NCBI RefSeq assembly: GCF_030811715.1
Contig: NZ_JAUSRH010000001.1
Coordinates: 186,001-250,000, forward strand
Length of the DNA: 64,000 nucleotides
From: Sinomonas atrocyanea
GTDB taxonomy: Bacteria; Actinomycetota; Actinomycetes; Actinomycetales; Micrococcaceae
Reading direction: 5' to 3'
Below are positions 1 through 64,000 of this stretch, piece after piece. Position numbers and translations under genes: made by a program. The notes below the pieces were generated by a model. That model had not been told where the DNA came from, did not search any database, and was given only the letters and a program-made list of their open reading frames with translations. The first letter of the stretch is position 1. Every line of letters starts with the position of its first letter.

Positions 1-303
1 ACCGCGATCGGCAACGGCGTGCCGTACCGGACGGTCGTGGCCAGGAACGTGCTGCGCAACGCCCTCGTGACCCCGGTGACGGTCCTCGGCCTGCGCATCG
101 GCTACCTGCTCGGCGGCGCGATCGTGATCGAGGCGATCTTCGACCTGCACGGCATGGGCCAGCTCATCATCAGCGGCCTCGCCGGCAAGGACGTCAACCT
201 CGTGGCCGGCGGCGTGATCACGATCGCCGCGACCTTCGTCCTCGTCAACATCGTGGTCGACCTGCTGTACCTGCTCATCAACCCGCGGATCCGGACGGTC
301 TGA
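1..303 (+). CDS. ABC importer permease, DppB/OppB type (5' end outside window)
   Basis: This is the C-terminal 100 residues of an inner-membrane permease of the dipeptide/oligopeptide/nickel importer family. The frame is open from base 1 and ends in TGA at 301-303. The visible part has a hydrophobic helix (GLRIGYLLGGAIVIEAIF), the GMGQLI stretch typical of the cytoplasmic coupling region in DppB-type permeases, and a last membrane segment before a short basic tail. It lies 3 bp upstream of the fused permease-ATPase gene and is in the same operon. The downstream lyase, ROK kinase and epimerase suggest sialic acid rather than peptide as substrate; that is inferred from context only. The solute-binding protein, if present, is upstream of the window. 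Confidence 0.85.
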   Translation, partial: TAIGNGVPYRTVVARNVLRNALVTPVTVLGLRIGYLLGGAIVIEAIFDLHGMGQLIISGLAGKDVNLVAGGVITIAATFVLVNIVVDLLYLLINPRIRTV

Positions 304-306
304 GAC

Positions 307-2429
307 ATGAACACTCCACGCACCGCAGCCCTCGGCCCGCGCGCGGGCCTCGCCGAGCGCCTCGCCACCGGTGGCGCCCGCTTCCGGGCCATGCCCCTGG
401 GCTCCAAGATCTCCCTCGGCTTCCTCGTCCTCATCGTCCTCGTGGCGGCCTTCGGCCCGATGCTCGCCCCCTATGGGGAGAACGAGTCCTTCATCCCGAA
501 GACGGCGCCGGGCCCCGAGCACTTCTTCGGCACCGACCTCGGCGGCCGCGACGTCTTCACCCGGCTCCTCTACGGCGCGCGCGTCTCGATCATCATCGGC
601 CTCGGCGCTGTGGCCCTCGCCGTCGTCATCGGCGCGGTCCTCGGCGCGGTCGCGGCCACGAGCCGCAAGTGGGCCGACGAGACGGCCATGCGCATCCTCG
701 ACGTCGTCATGGCGTTCCCCGGCATCGCGCTCGCCGCGGCGCTCATGTTCGCGCTCTCCGGCGGCGCCCTGGGCCTGTTCGGCTCGACCGTGCCCGTGAT
801 CATCCTCTCGATCGCGATCGTCTACTCCCCACAGCTGGCCCGCGTCGTCCGCGCCAACGTGCTCGCCCAGTACGGGGAGGACTACGTCCGCGCCGAGCGC
901 GTGATCGGCGCGGGCCGGTTCTACATCCTCACGAGGCACATCGTCCGCAACACGGCAGCGCCCGTGCTCGTGTTCGCCACCGTCATGGTCGCGGACGCGA
1001 TCATCCTCGAGGCCTCGCTCTCCTTCCTCGGCGCCGGCGTGCAGCAGCCCGCGGCCTCGTGGGGCAACGTCATGAGCGACGGCCGGCAGCTCGTCTTCGC
1101 CGGCGGCTGGTGGCCCACCACCTTCGGCGGCATCACGATCCTGCTCACCGTCCTCGCGCTGAACATCCTCGCCGAGGGCCTCACGGACGCGATGGTGAAT
1201 CCTCGCCTCCGCCGCGCCCCGCGGGTGAAGGACGACGACGGCTCGGCGGCCAGCGTCGCCGGCGCGGCCGTCGAGGGGCTCGCCGCCGGGAGGCCTGCGC
1301 CCGCCGACGCCGCCGGCGAGCTCGGCACGGGGGCGATCGGCGCCGTCGGGCGCCTCGACGCGGACCCGACCGCCCTGCTGGACCTCGAGCTGGCCAAGCT
1401 CGCCGAGGCCGAGGCCGGCCGCACCGACCGCCTCCCGCAGGTCGCCCCGGGCGCGAAGACCGTCCTGACGGTCGAGGACCTCTCCATCCGGTTCCCCTCC
1501 CGCTACGGCGACGTGCCGCTCGTCGACGGGGTCTCGTTCACCGTCCGCGAGGGCGAGACGATGGCGCTCGTCGGCGAGTCCGGCTGCGGCAAGTCGATCA
1601 CCTCGCTCGCCGTCATGGGCCTCCAGGCGCCCACCGCCGTGCTCTCCGGCTCGATCCGCTTCGAGGGCCGGGAGCTGCTGACCAACAGCCCCAAGGAGCG
1701 GAGCAGGCGCTACGAGGGCCTGCGCGGGGAGCAGATCGCCATGATCTACCAGGACTCCCTCAGCGCGCTGAACCCGTCCATGCTCATCAAGGACCAGTTG
1801 GAGCAGCTCACGCGCCGCAACGGCCGCAAGACCCCGCGCGAGCTCCTCGAGCTCGTCAGGCTGAACCCGAACCGCACGCTGCGCTCGTACCCGCACGATC
1901 TCTCCGGCGGCCAGCGGCAGCGCGTCGTGATCGCGATGGCCCTCTCCCGCTCGCCCAAGATCGTGGTCGCGGACGAGCGCTGGACGTCACCGTGCAGAAG
2001 CAGGTCATCGAGCTGCTCAACGAGCTGCGCGAGCAGCTGGGCTTCGCGATGGTGTTCGTCAGCCACGACCTCGCCCTCGTCGCAGAGCTCGCCCACCGCG
2101 TCACGGTCATGTACGCGGGCCAGGTGGTCGAGACCGCCCGGACCTCGGACCTGCTGCGCAACCCGCGGCACGAGTACACGCGCGGCCTGCTCGGCTCCGT
2201 GCTCTCGATCGAGGCGGACGCCCCGCGGCTGCACCAGATCAGGGGCACCGTCCCCTCGCCGCGCGACTTCGCCCCCGGCGACCGGTTCGCCGAACGGTCC
2301 CTGCGCCCGGACGCCGATCCGCGCCAGCGCCTCGCCTTCGTCCCGGTCGAGGGCGAGGCCGAGCACTACTGGGCCAGCCACGAGGCCCCGGCCCGCACCA
2401 TCGATCTCGTCACGGAGGCGGCCCAGTGA
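307..2429 (+). pseudogene. Fused ABC permease-ATPase (DppC-DppD type), frameshifted in the ATPase half
   Basis: One frame encodes a DppC-type permease (about residues 1-305, several membrane helices), an Ala-rich linker (about 305-385) and the first half of an ATPase: Walker A GESGCGKS near 424-431, signature LSGGQRQR near 532, then KIVVADE. Right after this Glu, at 1977-1980, the frame breaks. The normal continuation (ALDVTVQKQVIELL, then the H-loop VSHDLALV and the C-terminal domain) resumes one frame over at 1977 and ends at 2427-2429. The residues expected between (P-T/S-T, the start of the D-loop) are missing. A 10-nt deletion accounts for both the lost residues and the frame, and adding 10 nt gives an intact gene of about 710 codons. 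The ATPase half is therefore broken unless this is an assembly error. Without correction the original frame runs to 3444 through unrelated sequence. Confidence 0.85.
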
Positions 2430-3238
2430 ACCAGGCCCAGCCCAGCACCCCGGTCCTCGAGCTGCGGGACCTCGAGGTCCACCACCGCGCCCGCGGCGGC
2501 TCCCTGTTCCGGCCCACGATCGTCAAGGCGGTCGACGGCGTCGACTTCTCCGTGCGCCGTGGGGAGACCGTCGGCATCGTGGGCGAGTCCGGCTCCGGCA
2601 AGTCCACCCTCGCCAACGTGCTCGTCGGCCTCCAGGAGCCCACCGCCGGCACGTTCCTGTTCCGGGGCAGGGCCGTCAAGCGCCTCGACGGGCGGGCCCG
2701 CCGCGAGTTCGGGCGGACCGTCTCGGTCGTGTTCCAGGATCCCGCCACCGCGCTGAACCCGCGCATGACGATCCAGGACATCCTCCTCGACCCGCTCGTG
2801 GTCCACGGGATCGGCACCGAGGCGGCCCGCCTGGCCCGGGTGAAGGAACTGCTCTCCCTCGTCGGACTGCCGCAGTCCGCCGCGGAGGTCACGCCGTCGA
2901 ACGTCTCGGGCGGCCAGCGCCAGCGCGTCGCGATCGCCCGGGCGCTCGCCCTCGAGCCGGAGATCATCATCGCGGACGAGCCCACGAGCGCCCTCGACGT
3001 CTCGGTCCGCGCCCAGGTGCTGAACCTCCTCAACGACCTCAAGCGGCAGCTCGGCCTCGGCATGGTGTTCATCAGCCACGACATCCAGACCGTCCGGTAC
3101 GTCTCCGACCGCATCTGCGTGGTCTACAAGGGCCGGATCGTCGAGGAGGGCTCCGCCGCCGAGGTCTTCGACTCCGCCACCAACGACTACACGCGCAAGC
3201 TCCTCGGCGCCGCGCCGAGCCTGCTGCACGCGTCCTGA
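2426..3238 (+). CDS. ABC importer ATPase, DppF/OppF type
   Basis: A 270-residue cytoplasmic ATPase that would pair with the DppD-like half of the preceding fusion to energise uptake. It has Walker A GESGSGKST at about residues 53-61, Q-loop VVFQDPATALNPRM, signature VSGGQRQR near 160, Walker B/D-loop IIIADEPTSALDVS near 180 and H-loop ISHDIQTV. The GTG start overlaps the stop of the upstream gene as GTGA, so it is translationally coupled. This gene is intact and its ADEPTSALD stretch shows exactly what the damaged paralogue upstream has lost. A C-terminal segment (TNDYTRKLLGA) is the usual start of the oligopeptide-binding domain, here very short. The sialic acid assignment comes from the operon. 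Confidence 0.9.
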   Translation: MNQAQPSTPVLELRDLEVHHRARGGSLFRPTIVKAVDGVDFSVRRGETVGIVGESGSGKSTLANVLVGLQEPTAGTFLFRGRAVKRLDGRARREFGRTVSVVFQDPATALNPRMTIQDILLDPLVVHGIGTEAARLARVKELLSLVGLPQSAAEVTPSNVSGGQRQRVAIARALALEPEIIIADEPTSALDVSVRAQVLNLLNDLKRQLGLGMVFISHDIQTVRYVSDRICVVYKGRIVEEGSAAEVFDSATNDYTRKLLGAAPSLLHAS

Positions 3239-3281
3239 GCCCCGCTTTCCCCCACCGAGTACACAACCTTTGGAGTTTTCT

Positions 3282-4199
3282 GTGCCTGCCACCTTCCACG
3301 GCGTCATTCCCCCGGTCGTCACCCCGCGCCACGCGGACGGCACCCTCGACACCGACTCGCTCAAGAACGTGGTCAAGCACCTCGTCGACGGCGGCGTCAC
3401 GGGCCTGTTCGTCCTCGGCTCCTCCGGCGAGGTGCCCTACATGACCGACGCCGAGCGGGAGCTCGCCGTCCGCACGATCGCCGAGGCCAACGCCGGCGCC
3501 GTGCCGCTCGTGGTCGGCGCGAACGAGCAGACCACCCACCGCGTGATCGACGAGGCCAAGAAGATGGTGGACCTCGGCGCCGACGCGCTCGTGGTCACCT
3601 CGATGTACTACGCGATCGGCGACGCCGCGGAGACCGAGACCCACTTCCGCGCGATCCACGAGGCCGTCGCGACCCCGATCTTCGCCTACGACGTCCCGGT
3701 GCGCACGCACTTCAAGCTCCCCGCCGACGTCCTGGTGCGGCTCGCCAAGGACGGCGTCATCGCCGGCGTGAAGGACTCCTCGGGCGACGACGTGACCTTC
3801 CGCCAGCTCCTCCTGGCCACCCGCGGCCTGCCCGGCTTCTCCGTCTTCACGGGCCACGAGGTCGTGGTGGACGGCGCGCTCCTGGGCGGCGCGGCCGGCG
3901 TCGTGCCCGGCCTCGGCAACGTGGACCCGGCCGGCTACCGCCGCCTCTACGACCTCGCCCAGGCCGGCGACTGGGCCGGCGCGGCCGCCGAGCAGGACCG
4001 CCTCGCGCGCCTGTTCGAGATCGTCTATGCCCCGGGCGGCCGGGTCTCCGGCGGCGCCTCGGGCCTCGGCGCGTTCAAGACCGCCCTGCAGCTCATGGGC
4101 ATCATCGAGTCGAACACGATGAGCGTGCCGATGCCCTCGCTCAACGAGGCCGAGGCGGAGACCATCCGCGGCATCCTCGTCGAGACGGGCCTGCTCTGA
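3282..4199 (+). CDS. nanA: NanA/DapA-family aldolase, probable N-acetylneuraminate lyase
   Basis: A 305-residue class I aldolase of the dihydrodipicolinate synthase/N-acetylneuraminate lyase family. Visible features are the N-terminal GVIPPVVTP strand, the GSSGE substrate-carboxylate loop, the tyrosine pair in SMYYAIGD and the Schiff-base lysine in AGVKDSSGD (about residue 164). The family fold alone does not separate NanA from DapA, but a ROK kinase and an epimerase of the NanE family follow directly, so cleavage of N-acetylneuraminate to N-acetylmannosamine plus pyruvate is the best reading. A GTG at 3282 is chosen because GGAG at 3272-3275 sits 6 nt upstream; an in-frame TTG at 3270 would overlap that site. 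Confidence 0.8.
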   Translation: MPATFHGVIPPVVTPRHADGTLDTDSLKNVVKHLVDGGVTGLFVLGSSGEVPYMTDAERELAVRTIAEANAGAVPLVVGANEQTTHRVIDEAKKMVDLGADALVVTSMYYAIGDAAETETHFRAIHEAVATPIFAYDVPVRTHFKLPADVLVRLAKDGVIAGVKDSSGDDVTFRQLLLATRGLPGFSVFTGHEVVVDGALLGGAAGVVPGLGNVDPAGYRRLYDLAQAGDWAGAAAEQDRLARLFEIVYAPGGRVSGGASGLGAFKTALQLMGIIESNTMSVPMPSLNEAEAETIRGILVETGLL

Positions 4200-4225
4200 A
4201 CCACGTCTCCAGGGAGGGCAACGGC

Positions 4226-5185
4226 GTGAGGCACGCGATCGGCGTCGACCTCGGCGGGACCAAGACCGCCGCGGGGCTCGTCACGGACAGCGGCGAGGTG
4301 CTGTTCTCCGAGACCATCCCGACCCTGAACCGCTCCGGCGGCGAGGCGATCCTCGACGCGGCCGCCCGGCTCGTCCGCCGCGTCCTCGACCGGGCCGCGG
4401 CGGAGGGGCTGGAGGCCGCCGGCATCGGGGTCGGCTCCGCTGGCGTCGTCAACGCCGCGCGCGGGGTCGTCGTCTCCGCGACGGACGCGATCCTCGGCTG
4501 GGCCGGCACCGACCTCGCCGGCGGCCTCGCCGCCCGGACCGGGCTGCGCACCGCCGTCGTCAACGACGTCCACGCCCACGCCCTCGGCGAGGCATGGCGC
4601 GGGGCCGCCGCGGCGACGTCGTCCTCGCTCCTCCTCGCGTTCGGCACGGGGGTGGGCGGCAGCTTCGTGGTCGACGGGCGGCCGCTGCTCGGCCACCGCT
4701 GGGTTGGCGGGCATGTGGGGCACCTCGCCTCCCCCTACGCACACGACGCCGGGGGCTCGCCCCTGCAGTGCGTGTGCGGTTCCGCGGGGCACGTCGAGGT
4801 GGTCGCCTCCGGGCCGGCCCTGCACGCCGGATACCTCCGGCGCGGCGGCGATCCCACCGCGCCGGACGCCCGCGCCGTCGTCGCCCGCGCGCAGGACGGC
4901 GACCCCGTGGCCCACGCGGCCGTGACCGTCGCCGCGCGGGCAGCCGGCCAGTGCGCGGGCGGGCTCGCGAACGCCCTCGACCCCGAGGTGATCGTGGTCT
5001 CGGGCGGCCTCGCCGGCGCCGGGCCCCTGTGGTGGGAGGCCATGGAGGCCGCGTTCCGCGCCGAGCTCATGCCGCCCCTGGCCGGGATGCCGCTCGTGCC
5101 CGCGGCCCTCGGCGGCGCCGCCGCCCTCGTCGGCGCCGCGAGCCTCGTCCTGTCCCCCACCCCCTCTTGGAAGGCGCCCCAGTGA
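4226..5185 (+). CDS. nanK: ROK-family sugar kinase, probable N-acetylmannosamine kinase
   Basis: A 319-residue ROK kinase likely phosphorylating N-acetylmannosamine with ATP. It has the N-terminal phosphate loop GVDLGGTKTAAG, the catalytic-Asp stretch VVNDVHAHALGEA and the ROK metal-binding element. That element normally reads CxCGxxGCxE; here it is CVCGSAGHVE, so the third cysteine is a histidine. GTG at 4226 follows a strong AGGGAGG at 4211-4217. Its stop overlaps the next start (GTGA), coupling it to the NanE gene. The substrate is inferred from the neighbours; ROK specificity cannot be read reliably from sequence. Confidence 0.85.
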   Translation: MRHAIGVDLGGTKTAAGLVTDSGEVLFSETIPTLNRSGGEAILDAAARLVRRVLDRAAAEGLEAAGIGVGSAGVVNAARGVVVSATDAILGWAGTDLAGGLAARTGLRTAVVNDVHAHALGEAWRGAAAATSSSLLLAFGTGVGGSFVVDGRPLLGHRWVGGHVGHLASPYAHDAGGSPLQCVCGSAGHVEVVASGPALHAGYLRRGGDPTAPDARAVVARAQDGDPVAHAAVTVAARAAGQCAGGLANALDPEVIVVSGGLAGAGPLWWEAMEAAFRAELMPPLAGMPLVPAALGGAAALVGAASLVLSPTPSWKAPQ

Positions 5186-5865
5186 TCCTCACGCCCGAAG
5201 CCCTCGAATCCCTGCGCGGCCGGCTCATCGTCTCGTGCCAGGCCTACCCCGGCGAGCCCCTGCGCGAGCCGCGCATCACCGCGGCCATGGCGGCGTCGGT
5301 GGTGCGCGGCGGGGCGGCGGCCGTCCGCGTCCAGGGCATCGCGGACGTGCAGTTCGCGCGCACCGCCGTCGAGGCGCCCGTGATCGGGCTGTGGAAGGAC
5401 GGCCATGAGGGCGTGTACATCACCCCGACGCTGCGGCATGCGCTGGCAGTCGCCGCGGCGGGGGCCCACGTCGTCGCGATCGACGGCACGCGCCGGCCCC
5501 GCCCGGACGGGCTCTCGCTGGCCGAGACCGTCGCCGGGGTCCACGCCGAGTCCCACGCCCTCGTCATGGCGGACTGCGGGTCGCTCGACGACGCGCTCGC
5601 CGCCGCCGACGCCGGGGCCGACCTGATCGGGACCACCCTTGCGGGCTACACCGGGGAGCGGCCCACGACCGACGGCCCGGACCTCGAGCTGCTCGCCGCC
5701 ATCGCGGCCGCGGACCTCGGCCGGCCGCTCATCGGCGAGGGCAGGCTGCGCACGCCGGCCCAGGCACGGGCCGCGCTCGATGCGGGGGCGTTCGCCGTCG
5801 TCGTCGGCACCGCCATCACGCACCCGGCCACGATCACGGGCTGGTTCCGCGACGCCCTCGCCTGA
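5182..5865 (+). CDS. nanE: N-acetylmannosamine-6-phosphate 2-epimerase
   Basis: A 227-residue TIM-barrel epimerase converting ManNAc-6-P to GlcNAc-6-P, the third step of sialic acid breakdown. Family hallmarks are visible in order: LIVSCQAYPGEPL, VRVQGIADVQ, IGLWKDGHEG, VAIDGTRRPRP, GTTLAGYTG and the C-terminal VVVGTAITHP. The GTG start overlaps the kinase stop by 4 nt. It is the last gene of the operon; GlcNAc-6-P deacetylase and glucosamine-6-P deaminase, needed to reach glycolysis, are not in the window and must be encoded elsewhere. Confidence 0.92.
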   Translation: MILTPEALESLRGRLIVSCQAYPGEPLREPRITAAMAASVVRGGAAAVRVQGIADVQFARTAVEAPVIGLWKDGHEGVYITPTLRHALAVAAAGAHVVAIDGTRRPRPDGLSLAETVAGVHAESHALVMADCGSLDDALAAADAGADLIGTTLAGYTGERPTTDGPDLELLAAIAAADLGRPLIGEGRLRTPAQARAALDAGAFAVVVGTAITHPATITGWFRDALA

Positions 5866-5918
5866 CCCCGCCCGCGCCCCTCCTGAGACGTTGGGGCGCC
5901 GGCGGCGGAGGGGTCCCG

Positions 5919-5933
5919 TAGCATGCTGGGGTG
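5919..5933 (+). promoter_or_regulatory. Leaderless -10 element before the flavin oxidoreductase
   Basis: TAGCAT at 5919-5924 matches the TANNNT actinobacterial -10 pattern and ends 6 nt before the GTG start at 5931. No Shine-Dalgarno-like sequence fits between them, which favours a leaderless transcript. Several other genes in the window have the same geometry. Confidence 0.5.
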
Positions 5934-7346
5934 GACACCGAGTACGACGTCATTGTGATCGGCGGCGGCGCGGCCGGCGAGAACGCCGCGGACCGCGCAG
6001 TCAAGGGGGGCCTCACGGCGGCCATCGTGGAGCGCAGCCTCCTCGGCGGCGCCTGCTCCTACTGGGCCTGCGAACCGTCCAAGGCGCTCCTGCGCCCCGG
6101 CACCGCCCTCAACGCCGCCCGCCGGGTCCCCGGAGCCCGGGAGGCGGTCACCGGCAGCCTCGACGTCCGCGCGGTCCTCGCCCACCGCGACGAGGCCTCG
6201 AGCAACTGGGACGACTCCTCGCAGGTCGAGTGGGCCGAGGGCGCCGGCATCACCCTCATCCGCGGGACGGCCCGCCTCACGGGCGCCAAGCGGCTGTGGG
6301 TGACCGGCGACGACGGCAGCCACTTCGCGCTCACGGCGCGCCACGCCGTCGTGCTCGCGACCGGTTCGGTGCCCTCCATCCCCAAGATCCCCGGACTGGC
6401 CGGGGTCCACCCCTGGACCACCCCCGACGCGACGAGCGCCCAGGAGATCCCCGAGAGCCTCGCGGTGGTCGGCGCGGGCGTGGCGGGCGCCGAGCTCGCG
6501 CAGGCCTTCGCGCGGCTCGGCTCGAAGGTCACGGTCCTCGCACGCGGGTCGTTCCTGAGCGCGTTCCCGGAGGACGCCCGCAACCTCGTCGCCGACGGGC
6601 TGCGCGCGGACGGCGTGGAGATCCTCGAGGGGGTCAGCCCCGAGCGCGCCGAGCTGACGGACGACGGCGCCGCGCGGCTCACGCTGCCGGGCGGCCGCGA
6701 GCTCGTGGCCGAGCGGGTCCTCGTCGCCGCCGGCCGCCGCGCGGCGCTCGACGGGCTCGGCCTGCCGGCCTTCGGGATCGAGCCGCCGTCGCTCAAGGTC
6801 GACGAGTCCGGCCGCGTCCAGGGGCTCTCGTGGCTGTACGCGGTGGGCGACTGCTCCGGGGGCCCCAAGCTCACCCATCAGGGCAAGTACCAGGCCCGCA
6901 TCACGGGAGACGCGATCGGGGCCCGCGCCCGGGGCGAGCTCGGGGGCGCCGCCCCGGGCGCGTGGAGCCGCTGGGCCCGCACCGCGGACGTCCTCGCGGT
7001 GCCGCACGTGGTGTTCACCGACCCGGAGGTCGCCTCGGTGGGCCTGACCGAGGAGGACGCGTGGGAGGCCGGCATCCGCGTGCGCCCCGTCGAGCTGCCG
7101 ATCTCGGTGGCCGGCGCATGGCAGCATGCGGAGGGCTACGAGGGCTGGGCCCAGTTCCTCGTGGACGAGGACACGCGCACGCTCGTCGGCGCATGCTTCG
7201 CCGGGCCCGACGTGGCCGAGCTCCTGCACGCTGCGACGATCGCCATTGTGGGCGAGGTCCCGCTCGAGCGGCTCTGGCACGCCACCCCCGCGTTCCCGAC
7301 GGTCAGCGAGGTGTGGCTGCGGTTCCTCGAGGCCTACGGCCTCTGA
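5931..7346 (+). CDS. FAD-dependent pyridine nucleotide-disulfide oxidoreductase
   Basis: A 471-residue class I flavin oxidoreductase of the dihydrolipoamide dehydrogenase/mercuric reductase group. The N-terminal FAD motif is GGGAAGENAA. The redox-active pair is a CX4C in GGACSYWACEPSK, not the usual CLNVGC. A second dinucleotide site is GAGVAGAELAQAF for NAD(P)H, and AVGDCSGGP contacts FAD. The C-terminal dimer interface ends in HATPAFPTVSE, the position of the His-Glu pair. The unusual SYWA spacer means the true substrate (lipoamide, a low-molecular-weight thiol, a quinone or other) cannot be assigned. It stands alone between two operons. Confidence 0.85.
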   Translation: MDTEYDVIVIGGGAAGENAADRAVKGGLTAAIVERSLLGGACSYWACEPSKALLRPGTALNAARRVPGAREAVTGSLDVRAVLAHRDEASSNWDDSSQVEWAEGAGITLIRGTARLTGAKRLWVTGDDGSHFALTARHAVVLATGSVPSIPKIPGLAGVHPWTTPDATSAQEIPESLAVVGAGVAGAELAQAFARLGSKVTVLARGSFLSAFPEDARNLVADGLRADGVEILEGVSPERAELTDDGAARLTLPGGRELVAERVLVAAGRRAALDGLGLPAFGIEPPSLKVDESGRVQGLSWLYAVGDCSGGPKLTHQGKYQARITGDAIGARARGELGGAAPGAWSRWARTADVLAVPHVVFTDPEVASVGLTEEDAWEAGIRVRPVELPISVAGAWQHAEGYEGWAQFLVDEDTRTLVGACFAGPDVAELLHAATIAIVGEVPLERLWHATPAFPTVSEVWLRFLEAYGL

Positions 7347-7407
7347 CCCGGGGCCGGGACCGTCAGGCCCTCGGGAAGGAGCGCCGCCCCGAGCGGGACG
7401 GCGGCCG

Positions 7408-8253
7408 TCAGAACTGGCTGTGGGCCGCGGTGGCAGGGTCGCCGCCGATGCGCTCGCCCGTCTCGAGCGCGCTGATCGCCTCGACCTCGGCGGCGCTGAG
7501 CGTCAGCGCCGCGGCGGCCAGGTTCTCGGCCATCCGCTCCCGCGTCGCCGTCTTCGGGATGACGATGGTGCCCTGGGCGAGGTGCCACGCGAGCACCGCC
7601 TGCGCCGGGGTGGCTCCGTGCGCGGCCGCGGCATCCCGCACCGCCTCGGCGTCGAGGTCTGCCCCCTGGCCGAGCGGGCTGTAGGCCTCCACGGCGATGC
7701 CCCGCGAGCGGCACAGGTCCGCGAGCGCGCGCTGCTGGAAGGTGGGGTGGAGCTCGATCTGGTTCAGCGCCGGGGTCACGGTCGCTTCCGCGAGGAGCGT
7801 GTCGAGGTGCTCCGCGAGGAAGTTCGAGACCCCCACAGCCCGCACCAGGCCCTGGGCGTAGACCTCCTCGAGCTGGCCCCACGCCGCGGTGTACAGGCCC
7901 TGCGAGGGGACCGGCCAGTGGATGAGGTAGAGGTCCAGGTAGTCCAGGCCGAGGGCCGAGCGGCTGTCCTCGAATGCCTCCCGGGCCCTGCCCTGGTCGC
8001 CGTTGCGCAGCTTCGTGGTGATGAACAGCTCCTCGCGCGGGATCCCGGACGCGGCGAGGGCGGCCCCCACACCGGCCTCGTTCCGATAGGCGGCGGCGGT
8101 GTCGATGTGCCGGTACCCGGCCTCGAGCGCCTCCTCGACCACGCGCTGGGTCTCCTCAGGGGGCACCTGGAAGACGCCGAAGCCCAGCTGCGGGATCTCG
8201 ACGCCGTTGTTCAGCGCCACGGTGGGGATGGAGCTCTGCGGTGCAGGGGACAT
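7408..8253 (-). CDS. Aldo/keto reductase
   Basis: A 281-residue NADPH-dependent aldo/keto reductase (2,5-diketo-D-gluconate reductase-like group). The barrel motifs are LGFGVFQV, the catalytic Asp-Tyr in HIDTAAAYRNE, the lysine in FITTKLRN, the histidine in LYLIHWPVP, the cofactor strand AVGVSNFL and the C-terminal phosphate-binding VIPKTATRERM. ATG at 8253 is chosen because a strong AAGGAGGAG lies just upstream; longer readings of the frame add a basic, non-homologous N-terminus. It follows a small ORF by 56 bp and is divergent from an MmyB-type regulator, a common pairing in which the regulator controls the reductase. Substrate unknown. Confidence 0.92.
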   Translation of the reverse strand: MSPAPQSSIPTVALNNGVEIPQLGFGVFQVPPEETQRVVEEALEAGYRHIDTAAAYRNEAGVGAALAASGIPREELFITTKLRNGDQGRAREAFEDSRSALGLDYLDLYLIHWPVPSQGLYTAAWGQLEEVYAQGLVRAVGVSNFLAEHLDTLLAEATVTPALNQIELHPTFQQRALADLCRSRGIAVEAYSPLGQGADLDAEAVRDAAAAHGATPAQAVLAWHLAQGTIVIPKTATRERMAENLAAAALTLSAAEVEAISALETGERIGGDPATAAHSQF

Positions 8254-8309
8254 GTGGTCTCCTCCTTCTCTGGTGGGTGGTCCTGCTCTGGCCTCTGGCT
8301 CGGCTGCTG

Positions 8310-8507
8310 CTACAGGGCCCGCTCCCGGGGCTCCACGGCCCAGGCGAGCCGGTGGAGCGCGGTGGCGAGCCGGGCGCGGACGGCGGCGGTCCGGCGGCCG
8401 AGGTCCCCGCGGTCGTCCACGACGGGGGCGTCCGGCAGGGCGCTGCGCGCCTCGTGGTGGCGGAGGGGCATGACGAGGGCATAGGCGATCGACGCCGAGT
8501 GGTCCAT
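8310..8507 (-). CDS. Small protein of unknown function (65 aa)
   Basis: I do not recognise a family. The ORF starts MDHSASIAYALVMPLRHHEA and ends with a basic amphipathic helix (RTAAVRARLATALHRLAW). The ATG at 8505-8507 is preceded by AAGGA at good spacing, which supports translation. It lies directly upstream of, and in line with, the aldo/keto reductase gene, so the two are probably cotranscribed. The composition is unlike the out-of-frame translations nearby. It could be a small accessory or a leader ORF. Confidence 0.5.
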   Translation of the reverse strand: MDHSASIAYALVMPLRHHEARSALPDAPVVDDRGDLGRRTAAVRARLATALHRLAWAVEPRERAL

Positions 8508-8703
8508 GGTCCTTCTTCTGCGAGGGTGGGGGCGTCGGCCTGCCCGCGCGGGGCCGGCCTCCGCCCCGGTGCGGTACGCGTTCCACGCTAAGGGGGCCGG
8601 CACGCCCTTGTCATCGCGCGAGCGGTGCCCTGTGCTTCCTAGGAGTGGCAGGCCTACCCTCAGCCCGCGCTGGCCGTGGAACCGCGGCGCGCTCCCGGCC
8701 AGA

Positions 8704-9603
8704 ATGGACCCCATGGGTCAGAGCGCGGAATTCGGTCGGTTCCTCAGGGCAATGCGCGGGCGGCTCTCGCCGCAGGAGGCGGGACTCCCGGCGGCGGGCG
8801 GCCGGCGGGTCCCCGGCCTGCGCCGGGAGGAGATCGCGCTCATGGCGGGCGTCAGCACCGACTACTACACCCGGCTCGAACAGGGGCGCAACATCCACCC
8901 CTCCCGCTCGGTCCTGGACGCGGTGGCGCGCGCCCTGCGCCTCGACGAGGGCGAGCGCGCGCACATGGTGGACCTGCTCGAGCACTGCGCCCTCTCCCAG
9001 CGGGCGCCCCTGCCGCCGGAGACCGTGCGCCCCGCGCTCCGCCAGCTGCTGGCCTCCGTGGGCAGCGTGCCGGCGCTCGTGCTGGGACGCCGCACGGACG
9101 TCCTCGCCGGGAACCGGCTGGCCTTCCTGCTCCTGGCGGACTTCCCGGCCATGCCGGTGGCCGAGCGCAACCTCACCCGCTGGATGATCCTGGACCCGGC
9201 CGCGCGCGAGCTCTTCAGGGACTGGCACACGGTCGCGGCGGAGGCCGCGGGGGCCCTGCGCGTGGACATCGGGCGGCATCCCAATGATCCGCAGGCGAAC
9301 CAGCTCGTGGGCGACCTGGCCGTGCACAGCGAGGAGTTCAGGCAGTGGTGGGCCGGCCACCGGGTGGTCACGACGCACGCCGGGACACTCCGCCTGCGCC
9401 ACCCGGTGGTGGGGGACCTCGAGCTGGCCTTCGAGGACCTCGCCCCGCGGCACGACCCGGACCAGACCCTGCGGGTCTTCACCGCCGCCCCGGGTTCGGC
9501 CTCGGCGGACTCCCTCGCGCTGCTCGGCAGCTTCGGCGCCGAGGGCTTCGGCGAGAAGACGTCCGACGGCGCCGACCGGCCCGCCGCTCCCCGCATTCCC
9601 TGA
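8704..9603 (+). CDS. XRE-type transcriptional regulator with MmyB ligand-binding domain
   Basis: A 299-residue one-component regulator. Residues about 10-85 form the helix-turn-helix: GRRVPGLRREEIALMAGVS, then DYYTRLEQGR and SRSVLDAVARAL. The rest (about 110-275) is the PAS-like MmyB domain, recognised by RMDVLAGN/NRLAFLL-type motifs and the ending VTTHAGTLRLRHPVVGDL...DQTLRVFTA. The ATG at 8704 has no clear ribosome site; an in-frame ATG at 8713 is an equal alternative. It is divergent from the small ORF and aldo/keto reductase, with about 196 bp of shared promoter region, and probably controls them. Confidence 0.88.
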   Translation: MDPMGQSAEFGRFLRAMRGRLSPQEAGLPAAGGRRVPGLRREEIALMAGVSTDYYTRLEQGRNIHPSRSVLDAVARALRLDEGERAHMVDLLEHCALSQRAPLPPETVRPALRQLLASVGSVPALVLGRRTDVLAGNRLAFLLLADFPAMPVAERNLTRWMILDPAARELFRDWHTVAAEAAGALRVDIGRHPNDPQANQLVGDLAVHSEEFRQWWAGHRVVTTHAGTLRLRHPVVGDLELAFEDLAPRHDPDQTLRVFTAAPGSASADSLALLGSFGAEGFGEKTSDGADRPAAPRIP

Positions 9604-9650
9604 GCGCCGGGACCGTGAGGAGGGGCGGACGGAGCGCCCCGTCCGCGACT

Positions 9651-9689
9651 TTGTACTGACCGGTCAGTTTCCCTATAATCGGTAGCATG
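9651..9689 (+). promoter_or_regulatory. Promoter with palindromic operator of the TetR/YhgE operon
   Basis: A near-ideal promoter, TTGTAC (9651-9656), 17-nt spacer, TATAAT (9674-9679), precedes the ATG at 9687 by 7 nt, so the mRNA should be leaderless. The spacer holds a perfect 14-bp palindrome, ACTGACCGGTCAGT (9655-9668). Its position between -35 and -10, with a TetR gene as the last gene of the operon, makes it the likely autoregulatory operator. Confidence 0.8.
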
Positions 9690-10427
9690 CTTTCAGTTCG
9701 TGCCCTGCGAGTCGCCGGCCGGCACGGCGACCTCGTTCCCCCCACCTCCTTCGACGCCGCCACCGGCGAGCTCACCCTCGTGCGCGGCGACGGCCAGGAG
9801 CACCGCACGGCCCTCGCCCTCGCCGCCACCGGCCGCTGCACCCCGAGCGACGGAACGGCCCGATGGGGCGTTCCGCGCGGGAGCGCACGGAAGGACCTCA
9901 CAGCGCTCCGCCGCGCGAGCGCGATCGTCGACGCCCCCGCGATCAACGAGGCCGAACTCCACCTGCGGGTGCGCGACCTCGTCGCCGAGGACCTTGCCCT
10001 CCTCCCGCGCCGCTACCGCGGCCCCGTCCGGCCCGAGGCGTGGCTCACCGTCAATGCCTTCGCCGACGTCGCGGACGAATGGGCCCAGAACCTCCCGGCC
10101 GCGCGCCGCACCGAGCTCCTCACGGCGCTCGCGCTCGCCAACCCCGAGGCCGGGCTCCTCGTGCTCGACTCCCCGGATCGCCACTCCGACGACCCGTCCG
10201 CGTGGCTGCCGTTCCTCGCGGCGACCGCCGCGCGCGCGGGGCGGCCGCTCGCCGTCGTCGCCGTCGTCGCCGAGCTTCCCGAGGGCTGGGGCGGGCCGGT
10301 CACGGAGATCGGCAACGCCGTCGAACCGGGGCCGGAGCGGGAGGCGGGCGCCGAGCCCGCGCCGGAGCCCAGCGGAGCGGTGCCCGGCGCCGACGCGCCG
10401 GCGGCCCGGGCGGAGGTGGACGCGTGA
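9687..10427 (+). CDS. Degenerate ABC-ATPase-like protein
   Basis: A 246-residue protein that follows the outline of an ABC ATPase without its catalytic residues. The opening has the form of an ABC strand pair (LSVRALRVAG...SFDAATGELTLVRG). Where Walker A should be, the sequence reads ALAATGRCTPSDG with no GxGKS/T. Where the signature and Walker B should be, it reads NLPAARRTELLTALALANPEAGLLVLDSPD, keeping the LLxLD core but with Ser for the catalytic Glu. The C-terminus is an acidic Ala/Pro-rich tail. It is first in an operon with a YhgE/Pip membrane protein and TetR. A non-hydrolysing partner of the membrane protein is a reasonable inference; function unknown. Confidence 0.6.
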   Translation: MLSVRALRVAGRHGDLVPPTSFDAATGELTLVRGDGQEHRTALALAATGRCTPSDGTARWGVPRGSARKDLTALRRASAIVDAPAINEAELHLRVRDLVAEDLALLPRRYRGPVRPEAWLTVNAFADVADEWAQNLPAARRTELLTALALANPEAGLLVLDSPDRHSDDPSAWLPFLAATAARAGRPLAVVAVVAELPEGWGGPVTEIGNAVEPGPEREAGAEPAPEPSGAVPGADAPAARAEVDA

Positions 10428-12457
10428 CCGTCCTCCGCCTCGCGCGCTCCGAGCTCAAGCGCATGACCTACGGGCTGCTGCCGAAGCTGACGATCCTCGC
10501 CCTCACGGTGGTGCCGCTCCTCTACGGTGCCGTGTACCTGTACGCCAACTGGGACCCGTACAAGAACCTGGACCGGATCCCGGCCGCCCTCGTGGTCGAG
10601 GACCAGGGCGCGCAGCTGCCCGACGGCTCGCGCCTCGAGGCTGGCGGCCAGGTGGCCGAGAGCCTCGTCGACGGGCGCCTCTTCGACTGGCACCGCGTCC
10701 CCAGCACCGCCGAGGCCGACGAGGACGTCAGGAAGGGCACCTACTCGTTCTCGCTCATTCTCCCGGCGGATTTCTCCAAGAACCTCGCCTCCCCCGCGGG
10801 CTTCGACGCGGCGCACCAGGCCATGCTCAAGGTCACGACCAACGACGCGAACAACTACCTCCTCTCCACGATCGTGGACAAGGTCACCACCGCGGTCCAC
10901 GACTCCGTGGCCAAGGAGGTCGGTACCGACACGGCGGCCCGGCTCCTCTCGGGCTACGGCACCATCCACGCCCAGCTCGCCACGGCCTCCGACGGCGCGG
11001 ACAGGCTCGCCGCCGGGCTGGACACGCTCAAGGGCGGTTCGGCGCTGCTCGCCGACGGGGCCTCCCAGCTGCACGCCAGGGCGGACCAGCTCGTGGCCGG
11101 CCAGGAGCGGCTCAGCAGCGGCGCCGCCCAGCTGCGCGATGGCTCCGCCCAGCTGGCCTCCGGCCTCGATACGCTGCGGGCCAAGACCGGCTCGCTCCCC
11201 GCCGACACCCGGCGCCTCGCCGACGGCGCCGCCCAGGTCGCCGCGGGCAACGCCGCACTGAACGAGAAGGTCCAGGCCGCGGTCAGCGCCGCGGACGCCG
11301 CGAATGCGGCCCTCCCCGACCGCGCCCGCCAGACGGCCCAGGCCCTCGTGGCCTCGGGCGTGCTCACCCAGGACCAGGCGGACAAGGTGGTCTCCGACCT
11401 TGCCGCCCAGGCCTCGGCTCCGGCCTCCGATGCCGCGAAGCAGCTGCACACCGCCGCGGGGCAGGTCCAGCAGCTCGCGGCCGGATCCCAGCAGGTGGCG
11501 GATGGCGCCGCCCAGCTCGCCTCAGGCATGCCGGCCCTCACCGGCGCGATCGGGCAGGCGGACGACGGCGCCCGCTCGCTGTCCGCGGGGGCGGCCCAGC
11601 TCGCGTCCGGGGAGCAGACAGCAGTGGACGGGACCCGCGCGCTCGACGCCGGGGCCGCGAAGCTCGATACCGGCGCGGCGCAGCTCAGCGACGGCGCGAC
11701 CCAGGCCGACTCTGGCTCCCACGACCTTGCGAGAGGCCTTGCGGCCGGGGCGGGGAAGGTCCCCAACCCCTCACAGCAGCAGACCCGGCAGCTCGCGAAC
11801 GTGATGGGCGATCCCGTCGCGGTCGAGCATGCCGCGCAGACCAAGGCCGCCTCCTATGGCGCGGGGCTCGCCCCGTTCTTCCTCTCCCTGGCCATGTGGG
11901 TGGGCATCTTCATGCTGACCCAGGCCATGCGCCCCTTCACCCTGCGCGCCTTGGCCTCGAATGCCCCGGCATGGAAGGTGGCACTGGGTGGCTGGCTGCC
12001 GTTCGCCGTGGTGGCCGCCGCACAGGCGACGCTCCTGACGGCGGTGGTGGACTTCGCCCTCGGCCTGGATCCGGCGCACCCGCTGCTCATGTGGCTGTTC
12101 CTCATGCTCGGGGGGACCGCGTTCAGTGCCCTGATCCAGGGCATCATCTCGCTGCTCGGCACCAGCGGGAAGTTCGTGGTGCTCATCCTGCTCATCCTCC
12201 AGCTCGTCTCCTCGGGCGGGACGTTCCCCTGGCAGGTGACCCCCGCGGCGTTCCAGGTGGCGCACCAGATCCTCCCGATGGGCTACATGGTGACGGGCAT
12301 GCGGCACCTCATCTACGGCGGGGACATGTCCGGGATCCTGCCGATCGTGCTCGGCCTGGTCGGCTACACGCTGCTGGGCGCGGTGCTCAACCTCCTCGGC
12401 ACCCGCAAGAACATGACGTGGCGCCTCAAGACCCTCCAGCCGGAGATCACGGTATGA
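10424..12457 (+). CDS. YhgE/Pip family membrane protein
   Basis: A 677-residue membrane protein of the YhgE/Pip group, whose members include phage-receptor Pip and type VII-related proteins. It has one N-terminal membrane helix (LTILALTVVPLLYGAVYLYANW), a long extracytoplasmic region with recurrent A-x-x-L-x-x-G/S-A coiled heptads (about residues 185-450, e.g. QLASGLDTLR, GAAQLASG), and about six C-terminal helices resembling the ABC-2 permease fold. GTG at 10424 overlaps the upstream stop (GTGA) and follows GGAGG at 10412-10416; its own stop overlaps the TetR start. Substrate unknown; the pairing with an ABC-like protein suggests export or envelope maintenance. Confidence 0.85.
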   Translation: MTVLRLARSELKRMTYGLLPKLTILALTVVPLLYGAVYLYANWDPYKNLDRIPAALVVEDQGAQLPDGSRLEAGGQVAESLVDGRLFDWHRVPSTAEADEDVRKGTYSFSLILPADFSKNLASPAGFDAAHQAMLKVTTNDANNYLLSTIVDKVTTAVHDSVAKEVGTDTAARLLSGYGTIHAQLATASDGADRLAAGLDTLKGGSALLADGASQLHARADQLVAGQERLSSGAAQLRDGSAQLASGLDTLRAKTGSLPADTRRLADGAAQVAAGNAALNEKVQAAVSAADAANAALPDRARQTAQALVASGVLTQDQADKVVSDLAAQASAPASDAAKQLHTAAGQVQQLAAGSQQVADGAAQLASGMPALTGAIGQADDGARSLSAGAAQLASGEQTAVDGTRALDAGAAKLDTGAAQLSDGATQADSGSHDLARGLAAGAGKVPNPSQQQTRQLANVMGDPVAVEHAAQTKAASYGAGLAPFFLSLAMWVGIFMLTQAMRPFTLRALASNAPAWKVALGGWLPFAVVAAAQATLLTAVVDFALGLDPAHPLLMWLFLMLGGTAFSALIQGIISLLGTSGKFVVLILLILQLVSSGGTFPWQVTPAAFQVAHQILPMGYMVTGMRHLIYGGDMSGILPIVLGLVGYTLLGAVLNLLGTRKNMTWRLKTLQPEITV

Positions 12458-13107
12458 GCCGGACGACAGCCCGGACGCTCGGGACCCGGCAGCGCCTGTT
12501 CGACGCCGCCATCGAGCTCATCGGCCAGCGCGGGGCCGAGGCTGTGACGGTCGACGAGATCGCCGCGGCGGCCGGGGTCGCCAAGGGCACGGTCTACTAC
12601 AACTTCGGCAGCAAGAACGAGCTCGTCGCCCAGCTCCTCGAGTACGGCATGGGCATCCTCATGGAGGCCCTGCGGGGCCCGGACGACGCGGCTGGGCCGG
12701 GCTCGGACGCGCTCGCCGAGGTCCGCGGCATGGTGGGCCGGGCGCTGGAGTTCATCGAGGCGTACCCGGCGTTCGTCCGGCTGTGGATGGGCGAGCAGTG
12801 GCGCGCCGGGGGCACGTGGCAGCCGGTGCTGGCCGGGATGCGGTCCGTGGTGCTCGCCGAGATCCGTGCGGCCCTCGAGCGAGTGGCCGGGCAGGTCCCG
12901 CCGGCTCCCGGCCAGGACCTCGGGGTCGTGGCGGTGGCCCTCTTCGGGGCGGCGTTCATGGTGGGCGTGGACCGGGTCTCCGCGGTCCCGGCGAAGCCGG
13001 CGGCGCCCGCCGTCGAGGCTGTCGTGGCGGTGGCCGCTGGGGCCTTCGGCCTCGGCCAGCGAGCAGGCGACACGTCCCAACACAAGTACCACCAGCAACA
13101 GCAGTAA
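12454..13107 (+). CDS. TetR-family repressor
   Basis: A 217-residue TetR regulator. The DNA-binding domain is at residues about 10-58 (TVDEIAAAAGVAKGTVYYNFGSKNELV); the remainder is a helical ligand-binding domain. The tail is odd, ending in a hydrophilic HKYHQQQQ stretch. The ATG overlaps the YhgE stop (ATGA). As the last gene of the operon it most likely represses the promoter at 9651-9679 through the palindrome there, giving feedback control. The inducing ligand is unknown. Confidence 0.9.
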   Translation: MSRTTARTLGTRQRLFDAAIELIGQRGAEAVTVDEIAAAAGVAKGTVYYNFGSKNELVAQLLEYGMGILMEALRGPDDAAGPGSDALAEVRGMVGRALEFIEAYPAFVRLWMGEQWRAGGTWQPVLAGMRSVVLAEIRAALERVAGQVPPAPGQDLGVVAVALFGAAFMVGVDRVSAVPAKPAAPAVEAVVAVAAGAFGLGQRAGDTSQHKYHQQQQ

Positions 13108-13135
13108 CGGCGAAGGCTGCTGTCACACTTGAGGC

Positions 13136-13759
13136 ATGGCCAGCCGTTTCCGTCCCCTGCGCACGAGCGCCCGGGCGACGCTCTGGGCCGCCGGCGCGGC
13201 CGTCCTCCTGTGCGTCATCGCGGCCCTCACCCTGGACGGCAGCGCGGCCTCCTTCGCGCTCGCGGGCCTCGGCGCGTTCGTGGCCTGCGCGCTCTACGCC
13301 GTGCTCGGCATGTCGCGCTATCTCGTCGCCGGTCTGGCGGTGGTGAGCTCGTCGCTGGCGATCGGCTCGGCGCTGGCCTTCCTGCGCCTGCTCGGCCTCG
13401 CATGGGACCAGGACCCGAACACCGTCACGACCGTCTCCAGCCGTGACGCCGACCCGTTCTTCTTCGGCGCCCTCCTCGCCGCCGCGGTCACCCTCGCGGT
13501 GCTGCTGGGCGGAGCCGTCTGGCCCGAGTCCCGCAGGCCTCCCATGCGGCGACGCCCGGCCGCCGCCGCGGGGCCCCGCCGCCCGGGCCGCGCGCCGTCG
13601 TCCGCCAAGAAGCCCCTCCCCAAGGCGCCGGCGCCGGCCCGCGCCCGCACCGCCACGGTGCGGACACCCTCGCCCCAGCGCACCGCCGCGCCGCGCACGC
13701 CCTCGCCGACGCGCGGCCGGGTCAGCCCTTCTTCTTCGAACGCGGCACGGCGAAGCTGA
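13136..13759 (+). CDS. Four-helix membrane protein with basic Pro-rich tail
   Basis: A 207-residue protein of unrecognised family. Four membrane helices are clear: about residues 15-35, 38-58, 61-85 and 100-122. After them comes a cytoplasm-like tail of about 80 residues rich in Pro, Arg, Ala and Ser (e.g. RRPGRAPSSAKKPLPK), ending SSSNAARRS. The last 38 bp overlap the 3' end of the convergent SixA gene, so the tail end may be under constraint from the other strand. The arrangement resembles small envelope proteins common in actinobacteria; no function is proposed. Confidence 0.7.
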   Translation: MASRFRPLRTSARATLWAAGAAVLLCVIAALTLDGSAASFALAGLGAFVACALYAVLGMSRYLVAGLAVVSSSLAIGSALAFLRLLGLAWDQDPNTVTTVSSRDADPFFFGALLAAAVTLAVLLGGAVWPESRRPPMRRRPAAAAGPRRPGRAPSSAKKPLPKAPAPARARTATVRTPSPQRTAAPRTPSPTRGRVSPSSSNAARRS

Positions 13760-14258
13760 CCAGCCGGGCATCCTGGCCGTCGAGCTCGGCCCACGGGGTC
13801 TCGGTCTCGAACACGGCCAGCCCGGTGGTCGGGAAGTGGCTCGCGGCATCCATGTAGGCGTCCTGGTCGGAGTCGCGGGAGGCGAGGCGCAGCGCGAGGT
13901 CCTGGACGCCGGGCATGTGGGAGACGATCAGCAGGGACCGCACCGTCTCGGGGACGTGGTTCACGACGGCGAGCATCCGCGCCGCGCTCGCGGCGTACAG
14001 GCCGGACTCGAGCTTGGGGGTCGGCGCCTTGTCCCCCAGCTCCTCGCACACCCAGGTGGTGGTCTGGCGGGTGCGCAGCGCCGTGGAGCAGAGGATGAAG
14101 TCGGGGATGATGTGGTGCTTGACGAGCCACTTCCCCGCTTCCGGGGCGTCCGCGTGCCCGCGCTCGGCGAGCGGGCGGTCTGCGTCAGGGACCCTCTCAG
14201 GCCAGGCGGCCTTCGCGTGGCGGAGGACGATGAGGCGCTTGAGGTGGTGCTTGCTCAC
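13722..14258 (-). CDS. sixA: SixA-like histidine phosphatase
   Basis: A 178-residue cytoplasmic protein of the histidine phosphatase superfamily. The catalytic RH motif is in IVLRHAKAAWPE (His14 is the predicted phospho-acceptor), the second arginine is in CSTALRTRQTT and the second histidine in LIVSHMPGVQDL. This is the SixA arrangement, and SixA removes phosphate from phosphohistidine in phosphotransfer proteins; whether it does so here is not shown. The GTG start at 14258 gives a compact protein beginning MSKHHLKRL. It ends within the convergent membrane-protein gene. Confidence 0.85.
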   Translation of the reverse strand: MSKHHLKRLIVLRHAKAAWPERVPDADRPLAERGHADAPEAGKWLVKHHIIPDFILCSTALRTRQTTTWVCEELGDKAPTPKLESGLYAASAARMLAVVNHVPETVRSLLIVSHMPGVQDLALRLASRDSDQDAYMDAASHFPTTGLAVFETETPWAELDGQDARLVSFAVPRSKKKG

Positions 14259-14325
14259 GCCACTAGCCTACGGCCGGGCTGCCGGGCCCGGCCGCCGGCC
14301 CGGTCCGGCGGCCCGCCCGGCTGTG

Positions 14326-15153
14326 CTAGATCGAGTACTCGGGCGCCGCCCAGACGATGACCTCGGGGTGCTCGTAGAAGCGGTAGCCCTGGCCCCGCAC
14401 GGTGCGGACGGTGTTCGCGAGCCTGCCGAGCTTCGAGCGCAGGCGGCGGATGTGGACGTCGATGGTGCGCTCGTTGGGCACCTCTTCCGCGTTCTTCCAC
14501 AGGCTCTCGAGGAGCTCGTCCCGGCTCACGGTACGGGTGCCGTTCTCGACGAGGTAGTTCAGGAGCTCGAACTCCTTGAAGGTGAGGTTGAGCGTCTCGC
14601 CGTCGAGGTGCACCTCGCGGCGGGCGAGGTCGATGAGCACGCCTGCAGGGCGCGGGTCCGAGGCCGCGGGGCGCGGCTCCGGGCGCTGCTGCCGCACGGA
14701 CACGGTCGGGTCACCGAAGGTGGAGCGCACGACGTCGAGCGGGGAACCCGGCGCGCTCGCAGGCGCCACCGCGACCGCTGCGTAGCTCTCGACGCCCTCG
14801 ACGAGCGACTGGGCGTAGGCGCGGATCTCCTGGGCGATGCGGGCGATCGAGGTGCCCGCAGCGGCGGCCTGCTGCTCGGAGAGGCCCACATAGAGCACGA
14901 AGCCGTGCGCGACGTTGTCCGCGGCGACCGCGCGGACCGGCTCGGTGCCCGGCTGGATCACCGGGGTCGGGGCGGTCATGGGTGCGACGTCCTGGCCGGC
15001 CGCCAGTGGCGACGTGCGGGCCGTGGCGGCCGCGCCGTGCTGGTACGCGTCGGCGCCGCCGAAGTGCGCGTTGAAGGGCTGGCGGTGGCCCGGCTTCTGG
15101 GCCTTCTGGGCGTTGCGGACAGAGATGTGGACGTAGCCGGATGCAACAGACAT
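14326..15153 (-). CDS. Winged-helix transcriptional regulator without a receiver domain
   Basis: A 275-residue protein whose C-terminal third is an OmpR-type winged helix: LTFKEFELLNYLVENGTRTVSRDELL, then TIDVHIRRLRSKLG and RGQGYRFYE. The N-terminal part has no phospho-acceptor receiver; it begins with a basic disordered stretch and has an unassigned segment near residues 75-145 (VAHGFVLYVGLSEQQAA...). It therefore probably responds to something other than a kinase. The start is supported by GAGG about 8 nt upstream of ATG 15153. Its promoter lies at the left of the long gene-free region that also serves the transglycosylase-like gene. Confidence 0.85.
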   Translation of the reverse strand: MSVASGYVHISVRNAQKAQKPGHRQPFNAHFGGADAYQHGAAATARTSPLAAGQDVAPMTAPTPVIQPGTEPVRAVAADNVAHGFVLYVGLSEQQAAAAGTSIARIAQEIRAYAQSLVEGVESYAAVAVAPASAPGSPLDVVRSTFGDPTVSVRQQRPEPRPAASDPRPAGVLIDLARREVHLDGETLNLTFKEFELLNYLVENGTRTVSRDELLESLWKNAEEVPNERTIDVHIRRLRSKLGRLANTVRTVRGQGYRFYEHPEVIVWAAPEYSI

Positions 15154-15770
15154 GGATGAACCTCGTGAGGACTGCTAGCCGTGAAGGCTTCGAATGCGGA
15201 GCAGATGCGCCCGCCTGGCGGTGGATGCCCGACGCTGGGCGGCGAAAAGACTGGGGCTGAGTGCTGGGGTGGTGCAGTTAGCTCGACATTCGACAGCAGC
15301 ATGCGGATCGACCGGAGGGTGTCCCGGCGAGGCGGCGGTCTGCGGCTGCAGGGGCTGCTGAGTCTTTGTTCACAGTGAGAGTGTGTCCCGTAACAATGGC
15401 TACAGGCAAGTAACAATGTCGGCTTCGTCTCACGATACGAGACGAACGACGGTTGATGTGGCGAGAATCACGATTCGGCGCCGCGAGAATGTGAACAGAT
15501 ATTTTCAGACTTTCGAACTCTGGGACAGCTGGAATCGAACATTCTTCGATCTGCATGGCCTTTTGCTCCGTTTGTGCGGCCGTGCGGTCGATCTCACACC
15601 GTGGACGCGACTCGATGCGGGGCGCGCCGCCCGCTTGCGACGCTGGACATGGCTGGGTTCTATCGTCTACTTCGCACGAGGGCGCAGGTGCGACCGGCGA
15701 CCGGGTTCTCAGATGAATCTGCTGTTACCCAAATGTGACAATCACCGGCCGGTTCCCTTATGGTGGTCTG
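15154..15770. promoter_or_regulatory. Gene-free regulatory stretch with repeats
   Basis: About 620 bp without a credible gene and visibly richer in A/T than its flanks around 15380-15560. It contains a direct repeat GTAACAATG at 15390-15398 and 15410-15418 (20 bp apart, two helical turns) and an inverted repeat TTCGTCTC-N7-GAGACGAA at 15424-15446. Further right, near the promoter of the next gene, are GTTAC (15723-15727) and GTGACA (15735-15740). Open frames across it translate into sequences with no family character. It probably carries regulatory sites for the two divergent genes. Confidence 0.45.
15735..15764 (+). promoter_or_regulatory. Promoter of the riboswitch-controlled cell-wall gene
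   Basis: GTGACA (15735-15740) and TATGGT (15759-15764) are separated by 18 nt and resemble -35 and -10 elements. A start near 15771 would give a leader of about 227 nt that contains the whole cyclic-di-AMP riboswitch-like region. Confidence 0.5.
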
Positions 15771-15804
15771 GTGCCCGCCCCACGGCTGGCATCTCCCAGG
15801 CCAT

Positions 15805-15982
15805 GTCCGCCGAGCTCTGCCGACGGTCTGGGGGGACGTAGAAGGCAGAGACGGAGGACCCACTCAGCGGCCGCGCCCAGTGCTACGGGCACTCATGACG
15901 GCCTCGGGGTGAAGCCCGTGCCACTGGCAGGGCCGGATGACTCTCATCCGAACCCGACAGCTAACTTCGCAGGCGCAAACGA
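15805..15982 (+). ncRNA. Cyclic-di-AMP (ydaO-yuaA type) riboswitch
   Basis: The leader shows the conserved blocks of the ydaO class in the right order. CCGCCGAGCTCTG at 15807-15819 is the 5' strand. GGAGGACCCA is at 15863-15872, and GGGGTGAAGCC at 15907-15917. CCGAACCCGACAGCTAACTT comes near 15949-15968, then CGCAGGCG at 15969-15976, which can close the outer stem with CGCC at the 5' side. In actinobacteria this class often precedes cell-wall hydrolase genes, and it normally turns expression off when cyclic di-AMP is high. The coding start follows about 15 nt later after GAGAGG. Exact boundaries are approximate. Confidence 0.85.
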
Positions 15983-15997
15983 GAGGCCCTTACGCTT

Positions 15998-16831
15998 GTG
16001 AGCAAGACCCCAGACCGCGCTTCCGCGCGCCCTCATGGCCGACGCCGTGCCGTCGCGCCCAACCGTTCCGCCCTGGCCCGCGCTGCGAGGAAGGGAACTG
16101 ACCGCTTCGGCAACCGGAGCGCCGTCGTTGCCCTGTCCCTCGGCCTCCTCGCCGTTGCCGGCGGCGGGGCGGCGGCCACCGCGAACTCCGCGGACCTCGC
16201 CCGCACCGCCTCGGTGACGGCCCCTTCTGCGTCCGCCGCCCAGAGCCCGAGCCCGCTGGCCCAGGCCAGCAGCGACGCCCGCGCAGCGGCCGACAAGGCT
16301 GCCGCGGACAAGGCTGCGGCCGACAAGGACGCCGCTGCCAAGGCTGCTGCGGACAAGGCCGCGGCCGACAAGGCCGCATCGGACAAGGACGCCGCTGCCA
16401 AGGCTGCTGCGGACAAGGCCGCGGCCGACAAGGCCGCATCGGACAAGGCCGCGGCCGACAAGGCAGCCGCGGATCAGGCAGCCGCCGCCACCGCCAAGGC
16501 CGCCGCTGCGGCGCAGCCGGTGAACGATCCGGCGGCCGCCCAGGCCTACGCCGCGAGCCGGCTCTCGGCCTTCGGCTGGGGCCAGGACCAGATGAGTGCC
16601 CTGGTCACGCTCTGGAACAAGGAGTCGGACTGGTCCACCACGGCCACCAACGCGAGCTCCGGCGCCTACGGGATCGTGCAGGCCCTGCCCGGCAGCAAGA
16701 TGGCGTCCGTGGGCGCGGACTGGCAGACCAACTACAAGACCCAGATCGACTGGGGCCTTGACTACATCAAGAAGAGCTACGGCTCCCCTGCGAACGCGCT
16801 CGCGTTCCACCTCGCCCACAACTGGTACTGA
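15998..16831 (+). CDS. Secreted transglycosylase-like cell-wall protein with Ala/Lys/Asp repeat linker
   Basis: A 277-residue exported protein. A basic N-terminus is followed by a hydrophobic segment (about 44-66, AVVALSLGLLAVAGGGAA). A linker of about 70 residues is built from A-A-A-D-K/A-S-D-K units. The C-terminal domain (about 170-277) resembles the aggregation-promoting-factor/lysozyme-like transglycosylase domain: LVTLWNKESDWSTTA with the probable catalytic Glu, SSGAYGIVQALPG and WGLDYIKKSYGSP. It probably cleaves peptidoglycan outside the cell. The GTG start follows GAGAGG at 15981-15986, and an upstream cyclic-di-AMP riboswitch implies control by that messenger. The linker DNA holds an exact 60-bp tandem duplication. 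Confidence 0.87.
   Translation: MSKTPDRASARPHGRRRAVAPNRSALARAARKGTDRFGNRSAVVALSLGLLAVAGGGAAATANSADLARTASVTAPSASAAQSPSPLAQASSDARAAADKAAADKAAADKDAAAKAAADKAAADKAASDKDAAAKAAADKAAADKAASDKAAADKAAADQAAAATAKAAAAAQPVNDPAAAQAYAASRLSAFGWGQDQMSALVTLWNKESDWSTTATNASSGAYGIVQALPGSKMASVGADWQTNYKTQIDWGLDYIKKSYGSPANALAFHLAHNWY
16322..16441 (+). repeat. 60-bp exact tandem duplication in the linker coding region
   Basis: Bases 16322-16381 and 16382-16441 are identical 60-bp units, each coding 20 residues of the Ala/Lys/Asp linker. A partial third copy follows to about 16463. Exact identity at the nucleotide level implies a recent duplication and likely length variation between strains. Confidence 0.9.
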
Positions 16832-16870
16832 GGGCTGCAGCGCGGTACGGCGCTGACCGTTCCCGCTGCG

Positions 16871-16918
16871 CACGACGGCGCCGCCCGCCTCACGTCCGAG
16901 GCCGGCGGCGCCGTCGTG
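16871..16918. terminator. Bidirectional hairpin between convergent genes
   Basis: CACGACGGCGCCGCC (16871-16885) pairs perfectly with GGCGGCGCCGTCGTG (16904-16918) across an 18-nt loop. It sits between the ends of the transglycosylase-like gene and the convergent DUF5666-like gene. There is no T tract, as is usual in this GC range. Confidence 0.6.
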
Positions 16919-16937
16919 GCGTCCCGTGGCCGGAGCC

Positions 16938-17765
16938 TCAGTTCGAGGTGCTCCCCGAGCTGGTGCCCGTGCCCGTCCCTGTGCCGAGGATCATGACGGT
17001 CTGCGCTGCCAGGCCGTCCTTGAGGGCCATCACGTTCACGCTCTCGCCTTCGGCGAGGGACTCGGTGGTGGAGGTCCCGCTGCCCGACGTACCCCGCCCC
17101 CGCATCCCGCGGGCCGCGATCTGGGTGGAGGACGAGAGCGCATAGGTCTGCTGGAAGCCGTCGCTGCTCTTGACCGTCACGGACTGCCCCGACACGGCGG
17201 TCACGGTGCCGGTCTGCTCGACCATCGTGACGTTCGCGTTGTCCTGGACCACGACGAACTCGCCGTGCAGCATCTGGCCGAGCGTGCCGATGCCCATGCC
17301 GCCGGCGCCGCCGAACCCGCGCGTGCCATTCTGGAAGCCCTGGGCATTCTGGCCGCCCTGGGCCCCCGTGCCGCCCTGCGGACCGAATCCGCCCTGGCCA
17401 GCGGCGGCGCCGCCGAAGCCGTTCGCGGCGCTGCCGTCCGCGGACGAGCTGGAGGAGTTGGCGGCCCACACGGCGGCGCCCGCGCCCCCGGCAATCACGA
17501 CGGCTGCCGCCGCGGCGGCGACCCCCTTCTGGGTTGAGGTCAGGCCGCGCCACCGCGCGGCCGCGGGGTGCGGGCCCTTGCCCGGGGCAGCACCCCAGCC
17601 CGGGCCGGGCTGCGCGTAGAGCTGCTCGGGCGGCGCGCCCCAGCCCTGACCTGGCTGGCCCTGCTGCGGGGCGCCCCACCCGGGGTACTGCTGCGTCGGC
17701 TCCTGCGGGCCGATCGGCTCGGCGGGGCGGTGGTCGTCCGTGCGGGGTGCATCGTTGTGGGCCAT
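16938..17765 (-). CDS. Membrane-anchored DUF5666-like protein with Gly/Gln-rich segments
   Basis: A 275-residue protein. The N-terminal 80 residues are cytoplasmic and Pro/Gly/Gln-rich (PQQGQPGQGWGAP). One membrane helix follows (about 85-108, VAAAAAAVVIAGGAGAAVWA), then a Ser/Gly-rich stalk with GGFGP-type repeats, then an extracytoplasmic beta domain (about 170-265) with the DUF5666 pattern TGTVTAVSGQSVTVKSSDG and YALSSSTQI. It ends in a Gly-Thr repeat. AGGAGG upstream of ATG 17765 fixes the start. It is divergent from the response regulator and is a plausible target or sensor accessory of that two-component system. Confidence 0.75.
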   Translation of the reverse strand: MAHNDAPRTDDHRPAEPIGPQEPTQQYPGWGAPQQGQPGQGWGAPPEQLYAQPGPGWGAAPGKGPHPAAARWRGLTSTQKGVAAAAAAVVIAGGAGAAVWAANSSSSSADGSAANGFGGAAAGQGGFGPQGGTGAQGGQNAQGFQNGTRGFGGAGGMGIGTLGQMLHGEFVVVQDNANVTMVEQTGTVTAVSGQSVTVKSSDGFQQTYALSSSTQIAARGMRGRGTSGSGTSTTESLAEGESVNVMALKDGLAAQTVMILGTGTGTGTSSGSTSN

Positions 17766-17873
17766 GGTGTCCTCCTTGAAGGTGGGGCGTTCTGGTCTCA
17801 GGGTTGGCGCGGATGCTGTGTCCGGGCTGTGCCGACCGCCTGCGGCCACTGTGACCGGGGCTAGGCTGGCGTG

Positions 17874-17889
17874 CACAGGGCGTTCACAG
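17874..17889. promoter_or_regulatory. 11-bp-spaced direct repeat upstream of the response regulator
   Basis: CACAG occurs at 17874-17878 and 17885-17889, one helical turn apart, in the divergent promoter region; a further CACAG is at 17916-17920. OmpR-type regulators typically bind direct repeats at this spacing, so this may be an autoregulatory site. Short motif; weak evidence. Confidence 0.3.
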
Positions 17890-17933
17890 CCCGCGCTCAG
17901 GCTCGGACAATCCGTCACAGGGAGGCTGGAACC

Positions 17934-18674
17934 ATGGCAAGCCCCTTCTCCACCAACAACCTGCCGGCGCTGACGCACCCCGACGGCACGCCCATCCGCG
18001 CCCTCGTGGTGGACGACGAGCCGAGCCTGTCCGAGCTCATGAGCATGGGCCTGCGCATGGCCGGTTGGAGCGTCCAGGTGGCCGCGGACGGGCCCTCGGC
18101 AGTCAAGGCGGCCCGGGAATTCAGGCCCGACGTCCTCGTGCTCGACGTCATGATGCCCGGCTTCGACGGCGTCGAGGCCCTCACACGCATCCGCCAGTTC
18201 ATGCCCGAGGTGCCCGCGCTGTTCCTCACGGCCAAGGATGCGGTCGAGGACCGCATCACGGGGCTCGCCGCGGGCGGGGACGACTACGTCACCAAGCCGT
18301 TCAGCATGGAGGAGGTCATGCTCCGCCTGCACCGGCTCGTCCAGCGGTCGGGGGTGGCCGCGCAGGACGACGCCGAGCTCGTGGTCGGCGACCTCGTGCT
18401 CAACACGGACACGCGCGAGGTGACCCGCGGGGGCGACGACATCCAGCTCACCGCGACCCAGTTCGAGCTCCTGCGCTACCTCATGGAGAACCCCAAGCGC
18501 GTGGTCAGCAAGGCGCAGATCCTCGACCGCGTGTGGCAGTACGACTTCGGCGGCCAGGCGAACATCGTGGAGCTCTACATCTCCTACCTGCGCAAGAAGA
18601 TCGACGTGGACCGCGCCCCCATGATCCACACCGTCCGCGGCGCGGGGTACGTCATCAAGCCAGCCGAGGCATGA
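17934..18674 (+). CDS. OmpR-family response regulator
   Basis: A 246-residue two-component regulator. The receiver domain has the acidic pair in LVVDDEPSL, phospho-acceptor Asp in VLVLDVMMPGFDG, Thr in LFLTAKD and Lys in DDYVTKPFS. The C-terminal winged helix carries LTATQFELLRYLMEN and VELYISYLRKKID. ATG at 17934 follows GGGAGG at about 17920-17926; a longer frame starting at 17871 lacks such a site. The stop overlaps the start of the histidine kinase gene (ATGA). It is divergent from the DUF5666-like gene. Confidence 0.93.
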   Translation: MASPFSTNNLPALTHPDGTPIRALVVDDEPSLSELMSMGLRMAGWSVQVAADGPSAVKAAREFRPDVLVLDVMMPGFDGVEALTRIRQFMPEVPALFLTAKDAVEDRITGLAAGGDDYVTKPFSMEEVMLRLHRLVQRSGVAAQDDAELVVGDLVLNTDTREVTRGGDDIQLTATQFELLRYLMENPKRVVSKAQILDRVWQYDFGGQANIVELYISYLRKKIDVDRAPMIHTVRGAGYVIKPAEA

Positions 18675-20182
18675 CCATGAGCAAGCTCTCGGGCGCGGAG
18701 CCGCGTTCGGGGCGCAGCTGGCTCCATCCCGACACCTGGCACCTGAGGACCAAGCTCGTCCTCGTGGTGATGCTCCTCCTCGTGGGCATCTGCACCGTGG
18801 TCGGCACCCTCCTCTACGCGACGATGGACCGGGTGCTCACGCAGCAGCTCGACGGGCAGCTGGCGCAGGCGAGCCACCGCGCCGTGGAGTTCGGGACTGC
18901 CTCGAGCGGCCTGCGCCGCGATCCGCTGGACGCGCCCGGCCAGGGCGCCGGCACGCTCAGCGCCAGGATCAGCAACGGGGTCCTCGTCACGAGCGGCCTG
19001 CGCACGGCGGACGGCAAGATCGTCTCGATCACGCAGTCCGACGCGGACGCGCTGGCTTCGATCCCGGTCGGCGGCCAGGGGCCCGGAGGCCCCCCGGGCG
19101 GCGGCGCGACCGGGGCCGTCGACCGGCACCTCAGCCCCGGATCGTTCCGGCTGGTCGCCATCCAGGTCCCCAACGGCGACGTCGTGGTGACCGGCCTCCC
19201 GCTGGCCTCCATGCAGGCGACCCTCGGCTCCCTCGTGCTCACCACCGTCACCGTGTCCCTCGGGGGGCTCGTGCTCGTAGGGCTGCTCGGCACCGTGATC
19301 ATCCGGCGCACCATGAAGCCTCTGGACGAGCTCTCCCGTGTGGCCGGACAGGTGGCGCAGCTGCCCCTCGAGGCCGGAGAGGTGGCGCTCGCGGTGCGGG
19401 TCCCCGACTCCGCCTCGAACCCCGGGACGGAGGTCGGCCAGGTCGGGAACGCGCTCAACAGGATGCTGGACAACGTCGCCGGTGCCCTCGAGGCCCGCCA
19501 GGCCTCGGAGACGAAGGTGCGCCAGTTCGTCGCCGACGCCTCGCACGAGCTGCGCACCCCCCTCACGGCGATCCGCGGCTACACGGACATGCTGCGCCTG
19601 ACGGAGCCGCTCACGGAGCAGGGCGCCGAATCGCTCGGGCGGGTTGAGTCGCAGTCACTGCGGATGTCCCGCCTCGTGGAGGACCTGCTGACCCTGGCGA
19701 GGCTCGACGAGGGCCAGCCGCTCAAGCGGGGCCCGGTGGACCTCACCCAGCTGCTCGTGGAGACGGTCACCGACCAGAAGGTCATTGCACCGGACCATGT
19801 GTGGCGCCTCGAGCTGCCCGAGGAGCCGGTCGAGATCACGGCGGACGGCGCGAAGCTCCACCAGGTGCTCGTGAACCTGCTGAGCAACGCCCGCAAGCAC
19901 ACGCCCGCCGGAACCACGGTCACCGCCGCGGCCGGCCGGTCGGCGACCGGCGAGGCGGTGCTGACTGTGACCGACAACGGCCCGGGGATCCCCCCCGACC
20001 TGCGGGACACCGTATTCTCCCGCTTCACCCGCGCGGACAAGGCCCGCACCTCCACGGGCGAGGGCTCCACGGGGCTCGGGCTCTCGATCGTCGACGCCAT
20101 CGTCAAGGCCCACGGCGGGTCCATCGACGTCACCTCGAGGCCGGGCCGGACCGAGTTCGCCGTGTACCTGCCCGCGGCGTAG
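18671..20182 (+). CDS. Sensor histidine kinase (HAMP)
   Basis: A 503-residue membrane kinase, the partner of the preceding regulator. It has a membrane helix at about 33-55, an extracytoplasmic sensor region with a Gly/Pro-rich patch (GGQGPGGPPGGG) up to about 178, a second helix at about 180-205, HAMP, the phospho-acceptor His in ASHELRTPLTAIRG, and ATPase boxes LVNLLSNARKH, DNGPGIPPD and GEGSTGLGLSI. ATG 18671 overlaps the regulator stop; ATG 18677 is an in-frame alternative. The signal is unknown; the neighbourhood points to envelope glycosylation. Confidence 0.93.
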   Translation: MTMSKLSGAEPRSGRSWLHPDTWHLRTKLVLVVMLLLVGICTVVGTLLYATMDRVLTQQLDGQLAQASHRAVEFGTASSGLRRDPLDAPGQGAGTLSARISNGVLVTSGLRTADGKIVSITQSDADALASIPVGGQGPGGPPGGGATGAVDRHLSPGSFRLVAIQVPNGDVVVTGLPLASMQATLGSLVLTTVTVSLGGLVLVGLLGTVIIRRTMKPLDELSRVAGQVAQLPLEAGEVALAVRVPDSASNPGTEVGQVGNALNRMLDNVAGALEARQASETKVRQFVADASHELRTPLTAIRGYTDMLRLTEPLTEQGAESLGRVESQSLRMSRLVEDLLTLARLDEGQPLKRGPVDLTQLLVETVTDQKVIAPDHVWRLELPEEPVEITADGAKLHQVLVNLLSNARKHTPAGTTVTAAAGRSATGEAVLTVTDNGPGIPPDLRDTVFSRFTRADKARTSTGEGSTGLGLSIVDAIVKAHGGSIDVTSRPGRTEFAVYLPAA

Positions 20183-20207
20183 CCCTCGGCCCACGGCCGG
20201 GCGGCGT

Positions 20208-20963
20208 TCAGGCTCCGCGGGCGCCCCGGCCGCCGTCCACCGTGAGGACCGCCCCGGTGGTATAGGACGACGCCGGGGATGCGAGCCAAAGCACAGCGGC
20301 CGCCACCTCCTCAGCGGTCCCGATGCGCCCCATCGGGGAGAAGGACCCGATGCGCCGCCGGACCTCCTCGGGCTGTGCTGCGGTTCCCCCCGACTCGACG
20401 GACCCCGGCGCCACCGCGTTCACGCGGATCCCCCGCTCGGCGTAGTCGAGGGCAGCGGTGCGGGTGAGGCCCACCACGGCGTGCTTGGCCGCAACGTAGG
20501 CGGACATGCCGGGAGCGCCCGCGATGCCCGCCGTGGAGGCGATGTTGACGACCGTGCCGCCCGATGGAAGGGCCGGCAGCTCGTAGTGCATCGCCACCAA
20601 GGTCCCGCGGAGTGTCACGCCGAGGACCCGGTCGGCCTCCTCGAGCGCGAGGTCGCCGAGCGGGGCGGGGCGATGCGCCGCCCCGGCGTTGTTCACCGCA
20701 ATGTCCATCCCGGCCGTGGCGGCCCGCTCCACGAGGGTCCGCACCCCGATGTCTTCCGTGATGTCCGTGGGCATGGACTCCGCCTCGATCCCTGCAGAGC
20801 GGAGTTCCTCCTCGAGGCTGCGGAGGTCCGCCGCGGTGCGCGCAGCGAGCACGAGCCGGGCGCCCGCGTGCCCCAGGGCAGTCGCGATCGCCCGGCCCAG
20901 GAGCCCGTTGGCCCCGACGACCAGCGCCGTGCGGCCCGTGAGGACCCCGCCCGCTCCGGTCAT
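20208..20963 (-). CDS. Short-chain dehydrogenase/reductase
   Basis: A 251-residue SDR oxidoreductase. The cofactor loop is GANGLLGRAIA (a variant of TGxxxGIG), followed by NNAGAAHR, the catalytic serine in VVNIASTAG, YVAAKHAVVG with the Tyr-Lys pair, and the C-terminal TGAVLTVDGGRG. Its ATG overlaps the stop of the upstream EamA transporter gene, so the two form an operon that runs against the surrounding two-component and glycosyltransferase genes. The substrate is unknown. It ends 25 bp from the convergent kinase stop. Confidence 0.9.
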   Translation of the reverse strand: MTGAGGVLTGRTALVVGANGLLGRAIATALGHAGARLVLAARTAADLRSLEEELRSAGIEAESMPTDITEDIGVRTLVERAATAGMDIAVNNAGAAHRPAPLGDLALEEADRVLGVTLRGTLVAMHYELPALPSGGTVVNIASTAGIAGAPGMSAYVAAKHAVVGLTRTAALDYAERGIRVNAVAPGSVESGGTAAQPEEVRRRIGSFSPMGRIGTAEEVAAAVLWLASPASSYTTGAVLTVDGGRGARGA

Positions 20964-21868
20964 CCCGAGGCCTGGGCGGACGTGGCCTGCGCGGGGCCGG
21001 CTGGGGCGGGCTCGGCCTCGTGCCTGCTGCGGCGCGTGGCCATGAAGGTCCCCGCGAGGACGAGCACCGCGCCGGCGCCGATCAGCGGCGTGAGCGGGTC
21101 GCCGTGGAGGGCCACCCCGAGCGCGAGGGCCACGACCGGGTTGACGTATGCGATCGCCGTCGCCCGCGCGGGGCCGGCGTCCGCGATGAGGCGGAAGAAG
21201 AGCAGGAACGCGAGGGCGGTGCACAGCAGCCCGAGGAGCACGAGCGAGCCCGTCGCGAGCGCCGACTGGGGCTGGGCGGGCCAGGACATCACCGCGAAGG
21301 GGGAGGCGATGATCGCCGCGATGCTCAGGCAAGCCGCCGTCATGGGCAGCGCCGGCACCTCGCGCAGCTTCGTGGCGGCGATCTGCGGGGCGATCGCGTA
21401 GCCGACCGCCACGAGCATCATCTCGACCACAGGCCATGGCCCGGCGGCCTCCATGCCGCCTCCGCCGAGTGCCGCCACTCCGCCGATCGCGACCACAAGT
21501 CCCGCGATCCGCAGCCGGCCGATGCGCTTCTCGAGCCCGATCAGCCGCGCAACGACGAGGGCGAGCACCGGTGCGAACGCGATGAGGAGCCCCGCGAGCG
21601 AGCTCGTGATGAAGCGCTCGGCGTCGCTGAGGAGGAACCACGGGCCCACCATCTCGAGCAGCGCGAACGCGAGAACGGCCCAGCGGTGCTCCCACACGAT
21701 GCGCATCCCCCGCCGGGCGAACGGCAGGAGCACGACGGCGCCGATCGCCGTCCGCGAGAACACGACGACGGCGGGGCTCACTTCGTGCACCGCGTCGCGG
21801 ATGAGGAGGTAGGGCACGCCCCAGATGAGGCTCATGGCCGCGAAGAGGATCCAGGCCCGGCGGCTCAT
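20960..21868 (-). CDS. EamA/DMT-family transporter
   Basis: A 302-residue inner-membrane protein with about ten helices in two EamA repeats, of the drug/metabolite transporter superfamily. It begins RRAWILFAAMSLIWGVPYLLIRDAV, the usual first helix of this group, and has a second-repeat helix at GLLCTALAFLLFFRLI. The C-terminus is a charged tail with an Ala/Gln-rich end. ATG at 21868 follows GGAGGGGG on the minus strand and is preferred to an upstream in-frame start at 21910. It is cotranscribed with the SDR gene; its substrate is unknown. Confidence 0.9.
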   Translation of the reverse strand: MSRRAWILFAAMSLIWGVPYLLIRDAVHEVSPAVVVFSRTAIGAVVLLPFARRGMRIVWEHRWAVLAFALLEMVGPWFLLSDAERFITSSLAGLLIAFAPVLALVVARLIGLEKRIGRLRIAGLVVAIGGVAALGGGGMEAAGPWPVVEMMLVAVGYAIAPQIAATKLREVPALPMTAACLSIAAIIASPFAVMSWPAQPQSALATGSLVLLGLLCTALAFLLFFRLIADAGPARATAIAYVNPVVALALGVALHGDPLTPLIGAGAVLVLAGTFMATRRSRHEAEPAPAGPAQATSAQASG

Positions 21869-21969
21869 CGGAGCCCCCTCCGGCAGCGGGTGGAGTGCGT
21901 CACGGACCACACTCTAGGCGCGGCCTCCGACATCGGAAACGATTCGGGCTCGGCCGAATCCTCCGCCGA

Positions 21970-22006
21970 CGTCACCCCGCAGGAGCGCGAGGTCACCCCG
22001 CAGGAG
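21970..22006. repeat. 21-bp-period direct repeat ahead of the glycosyltransferase operon
   Basis: The 16-bp sequence GTCACCCCGCAGGAGC occurs at 21970-21985 and again at 21991-22006, with a degenerate third unit (CGTCAGGGGC) after it. The 21-bp period is two helical turns, as expected for tandem protein-binding sites in this divergent promoter region. Confidence 0.6.
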
Positions 22007-22099
22007 CACGACGTCAGGGGCGCGGGCAGGCGCCGCCCTCACAGCAGCACCACAGCATCGCGCTAAGGCCGTCAAAAGGTGTCCCGCGACAGTCATTAC

Positions 22100-23467
22100 A
22101 TGACGCTCACCGACCCCAGCATCACGGACGCAACCCCCGGAGCCCCAGCCCCCGGCTCCGGCTCCGGCGAGCGGACCGCGCAGGCGGCCGGCGGCGTCGT
22201 CCATCCCGGCAGCGTTCCGGTCCTCACCCGAGACCTCCGTCCCGGCACGGCCATCGACGCGCACGCGCTCGACGCCGCGGGCATCCCCGTCCTCGACGTC
22301 ACCATCCCCGTCTACAACGAAGAGGAAGACCTCGAGGAGTGCGTCCGCCGCCTCCACGCCCACCTCTCCCGCACGTTCGAGCACGGCTTCCGGATCACGG
22401 TCGCTGACAACGCGTCGACGGACTCGACCCTCCGCGTGGCCGAGCGGCTCGCCCGCGAGCTGCCCGAGGTCCGCGCGGTCCACCTCGAGCAGAAGGGCCG
22501 CGGCAACGCGCTCCGCCGGGTCTGGCTCGCCTCGGACGCCCCCGTGCTCGCCTACATGGACGTGGACCTCTCCACCGACCTCGCGGCGCTCGGCCCCCTC
22601 GTGGCCCCGCTCCTGTCCGGCCACTCGGACCTCGCGATCGGCACCCGGCTCGCGCGGACCTCGCGGGTGATCCGCGGTCCCAAGCGCGAGTTCGTCTCGC
22701 GCTCCTACAACTTCCTGCTGCACTCCCTCATGGGGGCCGGGTTCTCGGACGCGCAGTGCGGGTTCAAGGCCATCCGCGCAGACGTGGCCCAGCAGCTCCT
22801 GCCCCACACCCTCGACACCGCCTGGTTCTTCGACACGGAGCTCCTGGTCCTCGCCGAGCGCTGCGGCCTGCGCTGCCACGAGGTCCCGGTGGACTGGACG
22901 GACGATCCGGACTCGAAGGTGGACGTGGTCCGCACGGCCCTCGACGACCTCCGCGGCATGTACCGGCTCACGAAGGACCTGGCCCGCGGACGCATCCCCC
23001 TCGCCGAGCTGCGCGATGCCCTGGCCCGCGGCCCGCTCCCGGCCGGCGAGCGCGCCGCGGAGGCCGGGCGACGGCAGAGCCTGTTCGGCCAGCTCGCGCG
23101 GTTCGCCGCGATCGGGATTGCCTCGACGCTCGCATACGCCGCCCTGTTCGTCCTGGGCCGGGAGTTCATGGACGCGCAGGCCTCGAACTTCGCGGCCCTG
23201 CTCATCACCGCCGTGGCGAACACGGCAGCGAACCGCCGCTTCACGTTCGGTGTGCTCGGCGCGGAGCGGCTGGGGCGGCACCACGTCGAGGGGCTCGCGG
23301 TCTTCGGCCTCGGCTGGGCCCTCACTGCCGGGGCGCTCGTGTGGATGCACACCGTCGCCAACCCGGCCACGTGGCTCGAGCTCGGCGTCCTGATCGTCGC
23401 CAACCTCGCCGCCACCGCCCTCAAGTTCCTCCTCTTCCGCCACTGGGTGTTCCGCCGCCGCGCCTGA
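22100..23467 (+). CDS. Bifunctional GT2 glycosyltransferase/GtrA membrane protein
   Basis: A 455-residue fusion. Residues about 55-300 are a family 2 glycosyltransferase of the polyprenyl-phosphate sugar synthase type: VTIPVYNEEEDLEEC, ADNASTDST, YMDVDLSTD (metal-binding DxD) and GAGFSDAQCGFKA. The C-terminal 130 residues are a GtrA domain with four helices (LARFAAIGIASTLAYA, NTAANRRFTFGV). It probably makes a lipid-linked sugar and helps move it across the membrane for the two downstream enzymes, much as Bacillus YkcC is paired with YkcB. ATG 22100 is chosen; an in-frame GTG at 22079 is possible. No clear ribosome site is seen for either. Confidence 0.88.
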   Translation: MTLTDPSITDATPGAPAPGSGSGERTAQAAGGVVHPGSVPVLTRDLRPGTAIDAHALDAAGIPVLDVTIPVYNEEEDLEECVRRLHAHLSRTFEHGFRITVADNASTDSTLRVAERLARELPEVRAVHLEQKGRGNALRRVWLASDAPVLAYMDVDLSTDLAALGPLVAPLLSGHSDLAIGTRLARTSRVIRGPKREFVSRSYNFLLHSLMGAGFSDAQCGFKAIRADVAQQLLPHTLDTAWFFDTELLVLAERCGLRCHEVPVDWTDDPDSKVDVVRTALDDLRGMYRLTKDLARGRIPLAELRDALARGPLPAGERAAEAGRRQSLFGQLARFAAIGIASTLAYAALFVLGREFMDAQASNFAALLITAVANTAANRRFTFGVLGAERLGRHHVEGLAVFGLGWALTAGALVWMHTVANPATWLELGVLIVANLAATALKFLLFRHWVFRRRA

Positions 23468-23473
23468 CCCGCG

Positions 23474-23529
23474 GGAGGTGACCTCCGGGAGATGACTCCC
23501 AGAAGGTGACCTCCAGAAGGTGACTCCCC
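23474..23529. repeat. Four tandem 14-bp repeats between glycosyltransferase genes
   Basis: TGAC cores recur at 23479, 23493, 23507 and 23521, exactly 14 bp apart, inside imperfect units of the type GAAGGTGACCTCCA. The first unit is a perfect palindrome, GGAGGTGACCTCC. The array fills the gap between the GT2-GtrA stop and the next start. Confidence 0.75.
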
Positions 23530-23558
23530 GACGTAGCCTGCTGACCGAAAGGCCCCCC

Positions 23559-25724
23559 ATGACAACCTCGCTCACCCCGGACACCGGCTCGGGTTCCGGC
23601 GCCGGCGTCGTCGACACCACGCCCCCCGCAGCCCCGGGTGGGCGGACAGCGGCGGCCTCCTCCCGCCGTCGTCCGCCCGCCCGGCCCACCTGGCGCCGCG
23701 TCGCGTTCGGCGCGGACCAGCCCCGCTGGGTCCGCCCGTCGGCGTTCGGCCTCCTCGTCGCCTCGGGGTTCCTCTACCTCTGGAACCTGACGAACTCAGG
23801 CTGGGCCAACGAGTTCTACGCCGCGGCGATCCAGGCCGGCAGCAAGGACTGGACCGCGTGGTTCTTCGGCTCCCTCGACGCCGGCAACGCCATCACCGTG
23901 GACAAGCCCCCGGCGGCCTTCTGGATCCCCGGGCTCCTGGGACGGATCTTCGGCTTCAACTCGTTCACCATGCTCCTGCCCGAGGCGCTCATGGGCGTCG
24001 CGTCGGTCGCCCTGATGTACGCAGCGGTGAAGCGGGTGAGCGGCCCGGCCGCCGGCCTGATCGCCGGGGGCGCGCTCGCGGCGACCCCGGTGGCCGCGCT
24101 CATGTTCCGGTTCAACAACCCCGACGCGATGCTCACGTTCAGCCTGGTCCTGGCCGCCTCCATGACCGTCCGGGCGATCGAGAAGGCCGGCTGGAAGTGG
24201 CTCGTCGGCGCGGGCGCCGTCCTAGGTCTCGCCTTCCTGACCAAGATGCTCGCGGGGCTCATCGTCGTCCCCGCGCTCGGCCTGGCGTACCTGTGGGCCG
24301 CGCCCACCACGTTGCGCCGCCGGATCCTGCACCTGCTCGGCGCGCTGGGCGGCCTGATCGCCGTCGCGGGAGCCTACATCGCCGCCTTCACGCTCACCCC
24401 CACCACCGTGCGGCCCTACATGGCAGGCTCGCAGACCAACAGCTTCCTCGAGCTCACCTTCGGGTACAACGGGCTCGCCCGCATCTTCGGCAACCGCGGG
24501 GGCGGCTTCGGCGGCGCGGTGCGGGACCGGGCGTCCGACGCCGGTGCTGCCGCCGGCCCGGACGCGGCGGGCGGCGCGGGATTGGGCGGCTTCGCCGGCG
24601 GTGCGCCCGGAGGCGGGGGGCCGGGCGGGGGCAACTCGATGTTCGGGGGCAGTGCGGGCCTGGCGCGGATGTTCGGCTCGAGCTTCGGCACCGAGATCTC
24701 CTGGCTCCTGCCCGCCGCCCTGATCCTGCTCGTGGCCGGGCTCTGGTTCACGCGACGGGCCGCACGCACCGACCGGGTGCGGGCCTCCCTCATCGTCTGG
24801 GGCGGCTGGACGGTCCTCACCGCAGCCGTGTTCAGCTTCATGACCGGCACGGTGCACTCCTACTATGCGATCGCGCTCGCTCCGGGCATCGCCGGGGTCG
24901 TGGGACTCGGCGCCGCCGAGCTGTGGCGCGGGCGGGCCTACTGGCCGTCCCGGATCGTCCTGGCCGTGGTGGTGCTCGGCACGAGCCTCTGGACCGCGGT
25001 GCTGCTCGGGCGGGATGCCTCGTGGCTGCCCTGGCTCCGCGTGGTGACCGTGGTCCTGGGCGTCCTCGCCGCCCTCGGCTTCCTGATGCGGGCGGACCGG
25101 TTCGGGGCGGGCAGGGTCCGGACCGGGGCCGTGGCCCTCGGCGTCACCGCGCTCCTGGCCGGTGGCCTCGGCCCCGCCGCGTTCACCGTCGCCACGGCGT
25201 CGGTGGGCCACAGCGGCGCGATCCCGACGTCGGGCCCGTCCGGCGCGGGCGGCTCCGGAGCGCGCGCGGGGTTCGCGCAGTTCCGCGACCGCCTGGGGGC
25301 CACCCGAGACGCTTCTCCGGCCGAGGCCTTCGGCGGGTCCTTCGGCGGCCAGCCCCAGGGCGGTCCCGGAGGCGGGGCGACGGCCTCGAGCGAGGTCGTG
25401 GCGCTCCTGAAGCAGGCCACCACCAAGTGGTCCGCGATCACCAACGGCTCGAACTCGGCCTCGTCCCTCGAGCTCGCGTCGAACACCAATGTCATCGCGA
25501 TGGGCGGCTTCACCGGGAGCGACCCGTACCCGAGCCTGGATGAGTTCAAGAACCTCGTGGCGAAAGGCGACGTGACGTACTACATTGCCGGCGGCGGCAT
25601 GGGCGGCAGCTTCGGCGGCCGCGGCGGGGGGACCACCGACGCCTCCGCGATCACCCAGTGGGTCGAGGCGAACTTCCAGCCCCAGACCGTCGGCTCGACC
25701 ACCGTCTATAAGCTGGTCAAGTGA
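23559..25724 (+). CDS. ArnT/YkcB-like membrane glycosyltransferase (first paralogue)
   Basis: A 721-residue integral membrane glycosyltransferase of the PMT/ArnT superfamily that takes sugars from a polyprenyl-phosphate donor on the outer face. The first loop carries WANEFYAAAIQAGSKDW and SLDAGNAITVDKPPAAFW (conserved acidic and DKPP positions), then VAALMFRFNNPDAML. A very Gly-rich extracytoplasmic insertion lies near residues 310-365. After the last helix, a C-terminal domain (about 600-721) ends AITQWVEANFQPQTVG. ATG 23559 follows GAAAGG. It is in an operon with GT2-GtrA upstream and a close paralogue directly downstream. Confidence 0.87.
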   Translation: MTTSLTPDTGSGSGAGVVDTTPPAAPGGRTAAASSRRRPPARPTWRRVAFGADQPRWVRPSAFGLLVASGFLYLWNLTNSGWANEFYAAAIQAGSKDWTAWFFGSLDAGNAITVDKPPAAFWIPGLLGRIFGFNSFTMLLPEALMGVASVALMYAAVKRVSGPAAGLIAGGALAATPVAALMFRFNNPDAMLTFSLVLAASMTVRAIEKAGWKWLVGAGAVLGLAFLTKMLAGLIVVPALGLAYLWAAPTTLRRRILHLLGALGGLIAVAGAYIAAFTLTPTTVRPYMAGSQTNSFLELTFGYNGLARIFGNRGGGFGGAVRDRASDAGAAAGPDAAGGAGLGGFAGGAPGGGGPGGGNSMFGGSAGLARMFGSSFGTEISWLLPAALILLVAGLWFTRRAARTDRVRASLIVWGGWTVLTAAVFSFMTGTVHSYYAIALAPGIAGVVGLGAAELWRGRAYWPSRIVLAVVVLGTSLWTAVLLGRDASWLPWLRVVTVVLGVLAALGFLMRADRFGAGRVRTGAVALGVTALLAGGLGPAAFTVATASVGHSGAIPTSGPSGAGGSGARAGFAQFRDRLGATRDASPAEAFGGSFGGQPQGGPGGGATASSEVVALLKQATTKWSAITNGSNSASSLELASNTNVIAMGGFTGSDPYPSLDEFKNLVAKGDVTYYIAGGGMGGSFGGRGGGTTDASAITQWVEANFQPQTVGSTTVYKLVK

Positions 25725-27784
25725 TGGCCAGCATGCTCCGCTTCGAGCCGCCCGGGGCGCCGCCGCGCCGCCCCGGGCGTCCGGGAGCCAGCTCCTGGAG
25801 GTCACGTCCCGCGGGTCCTCGCGCGGAGCGCGCCCAGGGGCCCGGCGCCGTGCGGCGGCGCGCGCAGCTCGCCGCGGTCCTCGCGGCGATCACGACCCTC
25901 TACCTGTGGAACCTCACGGCCAACGGCTGGGCCAACGCGTTCTACTCCGCGGCGGCTCAGGCCGGCAGCCAGAACTGGGAGGCGTTCTTCTTCGGCTCCT
26001 CGGATGCCGGGAACTCGATCACGGTGGACAAGCCCCCGGCGTCGCTGTGGATCGTGGACCTGTCGGTGCGCGTGTTCGGGCTCAGCTCTGCCTCGATCCT
26101 CGTCCCCGAGGTCCTCATGGGCGTCGCCACGGCGTGGATCCTCTACCTCGCGGTCCGCAGGGCCGTCAGGGCGGCGACCGGAAGCGACGCCGCCGGGCAC
26201 CGCGGCGGGCTCCTCGCCGCCGTCGTGCTCGCCCTGACCCCCGTGGCGGCGCTCATGTTCCGGTTCAACAACCCGGACGCGCTGCTCGTGCTGCTCATGA
26301 CGGCGTCCGGCTATGCGGTGGTGCGCTCGGTCCAGGACGGGAGGGCCCGCTGGCTCATCGCGGCAGGCGCACTGCTCGGCCTCGGATTCCTGGCCAAGCA
26401 GCTCCAGGTCCTCCTCGTCGTGCCGGGGTTCGGACTCGCGTACCTGTGGGCAGCCCCGCATCCGCTGCGGCGCCGGCTGCTCCACCTCCTCGGTGCGCTC
26501 GGGGCGGTGGCCGCCGCGGCGGGCTGGTGGATCCTCGCCGTCGAGCTGACCCCCGCCGGGTCGCGGCCGTTCATCGGCGGCTCCCAGACCAACTCGATCC
26601 TCGAGCTCACGTTCGGGTACAACGGGTTCGGCCGGCTCGACGGCAACGAGGTCGGCTCCGTGGGCGGCGGCAACGGCTGGGGCCGCCCGGGCCTCTTCCG
26701 GCTCTTCTCAGACACGTTCGGCGGCCAGATCGCGTGGCTCCTGCCCACCGTCCTCATCCTGGGGGCCGCGCTCCTGTGGGTGGGCCGCCGCGCGCCGCGG
26801 ACCGACCCGGTGCGGGCGTCGGTGATCGTGTGGGGTGGCTGGGTCCTCGTCACGGGCCTCACCTTCAGCCTCATGGCGGGCATCATCCACGAGTACTACT
26901 CGGTGGCGCTCGCGCCCGGCATCGCGGCCCTGGCAGGCACCGGCGCGGGAGTCCTGTGGCACCGCCGCTCCGGACGGGCGGAGGCGGCGGTCCTGGCCGC
27001 GGCCGTCCTCGCGGCCGGGGTGACGGGCGCCATGCTGCTGGGCCGCGCCACAGGGTTCGTGCCGTGGCTCCCCCCGGTGGTGGCGGCCGCGGGGATCGTC
27101 GCAGCCTTCGGCATGGCCGCAGGGCCGTTCGGCCTGCGCCTCACCCCGCGGTGGACCGGGTGGGCCTCGCGGACGACGGCGTCACTCGCCCTCGTCGCGG
27201 GCCTCGCCGGCTCGCTGGCGTTCACCCTGCAGACCGTGTCCACCCCGCACACGGGGGCGATCGTGAGCGCGGGCCCGTCCTCCGGGTTCGGCGTCGGCGG
27301 GCCGGGCGGGTTCGGTGGCCGGCGCCAGTTCATCCAGGGCCAGTTCGGCCTGAGCACGGGCGGACCGGCCGCGGGCGGCTTCGGCCCGCAGGGCGGGGCC
27401 TCGGGCGGCTTCGGCGGACGCGGCGGCGGGGCGGGGCTCCTGGGCGCCAGCACGCCGTCGTCCGCGCTCGTCGCCGCCCTGACCGCCGACGCGGCCAAGT
27501 ACACGTGGGCCGCGGCCGTGGTCGGATCGAACAACGCGGCCGGCTACCAGCTGGCGACTGGGCAGCCCGCCATGGCGCTGGGCGGGTTCAACGGCACCGA
27601 CCCCTCCCCCACGCTCGAGCAGTTCCAGCAGCTTGTCGCCGACGGCAGGGTGCACTGGTTCATCGCGGCCTCGCTCATGGGAGGCGATTCGGGCTCCGAC
27701 GCTGCCCGGCAGATCGCCCAGTGGGTCGAGGCCAACTACACCGCGCAGACCATCGGCGGGAAGACGGTCTACCAGCTCGGGTGA
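25724..27784 (+). CDS. ArnT/YkcB-like membrane glycosyltransferase (second paralogue)
   Basis: A 686-residue paralogue of the preceding protein with the same order of motifs: WANAFYSAAAQAGSQNW, SDAGNSITVDKPPASLW, VAALMFRFNNPDALL, a conserved loop with GGSQTNSILELTFGYNG, and the C-terminal domain ending IAQWVEANYTAQTIGG. The first Gly-rich loop is much shorter here, while a Gly-rich stretch (GGPGGFGGRRQF...GGFGGRGGG) precedes the C-terminal domain. The ATG overlaps the upstream stop (TGATG). The two copies probably share the GT2-GtrA donor system but act on different acceptors or sugars. Confidence 0.87.
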   Translation: MASMLRFEPPGAPPRRPGRPGASSWRSRPAGPRAERAQGPGAVRRRAQLAAVLAAITTLYLWNLTANGWANAFYSAAAQAGSQNWEAFFFGSSDAGNSITVDKPPASLWIVDLSVRVFGLSSASILVPEVLMGVATAWILYLAVRRAVRAATGSDAAGHRGGLLAAVVLALTPVAALMFRFNNPDALLVLLMTASGYAVVRSVQDGRARWLIAAGALLGLGFLAKQLQVLLVVPGFGLAYLWAAPHPLRRRLLHLLGALGAVAAAAGWWILAVELTPAGSRPFIGGSQTNSILELTFGYNGFGRLDGNEVGSVGGGNGWGRPGLFRLFSDTFGGQIAWLLPTVLILGAALLWVGRRAPRTDPVRASVIVWGGWVLVTGLTFSLMAGIIHEYYSVALAPGIAALAGTGAGVLWHRRSGRAEAAVLAAAVLAAGVTGAMLLGRATGFVPWLPPVVAAAGIVAAFGMAAGPFGLRLTPRWTGWASRTTASLALVAGLAGSLAFTLQTVSTPHTGAIVSAGPSSGFGVGGPGGFGGRRQFIQGQFGLSTGGPAAGGFGPQGGASGGFGGRGGGAGLLGASTPSSALVAALTADAAKYTWAAAVVGSNNAAGYQLATGQPAMALGGFNGTDPSPTLEQFQQLVADGRVHWFIAASLMGGDSGSDAARQIAQWVEANYTAQTIGGKTVYQLG

Positions 27785-27816
27785 GAGTGGGGTGCCGGAA
27801 CAGCGGCTGCTGCGGC

Positions 27817-27831
27817 TACGGTGGGCCCATG
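27817..27831 (+). promoter_or_regulatory. Leaderless -10 element before the polymerase-ligase gene
   Basis: TACGGT at 27817-27822 fits TANNNT and ends 6 nt before ATG 27829; there is no ribosome-binding sequence between. This suggests the ligase has its own leaderless promoter rather than being cotranscribed with the glycosyltransferase. Confidence 0.45.
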
Positions 27832-30006
27832 GCGGATTCCGAAATCCTGCGCGTTGACGGTCCCGACGGTGTGCGGGAGGTGAAGCTGACCAGCCCGGAC
27901 AAGGTGCTCTGGCCCGGCGTCGGCGGTGACGGCCCCCTCACGAAGCGCGACCTGGCGGAATACCTCGTCGCGGTGGCGGCGCCGTTCCTCCACCTCAACG
28001 GGGACCGGCCCATGACGCTGCAGCGTTTCCCCGAGGGGATCGACGGCGAGGAGTTCTTCTCCAAGCGGCCGCCGCGCGGAGCCCCCGCCTATCTGAGGAC
28101 GGTCACGTGCACCTACCCGTCCCGCCGCCGCCACGACCAGCTCGTGTTCGATGAGCCCGCCGCGCTGGCCTGGGCGGCGCAGATGGGAACGGTGACCTTC
28201 CATCCCTGGCCCGTGCGCACGGCCAATCTCGACAACCCGGACGAGCTGCGGATCGATCTGGACCCGCAGCCCGGGCGGACGTTCGCCGACGCCGTCACCG
28301 CGGCCCAGGCCCTGCGGGAGGTCATGGCGGAGGCCGGGCTCACGGCCTACGCGAAGACCTCCGGCAACCGGGGAGTGCACGTCTACGCGCGGATCCGGCC
28401 CACGCACGAGTTCCTTCACGTGCGCCACGGGGTCATCGGGATCGCGCGCGAGCTCGAGAGGCGCCTGCCGGAGCTGGTCACGACGTCCTGGTGGAAGGAG
28501 GAGCGCGGCGAGCGCGTCTTCGTCGACTTCAACCAGGCCAACCGCGACCGCACCATCGCCGCCGCCTATTCGCCCCGGCCGCTGCCGCATGCGCCGGTCT
28601 CGACCCCCCTGACGTGGGAGGAGCTGGCCGACGCCGACCCGCGCGACTTCACGGTGCGCACCGTCCCGGCACTCCTGACCGAGCGGGAGTGCCCCTGGAC
28701 GGGCATCGACGACACCGCGGGCGACGTCACCGGGGCGCTGGCGCTCTGGGAGCAGGACCTCGAGCGCGGGCTCGGCGAGCTGAACTTCCCGCCGGACTAC
28801 CCCAAGATGCCCGGCGAGCCTCCGCGTGTCCCTCCGAGCAAGCGCAGGGCCGACCGCGTGGACGCGGACTACATGGCGCCCAAGGCGGAGCGGGACGCCG
28901 AATGGGGCACCGCCATCGCGCCCCCGTATGGCCCGATGCTGGCCAAGCCGGTCAAGAAGCTCCCGGAAGGGGACTTCCTCTACGAGCCCAAGTGGGACGG
29001 CTTCCGCTCGATCGTGTGGCGCTCCGGCGACCGGGTCGAGATCGGATCGCGCAACGCGCTGCCGATGACCCGCTACTTCCCCGAGCTCGTCGCCGCCTTC
29101 GTGGAGAACCTTCCAGACCATTCGGTGATCGACGGCGAGATCATCCTGATCGATCCCGAGTCCGGTGACCGGCTCAACTTCGATGCGCTGCAGCAGCGTA
29201 TCCATCCCGCGGCCTCGCGCATCGCCAAGCTCAGCGCCGCCACGCCTGCGAGCTTCGTCGCGTTCGACCTGCTCGCGCTCGGGCAGACCAACTACGTCGA
29301 GCGGCCGTTCGCCGAGCGCCGCGCGGCGCTCGAGGAGGCGCTCAAGGACGCCGCGCCCCCGGTGTACCTCACGAATGCGACGCCGGACCCGGCCGTCGCC
29401 CTGGAGTGGTTCAGCACGTTCGAGGGCGCCGGCCTCGACGGTGTCATCGCCAAGCCGCTCGGCGAGCTGTACGCCGAGGACAAGCGGGTCATGGCAAAGC
29501 TGAAGCACGAGCGGACGGCGGACTGCGTCGTCGCCGGGTACCGGCTGTACAAGGACGAGCCGGACGCCATCGGCTCCCTGCTGCTGGGACTGCATGACGA
29601 CCAGGGCCAGCTCCACTCGGTGGGGGTCATCGGGGCCTTCCCGATGGCCCGCCGGCGCGAGCTGTTCGCCGAGCTGCAGCCGCTCGTCACGACGTTCGAG
29701 GGCCACCCGTGGGCGTGGGCGCAGCCCGCGGAGGAGAAGCCTGACAACCGTGACCAGTCGACCCCGCGCACCCCGACCGCGGCGGCCCACTCGCGCTGGA
29801 ACGCGAACAAGGACCTCTCGTTCACCCCGCTGCGGCCGGAACGCGTCGTCGAGGTGCGCTATGACCACATGGAGGGCGACCGGTTCCGGCACACCGCACA
29901 GTGGGTGCGGTGGCGCGAGGACCGCTCGCCCGAGTCCTGCACCTACAGCCAGCTGGAGGAGCCGGTCAGCTACGACCTCTCCTCGGTCCTGAGCGGGGAC
30001 CAGTAA
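27829..30006 (+). CDS. ligD: LigD-type polymerase-ATP-dependent DNA ligase (two domains)
   Basis: A 725-residue repair enzyme. The N-terminal half is the primase-polymerase (POL) domain, with metal ligands in ELRIDLDPQPG (Asp near 143 and 145) and TSGNRGVHVYAR. A linker from about 310 leads to the ligase: YEPKWDGFRSI with the AMP-accepting Lys near 388, SVIDGEIILID, GLDGVIAKPL, and motif V LKHERTADCVV. The phosphoesterase domain of mycobacterial LigD is missing, so this is a POL-LIG form. LigD enzymes work with Ku in end joining; no Ku gene is in the window. Confidence 0.93.
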   Translation: MADSEILRVDGPDGVREVKLTSPDKVLWPGVGGDGPLTKRDLAEYLVAVAAPFLHLNGDRPMTLQRFPEGIDGEEFFSKRPPRGAPAYLRTVTCTYPSRRRHDQLVFDEPAALAWAAQMGTVTFHPWPVRTANLDNPDELRIDLDPQPGRTFADAVTAAQALREVMAEAGLTAYAKTSGNRGVHVYARIRPTHEFLHVRHGVIGIARELERRLPELVTTSWWKEERGERVFVDFNQANRDRTIAAAYSPRPLPHAPVSTPLTWEELADADPRDFTVRTVPALLTERECPWTGIDDTAGDVTGALALWEQDLERGLGELNFPPDYPKMPGEPPRVPPSKRRADRVDADYMAPKAERDAEWGTAIAPPYGPMLAKPVKKLPEGDFLYEPKWDGFRSIVWRSGDRVEIGSRNALPMTRYFPELVAAFVENLPDHSVIDGEIILIDPESGDRLNFDALQQRIHPAASRIAKLSAATPASFVAFDLLALGQTNYVERPFAERRAALEEALKDAAPPVYLTNATPDPAVALEWFSTFEGAGLDGVIAKPLGELYAEDKRVMAKLKHERTADCVVAGYRLYKDEPDAIGSLLLGLHDDQGQLHSVGVIGAFPMARRRELFAELQPLVTTFEGHPWAWAQPAEEKPDNRDQSTPRTPTAAAHSRWNANKDLSFTPLRPERVVEVRYDHMEGDRFRHTAQWVRWREDRSPESCTYSQLEEPVSYDLSSVLSGDQ

Positions 30007-30038
30007 CCTGCCGCGGCGCCGGCCGGCCCACGGGATGC

Positions 30039-30413
30039 TCAGCCGTTGGGGCGGTGGGGGAGGTACTGGATCGCCCAGCGGTTGCCGTCCGGGTCCTCGA
30101 AGCTCACGAAGTGGCCCCAGTCGAGGACCTGGACGTCGCTGACCTCGACCCCGCGCGCGGCGAGCTCGTCGTGGGCCTTGTGGATGTCCGCCACGACGAT
30201 CTGCAGGGCGGCGGTGCCCGGAGGCTTCTCTGACAGGCCCTCGCCGAAGGCGATCGAGCACGCAGACCCTGGCGGGGTGATCTGCACGAAGCGCAGGTCC
30301 TCGCTGACGCGCTGGTCGTAGTCGAGGTGGAAGCCGACCTTGCTGACGTAGAAGTCGATGGATCGGTCGACGTCGCTCACGGGGATGAAGGCCAGTTCGA
30401 GTTTCCAGTCCAT
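30039..30413 (-). CDS. Glyoxalase/VOC superfamily protein
   Basis: A 124-residue metal-dependent VOC-fold protein. It shows the two beta-alpha-beta-beta-beta repeats, beginning LAFIPVSDVDRSIDFYVSKVGF and LQIVVADIHKAHDELAARGV. The last strand, VSFEDPDGNRWAIQYLP, is typical of the bleomycin-resistance/lactoylglutathione lyase group. The substrate cannot be inferred; such proteins range from glyoxalases to antibiotic-binding proteins. It stands alone, convergent to ligD (32 bp between stops). Confidence 0.88.
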   Translation of the reverse strand: MDWKLELAFIPVSDVDRSIDFYVSKVGFHLDYDQRVSEDLRFVQITPPGSACSIAFGEGLSEKPPGTAALQIVVADIHKAHDELAARGVEVSDVQVLDWGHFVSFEDPDGNRWAIQYLPHRPNG

Positions 30414-30615
30414 GCCCTCAAGCTAGACGCGGCGGCACGGGGCGGGAAGACGCCGCCGACCGGCTGCGGACAGCGCCGGTCCGCAGCCCCGGGAAAACTT
30501 CTCAAAGAAATTCTCCGAACCGAGTGACCTTTCCGCGGCGCCGGTCGGTTCAAGGGGTGTAGGGCGCACGGTTCGCGTCCTGTCCACTGACTTCAACCCC
30601 TTTAGGAGCCGATCC

Positions 30616-31308
30616 ATGTCGATCCTCACCGTCATCACCTCTGGCCTCACGTCGAGCAAGATCGCCGCCAGCGCCGCCGCGCTCGGCGTCCTCACGGTCG
30701 GGGGCGTGGGAACCGCTGCCTACACCGGCACGCTTCCGACCCAGGCCCAGGGCGTGGCCCACCAGATCCTGGGCGCCCCGGCCCCCCAGACCGCCGTGGA
30801 CGACGCGAAGGGCGACGCCACCGCTGCCGGCCAGAAGGTCCAGGACGTCGCGTCCAAGGGTGCCGCGCAGGCCAAGGACGCCGCCGCGAAGACCGCCTCC
30901 GAGGCCAAGGGCGCGGCCGCCGACGCCCAGAAGGCCGCGGGCACGGCCGCGTCCTCCGCCGAGGGCTCCTCCACGGGTGCAGCGGACCTGGACCTGGTCG
31001 GCCTGTGCCACGCGAACGCCCAGGGCTCGCTCAACGCCTCCTCCGCCGGCTTCAAGAGCCTCGAGGTCGCGGCCAAGGGCCAGGCCAACATCGCCGCCTA
31101 CTGCCAGGGCCTCGACGCCCAGGCGGCCACCGGCACCGTGAAGCAGGCCGCCGGCAACGCCGTGTCCGCCGCCAAGGCCGCCGTCCCCGGCACCCCCGCC
31201 CTCCCCTCGGTCCCGGCCGTCCCCGCCCAGGGCACGCTCCCGAGCGCCCCGGCCGTCCCGAGCGTCCCCGCCGTGCCGTCCGACCTCGGCAGCGCCCTGC
31301 ACCAGTAA
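30616..31308 (+). CDS. Secreted Ala/Lys-rich protein with Pro-Ala-Val repeats
   Basis: A 230-residue protein of unrecognised family. A hydrophobic N-terminus (AASAAALGVLTVGGVGTAAYTG, about 17-38) looks like an export signal. A helical Ala/Lys/Asp-rich region (DVASKGAAQAKDAAAKTA) follows, then a short domain with two cysteines (LVGLCHANAQGS... and IAAYCQGL) that could form a disulfide, and a C-terminal tail of SVPAVP-type repeats. ATG 30616 follows AGGAG. It is directly upstream of an ECF sigma factor and a putative anti-sigma factor, which has a similar Pro-rich tail; it may be a target or signal component of that system. Confidence 0.65.
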   Translation: MSILTVITSGLTSSKIAASAAALGVLTVGGVGTAAYTGTLPTQAQGVAHQILGAPAPQTAVDDAKGDATAAGQKVQDVASKGAAQAKDAAAKTASEAKGAAADAQKAAGTAASSAEGSSTGAADLDLVGLCHANAQGSLNASSAGFKSLEVAAKGQANIAAYCQGLDAQAATGTVKQAAGNAVSAAKAAVPGTPALPSVPAVPAQGTLPSAPAVPSVPAVPSDLGSALHQ

Positions 31309-31329
31309 CCTGCGGTAGGGTGTTTGACC

Positions 31330-31363
31330 GTGCCGGGGCCCGCCCCTGTGGTGGCCCCGGCAC
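31330..31363 (+). terminator. Hairpin between the Ala-rich gene and the sigma factor gene
   Basis: GTGCCGGGGCC (31330-31340) and GGCCCCGGCAC (31353-31363) form a perfect 11-bp stem with a 12-nt loop. It can end or reduce transcription before the sigma factor gene. No T tract follows. Confidence 0.5.
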
Positions 31364-31410
31364 GCACCGGCACGGCGCCCGCTCCACGCGGGCACCACGT
31401 GCCGTGACCG

Positions 31411-32007
31411 ATGGACAGGATGGAGTGGTTGCACACGAGCGAGGATCCCGGAGTGGTGATCGCCGCGGACGATCAGGACAGCCCGGAAGCACTCTTCACC
31501 GCCGCCTACCGCGAGTACTCGGGCCCCGTCAGGGGCTACCTGCGCGCGCGGGGCATTGACGACCCCGACGCCGTGACCCATGACGTCTTCCTGGCCCTCT
31601 ACACGCGGCTCACCCAAGGCGGCACCGACGAGGAGCCCGGTTTCACGGGGGGCCTCGCGGGAACGAAGGCCCTCGCGTTCACCATCGCCCACGGACGCGC
31701 CGTCGACCATCACCGCCGCAGGGCGAGGACCCCCTATCTGGTGCCCCACGAGGCAGAGACCGATCCCCGGCGCACGGCCACGACCCCCGAGGACGCCGTC
31801 GTCGCAGACAGCGGCGCGCTCGCCCTCCTCGGCACGCTCTCCGAGGACTACCGCGAGGTGCTCCTCCTCCGCATCGTCGCCGACCTCTCGATCGACGAGA
31901 CCGCCGCGGTCATGGGCCGGACCACAGGCGCCGTCAAGCAGCTCCAGCGCCGGGCGCTGAACGAACTCCGCACGCACGTGCCGACCACAGAACTGAGCAG
32001 GCCATGA
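31411..32007 (+). CDS. ECF-type RNA polymerase sigma factor
   Basis: A 198-residue ECF sigma factor. Region 2 is at about 30-100: AYREYSGPVRGYLRARG, DAVTHDVFLALYTRL and LAFTIAHGRAVDHHRRRAR (core binding, -10 recognition). Region 4 is at about 133-190: LGTLSEDYREVLLLRIVADLS, DETAAVMGRTTGAVKQLQRR (-35 recognition). Two in-frame ATGs, 31411 and 31420, could serve as start. Its stop overlaps the start of a membrane protein gene, the classic sigma/anti-sigma arrangement. Confidence 0.88.
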   Translation: MDRMEWLHTSEDPGVVIAADDQDSPEALFTAAYREYSGPVRGYLRARGIDDPDAVTHDVFLALYTRLTQGGTDEEPGFTGGLAGTKALAFTIAHGRAVDHHRRRARTPYLVPHEAETDPRRTATTPEDAVVADSGALALLGTLSEDYREVLLLRIVADLSIDETAAVMGRTTGAVKQLQRRALNELRTHVPTTELSRP

Positions 32008-32777
32008 CTTCCGCCTTTGACCCGGACGACCTCAGCGTCGTCGACGAGCTCCTCGAGGGACTGGACGCCGAGGACGCCGAGTCCCTCCGCCCGGTCCTCG
32101 CCGAGCTCCGCGGGCTCGCAGAGTCCGAGCCCGTGCTGCCCAACCGGCGCCTGGCCAGCCTCCTCGCCGCCGCGCCCGGCCCCTCCGCCGCTGCCCTGAC
32201 GTCCGCCGACGAGCAGCCGTCCGCCGACGAGCAGCGCCCCGAAGCCCGGCACGAGGCCGCCCCGGCCACGGTGGTGGACCTCGAGGCAGTCCGCAGCACC
32301 CGCAGCCCGTCGCGGCGCCGCCGCGGCCGTCCGGCCACGACCGCGCTCATCATCGCGATCGCCGCCGGCGCCGCCTCCGCCGGCGCCGCCGCCGCGGCCC
32401 AGGGCGGCTTCCACCTCTGGCCGGGCAGCAACACCAACGCCGTGGACAACGCGCCCGGCCAGGCTCCGTCCACGGCGGGGACGGGACAGGCGTCCCTCCC
32501 TGCCCGGGTGGCGCCCGCCGTCCCGGCCCCGGGCAGCTCATCTGCGCCGGAGGGCACCCAGGCGCCGGCCACGGTGGCACCCGCGTCAGCGCGGCCGGCG
32601 TCGCCCGTCACGCCGTCTGCTCCCGCGCCCGCCGGCAGCGTCCCCGCTGTCCCGCTCCCGCAGCTGCCGCTCAGCCCGCCCTCGCTCGCGCCGAGCGCAG
32701 TGCCCACGATGCCGCACCTGCCGCCCGCACCCACGCCGCCGTCGCTGCTGCCCGGCCTGCTGCCGAAGCTGCCGTAG
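32004..32777 (+). CDS. Putative membrane anti-sigma factor with Pro-rich outer tail
   Basis: A 257-residue single-pass protein coupled to the ECF sigma gene by an ATGA overlap. The N-terminal 110 residues are cytoplasmic and acidic (DDLSVVDELLEGLDAEDAE) and could bind the sigma factor; no zinc-binding anti-sigma motif (HxxxCxxC) is present. A membrane helix lies at about 112-134, then a long outer tail made almost only of Pro, Ala, Ser, Val and Leu. The assignment as anti-sigma rests on position and topology, not on homology. Confidence 0.55.
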   Translation: MTSAFDPDDLSVVDELLEGLDAEDAESLRPVLAELRGLAESEPVLPNRRLASLLAAAPGPSAAALTSADEQPSADEQRPEARHEAAPATVVDLEAVRSTRSPSRRRRGRPATTALIIAIAAGAASAGAAAAAQGGFHLWPGSNTNAVDNAPGQAPSTAGTGQASLPARVAPAVPAPGSSSAPEGTQAPATVAPASARPASPVTPSAPAPAGSVPAVPLPQLPLSPPSLAPSAVPTMPHLPPAPTPPSLLPGLLPKLP

Positions 32778-32787
32778 GACGGGCCGG

Positions 32788-32820
32788 CCGCCGGCGCGGG
32801 CGGCCCGCCCGCGCCGGCGG
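32788..32820. terminator. GC hairpin between convergent genes
   Basis: Bases 32788-32803 and 32805-32820 are reverse complements (16 bp, inner pairs opening to form the loop). It lies between the end of the anti-sigma gene and the end of upp on the other strand. Confidence 0.5.
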
Positions 32821-32826
32821 GCCCTG

Positions 32827-33462
32827 CTATTTGGCCAGGCCGTAGAGGCGGTCTCCCGCGTCGCCCAGTCCGGGGACGATGTAGGCCTTCTCGTTGAGCC
32901 GCTCGTCGATCGAGGCGAGCACGATCTTCACGTTCGAGTCCCCCAGCCCCTTCTCGAGGCGCGCGAGCCCTTCAGGGGCGGCGAGCAGGCAGATGCACGT
33001 GACATCGCTGGCGCCGCGCCGGAAGAGGAACTTCACGGCCTCGCTCAGGGTCCCGCCGGTGGCGAGCATGGGATCGAGCACGAACACCTGGCGGCCCGTG
33101 AGGTCCTCGGGGAGCCGCTCCGCGTAGGTGACGATGTCGAGCGTCTCCTCGTCACGGGCCATCCCGAGGAAGCCGACCTCTGCCGTCGGCACGAGCTTGA
33201 CCATGCCCTCGAGCATGCCCAGGCCCGCGCGCAGGATGGGCACCACGAGGGGTGTGGGCTTGGTGAATGCCGTCCCCACCGTGGTGGTGACGGGCGTCTC
33301 GATCGTCACTGGCTCGGTGCGCACCTCCCGGGTGGCCTCGTAGGCCAGGAGGGTCACGAGCTCCTCGGCCAGCTGCCGGAACACCGGGCTGGGGGTGTTC
33401 TTGTCCCGCAGCACGGTCAGCTTGTGCGCGACGAGGGGGTGGTCGACGACGAGAGTTCGCAT
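32827..33462 (-). CDS. upp: Uracil phosphoribosyltransferase
   Basis: A 211-residue cytoplasmic enzyme that makes UMP from uracil and PRPP in pyrimidine salvage. The sequence is typical along its whole length: [17 protein letters not shown], the dimer element [11 protein letters not shown], the PRPP loop [11 protein letters not shown], the hood [11 protein letters not shown] and the uracil-binding end [15 protein letters not shown]. Length matches the family (about 209). It is a single gene between two unrelated transcription units. Confidence 0.97.
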
Positions 33463-33489
33463 GGCAGAGAACCTACCAGCCCCTCCTGA

Positions 33490-34899
<1,410 letters not shown>

Positions 34900-34968
34900 C
34901 CCCGTGGGTGGAATGATGGGCGGGACATCGGGCGGCAACCTCACATTTCCTCCTTCCCCGGCGTCTTC

Positions 34969-35475
34969 ATGGTGATGGACACGAAACAGCCCTTCGAAAA
35001 GCTCGTCGAGCTCCACGGAGCCGCGGTGCTGCGGGTGTGCCGTGCGGTCGTCGGCCCGCTGGACGCCGAGGACGTCTGGCAGGAGACCTTCCTCTCGGCC
35101 CTGCGCGCCTACACCGACCTGCCGCCCGATGCCAACGTCGAGGCGTGGCTCGTGACCATCGCCCACCGCCGTTCGCTCGACGCCGTACGGGCAGCGGGGC
35201 GCCGAGCCGTCCCCGTCGAGTCCGTGCCGGAGGGACGCTCGCCGCTCGGGAACCCTGCCCCGCCGGACGACGGCGTGTGGGGCCAGGTCGCGCGCCTGCC
35301 CGACAAGCAGCGGCGCGTCATCGCCTACCGCTACCTCGGCGATCTTCCCTTCGGGGAGATCGCCGCGATCGTCGGCGGCACCCCCGCCGCCGCCCGACGC
35401 TCCGCCGCGGACGGGCTCAGGAAGCTGCGCACCCTCGTCTCGGCAGACCTGCTGCCCGAAGGAGACCCCTCATGA
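34969..35475 (+). CDS. ECF-type sigma factor heading the alkylation-repair operon
   Basis: A 168-residue sigma factor. Region 2 is VELHGAAVLRVCRAVVG, DAEDVWQETFLSALRAY and WLVTIAHRRSLDAVRA; region 4 is LPDKQRRVIAYRYLGDL and FGEIAAIVGGTPAAARRSA. An ATG at 34975 could also serve as start. Its stop overlaps the start of ogt (ATGA), and ogt, alkB, tag and alkA follow without significant gaps. It is therefore the likely transcriptional activator of this repair set. No conventional anti-sigma gene is next to it. Confidence 0.9.
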   Translation: MVMDTKQPFEKLVELHGAAVLRVCRAVVGPLDAEDVWQETFLSALRAYTDLPPDANVEAWLVTIAHRRSLDAVRAAGRRAVPVESVPEGRSPLGNPAPPDDGVWGQVARLPDKQRRVIAYRYLGDLPFGEIAAIVGGTPAAARRSAADGLRKLRTLVSADLLPEGDPS

Positions 35476-36137
35476 ACCGCCCCCACATCGACACGGCTGC
35501 AACCGGTGCCGACTCCCCGTCACCGGGCCCCGGCGCCGTGGACCTCGCCTTCGCCCCCCACCTGACGGTGATCGAACCCGGCACCCTCGAGCGGCTCCGG
35601 GGCTCGCTGGCGGCCGAGGCCGGCCGGGAGGGACTGCTCGACGTCGCCTACCGGGTGGTCGACTCGCCGCTGGGCCAGCTCCTCATCGCCGCGACCGAAC
35701 GCGGCCTGGTCCGCGTGGCCTTCGAGCGGGAGGGCCTCGACGCCGTCCTGCAGACCCTCGCCGACCGGCTGAGCCCGCGCATCCTCGAGGCCCCCGGGCG
35801 CCTGGGCTCCGCCGCCCGCGAGATCGAGGAGTACTTCGCCGGCCGGCGCACGAGCTTCGATCTGCCCTTGGACCTGAGCCTCTCCGCCGGGTTCCGCCGC
35901 ACCGTGCTCGCCCATCTCGGTGAGATCCCCTTCGGCTCCACCGAGAGCTACACCGAGGTTGCCCGCGCCGTGGGGAACCCGAAGGCCGTCCGCGCGGTCG
36001 GATCGGCATGCGCGACCAATCCTCTCCCGCTCGTGATCCCGTGCCATCGGGTGCTGCGCTCCGACGGGAGCCTCGGCGGCTACATCGGCGGCCTGGAGGC
36101 GAAGACCGCGCTGCTCTCGCTCGAGGCGGCCGCATGA
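35472..36137 (+). CDS. ogt: Methylated-DNA-protein-cysteine methyltransferase with N-terminal extension
   Basis: A 221-residue suicide repair protein that removes alkyl groups from O6-alkylguanine. The core is canonical: VVDSPLGQLLIAATERGLVRV at the start of the fold, FGSTESYTEVARAVGNPKAVRAVG (helix-turn-helix with the Arg finger) and PLVIPCHRVLRSDG, where Cys is the methyl acceptor. About 55 residues precede the core, more than E. coli Ogt has, including a charged helix PGTLERLRGSLAAEAGREGLLDVAYR. It is translationally coupled to the ECF sigma gene upstream and to alkB downstream (ATGA at both ends). The extension could contact the sigma factor; this is inference. Confidence 0.93.
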   Translation: MNRPHIDTAATGADSPSPGPGAVDLAFAPHLTVIEPGTLERLRGSLAAEAGREGLLDVAYRVVDSPLGQLLIAATERGLVRVAFEREGLDAVLQTLADRLSPRILEAPGRLGSAAREIEEYFAGRRTSFDLPLDLSLSAGFRRTVLAHLGEIPFGSTESYTEVARAVGNPKAVRAVGSACATNPLPLVIPCHRVLRSDGSLGGYIGGLEAKTALLSLEAAA

Positions 36138-36805
36138 GCGGGGCGCTCTTCGGTGACGAGCTGCTCGAGAGGCCCCGCCGCGAGCTCGCCCCGGGCGCCG
36201 TCCATGTGCCCGGCTGGCTCACCCTCGAGCAGCAGGCGTGGATCGCCGAGCGGTTCCGCGAGTGGTCGGCCGGCCCGGTGCCCCCGCGGGCGGCGGCCGT
36301 GAGGGGGCACGAAATGTCCGTGAAGACGGTGTGCCTGGGCTGGCACTGGCAGCCCTACCGCTACACGCGCGAGGCGACCGACGTCAACGGCGCCCGGGTG
36401 CTGCCGCTGCCCGACTGGCTCGAGCGCGTGGGACGGCTCGCTGTCGCCGAGGCCTACGGCCCCAGCAAGACGGTCCGCCAGTACGCGCCCGACACTGCAC
36501 TCGTGAACTACTACGACGAGGACGCGCGGATGGGCATGCACCAGGACAAGGACGAGGTCTCCCGCGCGCCGGTCGTGTCCCTGTCCGTGGGCAACAGCTG
36601 CCTGTTCCGCTTCGGCAACTCGGAATCACGGGCGCGGCCGTACGAGGACCTCGTGCTGGCCTCCGGTGACCTCTTCGTGTTCGGCGGCCCGGCGCGGCTC
36701 GCCTTCCACGGCGTGATGAAGACCTATCCGGGCACTGCGCCCGCCGGGTGCGGTCTCGAGACAGGGCGCATCAACATCACCCTCCGCGTGACCGGACTGG
36801 ACTGA
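36134..36805 (+). CDS. alkB: AlkB-type DNA dealkylase (2-oxoglutarate/Fe(II) dioxygenase)
   Basis: A 223-residue oxidative demethylase for 1-methyladenine and 3-methylcytosine. The iron triad is in MGMHQDKDE (HxD) and RLAFHGVMK (distal His), and the 2-oxoglutarate arginine is in TGRINITLRVTG. Upstream, ALVNYYDEDA matches the AlkB substrate loop, and GWHWQPYRYTREA is typical of the bacterial group. Length is close to E. coli AlkB (216). The ATG overlaps the ogt stop. It is the third gene of the operon. Confidence 0.94.
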   Translation: MSGALFGDELLERPRRELAPGAVHVPGWLTLEQQAWIAERFREWSAGPVPPRAAAVRGHEMSVKTVCLGWHWQPYRYTREATDVNGARVLPLPDWLERVGRLAVAEAYGPSKTVRQYAPDTALVNYYDEDARMGMHQDKDEVSRAPVVSLSVGNSCLFRFGNSESRARPYEDLVLASGDLFVFGGPARLAFHGVMKTYPGTAPAGCGLETGRINITLRVTGLD

Positions 36806-36817
36806 AGGAGCATCCCC

Positions 36818-37414
36818 ATGGCCGAGGCAGCACTCATCACGGGCGAGGACGGTCTCTCCCGGCCGCTCTGGGCGAGCGCGGACGCGCTCATGCGCGAGTA
36901 CTACGACACCGAGTGGGGCATGCCCGTGCGCGATGAGCAGGGCGTGTACGAGCGGATCTGCCTCGAGGGCTTCCAGGCCGGCCTCTCCTGGGCCACGATC
37001 CTGCGGAAGCGGCCTGCGTTCCGCGCGGCCTTCGCCGGCTTCGACCCCGAGGCCGTCGCACGGTTCACGTCCGAGGACGTGGAGCGGCTCATGCTCGACG
37101 GGGGAATCGTCCGCAACCGGGCCAAGATCACCGCCTCCATCACCAACGCGCGCGCCACCCTCGCGCTCCGCGACGAGGGGGGCCTGGCTGAGTTCGTGTG
37201 GTCGTTCCAGCCCGCCGAGACGCCTGCGCCGGCCTCCTTCGCCGAGATCCCGTCCACCTCGCCGGAATCCATCGCCCTCTCGAAGGCGCTGCGCAAGAAG
37301 GGCTTCGCGTTCGTGGGCCCCACCACGATGTTCGCCCTCATGGAGGCCATCGGCATCATCGACACCCACCTCGTGGGCAGCCACCGCCGCGGCAGCTCCG
37401 GCGTGTGGGGCTAA
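36818..37414 (+). CDS. tag: DNA-3-methyladenine glycosylase I lacking the zinc-snap ligands
   Basis: A 198-residue glycosylase that excises 3-methyladenine. The catalytic region is canonical: ICLEGFQAGLSWATILRKR (Glu as in E. coli Glu38), VERLMLDGGIVRNRAKI and ALSKALRKKGFAFVGPTT. The zinc snap of E. coli Tag (Cys4, His17, His175, Cys179) is largely gone: by alignment Cys4 is Pro16 (SRPLW), His17 is Tyr29 (EYYDTEWG) and Cys179 is Ser (THLVGSH), with only His175 kept. ATG 36818 follows GAAGGAG. It is fourth in the operon, 12 bp after alkB. Confidence 0.93.
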   Translation: MAEAALITGEDGLSRPLWASADALMREYYDTEWGMPVRDEQGVYERICLEGFQAGLSWATILRKRPAFRAAFAGFDPEAVARFTSEDVERLMLDGGIVRNRAKITASITNARATLALRDEGGLAEFVWSFQPAETPAPASFAEIPSTSPESIALSKALRKKGFAFVGPTTMFALMEAIGIIDTHLVGSHRRGSSGVWG

Positions 37415-37420
37415 CCCACG

Positions 37421-38434
37421 GTGCTCGAGCGCAGCGACGCGGAGCCGAAACCCCGCCGTCCCGGGACGGCCGCGGCCGCCACGGCACCCATCCGGCTGGA
37501 GGCCCCCGGCGGCCTCGCGTCCTCCGCGATGCTCGCGAGCCTCGCGGCCCACACCGTGCCGGGCGCCGAACGCACCGACCCCACCACGGGCACCCACGAG
37601 CGGCTCGTGCACACCGCCCAAGGAGCGGTCGCCGTCTCGGTGCGGCTCGACGACCACGGCGTCGACCTCACCGTCCACGCTTCCCCAGACGTCATGGCGG
37701 CTGTGGTGCCGGCGGTCAGGTCATGGCTGGACCTCTCGACCGACCTGGGCGCCGTCCGCACGGCCCTGCGCGCCGATCCGCTCCTCCGACCTCTCGTGGA
37801 CGCCCGGCCCGCATTGCGGGTCACCGGAACCACCGACGTCTTCCAGACCGCTGTGACAACCGTGCTCGGCCAACAGGTCTCCCTCGCGGCAGGACGCACC
37901 TTCGCGGGGCGCCTCGTAGTCGCCTACGGGCAGCCCGGTCCTCACCGGTTCACCCAGTTCCCCACCGCCGCCGTCCTCGCCGAGGTCCGGCCGGAGGAAC
38001 TCCAAGCCGCCGTCGGCCTGACGTCCTCCCGCGCCCGCACGGTCCGCGCCCTCGCGGAGGCCTTCGCGGACCGGGGCCACTCTCCCGGTGACGCCGGCCT
38101 CAGGCTCACGCGCGACGAGCTCCTCGCCGTCCACGGGGTGGGGCCCTGGACCGCCGATTACCTCGAGGTCCGCACCGGCAGCCGGGACGCCTTCGCCCCA
38201 GGGGACCTCGTGCTGCGCCGCGCCCTCGGCGGCATCAGCCCAGCTGAGGCTGCCCGCCGTGCGGAGGCCTGGCGGCCCTTCCGCGCATATGCGCTCGTCC
38301 ACCTATGGACAGCCACCGCCTACGCGCCTGACACCGGCAGCGGCCGCCGGACCCAGGCGGGATCGGACGCCCTCCGTCAGGAGGTCGAGCTCGCGCCGAG
38401 GTCCCAGTTTGGACACACGGGCTCGACTCGGTAG
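37421..38434 (+). CDS. alkA: AlkA-type DNA-3-methyladenine glycosylase II
   Basis: A 337-residue glycosylase of the helix-hairpin-helix superfamily with broad specificity for alkylated bases. The N-terminal AlkA domain (about 25-120) includes VRSWLDLSTDLGAVRTAL. The core has VTTVLGQQVSLAAGRTFAGRLV. The hairpin is ELLAVHGVGPWTADYLEV, and FAPGDLVLRRALG carries the catalytic Asp. No Ada domain is fused, unlike many actinobacterial homologues. The GTG start lies 6 bp after the tag stop. The last bases carry the promoter of tRNA-Ser. Confidence 0.92.
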   Translation: MLERSDAEPKPRRPGTAAAATAPIRLEAPGGLASSAMLASLAAHTVPGAERTDPTTGTHERLVHTAQGAVAVSVRLDDHGVDLTVHASPDVMAAVVPAVRSWLDLSTDLGAVRTALRADPLLRPLVDARPALRVTGTTDVFQTAVTTVLGQQVSLAAGRTFAGRLVVAYGQPGPHRFTQFPTAAVLAEVRPEELQAAVGLTSSRARTVRALAEAFADRGHSPGDAGLRLTRDELLAVHGVGPWTADYLEVRTGSRDAFAPGDLVLRRALGGISPAEAARRAEAWRPFRAYALVHLWTATAYAPDTGSGRRTQAGSDALRQEVELAPRSQFGHTGSTR

Positions 38435-38437
38435 AGT
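38409..38437 (+). promoter_or_regulatory. tRNA-Ser promoter inside the 3' end of alkA
   Basis: TTGGAC (38409-38414) and TAGAGT (38432-38437) are separated by exactly 17 nt; transcription would start near 38444, just before the tRNA at 38449. The alkA stop codon TAG is the first half of the -10 element. Confidence 0.65.
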
Positions 38438-38448
38438 AGATGCCTGCT

Positions 38449-38533
38449 GGTGGTGTGTCCGAGCGGCCGAAGGTGCATCACTCGAAATGATGTTTGGGGC
38501 AACCCAACGGGGGTTCAAATCCCTCCACCACCG
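38449..38533 (+). tRNA. tRNA-Ser (anticodon CGA)
   Basis: The acceptor stem GGTGGTG pairs with CACCACC at 38526-38532, with G as discriminator. The anticodon arm CATCA-CTCGAAA-TGATG gives CGA, reading UCG. A long variable arm (TTGGGGCAACCCAA) confirms a class II serine tRNA, and the T loop is TTCAAAT. The CCA end is not encoded. Confidence 0.95.
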
Positions 38534-38540
38534 CCCAGCA

Positions 38541-38586
38541 CGAAGGCCCCGCCTTCCCCGGAATCCCGGGGATCGCGGGGCCTTCG
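38541..38586 (+). terminator. Terminator of tRNA-Ser
   Basis: CGAAGGCCCCGC (38541-38552) pairs perfectly with GCGGGGCCTTCG (38575-38586), 12 bp, with a second small CCCCGG/CCGGGG-type hairpin in the loop. It begins 8 nt after the tRNA. Confidence 0.8.
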
Positions 38587-38702
38587 TCATCCCGCACGGC
38601 GGCCGCGCGGGACGCCCGCAGGCAGCTCGCCTTCCGCACCTGCCCGTTCCCTGCGCTCCGGCGTAGTATGCCGCCCACAGCGTCGATACGAGAGGGACCC
38701 CC

Positions 38703-38795
38703 ATGGCCGTGGAATGGCTCGACGAGGCCAACGCCGAGCTCCGTCCCGGCCTCGCCGCCGTCAAGACCGCGGATTCCCCGGCCCGGAGCGAGTGA
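38703..38795 (+). CDS. Very short ORF (30 aa) upstream of the antiporter
   Basis: MAVEWLDEANAELRPGLAAV opens a 30-residue acidic peptide. ATG 38703 has GAGAGGGA about 6-13 nt upstream, a convincing ribosome site. It ends 12 bp before the antiporter GTG, so the two would be translationally coupled. I do not recognise a family; it could be a small regulatory subunit or a leader peptide. Confidence 0.45.
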   Translation: MAVEWLDEANAELRPGLAAVKTADSPARSE

Positions 38796-38807
38796 GGGCC
38801 AGAGGCG

Positions 38808-39995
38808 GTGTCCTTCGTCGAGCTGTCCCTCATCTGCATCGTCGCGCTGCTCGGTCCCGCGCTTGCAGCCAGGAGGTCCTGGCATCTGCCGCTCGTGCTG
38901 GGCGAGCTCATCGCGGGCGTCGTCGTCGGCAAGTCGCTGCTCGGCTGGGTCGACTCGGACAACGAGACCCTGACCTTCCTCGCTGACCTCGGCTTCGCCC
39001 TCATGATGTTCGTGGCGGGGACCCATGTGCCGATGCGGGACCGGTCCATCCGCGACGCCGTGGGCAAGGGGGCGTTCCGGATGGCCGTGACCTCGGCCGT
39101 CGCCGCCGCCCTCGGGATCGGCACCGCCCTCCTGATCGGCTCGGCCCATGCGCCCCTGTATGTGGTCCTCATGGCCTCGTCCTCCGCGGCGCTCGTGCTC
39201 CCGATCGTCGACTCGCTCAAGCTCACGGGCCGCAGCGTCCTCGAGCTGACGGCGCAGGTCGCGCTTGCCGACGTGGCCGCGATCGTGGCGCTGCCGCTCG
39301 CCATCGACCCGGCCAACGCCGGGCCCAAGGCCATCGGGGCGTTCGCGGTGGCTGTCTGCGCGCTCGTGCTCTGGTGGGTGCTCAGGCACTTCGAGAAGGA
39401 CGGCTCGCGGCGCCGCCTCCACAGCTTCTCCGAGGAGCGCAAGTTCGCCTTGGAGCTGCGCATCCAGCTCTCCATCCTGTTCGCTCTGGCAGGGCTGGCC
39501 GTGTTCACGCACGTCTCGGTCATGCTCTCGGGCTTCGCGTTCGGCCTGGCCGTCTCCGCCGTGGGCGAGCCGCGGAGGCTGGCGCGCCAGCTCTTCGCCC
39601 TCAACGACGGCTTCCTGGGACCTGTGTTCTTCGTGTGGCTGGGCGCCTCGATCGACCTGCGCCAGCTCGGCGGGCACCCGCAGATGGTCGTGCTCGGGCT
39701 CCTGATCGGGGGCGGAGCGGTGGTCGCGCACGCCGTGAGCCGGATGACGGGGCTCCCCCTGCCGTTCGCGATCGGCTCGGCGGCGCAGCTCGGGGTTCCC
39801 GTGGCCGCCGCGACGATCGGGCGCAGCCTCGGAGTCCTCGCCCCCGGCGAGGACTCCGCGCTGCTCCTCGGCGCGCTCCTCACCATTGGGAGCACGACGG
39901 CGGCGGCCTCCTGGGCTGCCAAGCGCGCCGCCGGCGCGGGACCGGCGCCGGGACCCGCCGCCCCCGCGGACGGGGGCGCCCAACCGGCGCAGTAG
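38808..39995 (+). CDS. CPA2-family cation:proton antiporter
   Basis: A 395-residue membrane protein with about 12 helices of the monovalent cation:proton antiporter-2 family (KefB/GerN-like). Typical segments are LPLVLGELIAGVVVGKSLLG at the start, LGFALMMFVAGTHV, the cross-over region TAQVALADVAAIVALP with an intramembrane Asp, FGLAVSAVGEPRRLARQLF and FFVWLGASIDL. No C-terminal TrkA-N domain is present; the tail is Ala/Pro-rich. GTG 38808 is preceded by an AGAGG. The ion exchanged (K+ or Na+) is not determined. Confidence 0.9.
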   Translation: MSFVELSLICIVALLGPALAARRSWHLPLVLGELIAGVVVGKSLLGWVDSDNETLTFLADLGFALMMFVAGTHVPMRDRSIRDAVGKGAFRMAVTSAVAAALGIGTALLIGSAHAPLYVVLMASSSAALVLPIVDSLKLTGRSVLELTAQVALADVAAIVALPLAIDPANAGPKAIGAFAVAVCALVLWWVLRHFEKDGSRRRLHSFSEERKFALELRIQLSILFALAGLAVFTHVSVMLSGFAFGLAVSAVGEPRRLARQLFALNDGFLGPVFFVWLGASIDLRQLGGHPQMVVLGLLIGGGAVVAHAVSRMTGLPLPFAIGSAAQLGVPVAAATIGRSLGVLAPGEDSALLLGALLTIGSTTAAASWAAKRAAGAGPAPGPAAPADGGAQPAQ

Positions 39996-40059
39996 GGCGA
40001 CGTCCACGGCCCGGTCCGCGGCTCTGGACACAGACCCCGGCCGCGCCCACACTGGCCGC

Positions 40060-41253
40060 ATGCGAGCCAAGATCAGCACCCCCCACCGGCCGCACCGGCA
40101 CGAGGCAGGTAGCCGGGCAGCGAGCCCTGACGCCGCCGGATCCCCCGCCCGCGCGGCAGGAGAAGGCGGCTCCGCTCCGGCTCTGGCTCCGCCCCGGCCG
40201 CCCATCGCGGGCCCGGTCACGGGCGAAGAGCTCGAGCTCGCCCGCCGCAACCACTCCGCCCCGCTCGAGTCACTCCGCTGGCCGCTGACACCGCCCGGCC
40301 TGCACTACACGGTGGTCCACTTCGACATCCCGGACGTGCGCCCGGAGGACTGGCGCCTGCGGGTCCACGGAGCGGTCGAGCACCCGCTCGAGCTCACCCT
40401 GAGCGAGCTCCGGAGCCGTCCTCGGCGCACGGCTGCCGTGACCCTCGAGTGCGCCGGCAACGGGCGGGGACGCCTGGAGCCGCGCCCCCCGAGCATCCCG
40501 TGGGACACGGGAGCCGTCGGCACCGCCGAGTGGACCGGGACACCGCTCGCCCCGCTCCTGGCGGAAGCCGGGATTGCTGCCGACGCCGTCGATCTGGTGT
40601 TCACGGGCGCCGACCGCGGCGTCCAGGCCGGGCTCGAACAGGACTACGCCCGCTCGCTGCGTGCTGCGGACGCCCTCGCAGAGGAGGTGCTCCTCGCCTA
40701 CGAGATGGGCGGCGCACCGCTCCCGCCCCAGCACGGGTATCCGCTGCGGCTCCTCGTCCCGGGCTGGTACGGGATGGCGAGCGTGAAGTGGCTCACCTCC
40801 ATCCAGGTGCTCGATCGGCCGGCGCGGGTGTTCCAGAACGAGAGCACCTACCGCTACTCCCTGGCCGCGGACGATCCCGGCGAGCCGGTCAGCCGGATGA
40901 GGGTCCGATCGCTCATGGTCCCGCCCGGCCTGCCCGACTTCTTCACCCGCCGCCGATCCCTCGGTGCCGGGCCCACCACGATTCGAGGCCGGGCCTGGTC
41001 CGGCGAGGGGCCGGTGGTCCGGGTCGAGGTCGCGATCGACGGTGTCTGGACGGAGGCCCAGGTGGAGCCGCCGACCGCAGCGCATGCGTGGCAGGAGTTC
41101 AGCCTGGTCTGGGTCGCCGCCCCGGGAGCCCACACGCTCGCCAGCCGGGCGACCGACGCCAGCGGGCGGGTCCAGCCCCTCGAGCAGGCCTGGACGTTCC
41201 AGGGCATGGGCAACAATGCGGTCCAGGAGCTCACGGTCGACGTCCGCGCGTGA
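40060..41253 (+). CDS. Molybdopterin-dependent sulfite-oxidase-family enzyme
   Basis: A 397-residue oxidoreductase. The first 50 residues are a basic Pro/Ala-rich extension without an obvious Tat twin-arginine signal. The molybdenum-binding domain (about 75-265) begins HYTVVHFDIPDVRPEDWRLRV and has the metal-ligand cysteine in VTLECAGNGRGRLEPRP, then WTGTPLAPLL and the loop HGYPLRLLVPGWYGMASVKWL. The C-terminal domain (about 275-395) is the dimerisation fold, with IRGRAWSGEGPVVRVEVAIDG. No heme domain is present. It may oxidise sulfite or another small substrate with an unknown electron acceptor. Confidence 0.88.
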   Translation: MRAKISTPHRPHRHEAGSRAASPDAAGSPARAAGEGGSAPALAPPRPPIAGPVTGEELELARRNHSAPLESLRWPLTPPGLHYTVVHFDIPDVRPEDWRLRVHGAVEHPLELTLSELRSRPRRTAAVTLECAGNGRGRLEPRPPSIPWDTGAVGTAEWTGTPLAPLLAEAGIAADAVDLVFTGADRGVQAGLEQDYARSLRAADALAEEVLLAYEMGGAPLPPQHGYPLRLLVPGWYGMASVKWLTSIQVLDRPARVFQNESTYRYSLAADDPGEPVSRMRVRSLMVPPGLPDFFTRRRSLGAGPTTIRGRAWSGEGPVVRVEVAIDGVWTEAQVEPPTAAHAWQEFSLVWVAAPGAHTLASRATDASGRVQPLEQAWTFQGMGNNAVQELTVDVRA

Positions 41254-41367
41254 GCCGGCCCCCGCGGACGTCCACCCGCACGGAGGGATCTGGCGGCGGA
41301 ACGCCGTAGCCGTACTGTGGCCGTGTCGTGCCTTGACGCCGGTGTGACAGGAGTGAATTGTGGGATT

Positions 41368-42015
41368 ATGAACCGCGTCCAGCGCAGCCTCGCCTTCCTC
41401 TCCCCGCTCGCCCTCGCAGCGGTGCTGGCGGCCTGCGGCACGGGAGGCGCCCAACCGGCTGCGTCGCCCTCCTCCGCCTCGCCCAGCCCCACGTCCTCCA
41501 GTGCCAGCCCCTCATCGAGCGAGTCCCCGACGGGACCCGGCAGCGCGGGGCCGAGCACCGGGGGCCCGCAGACCTCCACCCCCGCCGCCGGCGGAGTCGC
41601 CCGGTGCGTCTCGAACCAGCTCCAGGGCAGCCTCCAGCCCGGCGCGGGCGGCGCAGCGGGGACGGTGTACCAGAAGATCGCCCTCAAGAACGTCTCCCAG
41701 TCGCCCTGCCTGCTCGAGGGCTTCGCGGGGGTGTCCCTGACCAACGGCCCCGACGGCGCCCCGATCGGCGCACCGGCAGACCGCGACGCCACGGTGCCCG
41801 TCGTGCCGATCGTGCTCCAGCCGGGCCAGAGCGGCGCGGCGGACTTCGGGCTGCACCAGGCACGGAACTACACCGGCTGCACCGTGGTCAACGCCGCCGG
41901 CTACCGGGTCTACCCGCCCGAGGACTATGGGTCGCTGTTCATCCCCGCCCAGGTCACCGCCTGCTCGAATAGTGATATCCACCTGCTGACGCTGCGCGCG
42001 TTCCAGCCGTCCTGA
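41368..42015 (+). CDS. DUF4232 lipoprotein
   Basis: A 215-residue exported lipoprotein. The signal peptide ends in LAAVLAACG, a lipobox with the modified cysteine near residue 23. A Ser/Pro/Thr-rich linker of about 55 residues leads to the DUF4232 domain: ARCVSNQLQGSL, YQKIALKNVSQSPCLLEGFAGVSL, LQPGQSGAADFGLH and the final CSNSDIHLLTLRAFQPS, with paired cysteines probably forming disulfides. Function unknown; the domain is common on actinobacterial surfaces. The ATG at 41368 has only a distant AGGAG (41349-41353). Confidence 0.85.
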   Translation: MNRVQRSLAFLSPLALAAVLAACGTGGAQPAASPSSASPSPTSSSASPSSSESPTGPGSAGPSTGGPQTSTPAAGGVARCVSNQLQGSLQPGAGGAAGTVYQKIALKNVSQSPCLLEGFAGVSLTNGPDGAPIGAPADRDATVPVVPIVLQPGQSGAADFGLHQARNYTGCTVVNAAGYRVYPPEDYGSLFIPAQVTACSNSDIHLLTLRAFQPS

Positions 42016-42046
42016 TTCTGCCCGCGAAGATATTCCGCGCACCCAG

Positions 42047-42095
42047 GCCGGGGAATTCCTGCGAGAAATTACTCAGGGAATTCCCCGGCTTCTTG
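42047..42095 (+). terminator. Rho-independent terminator after the DUF4232 gene
   Basis: GCCGGGGAATTCCTG (42047-42061) pairs with CAGGGAATTCCCCGGC (42074-42089) with one bulged G, and is followed by TTCTTGATTT, the closest thing to a T tract in the window. Confidence 0.8.
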
Positions 42096-42128
42096 ATTTC
42101 CGGGTGCAGCCGGCGGGCTGCAGCAGAG

Positions 42129-42162
42129 GGACGGCCGGAGGCTCAAGGCGCTCCGGCCGTCC
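42129..42162. terminator. Hairpin downstream of the small basic protein gene
   Basis: GGACGGCCGGAG (42129-42140) and CTCCGGCCGTCC (42151-42162) form a perfect 12-bp stem with a 10-nt loop. It lies downstream of the minus-strand gene ending at 42258 and could terminate it. Confidence 0.55.
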
Positions 42163-42257
42163 GGGCCGGCACCCGTGGACTGCTCAACGCGGCGCGGCCG
42201 CGGAGCCGGGCTGCCGGCTGACCCTCCGGGACGCCCGGCCACTGGCCGGGCGCTCGC

Positions 42258-42389
42258 TCAGAGGGCGTCCTTGCGCCGCCGCGGCAGGAACTGCTCCGCG
42301 GTGGCCTTCGCCTTCTTGTCGGCCCGCTTCTCCTTGATGGACCGCCCCTGCTTGAGGTTCTTCGAATTTCGCGGCGACTTTCCCGACAT
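42258..42389 (-). CDS. Small basic protein (43 aa)
   Basis: A 43-residue, strongly basic protein beginning SGKSPRNSKNLKQGRSIKEK and ending LPRRRKDAL. ATG 42389 is preceded by AGGGAG at normal spacing. The charge and lysine spacing suggest binding to nucleic acid or the ribosome. I believe similar short basic proteins occur in related actinobacteria, but I cannot name a characterised one. It is divergent from lhr; the 129-bp shared promoter region has an unusually AT-rich patch (42450-42470). Confidence 0.7.
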   Translation of the reverse strand: MSGKSPRNSKNLKQGRSIKEKRADKKAKATAEQFLPRRRKDAL

Positions 42390-42518
42390 TTCAGCTCCCT
42401 GCGTTGTGGATTCGAAAACTGGAATACCCGTGGACATGACCATACCGGAGAAACAAATAAAAGCCAGCCGTGCGCTCCCCGACGGCAACCAGGACGGCCG
42501 GCCAGGGATGTCGGAGGC

Positions 42519-45500
42519 ATGGAGGATGATGGTCAGGTGAGACAGGGCGTTCAGGAGGGCCCGGCCGTGGCGGCCGGGGACGCGGCGGTGCTGGACCGCT
42601 TCGGCGCTGCCACGCGCGAGTGGTTTCTCGGTGCCTTCCGCCACCCCACGCCCGCACAGGCCGGCGCGTGGGAGGCCGTCTCCTCTGGGCGGCACGCTCT
42701 CGTCGTGGCGCCCACAGGTTCGGGCAAGACCCTCGCGGCCTTCCTCTTCTCGCTCGACCGCCTCCTGGCGCACGACAGCGCCGCCGCGCCCGGCGCGCCC
42801 GGCTCGCCTTCCGCGCCGTCCCGGCACGAGGAGGCAGCGCTTCCCGGCCTCGACGCCTCGGATCTGCAGGACGCCCCCGCGGGCGGCGCGGCGACAGCGC
42901 GGGCCGGGGCCCGGCGTCGTGCGCCGAAGAACCACACCAAGGTCCTGTACATCTCCCCGCTCAAGGCCCTCGGCGTCGACGTCGAGCGGAATCTCCGGGC
43001 GCCCCTCATCGGCATCTCCCAGACCGCCCGGCGCCTGGGGATCGAGGTGCCCGAGGTGAGCGTGGGCGTGCGCAGCGGGGACACCTCGGCGTCGGACCGG
43101 CGGGCCCTGCTCTCGCACCCTCCGGACATCCTCATCACCACCCCCGAGTCGCTGTACCTCATGCTGACCTCGCAGGCCCGCGAGACGCTCTCCCAGGTCG
43201 AGACCGTGATCGTGGACGAGGTGCACGCGGTCGCGGGGACCAAGCGGGGCGCGCACCTGGCCGTGACGCTCGAGCGCCTCGACGCGATCCTGCCGAGGCC
43301 CGCGCAGCGGATCGGGCTCTCGGCGACGGTGGAGCCCAAGGAGCTCGTGGCCCAGTTCCTCGCCGGGCAGGCTCCGTGCGAGGTCGTGGCGCCTCCCGCG
43401 GCCAAGACCTGGGAGCTCACGGTCACCGTCCCGGTTGAGGACATGAGCGACCTGCAGGGCGCCGCCGCCGCACATGATGCCGGGCCCGCCTCGGGGCTGC
43501 AGCCGCAGGCGTCGATCTGGCCGCACGTCGAGGAGAAGATCGTCGACCTGATCCTCGCGAACCGGTCCACGATCGTCTTCTCCAACTCGCGCCGGCTGGC
43601 CGAGCGGCTCACGGGGCGGCTCAACGAGATCTACGCCGAGCGGATGCAGCCCAGCGTGTGGGACGAGCCCCTCCCCGACGGCTCCGCTGAGCGCGGCCCC
43701 GTCACCGCGGGGCAGGCCGCCGAGGCGGTCGCCGCGACGCTTGCCCGCCGCACCCCGGCGGAGATGATGGCCCAGGCTGGCCAGAGCGCCGGCGCGGACC
43801 CGGTGCTCGCGCGGGCCCACCACGGGTCCGTCTCGAAGGAGCAGCGGGCCCAGATCGAGGACGACCTCAAGACGGGGCGGCTGCGCTGCGTCGTCGCCAC
43901 GAGCAGCCTCGAGCTCGGCATCGACATGGGGCTCGTGGACCTCGTCATCCAGGTCGAGTCCCCGCCGTCGGTTGCCTCCGGGCTCCAGCGCGTGGGCCGC
44001 GCCGGCCACCAGGTCGGCGAGGTCTCCCAGGGCGTCCTGTTCCCCAAGCACCGCGCGGACCTCGTGCACACCGCCATCACGGTAGAGCGCATGCTCGCGG
44101 GCCAGATCGAGGCCCTGCGGGTCCCGGCCAACCCGCTCGACATCCTCGCCCAGCAGACGGTGGCGGCCACGGCCCTCGGTCCCGTCGACGTCGAGGAGTG
44201 GTTCGACGTGGTGCGCCGCTCGGCCCCCTTCGCGACCCTGCCGCGCTCCGCGTTCGACGCGACCCTCGACCTCCTTTCCGGCAAGTACCCGTCGGACGAG
44301 TTCGCCGAGCTCCGCCCCCGCATCGTGTGGGACCGCACCGAGGGGACCATCGAGGGCCGCCCCGGCGCCCAGCGGCTCGCCGTCACCTCCGGCGGGACCA
44401 TCCCAGACCGGGGCCTCTTCGGCGTGTTCATCGTCGGCAGCGAGGACGAGGGCACCACGGCGTCGCAGGCCGCGCGCGGCGGCCGCCGGGTGGGCGAGCT
44501 CGACGAGGAGATGGTCTACGAGTCCCGGGTGGGGGACGTCTTCGCGCTCGGGGCCACGAGCTGGAAGATCGAGGACATCACCCACGACAGGGTCCTCGTC
44601 TCCCCGGCCTTCGGCCAGCCGGGCAAGCTCCCCTTCTGGAAGGGCGACGGCGCGGGCCGGCCGGTCGAGCTCGGCCGCGCCCTCGGCGCGTTCCAGCGCG
44701 AGGTCTCCGGCGCCGACCGGGAGCACGCGCTCACCCGCATCGAGGCCGCGGGACTCGACGCGTTCGCCGCGGGGAACCTCCTGCAGTACCTGGACGAGCA
44801 GAAGCAGGCCACGAGTCTGGTCCCGAATGACCGCACCCTCGTGGTCGAGCGGTTCCAGGACGAGCTCGGCGACTGGCGCGTGGTGCTGCACTCGCCCTTC
44901 GGGATGCCCGTGCACGCGCCATGGGCGCTCGCCGTGGGGCGCCGGCTCAGCGAGCGCTACGGCCTCGACGGCTCCGCGATGGCGGCCGACGACGGCATCG
45001 TGCTGCGGGTGCCCATGATGGAGGACGAGCCCCCCGGCGCCGAGCTCTTCGTGTTCGACCCTGACGAGCTCGAGGGGATCGTCACCGAGGAGGTCGGCGG
45101 CTCAGCCCTGTTCGCCGCGCGCTTCCGCGAGTGTGCCGCCCGCGCGCTCCTGCTCCCCCGCCCCAACCCCGGCAAGCGCCAGCCCCTGTGGCAGCAGCGC
45201 CAGCGCGCGTCCCAGCTGCTCGACGTGGCCAAGAAGTACCCCCAGTTCCCGATCATCCTCGAGGCGGTGCGCGAATGCCTCCAGGACGTCTACGACCTCC
45301 CCGCCCTCCGCGAGGTGGCCTCCGCCGTGGAGCGGCGCGAGCTCCAGCTCGTCGAGACCACGACCCAGCAGCCCTCCCCATTCGCGCGCTCCCTCCTGTT
45401 CGGCTACGTGGCGCAGTTCCTCTACGAGGGCGACTCGCCGCTGGCCGAGCGGCGCGCGGCCGCCCTCTCCCTCGACTCGACGCTCCTGAACGAGCTCCTC

Positions 45501-47552
45501 GGGCGCGCCGAGCTCAGCGAGCTGCTCGATCCCAAGGTCATCGAGCAGACCGAGCGCGAACTGCAGCGGCTCGCCGAAGACCGGAAGCTCAAGGGCCTCG
45601 AGGGCGCCGCCGACCTGCTGCGGCTCCTCGGGCCGCTGTCCGTGGACGAGGCGGCCGCCCGAACGGTGGCTGAGCGCAGCGAGGCGGAGTCGAAACCGCA
45701 CTTGGAGGTCGTCGAGGCGGACCTCCGGGAACTTGTTGCAGCTCGACGCGCCCTCGTGGTGAATATGGGGGGCGCGGAGCGGTACGCGGCCGTGGAAGAC
45801 GCGTCCCGGCTCCGGGACGCGCTTGGGGTTCCGCTGCCGGTGGGCGTCCCACTCGCCTTCATCGAACCGGTCGCCGATCCGCTCGCCGACCTCGTGGGCC
45901 GGTACGCGCGCACGCACGGGCCGTTCACCGCGCCCGACGCGGCGGCCAGGCTCGGGCTCGGCGTCGCCGTCGTGCACACCACGCTCAAGCGGCTCGCCGC
46001 GGACGGACGCGTCGTCGAGGGCTCCTTCCGGCCCCGCGCCGGGGACGCCACGGCGTCCACGGCCGAGGAGTGGTGCGACACCGAGGTCCTGCGGAGGATC
46101 CGCAGGCGCTCGCTCGCCGCGCTGCGGGCCGACGTCGAGCCGGTGGACCAGGCGGCGTTCAGCCGGTTCCTCGCCGCGTGGCAGCACATCGGCGATGCGA
46201 AGGACAGCCGGGGCAGGCCGCGTCCGCGGGGCAGCCTCAAGGGGGTCGACGGGGTGCTCACCGTCGTGGACCAGCTCGCAGGGGTGCCGGTGCCCGCGAG
46301 CGCGTGGGAGTCGCTCGTGCTGCGCTCGCGCGTCTCGGACTACACGCCGGCGCTGCTGGACGAGCTCATGGCCAGCGGCGAGGTCCTGTGGACCGGGGCC
46401 GGCCCCATCCCGGGCAATGACGGCTGGATCAGCCTTCACCTCGCGGAGTCCGCCGCGCTCACCCTGGCCCCGGACCCCGAGTTCGCCCCCGACGCCGCGC
46501 AGCAGCGCATCCTCGACCTCCTCGCCGGCGGCGGTGGCTACTTCTTCCGCCAGGTGGCCGACGCCGCCCGCGAGCCGGCGGGCGAGGGAGACCAGGCAGG
46601 GCCGGTCCCCTCCGACGAGGCCGTGCTCCAGTCGATCTGGGGCCTCGTGTGGGCAGGACGCCTCACGGGCGACACGTTCGCCCCGGTGCGGGCCATGCTC
46701 GACGGCGGCCACACCGCCCACCGCCAGCCCTCCCGGACGCCGCGCGTGCGCTCGCTCGGCCACGGCGCCCTCCGCGGGGGCAGGATCGGCACCTCCCTCC
46801 GTGGCGTCGGCCGTCTCGGTGCCGCGGGGGCCCGGGGCTTCGACGCCCCCTCGGCCACCGCTCCTCCGATGGCCGCCGGGCGCTGGTCCGCGGTGCAGGC
46901 CGTCCAGCTTGAGACGACGATCAAGGCCCATGCGCTCGCCCAGCTGCTCATGGACCGCTATGGCGTCCTCACTCGCGGGTCGGTCACCGCCGAGAACGTC
47001 CAGGGCGGCTTCGGCCTGCTCTACAAGGTCCTCTCGCGCCTCGAGGAATCGGGCGTGTGCCGCCGCGGCTACTTCGTGGACCGGCTCGGCGCCGCCCAGT
47101 TCGCCGTCCCCGCCACCGTGGACCGGCTGCGGCAGTTCACGCGCGACGACGTGGCCGAGGACCCGGACGCCGCCCGCCGGCTCGACGCGCTCGCCCTCGC
47201 CGCGACCGATCCCGCGAACCCCTACGGCGCCGCCCTCGCCTGGCCGGAGGTGCCCGGGGCCGCCACAGGGCACCGGCCCGGTCGCAAGGCCGGGGCGCTC
47301 GTCGTGACGGTGGACGGCGCGCTCGCCCTGTACGTCGAGCGCGGCGGCAAGACGCTGCTGGCCTTCACCGAGGACGACGCCGTGCTGGGGCCGGCCGCGG
47401 AGGCCCTCGTCGGCGTCGTGCGCAGCGGGGCGGTGGACAAGCTCGCGATGGAGAAGGTCAACGGCCACGACCTCCTCGACATGCCCCTCGCGCGCGCCCT
47501 GACCGCCGCGGGGGCGTATTCGACTCCTCGCGGAGTGAGAATCAGAGCGTGA
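42519..47552 (+). CDS. lhr: Lhr-family ATP-dependent helicase
   Basis: A 1677-residue superfamily 2 helicase, full length for the Lhr group that includes mycobacterial Lhr, a 3'-5' translocase linked to DNA repair. Walker A is VAPTGSGKTLAAF (about 62-74), the DEVH box is VIVDEVHAVAGTKRG near 232, VVATSSLELGIDMG is motif IV/V and LQRVGRAGHQVG motif VI near 490. The long C-terminal half holds the winged-helix and Lhr-specific domains (from about 860). ATG 42519 or GTG 42537 could be the start; GGAGG at 42521-42525 would suit the latter. The gene ends inside a 14-bp tandem repeat. Confidence 0.94.
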   Translation: MEDDGQVRQGVQEGPAVAAGDAAVLDRFGAATREWFLGAFRHPTPAQAGAWEAVSSGRHALVVAPTGSGKTLAAFLFSLDRLLAHDSAAAPGAPGSPSAPSRHEEAALPGLDASDLQDAPAGGAATARAGARRRAPKNHTKVLYISPLKALGVDVERNLRAPLIGISQTARRLGIEVPEVSVGVRSGDTSASDRRALLSHPPDILITTPESLYLMLTSQARETLSQVETVIVDEVHAVAGTKRGAHLAVTLERLDAILPRPAQRIGLSATVEPKELVAQFLAGQAPCEVVAPPAAKTWELTVTVPVEDMSDLQGAAAAHDAGPASGLQPQASIWPHVEEKIVDLILANRSTIVFSNSRRLAERLTGRLNEIYAERMQPSVWDEPLPDGSAERGPVTAGQAAEAVAATLARRTPAEMMAQAGQSAGADPVLARAHHGSVSKEQRAQIEDDLKTGRLRCVVATSSLELGIDMGLVDLVIQVESPPSVASGLQRVGRAGHQVGEVSQGVLFPKHRADLVHTAITVERMLAGQIEALRVPANPLDILAQQTVAATALGPVDVEEWFDVVRRSAPFATLPRSAFDATLDLLSGKYPSDEFAELRPRIVWDRTEGTIEGRPGAQRLAVTSGGTIPDRGLFGVFIVGSEDEGTTASQAARGGRRVGELDEEMVYESRVGDVFALGATSWKIEDITHDRVLVSPAFGQPGKLPFWKGDGAGRPVELGRALGAFQREVSGADREHALTRIEAAGLDAFAAGNLLQYLDEQKQATSLVPNDRTLVVERFQDELGDWRVVLHSPFGMPVHAPWALAVGRRLSERYGLDGSAMAADDGIVLRVPMMEDEPPGAELFVFDPDELEGIVTEEVGGSALFAARFRECAARALLLPRPNPGKRQPLWQQRQRASQLLDVAKKYPQFPIILEAVRECLQDVYDLPALREVASAVERRELQLVETTTQQPSPFARSLLFGYVAQFLYEGDSPLAERRAAALSLDSTLLNELLGRAELSELLDPKVIEQTERELQRLAEDRKLKGLEGAADLLRLLGPLSVDEAAARTVAERSEAESKPHLEVVEADLRELVAARRALVVNMGGAERYAAVEDASRLRDALGVPLPVGVPLAFIEPVADPLADLVGRYARTHGPFTAPDAAARLGLGVAVVHTTLKRLAADGRVVEGSFRPRAGDATASTAEEWCDTEVLRRIRRRSLAALRADVEPVDQAAFSRFLAAWQHIGDAKDSRGRPRPRGSLKGVDGVLTVVDQLAGVPVPASAWESLVLRSRVSDYTPALLDELMASGEVLWTGAGPIPGNDGWISLHLAESAALTLAPDPEFAPDAAQQRILDLLAGGGGYFFRQVADAAREPAGEGDQAGPVPSDEAVLQSIWGLVWAGRLTGDTFAPVRAMLDGGHTAHRQPSRTPRVRSLGHGALRGGRIGTSLRGVGRLGAAGARGFDAPSATAPPMAAGRWSAVQAVQLETTIKAHALAQLLMDRYGVLTRGSVTAENVQGGFGLLYKVLSRLEESGVCRRGYFVDRLGAAQFAVPATVDRLRQFTRDDVAEDPDAARRLDALALAATDPANPYGAALAWPEVPGAATGHRPGRKAGALVVTVDGALALYVERGGKTLLAFTEDDAVLGPAAEALVGVVRSGAVDKLAMEKVNGHDLLDMPLARALTAAGAYSTPRGVRIRA

Positions 47553-47562
47553 GAATCAGAGC
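47535..47562 (+). repeat. 14-bp tandem repeat spanning the lhr stop codon
   Basis: GTGAGAATCAGAGC occurs at 47535-47548 and 47549-47562, with a partial third copy (GTGAGGA). The TGA ending lhr is at 47550-47552, created at the junction of the copies. Confidence 0.85.
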
Positions 47563-47579
47563 GTGAGGACCGGAACCTG

Positions 47580-48434
47580 ATGCCCGAAGGGGACAACGTC
47601 TACCAGGCCGCCCGCAGGATGGATGCGGCCCTCGCGGGCAAGCGCCTCGCCGCGAGCGACTTCCGCGTGCCCGCGTTCGCCACGCTGGACCTGTCGGGCT
47701 GGACCGTCCTCGGGGTCGTCTCCCGCGGCAAGCACCTCCTCCACCGGCTCGCCCCGCCCGGGCTCGACGGCGCCGCCGCGCCCGATCCCGCCGGCCGCCT
47801 GAGCATCCACTCCCACCTCTCGATGGAGGGCAGCTGGCAGGTCTACGCACCCGGGGAGCGGTGGCGGAAGCCCGCGCACACGGCTCGTGCGGCCCTCACC
47901 GCGGAGGACGGCACGAGCGCCGTCGGCTTCTCCCTCGGGATGCTCGAGGTGATCGCGACCGCCGAGGAGGGTGACGCCGTCGGCCACCTCGGGCCGGACC
48001 TGCTCGGCCCGGACTGGGACCCCGGCCGGGCCGAGGCCAACCTTCGCGCCCAGCCCGAACGCGCCGTCGGCATCGCGCTGCTCGACCAGCGCAACCTCGC
48101 CGGGGTCGGCAACATCTACCGGTGCGAGCTGTGCTTCCTCTCCCGCGTGCATCCCGCCACGCCGGTCGGCGAGGTCCCCGACCTGGCGGGAATGGTCGCG
48201 ACCGCCAAGCGGCTCCTCGAGGCGAACAAGGCGCGGTCCCGGAACACCGTGGGCGGTTTCGGCCCGCGCAACGGCACCTGGGTGTACGGGCGCGCCGGGC
48301 AGCCGTGCCTGCGCTGCAGGACCCGGGTCCGGCACGGCACGCTCGCCGAGCCGCTCCCCGGCACGGGGACGCGCCTCGGGGAGACCCGCGAGCGCGACAT
48401 CTACTACTGCCCCTCCTGCCAGCCGCTGCGCTGA
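47580..48434 (+). CDS. nei: Fpg/Nei-family DNA glycosylase, Nei type
   Basis: A 284-residue bifunctional base-excision enzyme for oxidised bases. The N-terminus PEGDNVYQAARRM supplies the catalytic Pro and Glu exposed after Met removal; PEGD is the Nei rather than Fpg form. The helix-two-turn-helix is ALLDQRNLAGVGNIYRCEL. The C-terminal zinc finger is CLRCRTRV...IYYCPSC. It starts 27 bp after lhr and is very likely cotranscribed, a linkage also known from other actinobacteria. Confidence 0.94.
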   Translation: MPEGDNVYQAARRMDAALAGKRLAASDFRVPAFATLDLSGWTVLGVVSRGKHLLHRLAPPGLDGAAAPDPAGRLSIHSHLSMEGSWQVYAPGERWRKPAHTARAALTAEDGTSAVGFSLGMLEVIATAEEGDAVGHLGPDLLGPDWDPGRAEANLRAQPERAVGIALLDQRNLAGVGNIYRCELCFLSRVHPATPVGEVPDLAGMVATAKRLLEANKARSRNTVGGFGPRNGTWVYGRAGQPCLRCRTRVRHGTLAEPLPGTGTRLGETRERDIYYCPSCQPLR

Positions 48435-48475
48435 GGCCCGGCTGCGCCGCCGAGCGGCGGCCGGGCCGGGTCCAG

Positions 48476-51223
48476 CTAGCGACGGCCCGGGGCGACCCCG
48501 TGACCGGGCGGGCGCCGGAACTTGGGCCTGCCCGTGTGCACGACGAACGGCGCCGCGCGCCGGTGCACGCGGGCCCCGCCGTGGTGCAGCCCGAGGGCGA
48601 CGCGGGCTGCGGCGCGGGCCTTGGCGCGGGCGGGCGCCTCGCGGGCCAGGCGCGCGTCGGCGGCGCGGTAGTAGAAGTGCTTCGCGGCCTCGACGAGGAC
48701 GAGGTACAGGAGCACCATCCCCACGAGCGCCAGGAAGAAGTCGGCCGGGAGCGGGTGGAACCCCACGAGCGCGCCGGCGGGCGTGTACGGCAGCACCGCG
48801 CCGATCACGACGACGGCGAGCACGCTCACCGTCAGCGCGACGGACGCCCGGGAGCGCAGGAACGGGATGCGGCGCGTGCGGATCGCGAAGACGATGAGGG
48901 TCTGGGTCGCGAGGGACTCCACGAACCAGCCGGCGCGGAACTCCTCCGGCGCCGCGTGGAAGACCCAGAGCATGAGCCCGAACGTCGCGAAGTCGAACAG
49001 CGAGGAGATGGGCCCGAACACCACCATGAACCGGCGGATGGCCCCGATGTCCCAGTGGGCCGGCTTGCGCAGCTGCTCACGGTCCACCTTGTCCGTCGGG
49101 ATGGCGAGCTGGCTCGAGTCGTAGAGCAGGTTGTTGAGCAGGATCTGCCCCGGGAGCATGGGCAGGAACGTCAGGAAGGCGCTCGCGGCCGCGGCGGAGA
49201 ACATGTTGCCGAAGTTGCTGCTCGTGCCCATGAGCAGGTACTTGATCGTGTTGGCGAAGATCCGCCGGCCGCCGGTGACGCCGTCGGCCAGGACGCCGAG
49301 GTCCTTCTCGAGGAGGACGACGTCGGCCGCGTCCTTCGCGACGTCCGTCGCCGAGTCCACGGAGATCCCCACGTCGGCCCGGTTGAGCGCGAGCGCGTCG
49401 TTCACCCCGTCGCCGAGGAACCCGACCGAGTGCGTGCGCCGCAGGACCGTGACGATCCGGGCCTTCTGCTCGGGCGAGACCCGGGCGAACACGCGTGCCC
49501 CGGGCGCGGCGGCCGCGAGCGCGTCGTCGTCCATGGCCTCGACCTCGGCGCCGGTCAGGACGGACCCGGGACTCATCTTGAGCACCGAGGTGACGTGCTC
49601 GGCGACGAGCGCGTTGTCTCCGGTGGCGATCTTGACGTCGACCCCGAGGCCCTCGAGCCGCGCGAGCGATTCCCGCGCGTCCGCCTTGGGCCGGTCGATG
49701 AAGCTGAGGTACCCGTCGAGCGCGAGCTGCCCCGCGGCGTCGTGCGCCGTCGGTGGGGCGCCCGGGGCGGGGCCGCTCGCCACGGCGACCACCCGCGCCC
49801 CGCGGCGGAACAGCGCCTCGAGCGCGGCCCGGTCCGCGTCGCTGACCCCCGCGCAGGCCTCGAGGACGGCCTCCGGGGCACCCTTGAGGATGTGCACGGG
49901 CCCTTCGCCGCCCGGGCCCTCGGCGACCACGGTCTCCATGGTCCGGCTCTCGTGGTCGAAGGGCCGCAGCGAGAGCCGGCGGCAGTCCGCGAGGGCGGGG
50001 GGAAGGTCCTCGAACGCCTCCCACAGCGCGGCGTCCACGGGGTTCTGCCCTGCCCCAGACGCGCCGGGCACGGAGGGATCGACCTCGCAGCACAGCAGCG
50101 CGAGCTCGGCGAGCCGCCGCGCGGCGCCGTCGCCCGCGGCCGGGGCTCCCCCGCCCCGCGCACCCGCGGGCACGGCCTCCTCGAAGCCGATCCGCCCCTC
50201 GGTGAGCGTCCCGGTCTTGTCGGTGATGAGCACGTCGAGGTTCCCCAGGTCCTCGATCGCGAGGAGCCGCTTGACCAGCACGCCGCGCTTGGCCAGCAGC
50301 CGCGAGCCGGCGGCGAGGGAGGTGCTCACGACGGCGGGCAGCAGCTGCGGCGTGATGCCCACCGCGATCGCGAGGGAGAACAGGACCGAGTCCAGGAACG
50401 GCCGCTGCAGGAGCAGGTTGATCACGAGGATGCCCGCGGTCAGCGCGACGCCGACCCACAGGAGCATGAGGGAGAACTCCTTCAGGCCCCGCTGGAAGGT
50501 CGTCTCCGGCAGGCCCTGGGCGAGGCCGGCGGCGATCCGGCCGAACTCGGTGCCGCGCCCGGTCGCGGTCACCACCGCGCGCGCCGAGCCGGCATGGACC
50601 ACCGTCCCCATGAGGACGCAGTCCGTGAGGTCAGCGAGGTCGGAGCCGGGCGGGACGGCGTCCGGGGACTTCTCGACGGCGGCCGACTCGCCGGTGAGCA
50701 CGCCCTCGTCGGCCTCGAGCCCGACCGCCTCCAGGACGCGGGCATCCGCCGGGACGATGCCGCCGAGGCTGACCCTGATGACGTCCCCGGGGACGAGCTC
50801 GCGCACCGGCACGGTGCGCTCGGCCCCGCCGCGCACGGCGACGACCGTGTGGGAGATGCGGCTGTGGAGGTCGGCGGCCGTCTTCTCCGCGCGGAACTCG
50901 TTGACGAACCCGAGCAGGGCGCTGCCCAGCAGGATGGCGACGATGATGCTCGCGTTCAGGCGGTCCCCGGTGGCGAAGGACATCGCGGCTGCCGCCACGA
51001 GCAGCCCCTGCAGCGGGCTCGCGAACTGGCGCACGAGCACGTGGAACCAGCTCACGCGGCGCGCCTCGAGCACGTTGGCCCCCTGGGCGAGCCGGCGGGC
51101 GGCCTCGGCCTCGTCGAGCCCGCGGACCGAGGTGCCGAGGGCCGCGAGGACGCCCTCGACGGGCATGGCCGCGGCCTCGGCGACGGACAGCTGGACCCGC
51201 TCGGAGACGGTCTCGACGCTCAC
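48476..51223 (-). CDS. mgtA: Mg2+-transporting P-type ATPase, MgtA/MgtB type
   Basis: A 915-residue P3B-type ATPase importing Mg2+. The actuator domain has VLTGESAAVEKSP. PQLLPAVVSTSLAAGSRLLAKRGVLVKRL is the fourth-helix region, followed by the phosphorylation site LITDKTGTLTEG. The hinge is FLGDGVNDALALNRADVGISVDSA. Six C-terminal helices are present, and IPTDKVDRE matches MgtA. The C-terminal 65 residues form a basic Ala/Arg/His-rich tail. The minus-strand GTG start is preceded by TAGCAT and 6 nt, so the transcript is probably leaderless and has no room for an Mg2+ riboswitch. Confidence 0.93.
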   Translation of the reverse strand: MSVETVSERVQLSVAEAAAMPVEGVLAALGTSVRGLDEAEAARRLAQGANVLEARRVSWFHVLVRQFASPLQGLLVAAAAMSFATGDRLNASIIVAILLGSALLGFVNEFRAEKTAADLHSRISHTVVAVRGGAERTVPVRELVPGDVIRVSLGGIVPADARVLEAVGLEADEGVLTGESAAVEKSPDAVPPGSDLADLTDCVLMGTVVHAGSARAVVTATGRGTEFGRIAAGLAQGLPETTFQRGLKEFSLMLLWVGVALTAGILVINLLLQRPFLDSVLFSLAIAVGITPQLLPAVVSTSLAAGSRLLAKRGVLVKRLLAIEDLGNLDVLITDKTGTLTEGRIGFEEAVPAGARGGGAPAAGDGAARRLAELALLCCEVDPSVPGASGAGQNPVDAALWEAFEDLPPALADCRRLSLRPFDHESRTMETVVAEGPGGEGPVHILKGAPEAVLEACAGVSDADRAALEALFRRGARVVAVASGPAPGAPPTAHDAAGQLALDGYLSFIDRPKADARESLARLEGLGVDVKIATGDNALVAEHVTSVLKMSPGSVLTGAEVEAMDDDALAAAAPGARVFARVSPEQKARIVTVLRRTHSVGFLGDGVNDALALNRADVGISVDSATDVAKDAADVVLLEKDLGVLADGVTGGRRIFANTIKYLLMGTSSNFGNMFSAAAASAFLTFLPMLPGQILLNNLLYDSSQLAIPTDKVDREQLRKPAHWDIGAIRRFMVVFGPISSLFDFATFGLMLWVFHAAPEEFRAGWFVESLATQTLIVFAIRTRRIPFLRSRASVALTVSVLAVVVIGAVLPYTPAGALVGFHPLPADFFLALVGMVLLYLVLVEAAKHFYYRAADARLAREAPARAKARAAARVALGLHHGGARVHRRAAPFVVHTGRPKFRRPPGHGVAPGRR

Positions 51224-51235
51224 GGGGCCATGCTA
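51221..51235 (-). promoter_or_regulatory. Leaderless -10 element before mgtA
   Basis: On the minus strand TAGCAT (51235 down to 51230) is followed by GGCCCC and the GTG start at 51223. This is the same TANNNT-plus-6-nt geometry seen at other genes in the window. Confidence 0.5.
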
Positions 51236-51283
51236 CGCCGGGCGCCGGGGACCGCGGCGCCGCGACGGACCGGGCTCACCGGG

Positions 51284-51997
51284 TCACGCGTACAGCGACG
51301 CAAGGCACTCGCCCCACGCCTCGGCGTGCGCCTGGGCGCGGGCCGCCCGCGCGGCGTCGTCCGCCGTGTCGAGCGAGAAGTCGTGGACGGTCAGGCCCAG
51401 CCGGTGGCCGAAGGCCTCCCGGCCGAACACGCGCACCATCGCGTCCTCCGTCCGCAGGCCCAGGAACTGGCCGGTGGCGTAGTCCACGGTCGCCTCGACC
51501 GGTCCGAGGCCGGGCAGGTCGAGATCCTTCTTCTCCCCCGTCATCACCCCGGTCAGGGCGAAGGAGGCGACGAACCGCTCGAGGGCATCGGGGGCCGTCG
51601 CGCCGTCCGGACCCTGGACGTCCACGAAGGAGACCGCGCGGCCGTCGAAGTGCTCCAGGTACTCGCCGAGGGTATGGAGGTAGAACAGGGTGTGCTGGGC
51701 GGCGCCGTCGTACTGCTGCTCCCAGTTGTCGGTGAGGATCCCGGAGTGCACGTAGTGCAGGTTCGTCCCCTCGGGCCCGGGCGTGAGGAGGTGCTCGAGC
51801 TGGTTGTACCAGCCGTCGGGGCCCTCCATGCGGGAGACGAGGTGGCGCGGGTACTCCTCGACGGTGCGGACCGCCTGCCACTGGTCGGTGGGGAACATCC
51901 ACGCGGCGGTGCCGTCGGTGACGGCCTCCCAGATCCGCTCGGGAGCGGTGTGGAGGACAACGTCGTGGACGATCTCGAAGGGGTGCTGCTCGGTCAT
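51284..51997 (-). CDS. SRPBCC/AHSA1-like protein
   Basis: A 237-residue protein of the START-like SRPBCC fold. It opens with the usual first strand and helix (VHDVVLHTAPERIWEAVTDG) and has HLLTPGPEGTNLHYVHSG in the strands of the cavity. A second repeat-like half begins at GVMTGEKKDLDLPGLG and ends in a helical tail. It probably binds a small hydrophobic ligand. Its ATG overlaps the stop of the ArsR-type regulator gene; ArsR-SRPBCC pairs are frequent in actinobacteria, but the ligand is unknown. Confidence 0.8.
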   Translation of the reverse strand: MTEQHPFEIVHDVVLHTAPERIWEAVTDGTAAWMFPTDQWQAVRTVEEYPRHLVSRMEGPDGWYNQLEHLLTPGPEGTNLHYVHSGILTDNWEQQYDGAAQHTLFYLHTLGEYLEHFDGRAVSFVDVQGPDGATAPDALERFVASFALTGVMTGEKKDLDLPGLGPVEATVDYATGQFLGLRTEDAMVRVFGREAFGHRLGLTVHDFSLDTADDAARAARAQAHAEAWGECLASLYA

Positions 51998-52614
51998 GGC
52001 TGGATCTCCTGATCAGGTGCGGAGCCGGCGGCCTCCGGCTTGAGGACGGGGTGGAGCACGACGACGAGCCGGTGCCGCCGCCCGCCGGTCGCCGAGGGAT
52101 CGTGGTACTTCGCGGCGAGCCTGGCCACCTCGGCGCCCAGCTCGGTCGCGAACGCCGCCCGCGAGGCCGCGGACGCGAAGGTGATCTCGCCGTCGGCCGC
52201 GTAGGTGGCCAGCTGCTTGCCCGCCGCGACGGCGCCCGCGAGCAGGCGCCCGACCTCGCGCACGGTCCGCGCGGCGAGGGCGAGGAGCCAGTACGCGCTG
52301 AAGCGGTCCCTGAGGTGCTCGGGATCGGGCTCGACGACCGCGAGCGCGGCCGGGGAGATGATGTAGGACGCCGCGGTGGCCTGCAGGACGCGCTCCATGA
52401 CGTTGCCCTTGCGGCGCTCCTCGAGGAGCGCGACGAGCCCGTGGTCCTCGAGCGAGCGGAGGTGGTAGTTGACCTTCTGGCGGGGCAGCCCCACCTTCGC
52501 GGCCAGGGCCGCCGCGGACGACGGCGCCGCCAGCTCGCGCAGGAGCCGGGCCCGGAGCGGGTCCAGGCTCGCGGCGGCCGCGGCGGGGTCCTCGATCACC
52601 ATGACGTCCTGCAT
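51994..52614 (-). CDS. ArsR-type winged-helix regulator
   Basis: A 206-residue regulator. The N-terminal winged helix (about 12-90) has DPLRARLLRELAAPSSAAALAAKVGLPRQKVNYHLRSLEDHG, followed by the wing EERRKGNVMERVLQ. There is no metal-binding CxC motif. The C-terminal half is helical and may bind a ligand or the SRPBCC partner. ATG 52614 gives MQDVMVIED and follows GGAG; a longer frame would run through the promoter. An inverted repeat in the promoter suggests it represses itself and the downstream gene. Confidence 0.85.
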   Translation of the reverse strand: MQDVMVIEDPAAAAASLDPLRARLLRELAAPSSAAALAAKVGLPRQKVNYHLRSLEDHGLVALLEERRKGNVMERVLQATAASYIISPAALAVVEPDPEHLRDRFSAYWLLALAARTVREVGRLLAGAVAAGKQLATYAADGEITFASAASRAAFATELGAEVARLAAKYHDPSATGGRRHRLVVVLHPVLKPEAAGSAPDQEIQP

Positions 52615-52620
52615 GTCTCC

Positions 52621-52649
52621 ATAGTCCTGCCGACAAAATTTTTTGTCAA
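52621..52649 (-). promoter_or_regulatory. arsR-type promoter with palindromic operator
   Basis: On the minus strand TTGACA (52649-52644), 17 nt, GACTAT (52626-52621) precede ATG 52614 by 6 nt. The spacer and -35 contain the inverted repeat GACAAAA-TT-TTTTGTC (52632-52647), the likely binding site of the regulator. The AT-rich palindrome stands out in this GC background. Confidence 0.7.
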
Positions 52650-52759
52650 GGACAAGAAGGATGTCCAGCACTTCTGCCCTAAGTCCCTAGCGACACCGCC
52701 TGCCCGCGGACAGAATGGATGGGTTAGCCGCCTGCGAATTTCAGGGAAGGAAAGCCGCC

Positions 52760-53437
52760 GTGCCGCACGAAACGCCCACCCCGGCCCCGGGGGCCGAGCG
52801 CCTGCGCGTCTTCATCCTCGACGACCACGAGCTCGTGCGCCGGGGGCTCCAGGAGCTCCTCGAGGGAGAAGGTTTCGAGGTGGTTGGGACGTCCGGGACC
52901 GCCGCCGAGGCCACGCGCCGCATCCCCGCGCTCAAGCCGGACGTCTCGGTGCTCGACGTGCGGCTGCCGGACGGGACCGGGATCGAGGTGTGCCGGGACG
53001 TCCATTCCGTGGACCCGTCCCTGGCCTGCGTCATGCTCACGAGCTACGACGACGACCAGTCCCTGCGCGGAGCGGTCCTCGCCGGGGCGAGCGGCTACGT
53101 CCTCAAGGAGATCCGCGGGACCGAGCTCGTCACCGCGCTGCGCCGAGCGGCCCGCGGGGCCTCGCTCTTCGATCCCGCGGTGAAGGCGAAGGCGCTCGAG
53201 GGGCTCAAGCCCCAGGAGGAGGAGCTCGATCCGCGCCTCGAGCTGCTCAGCCCGCAGGAGCGCCGCGTCCTGGCCCTCATCGGCGAGGGCATGACCAACC
53301 GGGAGATCGGCGAGAAGCTGTTCCTCGCGGAGAAGACCGTCAAGAACTACGTCTCCTCGCTGCTGGCCAAGCTCGGCTTCGAGCGGCGGACCCAGGCCGC
53401 GCTGTTCGTGGCCCGCAACGCGCCGCACTTCTACTGA
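52760..53437 (+). CDS. devR: DevR/DosR-type response regulator
   Basis: A 225-residue LuxR-family regulator close in pattern to mycobacterial DevR (DosR). The receiver has FILDDHELVRRGL and the phospho-acceptor Asp66 in VSVLDVRLPDG, with YVLKEIRG for the Lys. The output domain, LSPQERRVLALIGEGMTNRE and LFLAEKTVKNYVSSLLAKLG, is nearly diagnostic for DevR. GTG 52760 follows AGGGAAGGAAAG; upstream in-frame starts lack such a site. The partner kinase gene is convergent, 18 bp away. TAAGTCCC at 52680-52687 resembles a DosR half-site. Confidence 0.92.
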   Translation: MPHETPTPAPGAERLRVFILDDHELVRRGLQELLEGEGFEVVGTSGTAAEATRRIPALKPDVSVLDVRLPDGTGIEVCRDVHSVDPSLACVMLTSYDDDQSLRGAVLAGASGYVLKEIRGTELVTALRRAARGASLFDPAVKAKALEGLKPQEEELDPRLELLSPQERRVLALIGEGMTNREIGEKLFLAEKTVKNYVSSLLAKLGFERRTQAALFVARNAPHFY

Positions 53438-53455
53438 GGGCATTCCCCGGCTCTC

Positions 53456-55156
53456 TCAGCTGATGACGGTGAGGGGGACGGCCCAGCGCAGGCGCGTGCC
53501 GCCGTCCTCCGCCGGACCGAGCTCGAAGCGGCCGCCGAGGGCCTCGGCGCGCTCGGCCACGTTCTTCAGCCCGCTGCGCCGCGTCGTGTCCCCGAGCCCG
53601 TTGCCGTCGTCGGCGACGACCAGCTCGAACTCGCCGTCGGCCACCGTCGCCGTGACCCACAGGGAGTCCGCCTGGGCGTGCCGGACCACGTTGGAGACCC
53701 CCTCCGTGAGGACGGCGAGCGCTTGGTCGGCCACCGCCGGCGGGACCGCCGTGTCGATCGGGCCGAGCAGCTCGACCCGGGGCGTGGTGGGCAGCTCCCC
53801 GGTCACCTCCTGGACCACCCGGACGAGGCGCGCGCTCAGGCTGTCCCCTGACTTGGCCTCGTTGAGCGAGTAGATCGTGTTGCGCAGCGCGGCGATCGTC
53901 TCGTCCAGCTCGCCCGTGATCGAGTCGATCTTCTCCGTTGCCCGGGCCCCGTCCGGGCCCGGCGTGCAGAACCGCCGCAAGCCCTGCAGGCTCAGGCCCG
54001 CGGCGAAGAGCCGCTGGATCACCACGTCGTGGAGGTCTCGCGCGATCCGGTCGCGGTCGGTGAAGACGAGCAGCTCCTCGCGCTGGCGGTGCTGCCGCGC
54101 CACCTGGAGGGCGAGGGAGGCGTAGGAGCAGAAGACCGGCGCCATCTCGACGTCCACCGGGGCGAAGGCCGGTTCCCCGTCCACGCGCCCGATCAGCACT
54201 GCGCCGGCGTCCTGCCCCGGCTGTCCGCAGGGCACCACGAGGACGTACCGCACCGGGGAATCGGGGCCGAACACCTCGGCGCCGGTGAGCTCGAGCGCCT
54301 CGCCCGTCATCGAGACCTTGGCCGCGAGCGAGATCGCCCTGGCCCGTGCCGTCTCGTCGAAGCACTCCTTCCGCGGGCCTGCGACGGCCCGCCACTCATG
54401 CCCCATCCCGGTGGCCCGTGCGCGCGCGATGGCCGTGACCTGCGCCCCGGCGATGGCCACGGCCTGCTCGGCGATGAAGGCGCTGCCCGACGTGAGATCG
54501 TCGAGGCCGAACAGTTTCCCCGCCACCTCCATGCTCGCCTCGCGCCAGCGCTGCCGGCGGCCGATGTCCGCGAAGAGCCTCGCGTTCTCGATCGCGACGC
54601 CGGCCGCGGCGGCGAGGGCCACGACGAGGTCCTCGTCCTCGGCGTTGAAGTCCTCGCCGTCGGCCTTCTCGGTCAGGTACAGGTTCCCGAACACCTCCTC
54701 GCGGACCCGGATGGGGACGCCGAGGAAGCTCCTCATCGGCGGGTGGTTGGGCGGGAACCCATGGGAGTCTGCATGAGTCCCGAGGTCGTGGAGCCTCAGG
54801 GGGTGTGGGTCGTGGATGAGGAGCCCGAGGACGCCGTGGCCGGTGGGCAGCCGCCCGATCCTCTGCACCGTCTCCTCGTCCATGCCCGCGGTGAGGAAGT
54901 GGCTCACGGCGGTGCCTTCGGGACCGAGGACGCCGAGGGCCGCATACTTGGCCCCGACAAGCTCCCGCGCGGACGTCAGCACGCGGTCCAGGACCGCCTC
55001 GAGGGTGAGGTCTTCGGCCAGCGAGACGACGGCCGCCAGCAGGCCGCGCATCCGCTCCTGGGTCTCGAGCAGCTCGTGGGCCCGCGAGACGAACTGTTGG
55101 AGCAGGTCCTCGATCCGGCTCGCCGCGCTCCCGGGCAAGATCGATGCATCATCCAT
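53456..55156 (-). CDS. devS: DevS/DosS-like GAF-domain sensor histidine kinase
   Basis: A 566-residue cytoplasmic kinase with two GAF domains (about 40-195 and 205-360), a HisKA_3 domain with phospho-acceptor His376 in RIARDLHDVVIQRLFA, and an ATPase domain (DNGNGLGD, RSGLKNVAERAEALGG). GAF-A keeps the DevS block GFPPNHPPMRSFLGVPIR; His138 there is in the position of the heme-iron histidine of mycobacterial DevS. That predicts a heme sensor of O2, NO or CO, or redox state. It is convergent with devR rather than downstream of it, and divergent from the Cys-rich protein gene across a DosR-box-like site. Confidence 0.92.
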   Translation of the reverse strand: MDDASILPGSAASRIEDLLQQFVSRAHELLETQERMRGLLAAVVSLAEDLTLEAVLDRVLTSARELVGAKYAALGVLGPEGTAVSHFLTAGMDEETVQRIGRLPTGHGVLGLLIHDPHPLRLHDLGTHADSHGFPPNHPPMRSFLGVPIRVREEVFGNLYLTEKADGEDFNAEDEDLVVALAAAAGVAIENARLFADIGRRQRWREASMEVAGKLFGLDDLTSGSAFIAEQAVAIAGAQVTAIARARATGMGHEWRAVAGPRKECFDETARARAISLAAKVSMTGEALELTGAEVFGPDSPVRYVLVVPCGQPGQDAGAVLIGRVDGEPAFAPVDVEMAPVFCSYASLALQVARQHRQREELLVFTDRDRIARDLHDVVIQRLFAAGLSLQGLRRFCTPGPDGARATEKIDSITGELDETIAALRNTIYSLNEAKSGDSLSARLVRVVQEVTGELPTTPRVELLGPIDTAVPPAVADQALAVLTEGVSNVVRHAQADSLWVTATVADGEFELVVADDGNGLGDTTRRSGLKNVAERAEALGGRFELGPAEDGGTRLRWAVPLTVIS

Positions 55157-55245
55157 GGAATGCTTCCACCGCCCCTCCCCCCGCCATTCAGTATGCCCAC
55201 GGTTGGACCCGTCCACCACCCTTGTGGCCCAGCGTTCTGGGCGCC

Positions 55246-55292
55246 CTCGGGACCAAAGACTCTCGCGCTCGCTCGAGCCGTGCCAGCACAAT
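55246..55292 (+). promoter_or_regulatory. DosR-box-like site and -10 upstream of the Cys-rich protein/PEP synthase operon
   Basis: TCGGGACCAAAGAC at 55247-55260 matches the strong half and centre of the DosR consensus (TTSGGGACTWWAGTCCCSAA); the 20-bp window 55246-55265 agrees at about 12 positions. A possible -10, CACAAT at 55287-55292, would put the box centre near -43, the usual place for a DosR-activated promoter. The site also lies in the divergent region of the kinase gene. Confidence 0.6.
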
Positions 55293-55345
55293 CTGTGAGG
55301 AGCGGCATCGCCCCTCCCGCCCGCGACCGATGACCAGGAGCGCCC

Positions 55346-55756
55346 ATGTCACACGCCCGTCAGGCCCTCGTCGTCCACCCGGCCGCACCGGACATGACCG
55401 AGGCGCAGCGAACGGCCCTCAGCGAGTGCATCGACGCCGCGCTCGCGTGCACCCAGGCGTGCACGACCGGTGCCGACAGCTGCCTCGAGGAGCCCGGGGT
55501 CGGCCACCTGACGCAGGTGATCCGGGCGCAGCTGAACTGCGCGGCGATCTGCTCCGCGTCCGCGCAGATCCTCTCCCGCTTCGGCTCCGACTTCGGGCCC
55601 ACGCCGGCCTCGGTGCTGCGCGCGCTCGACGACGTGAGCGCGCTGTGCGAGGACGTCTGCCGCGTCTACGCGGGCGCCTACCCGCACTGCCGCGTCACGG
55701 CCGACTCCTGCGTCCGCGTCCGCGCGGCCGCCGCGGCGATGCTCGCGCTGGACTGA
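55346..55756 (+). CDS. Cys-rich four-helix-bundle protein (DUF326/Csp-like)
   Basis: A 136-residue protein with ten cysteines spaced along predicted helices (SECIDAALACTQACTTGADSC, LNCAAICSASA, ALCEDVCRVYAG, HCRVTADSC). This is the pattern of the DUF326/copper-storage-like four-helix bundle family, whose members bind Cu(I) or another thiophilic metal. There is no export signal, so it should be cytoplasmic. ATG 55346 follows AGGAG at 55336-55340. It is 5 bp ahead of the PEP synthase gene and is probably under DevR control through the upstream box. Confidence 0.85.
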   Translation: MSHARQALVVHPAAPDMTEAQRTALSECIDAALACTQACTTGADSCLEEPGVGHLTQVIRAQLNCAAICSASAQILSRFGSDFGPTPASVLRALDDVSALCEDVCRVYAGAYPHCRVTADSCVRVRAAAAAMLALD

Positions 55757-55761
55757 GCCGT

Positions 55762-58224
55762 ATGAGCGCACCCGCCCGCCCGGGCACCGAGCTCGTGGTG
55801 GCGTTCGAGGACGTCGGCATCGCGGACGTGCCGCGGGTGGGCGGGAAGAACGCCTCGCTCGGCGAGCTCACGCGGCACCTCGCCTCGGTGGGCGTGGCCG
55901 TCCCCGAGGGCTTCGCCACGACCGCGGACGCCTACCGCCTCTACCTCGACGCTGCCGGGATCCGTCCCCCGATGGCCTCGCTGCTGACCGCATTCCGCGC
56001 GGGGCAGTCGGGCCTCAGGGCGACCGGCGCAGCCATCCGGGAGCTCTTCCTCGCGGCACCGCTCCCCGAGGCGCTCACGACGGCGGTCGCGGCCGCCTAC
56101 CGCGACCTCGCCGCGCGCGCGGGCCGGGAGCGGCCGGCCGTGGCGGTGCGCAGCAGCGCGACCGCGGAGGACCTTCCGGAGGCCAGCTTCGCGGGCCAGC
56201 AGGAGACCTTCCTCAACGTCTCCGGCGAGGCGGACCTGCTCGATGCCTGCCGGCGGTGCTACGCCTCCCTGTTCACCGACCGCGCGATCACCTACCGCGA
56301 GCTGCACGGGATCGACCATCTGGAGGTGGCGCTCTCGATCGGGGTCCAGCGCATGGTCCGCTCCGACCTCGCCGGCTCCGGGGTGATGTTCTCCCTCGAC
56401 ACGGAGTCCGGGTTCCCGCGCATGGTCGAGATCAGCGCCGCGTGGGGACTGGGCGAGACCGTGGTCCAGGGCACCGTGAACCCGGACTCGTACGAGGTGT
56501 TCTCCCCGCTCCTGGCCGACCCGGGCGTCCGGCCGATCATCGGACGGACCTCCGGCGCCAAGGAGCACAAGCTGGTGCTCGCACCGGGCGGCTCGGGCAC
56601 TGCCCTGCTCGAGACCTCGGAGACGGAGCGCGCCGCCTTCGTGCTCGACGACGCCGAGGTCCTCACGCTGGCCCGCTGGGCGACCGCCGTGGCCGAGCAC
56701 TACGGCCGGCCGATGGACATGGAGTGGGCCAAGGACGGCGAGACGGGCCAGCTCTTCATGGTCCAGGCGAGGCCCGAGACCGTGCAGGCCAAGCGCGGCG
56801 CGGGGGCGCTGCGGGTCCACCGCCTCGACGGGACGGGGCCCGTCCTGGCCCGGGGCGCCGCGATCGGGGACGCCATCGCCGCGGGCGAGGCGTGCGTCAT
56901 CGCCGACCCCTCCCAGATCGCGGGCTTCCGCGACGGCGCCGTGCTCGTGACGACCATGACCGACCCCGACTGGGTGCCCGTCATGAAGCGGGCCTCCGGC
57001 ATCGTCACCGACCACGGCGGGCCCACGAGCCACGCGGCGATCGTGAGCCGGGAGCTGGGCGTCCCGGCCGTGGTGGGCACGGTGGACGGCACCTCGGCCA
57101 TCGCCGACGGCGCGCCGGTCACCGTCTCCTGCGCCCAGGGCGCGGAGGGGCTCGTGCTGGGCGGCAGGATCCCGTTCACGGTGGAGGAGGCCGACGTCGG
57201 GAACCTCCCCGCGACGCGCACGCGCGTCATGGTGAACCTCGCCGACCCATCCGCCGCGTTCCGCTGGTGGCGGCTCCCCGCGGCGGGCGTGGGGCTCGCC
57301 CGGATGGAGTTCATCATCTCGAGCCTCATCCGCGTGCACCCGATGGCGCTCGTGCACCCCGAGAGGGTCGCCGATGCCGGCGAGCGGGAGGAGATCGCGG
57401 CGCTCACCCGGGGGTACCGGGACCCTGCAGAGTACTTCGTGGACCGCCTCGCGACCGGCATCGCGAAGATCGCGGCGCCATTCCATCCCGGCCCGGCGAT
57501 CGTGCGGCTGAGCGACTTCAAGACCAACGAGTACGCGAACCTCCTCGGCGGGGCCGCGTTCGAGGAGGCCGAGGAGAACCCGATGCTCGGCTTCCGGGGG
57601 GCCTCGCGCTACCACGACGAGCGCTACCGGGAGGGGTTCGCGCTCGAGTGCCGCGCCCTGAAGAAGGCGCGCGAGGAGCTCGGGTTCGCCAACGTCGTCG
57701 TCATGGTTCCCTTCTGCCGGACCCCCGGGGAGGCCGACGCCGTCCTGGCCGCCATGGCCGAGCACGGGCTGGCGCGGGGAGAGCACGGGCTCAAGGTCTA
57801 CATGATGTGCGAGATCCCCTCCAACGTGGTCCTCGCCGAGAAGTTCGCGGCCCGCTTCGACGGGTTCTCGATCGGCTCGAATGACCTCACGCAGCTGGTC
57901 CTCGGCGTGGACCGGGACTCCGCGCGTCTGGCCGCGCAGTTCGACGAGCGGGACGAGGCCGTGACGACGATGATCGCCGAGGCCATCCGCAAGGCGCACG
58001 CCGCCGGCATCCCCATCGGGATCTGCGGCCAGGGCCCCAGCAACCATCCCGACTTCGCGGAGTTCCTCGTGGGCGAGGGGATCGATTCGATCTCCCTCAA
58101 CCCGGACAGCGTGCTGCGGACGGTGCCGATTATCGCCGCGGCAGAGGCCCGGATCGGCCGCCCGGGGGCCCGGCCCGAGCATCAGGGCGCGCGGCCAGAC
58201 CTCCAAGAAACGGGTCCGGACTAG
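55762..58224 (+). CDS. ppsA: Phosphoenolpyruvate synthase
   Basis: An 820-residue enzyme converting pyruvate and ATP to PEP, AMP and phosphate. The N-terminal ATP-binding domain has VGGKNASLGEL and AVRSSATAEDLPEASFAGQQ. The phosphohistidine swivel domain is TDHGGPTSHAAIVSRELG (His near 423). The C-terminal barrel has GLARMEFII, RLSDFKTNEYANL, ENPMLGFRG and the catalytic Cys loop GICGQGPS. Length matches E. coli PpsA (792) plus a short polar tail. It is downstream of the Cys-rich protein in the same unit. Confidence 0.94.
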   Translation: MSAPARPGTELVVAFEDVGIADVPRVGGKNASLGELTRHLASVGVAVPEGFATTADAYRLYLDAAGIRPPMASLLTAFRAGQSGLRATGAAIRELFLAAPLPEALTTAVAAAYRDLAARAGRERPAVAVRSSATAEDLPEASFAGQQETFLNVSGEADLLDACRRCYASLFTDRAITYRELHGIDHLEVALSIGVQRMVRSDLAGSGVMFSLDTESGFPRMVEISAAWGLGETVVQGTVNPDSYEVFSPLLADPGVRPIIGRTSGAKEHKLVLAPGGSGTALLETSETERAAFVLDDAEVLTLARWATAVAEHYGRPMDMEWAKDGETGQLFMVQARPETVQAKRGAGALRVHRLDGTGPVLARGAAIGDAIAAGEACVIADPSQIAGFRDGAVLVTTMTDPDWVPVMKRASGIVTDHGGPTSHAAIVSRELGVPAVVGTVDGTSAIADGAPVTVSCAQGAEGLVLGGRIPFTVEEADVGNLPATRTRVMVNLADPSAAFRWWRLPAAGVGLARMEFIISSLIRVHPMALVHPERVADAGEREEIAALTRGYRDPAEYFVDRLATGIAKIAAPFHPGPAIVRLSDFKTNEYANLLGGAAFEEAEENPMLGFRGASRYHDERYREGFALECRALKKAREELGFANVVVMVPFCRTPGEADAVLAAMAEHGLARGEHGLKVYMMCEIPSNVVLAEKFAARFDGFSIGSNDLTQLVLGVDRDSARLAAQFDERDEAVTTMIAEAIRKAHAAGIPIGICGQGPSNHPDFAEFLVGEGIDSISLNPDSVLRTVPIIAAAEARIGRPGARPEHQGARPDLQETGPD

Positions 58225-58358
58225 CGGCGCGTCCACCTACCCTCTCCCCGTTTCGGGTACGCATCTCGTCGCCTTCTCCGGCTTTCGGGTACGCGCTGCT
58301 CCCGAACGGGGCCTCCGGGTGTCCCCTCAACACTGGGACATGACCCCTCAACGCAGGG

Positions 58359-58406
58359 AAGTGGCCCCGCGCCACACAGGACACCCTGTGTGGTGCGGGG
58401 CCACTT
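58359..58406. terminator. Long bidirectional hairpin between ppsA and hsp20
   Basis: Bases 58359-58380 and 58385-58406 form a 22-bp stem with a single G-T pair and the loop ACAC, between two convergent genes. The rest of the 233-bp gap has no gene; it carries the 12-bp repeat TTTCGGGTACGC near 58251 and 58283. Confidence 0.75.
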
Positions 58407-58457
58407 CTTCCGGGCGGCAGTCCCAGCTGCTTGAGGCCGCTGCCCGGACGCCAGGCC

Positions 58458-58883
58458 TCAGCCGCGCGTGACCTGGATCTTGGACGACGGCGGCGTGGGC
58501 GGCGTCGTGGGGACGGGCACCCGGACCTCGAGCACGCCGTCCTTGTAGGAGGCCCTGACCGACTCGGGGGTCGCGCCTTCGGGCAGGGGCAGTGTCCGGG
58601 AGAACGAGCCGTAGCGGAACTCGCTGCGGTAGGAGCCCTTTGACTTCTCCTCCGACTTCTCCTCGCGGTGTGCGCTGATGTGGAGGGCGCCGTCCGAGAT
58701 GCTCACGTCGACGTCCTTCTCGGGGTCGATGCCCGGGAGCTCGGCCCGGACCACGAGCGAATCGCCGTCGCGCACCTCCTCGACCTTGATGGCCGTGCTC
58801 TGGCCTGCGTCGCCCTCGAAGAGCCTCTCGATGAGCTCGAACGGCGTGCGGCGCGAGTCGAACCATCGGGTCAGTTCAGTCAT
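58458..58883 (-). CDS. Hsp20/alpha-crystallin small heat-shock protein
   Basis: A 141-residue ATP-independent chaperone. The alpha-crystallin domain spans about 35-125: VRAELPGIDPEKDVDVSISD, LHISAHREEKSEEK, FRYGSFSRTLPLPEGA and the closing YKDGVLEVRVPVP. The C-terminal extension is Pro/Thr-rich and ends SSKIQVTRG. ATG 58883 follows GGAGGAAGGTG on the minus strand. A DosR-box-like site upstream (58961-58980) fits the known induction of HspX-type chaperones in the DosR regulon. Confidence 0.94.
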   Translation of the reverse strand: MTELTRWFDSRRTPFELIERLFEGDAGQSTAIKVEEVRDGDSLVVRAELPGIDPEKDVDVSISDGALHISAHREEKSEEKSKGSYRSEFRYGSFSRTLPLPEGATPESVRASYKDGVLEVRVPVPTTPPTPPSSKIQVTRG

Positions 58884-58960
58884 CTCTGCTCACCTTCCTC
58901 CCTCGGCGGGGCTCCTGGTGGTCCCGCCGCAACCAGCGTGCCGCGCCCCCGCCCGGGCCG

Positions 58961-58980
58961 GAAGGGCCTATGGTCCCCCT
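58961..58980 (-). promoter_or_regulatory. DosR-box-like site upstream of hsp20
   Basis: Read on the minus strand, GGGGACCATAGGCCCTTC agrees with the DosR core GGGACTWWAGTCCC at all but two positions. A possible -10, CACGCT (58940-58935), would put the box centre near -43. It lies between the hsp20 start and the ppc stop. Confidence 0.6.
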
Positions 58981-58984
58981 GCGG

Positions 58985-61843
58985 CTAGCCGGTGTTGCGC
59001 AGGCCCGCGGCGACGCCGTTGATGGTGATGAGCAGCGCCCGCTGCAGCTTCTCCGCGGTCCCCGGCCCCCCGGCGTCGTGCTCCCCCTCCGCGCCGGAGC
59101 GGAGCCGCCGCAGCAGCTCGACCTGCAGGTAGCTGATCGGGTCGAGGTACTGGTCCCGGATCTCGAGCGTCCGCTTGAGGGTAGGGGAGGCGTCGAGCAG
59201 CTCCGACTCCCCGGTGAGCCGGCGCACCTCGGCCACGGTGAGCTCGAACTCGGCCCGGATGGCGTCGAAGAACCGGTGCAGCCCGGGCGGGACGAGCATC
59301 GAGACGTAGTGCGAGGCGATGTCGAGGTCGGTCTTGGCCAGGGTCATCTCGACGTTGGAGATGACCGAGGCGAAGATGGGCCAGCGCGCGTACATCTCGC
59401 GCAGCTCGCGGTCCTTCCCCGCCTCCCGGGCGGCCCTCAGACCCGACCCGACGCCGAACCATCCCGGGACGATCTGCCGGGACTGCGTCCACCCGAACAC
59501 CCAGGTGATCGCCCGCATGCCCTCGAGCCCGGGGAGCCCGTCCGACGCCGGCTCGGCCTCGGGCCGGCGCGCCGGGCGGGAGCCGATGTTGAGCCGGCCG
59601 ATCAGCTCCACGGGCGTCGACGCGAGGAAGTAGGCGGGCAGGTCCGGGTCGTCGATGAGCGTCCGGTACCGGGCGAACGCCGCGTCCGAGACGAGGTCCA
59701 TGAGGGCGCTGAAGCGCTCGCGGTCGCGCAGGGCGGTGTGGGGGTCGCGGTGCAGCGCGGTGGCCCGCATGACCGCGGCGAGCGAGAGCTCGAGGTTCTC
59801 CCGCGCCAGGCCGGGCAGCGAGTACTTGTCGGAGATGACCTCGCCCTGCTCGGTGAACTTGATCTCGCCCTCGAGGACCCCGTTCGGCTGGGCCATGATG
59901 GCCTCGTACGTGGGCCCTCCGCCGCGGCCCACCGAGCCGCCCCGGCCGTGGAACAGGCGCAGCCGCACCCCGTGGCGCGCGGCGACGTCGCGCAGGTTCC
60001 GCTGGGCCTTGTGGATCTCCCACTGGCTCGTGAACACGCCGGACTCCATGTTCGAGTCCGAGTACCCGAGCATGACCTCCTGCACGTCCCCCCGCAGCCG
60101 CACGAGCTCGCGGTATGCCGGCTCGGACAGCAGCCCGTCGACGATCTCGGCGGCGTGCCGCAGCTCCTCGAGCGACTCGAGCAGCGGCGCGAACCCGATG
60201 TGCGAGTACGGCTCCTCCCCGAACAGCCGGACGAGCCCGGCCTCGCGGGCCAGGAGCGCTGCAGCCAGGACGTCGTCCGGGCCGCGCGTCACGGAGACGA
60301 TGTACGTCTCGATGACGTCCGGGCCGAGGAGCCGGCGGGCCTGCCGGATCACGCGCATCGTCTCGTAGATCCTGCCGGCGTGCCCCGGGAGGACCACCGG
60401 GTGGCCGGAGAGGGGCCGCCGCGAGCCCAGCTCCCGGCCCAGGACGCGCTGGCGCTCGGTGCGGGGCAGCTCGAGGAACGGCCGGGGCAGCTCGCCGAGC
60501 GGGTCGAGCAGGAGCCCCACGGCCTCGTGGTGGTAGTCGGCGTGCTCGCGGATGTCGAGCGTCGCGAGGTGCAGTCCGAACGAGGCGAGGACGCGGCGTG
60601 CGGTGCCCAGCACGCCGTCGGCCGCGAGCGGCGAGTGCGAGCGCAGGGAGCGCTCCATGACGTCGAGGTCCGCGGCGAGCTGGGCGGCGTTGCTGTAGTC
60701 GCGGCCTGGTTCGTGGGCTGCGCCGGAGGCCACCCGCCGGCCGGTGTTGAGCAGCTTGGCCTTGATGCACGTGAGCTTGAGCCGGTACGGCTCGTGGGCG
60801 TTGAGCTCCAGGACGCGCGGATCGAGGGCCGGGAGACGGTCCAGATCGTGGCGGATGGACTCCTCGAGCTCGGGCCCCACGTGCGTGAGGTCGGTCGAGT
60901 TCGAGAGGGAACTGATGAGCTCGTCGACGACCCCGACGGCGATCCGCACCGCGGTCTGGTTCTGCAGCCCCAGGATCTCGCGGGTCACCTCCGGCGTGAC
61001 GTTCGGGTTGCCGTCCCGGTCCCCGCCGATCCAGGAGCCGAACCGCAGCGGCACGCGCCCCGGCGGGAGGGTGACCCCGTGCTCGGCGAGGAGGTCGGCG
61101 AGCTCGTCGAGGACCTCGGGAAGCGCCCCGGTGAGGATCTCGCCCAGGTAGTAGACCGCGTTGCGGGCCTCGTCGAGGGGGGCAGGGCTCACGAGGCGGA
61201 CCTCGTCGGTCTGCCACATCTGGTCGATGATCTCGGCCAGGCGCCGGTCCTGCCGGCGGCGCAGCGCCGAGCCCTCGGCGGCCGGCACCTCGAGGATGCG
61301 GTCGATCGCCCGGAGCTTGTCCAGCACCGAACGGCGCGTGGCCTCGGTGGGGTGGGCGGTGAAGACGGGGCGGACGTCGAGGGAGTCCACCGCCTGCTGG
61401 AGGGCCTCCGGCCCGGCCTGCTCGGCGATGTCCCGGACCGCGGCGGCCAGCCACCCGGCGTCGTCCGGCCTCTCCCCCAGCTCCCGCACCCGGTGCAGCT
61501 GCTCGGCCGCATTGGCCAGGTGGAAGTAGAACGCGAAGGCGCGCACGAGCTCGGTCGCCTGCTCGAGCGGCAGGGAGGCGAGGAGCTCGCGGACCTGCGC
61601 GGCGACGTCGGCCGCGTTCCACGGCCCGAGCGCCCCCGCGCCGCCGCGCGCGGCCTCCTTCGACTCCTTGGTCAGCAGCCGGACCTCCTCGACGAGGCGC
61701 AGGAGCCCCGGGCCGTGCTGGCGCACGAGGGACTCCCCGAGCAGCGTCGAGACGCGCCGAACGTCGGCGCGCAGCTCCGCGGCGGGGGCGGCATCCTCGT
61801 GCGGCGTGGCGGCGGGATCTCGGGCGTCGGCAGACGCGGGCAT
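58985..61843 (-). CDS. ppc: Phosphoenolpyruvate carboxylase
   Basis: A 952-residue enzyme making oxaloacetate from PEP and bicarbonate (anaplerosis). The catalytic His is in [14 protein letters not shown]; further hallmarks are [46 protein letters not shown] and the C-terminal [16 protein letters not shown] 61843 gives the usual length for the family and follows TGGAG. It shares the PEP node with the nearby ppsA but is transcribed the other way and lies upstream of hsp20 on the minus strand. Confidence 0.96.
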
Positions 61844-61888
61844 GGCACTCCAGAGGCTAGGGTTCCAGCGCGAGGATACCCTTGAAAG

Positions 61889-62851
61889 GTGATGAAATCC
61901 CCCCTGCCCGTGCGCGACGGCGTGAACGCGACGCGCCTGCGCCTGCCCGCCGAGGGGCCGTGGGAGACCGCGCTGGACTACATGCTCCACCGCTGGGGCC
62001 ACATCGACCCCGAGGGGATCCTGGCGAGGTTCGACGGCGGCGAGATCGTCGGGATGGACGGCTCGCCCCTGCACCGGGGCACCCCGCTCGAGGAGCACAC
62101 CTTCATCTGGTACTACCGCACGCTGCCCCCGGAGGAGCGTCTGCCGGTGGAGATCGCCGTGCTGCACCGCGACGAGCACGTGCTCGTGGCGGACAAGCCG
62201 CACTTCCTCCCCACCACCCCCGGCGGGACCTACATCCAGGAGTCCGCGCTCGTGCGGCTGCGCAACGCCCTGGACCTCCCGGACCTCATCCCCATGCACC
62301 GGCTCGACCGGATGACCGCCGGGGTGCTGCTGTTCTCGGTCAACCCGGCCACCCGGGGGAGGTACCAGGTCCTCTTCGAGCGGCGGGCCGTGCAGAAGGA
62401 GTACGAGTGCGTCTCCGCGCTGGCCCCCGCCGGGTCCGGCGCCGCTGCGCACGACGCCGGGTGGGCGGCCGAGCGGTTCGCGGCACCCGTCGTGGTGCGC
62501 AACAGGATGGAGAAGCGGCGCGACTACCTCCTGGCCTCGGTGGTGGACGGCGAGCCCAACGCCGAGACCCGAGTGAGCCTTGAACGCGTGGGCGGCCCGG
62601 CGGACGCCCCACGGGCCCTGTTCCGGCTCGAGCCGCACACCGGCAAGACCCACCAGCTGCGGGTGCACCTGGCCGGGCTCGGGGCCGGGATCATGCACGA
62701 TCCGTTCTACCCGGTGCTCCTTGACCAGGCTCCGGACGACTACGCGCGCCCGCTCCAGCTCCTCGCCCGGGGGATCCGCTTCCGCGACCCGCTGACCGGG
62801 CGGGAGACGGAGTTCCGCAGCAGGCTTTCCCTCCAGGAGGCCCCTGCCTGA
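61889..62851 (+). CDS. RluA-family pseudouridine synthase
   Basis: A 320-residue RNA-modifying enzyme that isomerises uridine in rRNA or tRNA. It begins with a short S4-like region ([30 protein letters not shown]). The catalytic domain has [16 protein letters not shown], the active-site Asp in [15 protein letters not shown] and the closing [25 protein letters not shown] at 61877-61882 ends 6 nt before GTG 61889, arguing for a leaderless start there; ATG 61892 is the alternative. The target uridine cannot be predicted. Confidence 0.9.
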
Positions 62852-62888
62852 CCCCGCCGCCCGGCCCTCGAAGGCGCACACTGGTGGC

Positions 62889-63407
62889 ATGCAGATCGAT
62901 ATCGTCGAAGGCGACATCACCACCCGCCCGGTCGACGCGATCGTCAACGCCGCGAACTCCTCGCTGCTCGGCGGAGGCGGCGTGGACGGGGCGATCCACC
63001 GGGCCGCCGGCCCCGAGCTCCTCGAGGCGTGCCGCGACCTCCGCCAGACGCGGCTGCCCGGGGGCCTGCCGGTGGGCGAGGCCGTGGCGACCCCGGGGTT
63101 CCGGCTGCCGGCGTCCTGGGTGATCCACACCGTGGGGCCGAACTGGAACGCGGGCCAGCGGGACCGGGCCCTGCTCGCCTCGTGCTTCTCCGAGAGCCTC
63201 GCGGTGGCCCGCAGGCTCGGCGCGGCGTCCGTCGCGTTCCCCGCGATCTCCGCGGGCATCTACGGCTGGGACCGGGACGTGGTGGCGGCGACTGCCATCG
63301 AGGCCGTCCGGGCCGCGGACCCCGGGACGGTGGAGCGGGTCGAGTTCGTGCTGTTCGGCGCGACGACCGCCGCGGCGTTCGCGGCGGCGCTGCACCGGGC
63401 CGGCTGA
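62889..63407 (+). CDS. Macro-domain ADP-ribose/O-acetyl-ADP-ribose hydrolase
   Basis: A 172-residue single macro domain of the YmdB/MacroD type. It carries [20 protein letters not shown], the loop [27 protein letters not shown] and the second phosphate loop [12 protein letters not shown]. Members hydrolyse O-acetyl-ADP-ribose or remove ADP-ribose from proteins. It stands alone after the RluA-type gene; CACACT about 6 nt ahead of the ATG may be a weak -10. No sirtuin or ADP-ribosyltransferase is nearby. Confidence 0.9.
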
Positions 63408-63416
63408 CGGGCACAA

Positions 63417-63476
63417 CGACACAACTCGGGGCCGGATCGGGCCCTCAGCGGCCGTATTGGGCCGCGAGTTGTGTCG
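63417..63476. repeat. Inverted repeat after the macro-domain gene
   Basis: CGACACAACTCG (63417-63428) and CGAGTTGTGTCG (63465-63476) are perfect inverses enclosing further GGCC-rich pairing. It lies between convergent genes and could act as a terminator or be a copy of a dispersed palindromic element. Confidence 0.6.
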
Positions 63477-63486
63477 ATCTGCCCGG

Positions 63487-63792
63487 CTACACCGGGATCC
63501 AGGCTCCGCGCCGGCGCCGAAGCACCTGCAGCCGGCCGGTCGTGGCGACGTCCTCGACCGCGTCCTGCAGGACCAGGGCGGCCCGGCGCGCGGCCGCGAC
63601 CTCGGCCTCGTCGTTCTCAGCCTCGACCAGGAACCGGAGCGTGATCTGCGGGACGCCGCGGACCACGTCGATCTGGTGGGCCTCGACGTGGTGGAGCGAG
63701 CCCAGGGCCTCACGGGCGGCGTCCATGACCCGCTCCGGCGGGTGGCCGGGGCGCAGGCCCGTGATCTGGAGGACGGCGCGGTAGCTGGGCAT
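63487..63792 (-). CDS. Conserved-looking small protein of unknown function (101 aa)
   Basis: I do not recognise the family. The 101-residue sequence has alternating strand and helix predictions (SYRAVLQITGLRPG, RVMDAAREALGSL, VEAHQIDVVRGVPQITLRFL), resembling a small ferredoxin-like alpha-beta fold. A helix rich in Ala and acidic residues and a basic end (QVLRRRRGAWIPV) follow. Codon use matches its neighbours. It is convergent to the macro-domain gene across the inverted repeat. Confidence 0.7.
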   Translation of the reverse strand: MPSYRAVLQITGLRPGHPPERVMDAAREALGSLHHVEAHQIDVVRGVPQITLRFLVEAENDEAEVAAARRAALVLQDAVEDVATTGRLQVLRRRRGAWIPV

Positions 63793-63889
63793 AGGGCCAC
63801 CGTACCGAAGCCCGAGGGTGCGCGGGCGCGAGCTCCTGCCCTCCGCGCTGGCGGCCGTCTTTGCCCCGCACCGCGCCGTCGCGCGTCGA

Positions 63890-63905
63890 TATCCTTGGAT
63901 CCGTG
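63890..63905 (+). promoter_or_regulatory. Leaderless -10 element before the LysE-type gene
   Basis: TATCCT at 63890-63895 fits TANNNT and ends 7 nt before GTG 63903. Confidence 0.5.
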
Positions 63906-64000
63906 ACCCTGACCGACTCCCTCCTCGGCTTCGCCGCGATCGCCGCGCTCATCACCGTCATCCCCGGGACGGACACGGCGCTCGTGCTGCGCTACACGCT
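63903..64000 (+). CDS. LysE/RhtB-family exporter (3' end outside window)
   Basis: Only the first 32 residues are visible: VTLTDSLLGFAAIAALI, then TVIPGTDTALVLRYT. The helix followed by PGTDT/PGPxx is the first segment of LysE/RhtB amino-acid exporters. The GTG start fits a leaderless -10 just upstream. Family assignment is likely, substrate open. Confidence 0.75.
   Translation, partial: MTLTDSLLGFAAIAALITVIPGTDTALVLRYT

Follow-up and report, generated by a model that had tools for sequence, protein, structure and literature searches.

A DNA alkyltransferase as putative damage sensor and dedicated partner of an ECF sigma factor in an alkylation-repair operon of Actinomycetota

We propose that an operon of Sinomonas atrocyanea responds to alkylation damage as a self-contained unit, in which the O6-alkylguanine-DNA alkyltransferase Ogt would be both a repair enzyme and the sensor of an ECF sigma factor, acting as an anti-sigma factor that is released by methylation (probability about 0.5). 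The operon lies within the window, i.e. the whole stretch of 64,000 nucleotides that was analysed (contig NZ_JAUSRH010000001.1, positions 186,001 to 250,000), and its genes follow one another on the plus strand in the order sigma, ogt, alkB, tag, alkA (Table 1). An earlier note on this DNA had suggested that unmethylated Ogt holds the sigma factor and that methylation of its active Cys sets it free. The parts of this model that the sequence evidence supports are the role of Ogt as the dedicated regulatory partner of the sigma factor and the alkylation-repair regulon; the evidence consists of the linkage between an N-terminal Ogt helix and the sigma factor, the absence of the sigma factor without Ogt, their co-divergence, a promoter motif and an anti-correlation with Ada. 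The repair enzyme probably also serves as the sensor of damage through which the sigma factor is controlled, taking the place of Ada, while the release step itself stays a proposal.

Table 1. Features of the sigma-ogt operon in the window
Feature	Coordinates	Strand	Basis
Predicted sigma-dependent autoregulatory promoter	34938..34968	+	Conserved motif upstream of sigma genes
ECF sigma factor, probable group ECF122	34969..35475	+	Pfam Sigma70_r2 1e-13, Sigma70_r4_2 1e-7
Ogt: O6-alkylguanine-DNA alkyltransferase, Ada-C-like, with N-terminal extension	35472..36137	+	Pfam Methyltransf_1N and DNA_binding_1; Foldseek
Ogt N-terminal extension, residues 1-58	35472..35645	+	Outside Pfam domains; PDB matches core-sized
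Ogt conserved helix, residues 38-52 (GTLERLRGSLAAEAG), family pattern LxRLHxRLxxxA	35583..35627	+	AF2 pLDDT about 90
Ogt methyl-acceptor Cys191 codon, in PCHRV	36042..36044	+	Cys in 196/196 aligned partners
AlkB-like 2OG-Fe(II) oxygenase, ATGA overlap with ogt	36134..36805	+	PF13532 5e-48
Tag, DNA-3-methyladenine glycosylase I	36818..37414	+	PF03352 5e-66
AlkA-type DNA-3-methyladenine glycosylase II	37421..38434	+	AlkA_N, HhH-GPD

ATGA overlaps couple sigma to ogt and ogt to alkB. The former had been described in the earlier note and agrees with the coordinates (35472 versus 35475); the Ogt start that the note gave, 35460, lies 12 nt before the start codon and within the sigma gene, and was corrected to 35472. 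The closest named relative in our collection is Sinomonas sp. ASV486 (86% identity). The sigma factor (168 aa) consists in Pfam of regions sigma2 and sigma4 only, as in ECF sigma factors, which measure about 170-200 aa, and its AF2 model (pLDDT 88) has no C-terminal domain past region 4. Its reading frame opens at ATG 34969, and the conserved start is more likely GTG 34972 or ATG 34975. Judged from its neighbourhood, it probably belongs to group ECF122: at the locus we found a conserved O6-methylguanine DNA methyltransferase neighbour and no canonical anti-sigma factor, the two traits that it has in common with the group, whose representative (WP_057211282.1) comes from Cellulomonas. The same sigma-Ogt pair is present in the Cellulomonas relatives L080, L090 and L097. 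As cited in PMC8999054, ECF122 was defined in the Casas-Pastor 2021 classification; PMC8999054 itself, a 2022 review, describes the conserved 6-O-methylguanine DNA methyltransferase neighbour as possibly regulatory and lists the mechanism as unknown. The gene association is thus already published (PMC8999054). The linkage of the extension to the sigma factor, the regulon and the scarcity of Ada were derived here and may partly be contained in the Casas-Pastor classification; we found no experimental study of the sigma-Ogt pair in the literature searched.

By gene content and order, the sigma-Ogt pair is conserved as a module across Actinomycetota, in genera that include Mycobacterium, Nocardia, Rhodococcus, Streptomyces, Streptosporangium, Cellulomonas, Kocuria and Arthrobacter. 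Drawing on 80 named loci and on loci of four genome samples, we assembled 204 sigma-Ogt pairs, and since 175 of them share exactly a 4-nt NTGA overlap, the arrangement is not due to chance. When 149 genomes of the order were searched, two classes of Ogt emerged, one with ∼57-75% identity and a match reaching into the extension, the other comprising ordinary Ogts with ∼35-50% identity. The sigma profile matched 49 genomes of the order, all of which (49/49) also have an Ogt of the family, so that no sigma factor without such an Ogt was seen among them. By coordinates the two genes are adjacent in nearly all 49 genomes; in G049 and G092 they lie at contig ends, and in G016 the pair is unlinked. 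Natural sigma-Ogt fusions were sought and not found. In many Actinomycetota (L034-L105, e.g. L047, L064, L077) a canonical second Ogt gene (ogt1) lies directly upstream of sigma, often preceded by a separate copy of the promoter motif, and two alkyltransferases may then be induced. Actinomycetota-like sigma-Ogt loci also occur in records labelled as other phyla (L071 as Sporosarcina, L042/L103 as Dehalococcoidia MAGs and L055/L088 as Rokuibacteriota MAGs), with contamination, mis-binning or transfer as candidate sources.

The sigma partner is an O6-alkylguanine-DNA alkyltransferase by sequence, for which methyl transfer is predicted. In Pfam, Methyltransf_1N begins at residue 59 of its 221 aa and DNA_binding_1 spans residues 141-219. 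Its best Foldseek matches are M. tuberculosis OGT and E. coli Ada-C, with PDB matches that are as long as the core (about 160-175 columns), and the core is nearest to the C-terminal domain of Ada (113 bits with the Ada model versus 75 with the E. coli Ogt model). The Cys of PCHRV, the Asn hinge, the Arg finger, the Tyr and the Glu show little or no variation across 196 sequences; Cys191, Tyr160, Arg174, Asn183 and His192 are invariant in all 196 aligned sigma partners. The N-terminal extension of about 55 residues noticed earlier was recovered at about 58 residues, and residues 1-58 gave no domain match in Pfam or Foldseek and no Pfam anti-sigma domain. As the extension contains no Cys, it has no HxxxCxxC zinc motif and is not a zinc anti-sigma factor (ZAS). 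In the AF2 model (mean pLDDT 90), residues 1-30 are of low confidence and residues 38-52 form a confident helix. The helix, previously described as charged, is present, but its conserved pattern is instead amphipathic (LxRLHxRLxxxA, with L42, L46 and A50 conserved at 86-96%). Elsewhere the window's genome has only one further AGT-like match, L002 (G000:C10:19178; Pfam DNA_binding_1, profile positions 1-67, in a reading frame of 142 aa), a possible alkyltransferase-like protein.

We then compared Ogts with and without a linked sigma gene. The helix scored above threshold in 185/205 sigma-linked Ogts versus 5/84 unlinked ones, with a score built from 28 sequences and trained on sigma-linked ones, so that the raw unlinked sequences were inspected as well. 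Close Ogts of the same clade without sigma (L108, L110, L112, L154, L158-L164, L169, L179, L182, L184, L228, L229) start at the core or bear an unrelated leader, and in 12 genomes with such Ogts no sigma factor of the family was detected (E 1e-15). Two genomes, G896 and G913, carry two Ogt copies each, one with the helix and sigma and the other with neither. In G016, where sigma is on another contig, Ogt still has the helix, and the promoter lies immediately before its gene. Counter-examples are L137 and L151, in which the helix is present in a genome without a sigma factor of the family; L151 looks like a recent loss of sigma because a congener retains it. Of the sigma-linked Ogts, 20 score low. 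Some are divergent members at the phylum level; the others belong to a second subtype (sigma 110-127 bits), in which the extension has a different conserved pattern, FxPxVRPPxL. Because the helix differs in these Ogts, it is the extension rather than one fixed helix sequence that accompanies sigma. At the subtype-2 loci L165, L166, L167, L247 and L275-L280 the extension is shorter; several members of the subtype share FxPxVRPPxLxxxDVxYVVEDTAVG, and most have the promoter motif of the main group. An independent-pairs test on the tree found only six well-supported pairs (on average 2.5 agree and none oppose), too few for significance.

Could Ogt be a mere target of a sigma factor that is controlled by transcription or by some other signal, the extension serving stability, DNA binding or another role? 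A tight repair-gene neighbourhood, together with a motif before ogt genes, would give co-occurrence without any contact. We nevertheless regard this explanation as rather unlikely, as it does not account for the absence of the helix from close sigma-less Ogts or for its retention in the unlinked Ogt of G016. A further point against it is that, among the homologous genes of the locus set, only repair genes recur beside sigma. It is also at odds with the co-variation of the two proteins, measured at 51 loci with the neighbouring canonical ogt1 as the mirror-tree control: sigma co-varies more with its partner Ogt (OgtN) than with the adjacent ogt1 (r = 0.63 versus 0.44; partial correlations 0.52 and 0.17; bootstrap range of the difference in correlation 0.01-0.33). 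In mean-field DCA, the top 100 couplings included 24 inter-protein couplings with the true pairing, compared to 2-8 after near-neighbour swaps and 2-3 after random pairing. The top pairs were scattered and formed no single patch or coherent interface (Neff 158); this excess depends on the pairing but is suggestive only, and we do not claim a sigma-Ogt contact from it.

The sigma factor appears to switch on alkylation-repair genes, and from the position of a conserved motif we infer that it reads CTCACR-N16-CGTYTRC. This motif or a near match precedes sigma in 81/100 loci, with a spacing of 16 in 78 of the 81, and the strict motif was found before sigma 79 times versus a mean of 0.65 in shuffles. 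In the window the -35 element is CTCACA (34940-34945) and the -10 element CGTC (34962-34965), separated by a 16-nt spacer. As the sigma start codon lies within about 10 nt of the motif, the mRNA would be leaderless, likely starting at GTG 34972 or ATG 34975. Where ogt1 stands ahead of sigma, the motif precedes ogt1, several loci having it before both genes, and most subtype-2 loci carry it too. Genome-wide, the strict pattern with one mismatch allowed gave 22 matches in 30 genomes versus 1 for the control, mostly before sigma; the motif also precedes the unlinked ogtN in G016 and an unlinked ogt1 in G963 (L267). A one-mismatch motif just upstream of a recO-like gene (identified by eye, about 1500 in locus L274, G121:C45:328681) suggests that recombinational repair joined the regulon in one lineage, G121. 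A perfect motif lies directly before a gene for a 141-aa SnoaL-like protein, likewise identified by eye (L266, G504:C14:49297). In the window's own genome a loose pattern gave 12 matches versus 8 for the reversed control pattern, so that targets apart from the operon are at most candidates there. Two of the loci were inspected, L115 and L120 (the latter an MFS transporter), and we claim neither.

The Ada zinc domain (PF02805) gave no match in the window's genome, which therefore does not qualify for an Ada adaptive response. Within the order, 6 of the 49 genomes with the sigma factor have the full domain, compared to 46 of the 100 without it (p 4e-5, a value that treats genomes as independent); after pooling by genus, for which the sigma set was slightly smaller, the difference was not significant.

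Taken together, the translational coupling, the linkage between extension and sigma, the co-variation, the autoregulatory promoter and the invariant catalytic residues make Ogt a likely regulator of the sigma factor. In ECF operons the coupled second gene typically encodes an inhibitor, the anti-sigma factor, and in other AGTs alkylation of the active Cys destabilises the protein. On these two grounds we prefer the model in which unmethylated Ogt inhibits and methylated Ogt releases. Translational coupling would yield stoichiometric amounts of sigma and Ogt, and unmethylated Ogt would bind sigma via the N-terminal extension and hold it off. Once Cys191 had irreversibly accepted a methyl group from DNA, a change in shape or a destabilisation of Ogt would release sigma, which would then drive transcription of the whole operon, from its own gene through to alkA, at the CTCACR-N16-CGTY promoter. 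Only when the lesions are exhausted would fresh unmethylated Ogt accumulate and shut sigma off.

The same linkage and co-variation data would fit an activator, in which methylated Ogt binds or assists sigma or recruits it to promoters. This would resemble E. coli, where methyl-Ada activates transcription with RNA polymerase (PMC4437013), and the Ogt core is indeed nearest to Ada-C. We consider an activator unlikely, as an autoregulated sigma factor without a brake would tend to lock on and a second gene coupled by ATGA typically encodes an anti-sigma factor; the sequence results do not distinguish the activator from the anti-sigma model. Ogt could also be a constitutive anti-sigma factor that is freed by lesion titration, proteolysis or redox, with methylation irrelevant to signalling. 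The linkage data fit this version too, but the catalytic residues invariant in 196 partners and the motif before alkylation-repair genes make it very unlikely in our estimate, even though they argue weakly, as a pure repair role would also explain them.

In the preferred model, release of sigma by methylation of Ogt, the locus would share with the Ada response of E. coli a suicide alkyltransferase that senses alkylation and induces itself together with alkA/alkB-type genes, and the core resembles Ada-C. Unlike in the Ada response, the output would come from an ECF sigma factor and not from a DNA-binding activator, and the proposed sensing Cys is the one that repairs O6-methylguanine, whereas N-Ada uses a phosphotriester Cys. 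Like the soluble zinc anti-sigma factors RsrA and ChrR, Ogt is cytoplasmic, is encoded by the second gene of an ECF operon and would receive a cysteine-based signal; in contrast to them it has no zinc motif or domain, it is a DNA-repair enzyme, and the proposed alkylation is irreversible while their redox signal is reversible. M. tuberculosis OGT and human AGT, top Foldseek matches, have the same fold and catalytic residues, but their solved chains of about 165 residues are without the N-terminal extension, and we know of no sigma partner for either.

A suicide repair enzyme that acts as an anti-sigma factor and frees sigma by its own irreversible methylation would thus differ from both Ada and SOS-type signalling and would stand in for Ada across many Actinomycetota, a proposition to which we give just short of an even chance. 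The linkage between extension and sigma, the alkyltransferase regulon and the scarcity of Ada make this suicide-sensor hypothesis directly testable. If it is true, direct DNA repair would be joined to the logic of ECF and anti-sigma factors, and the alkylation-responsive pair of sigma factor and promoter could be used for reporters. The repair enzyme would then count lesions stoichiometrically and thereby set the activity of the sigma factor, one protein reporting one lesion.
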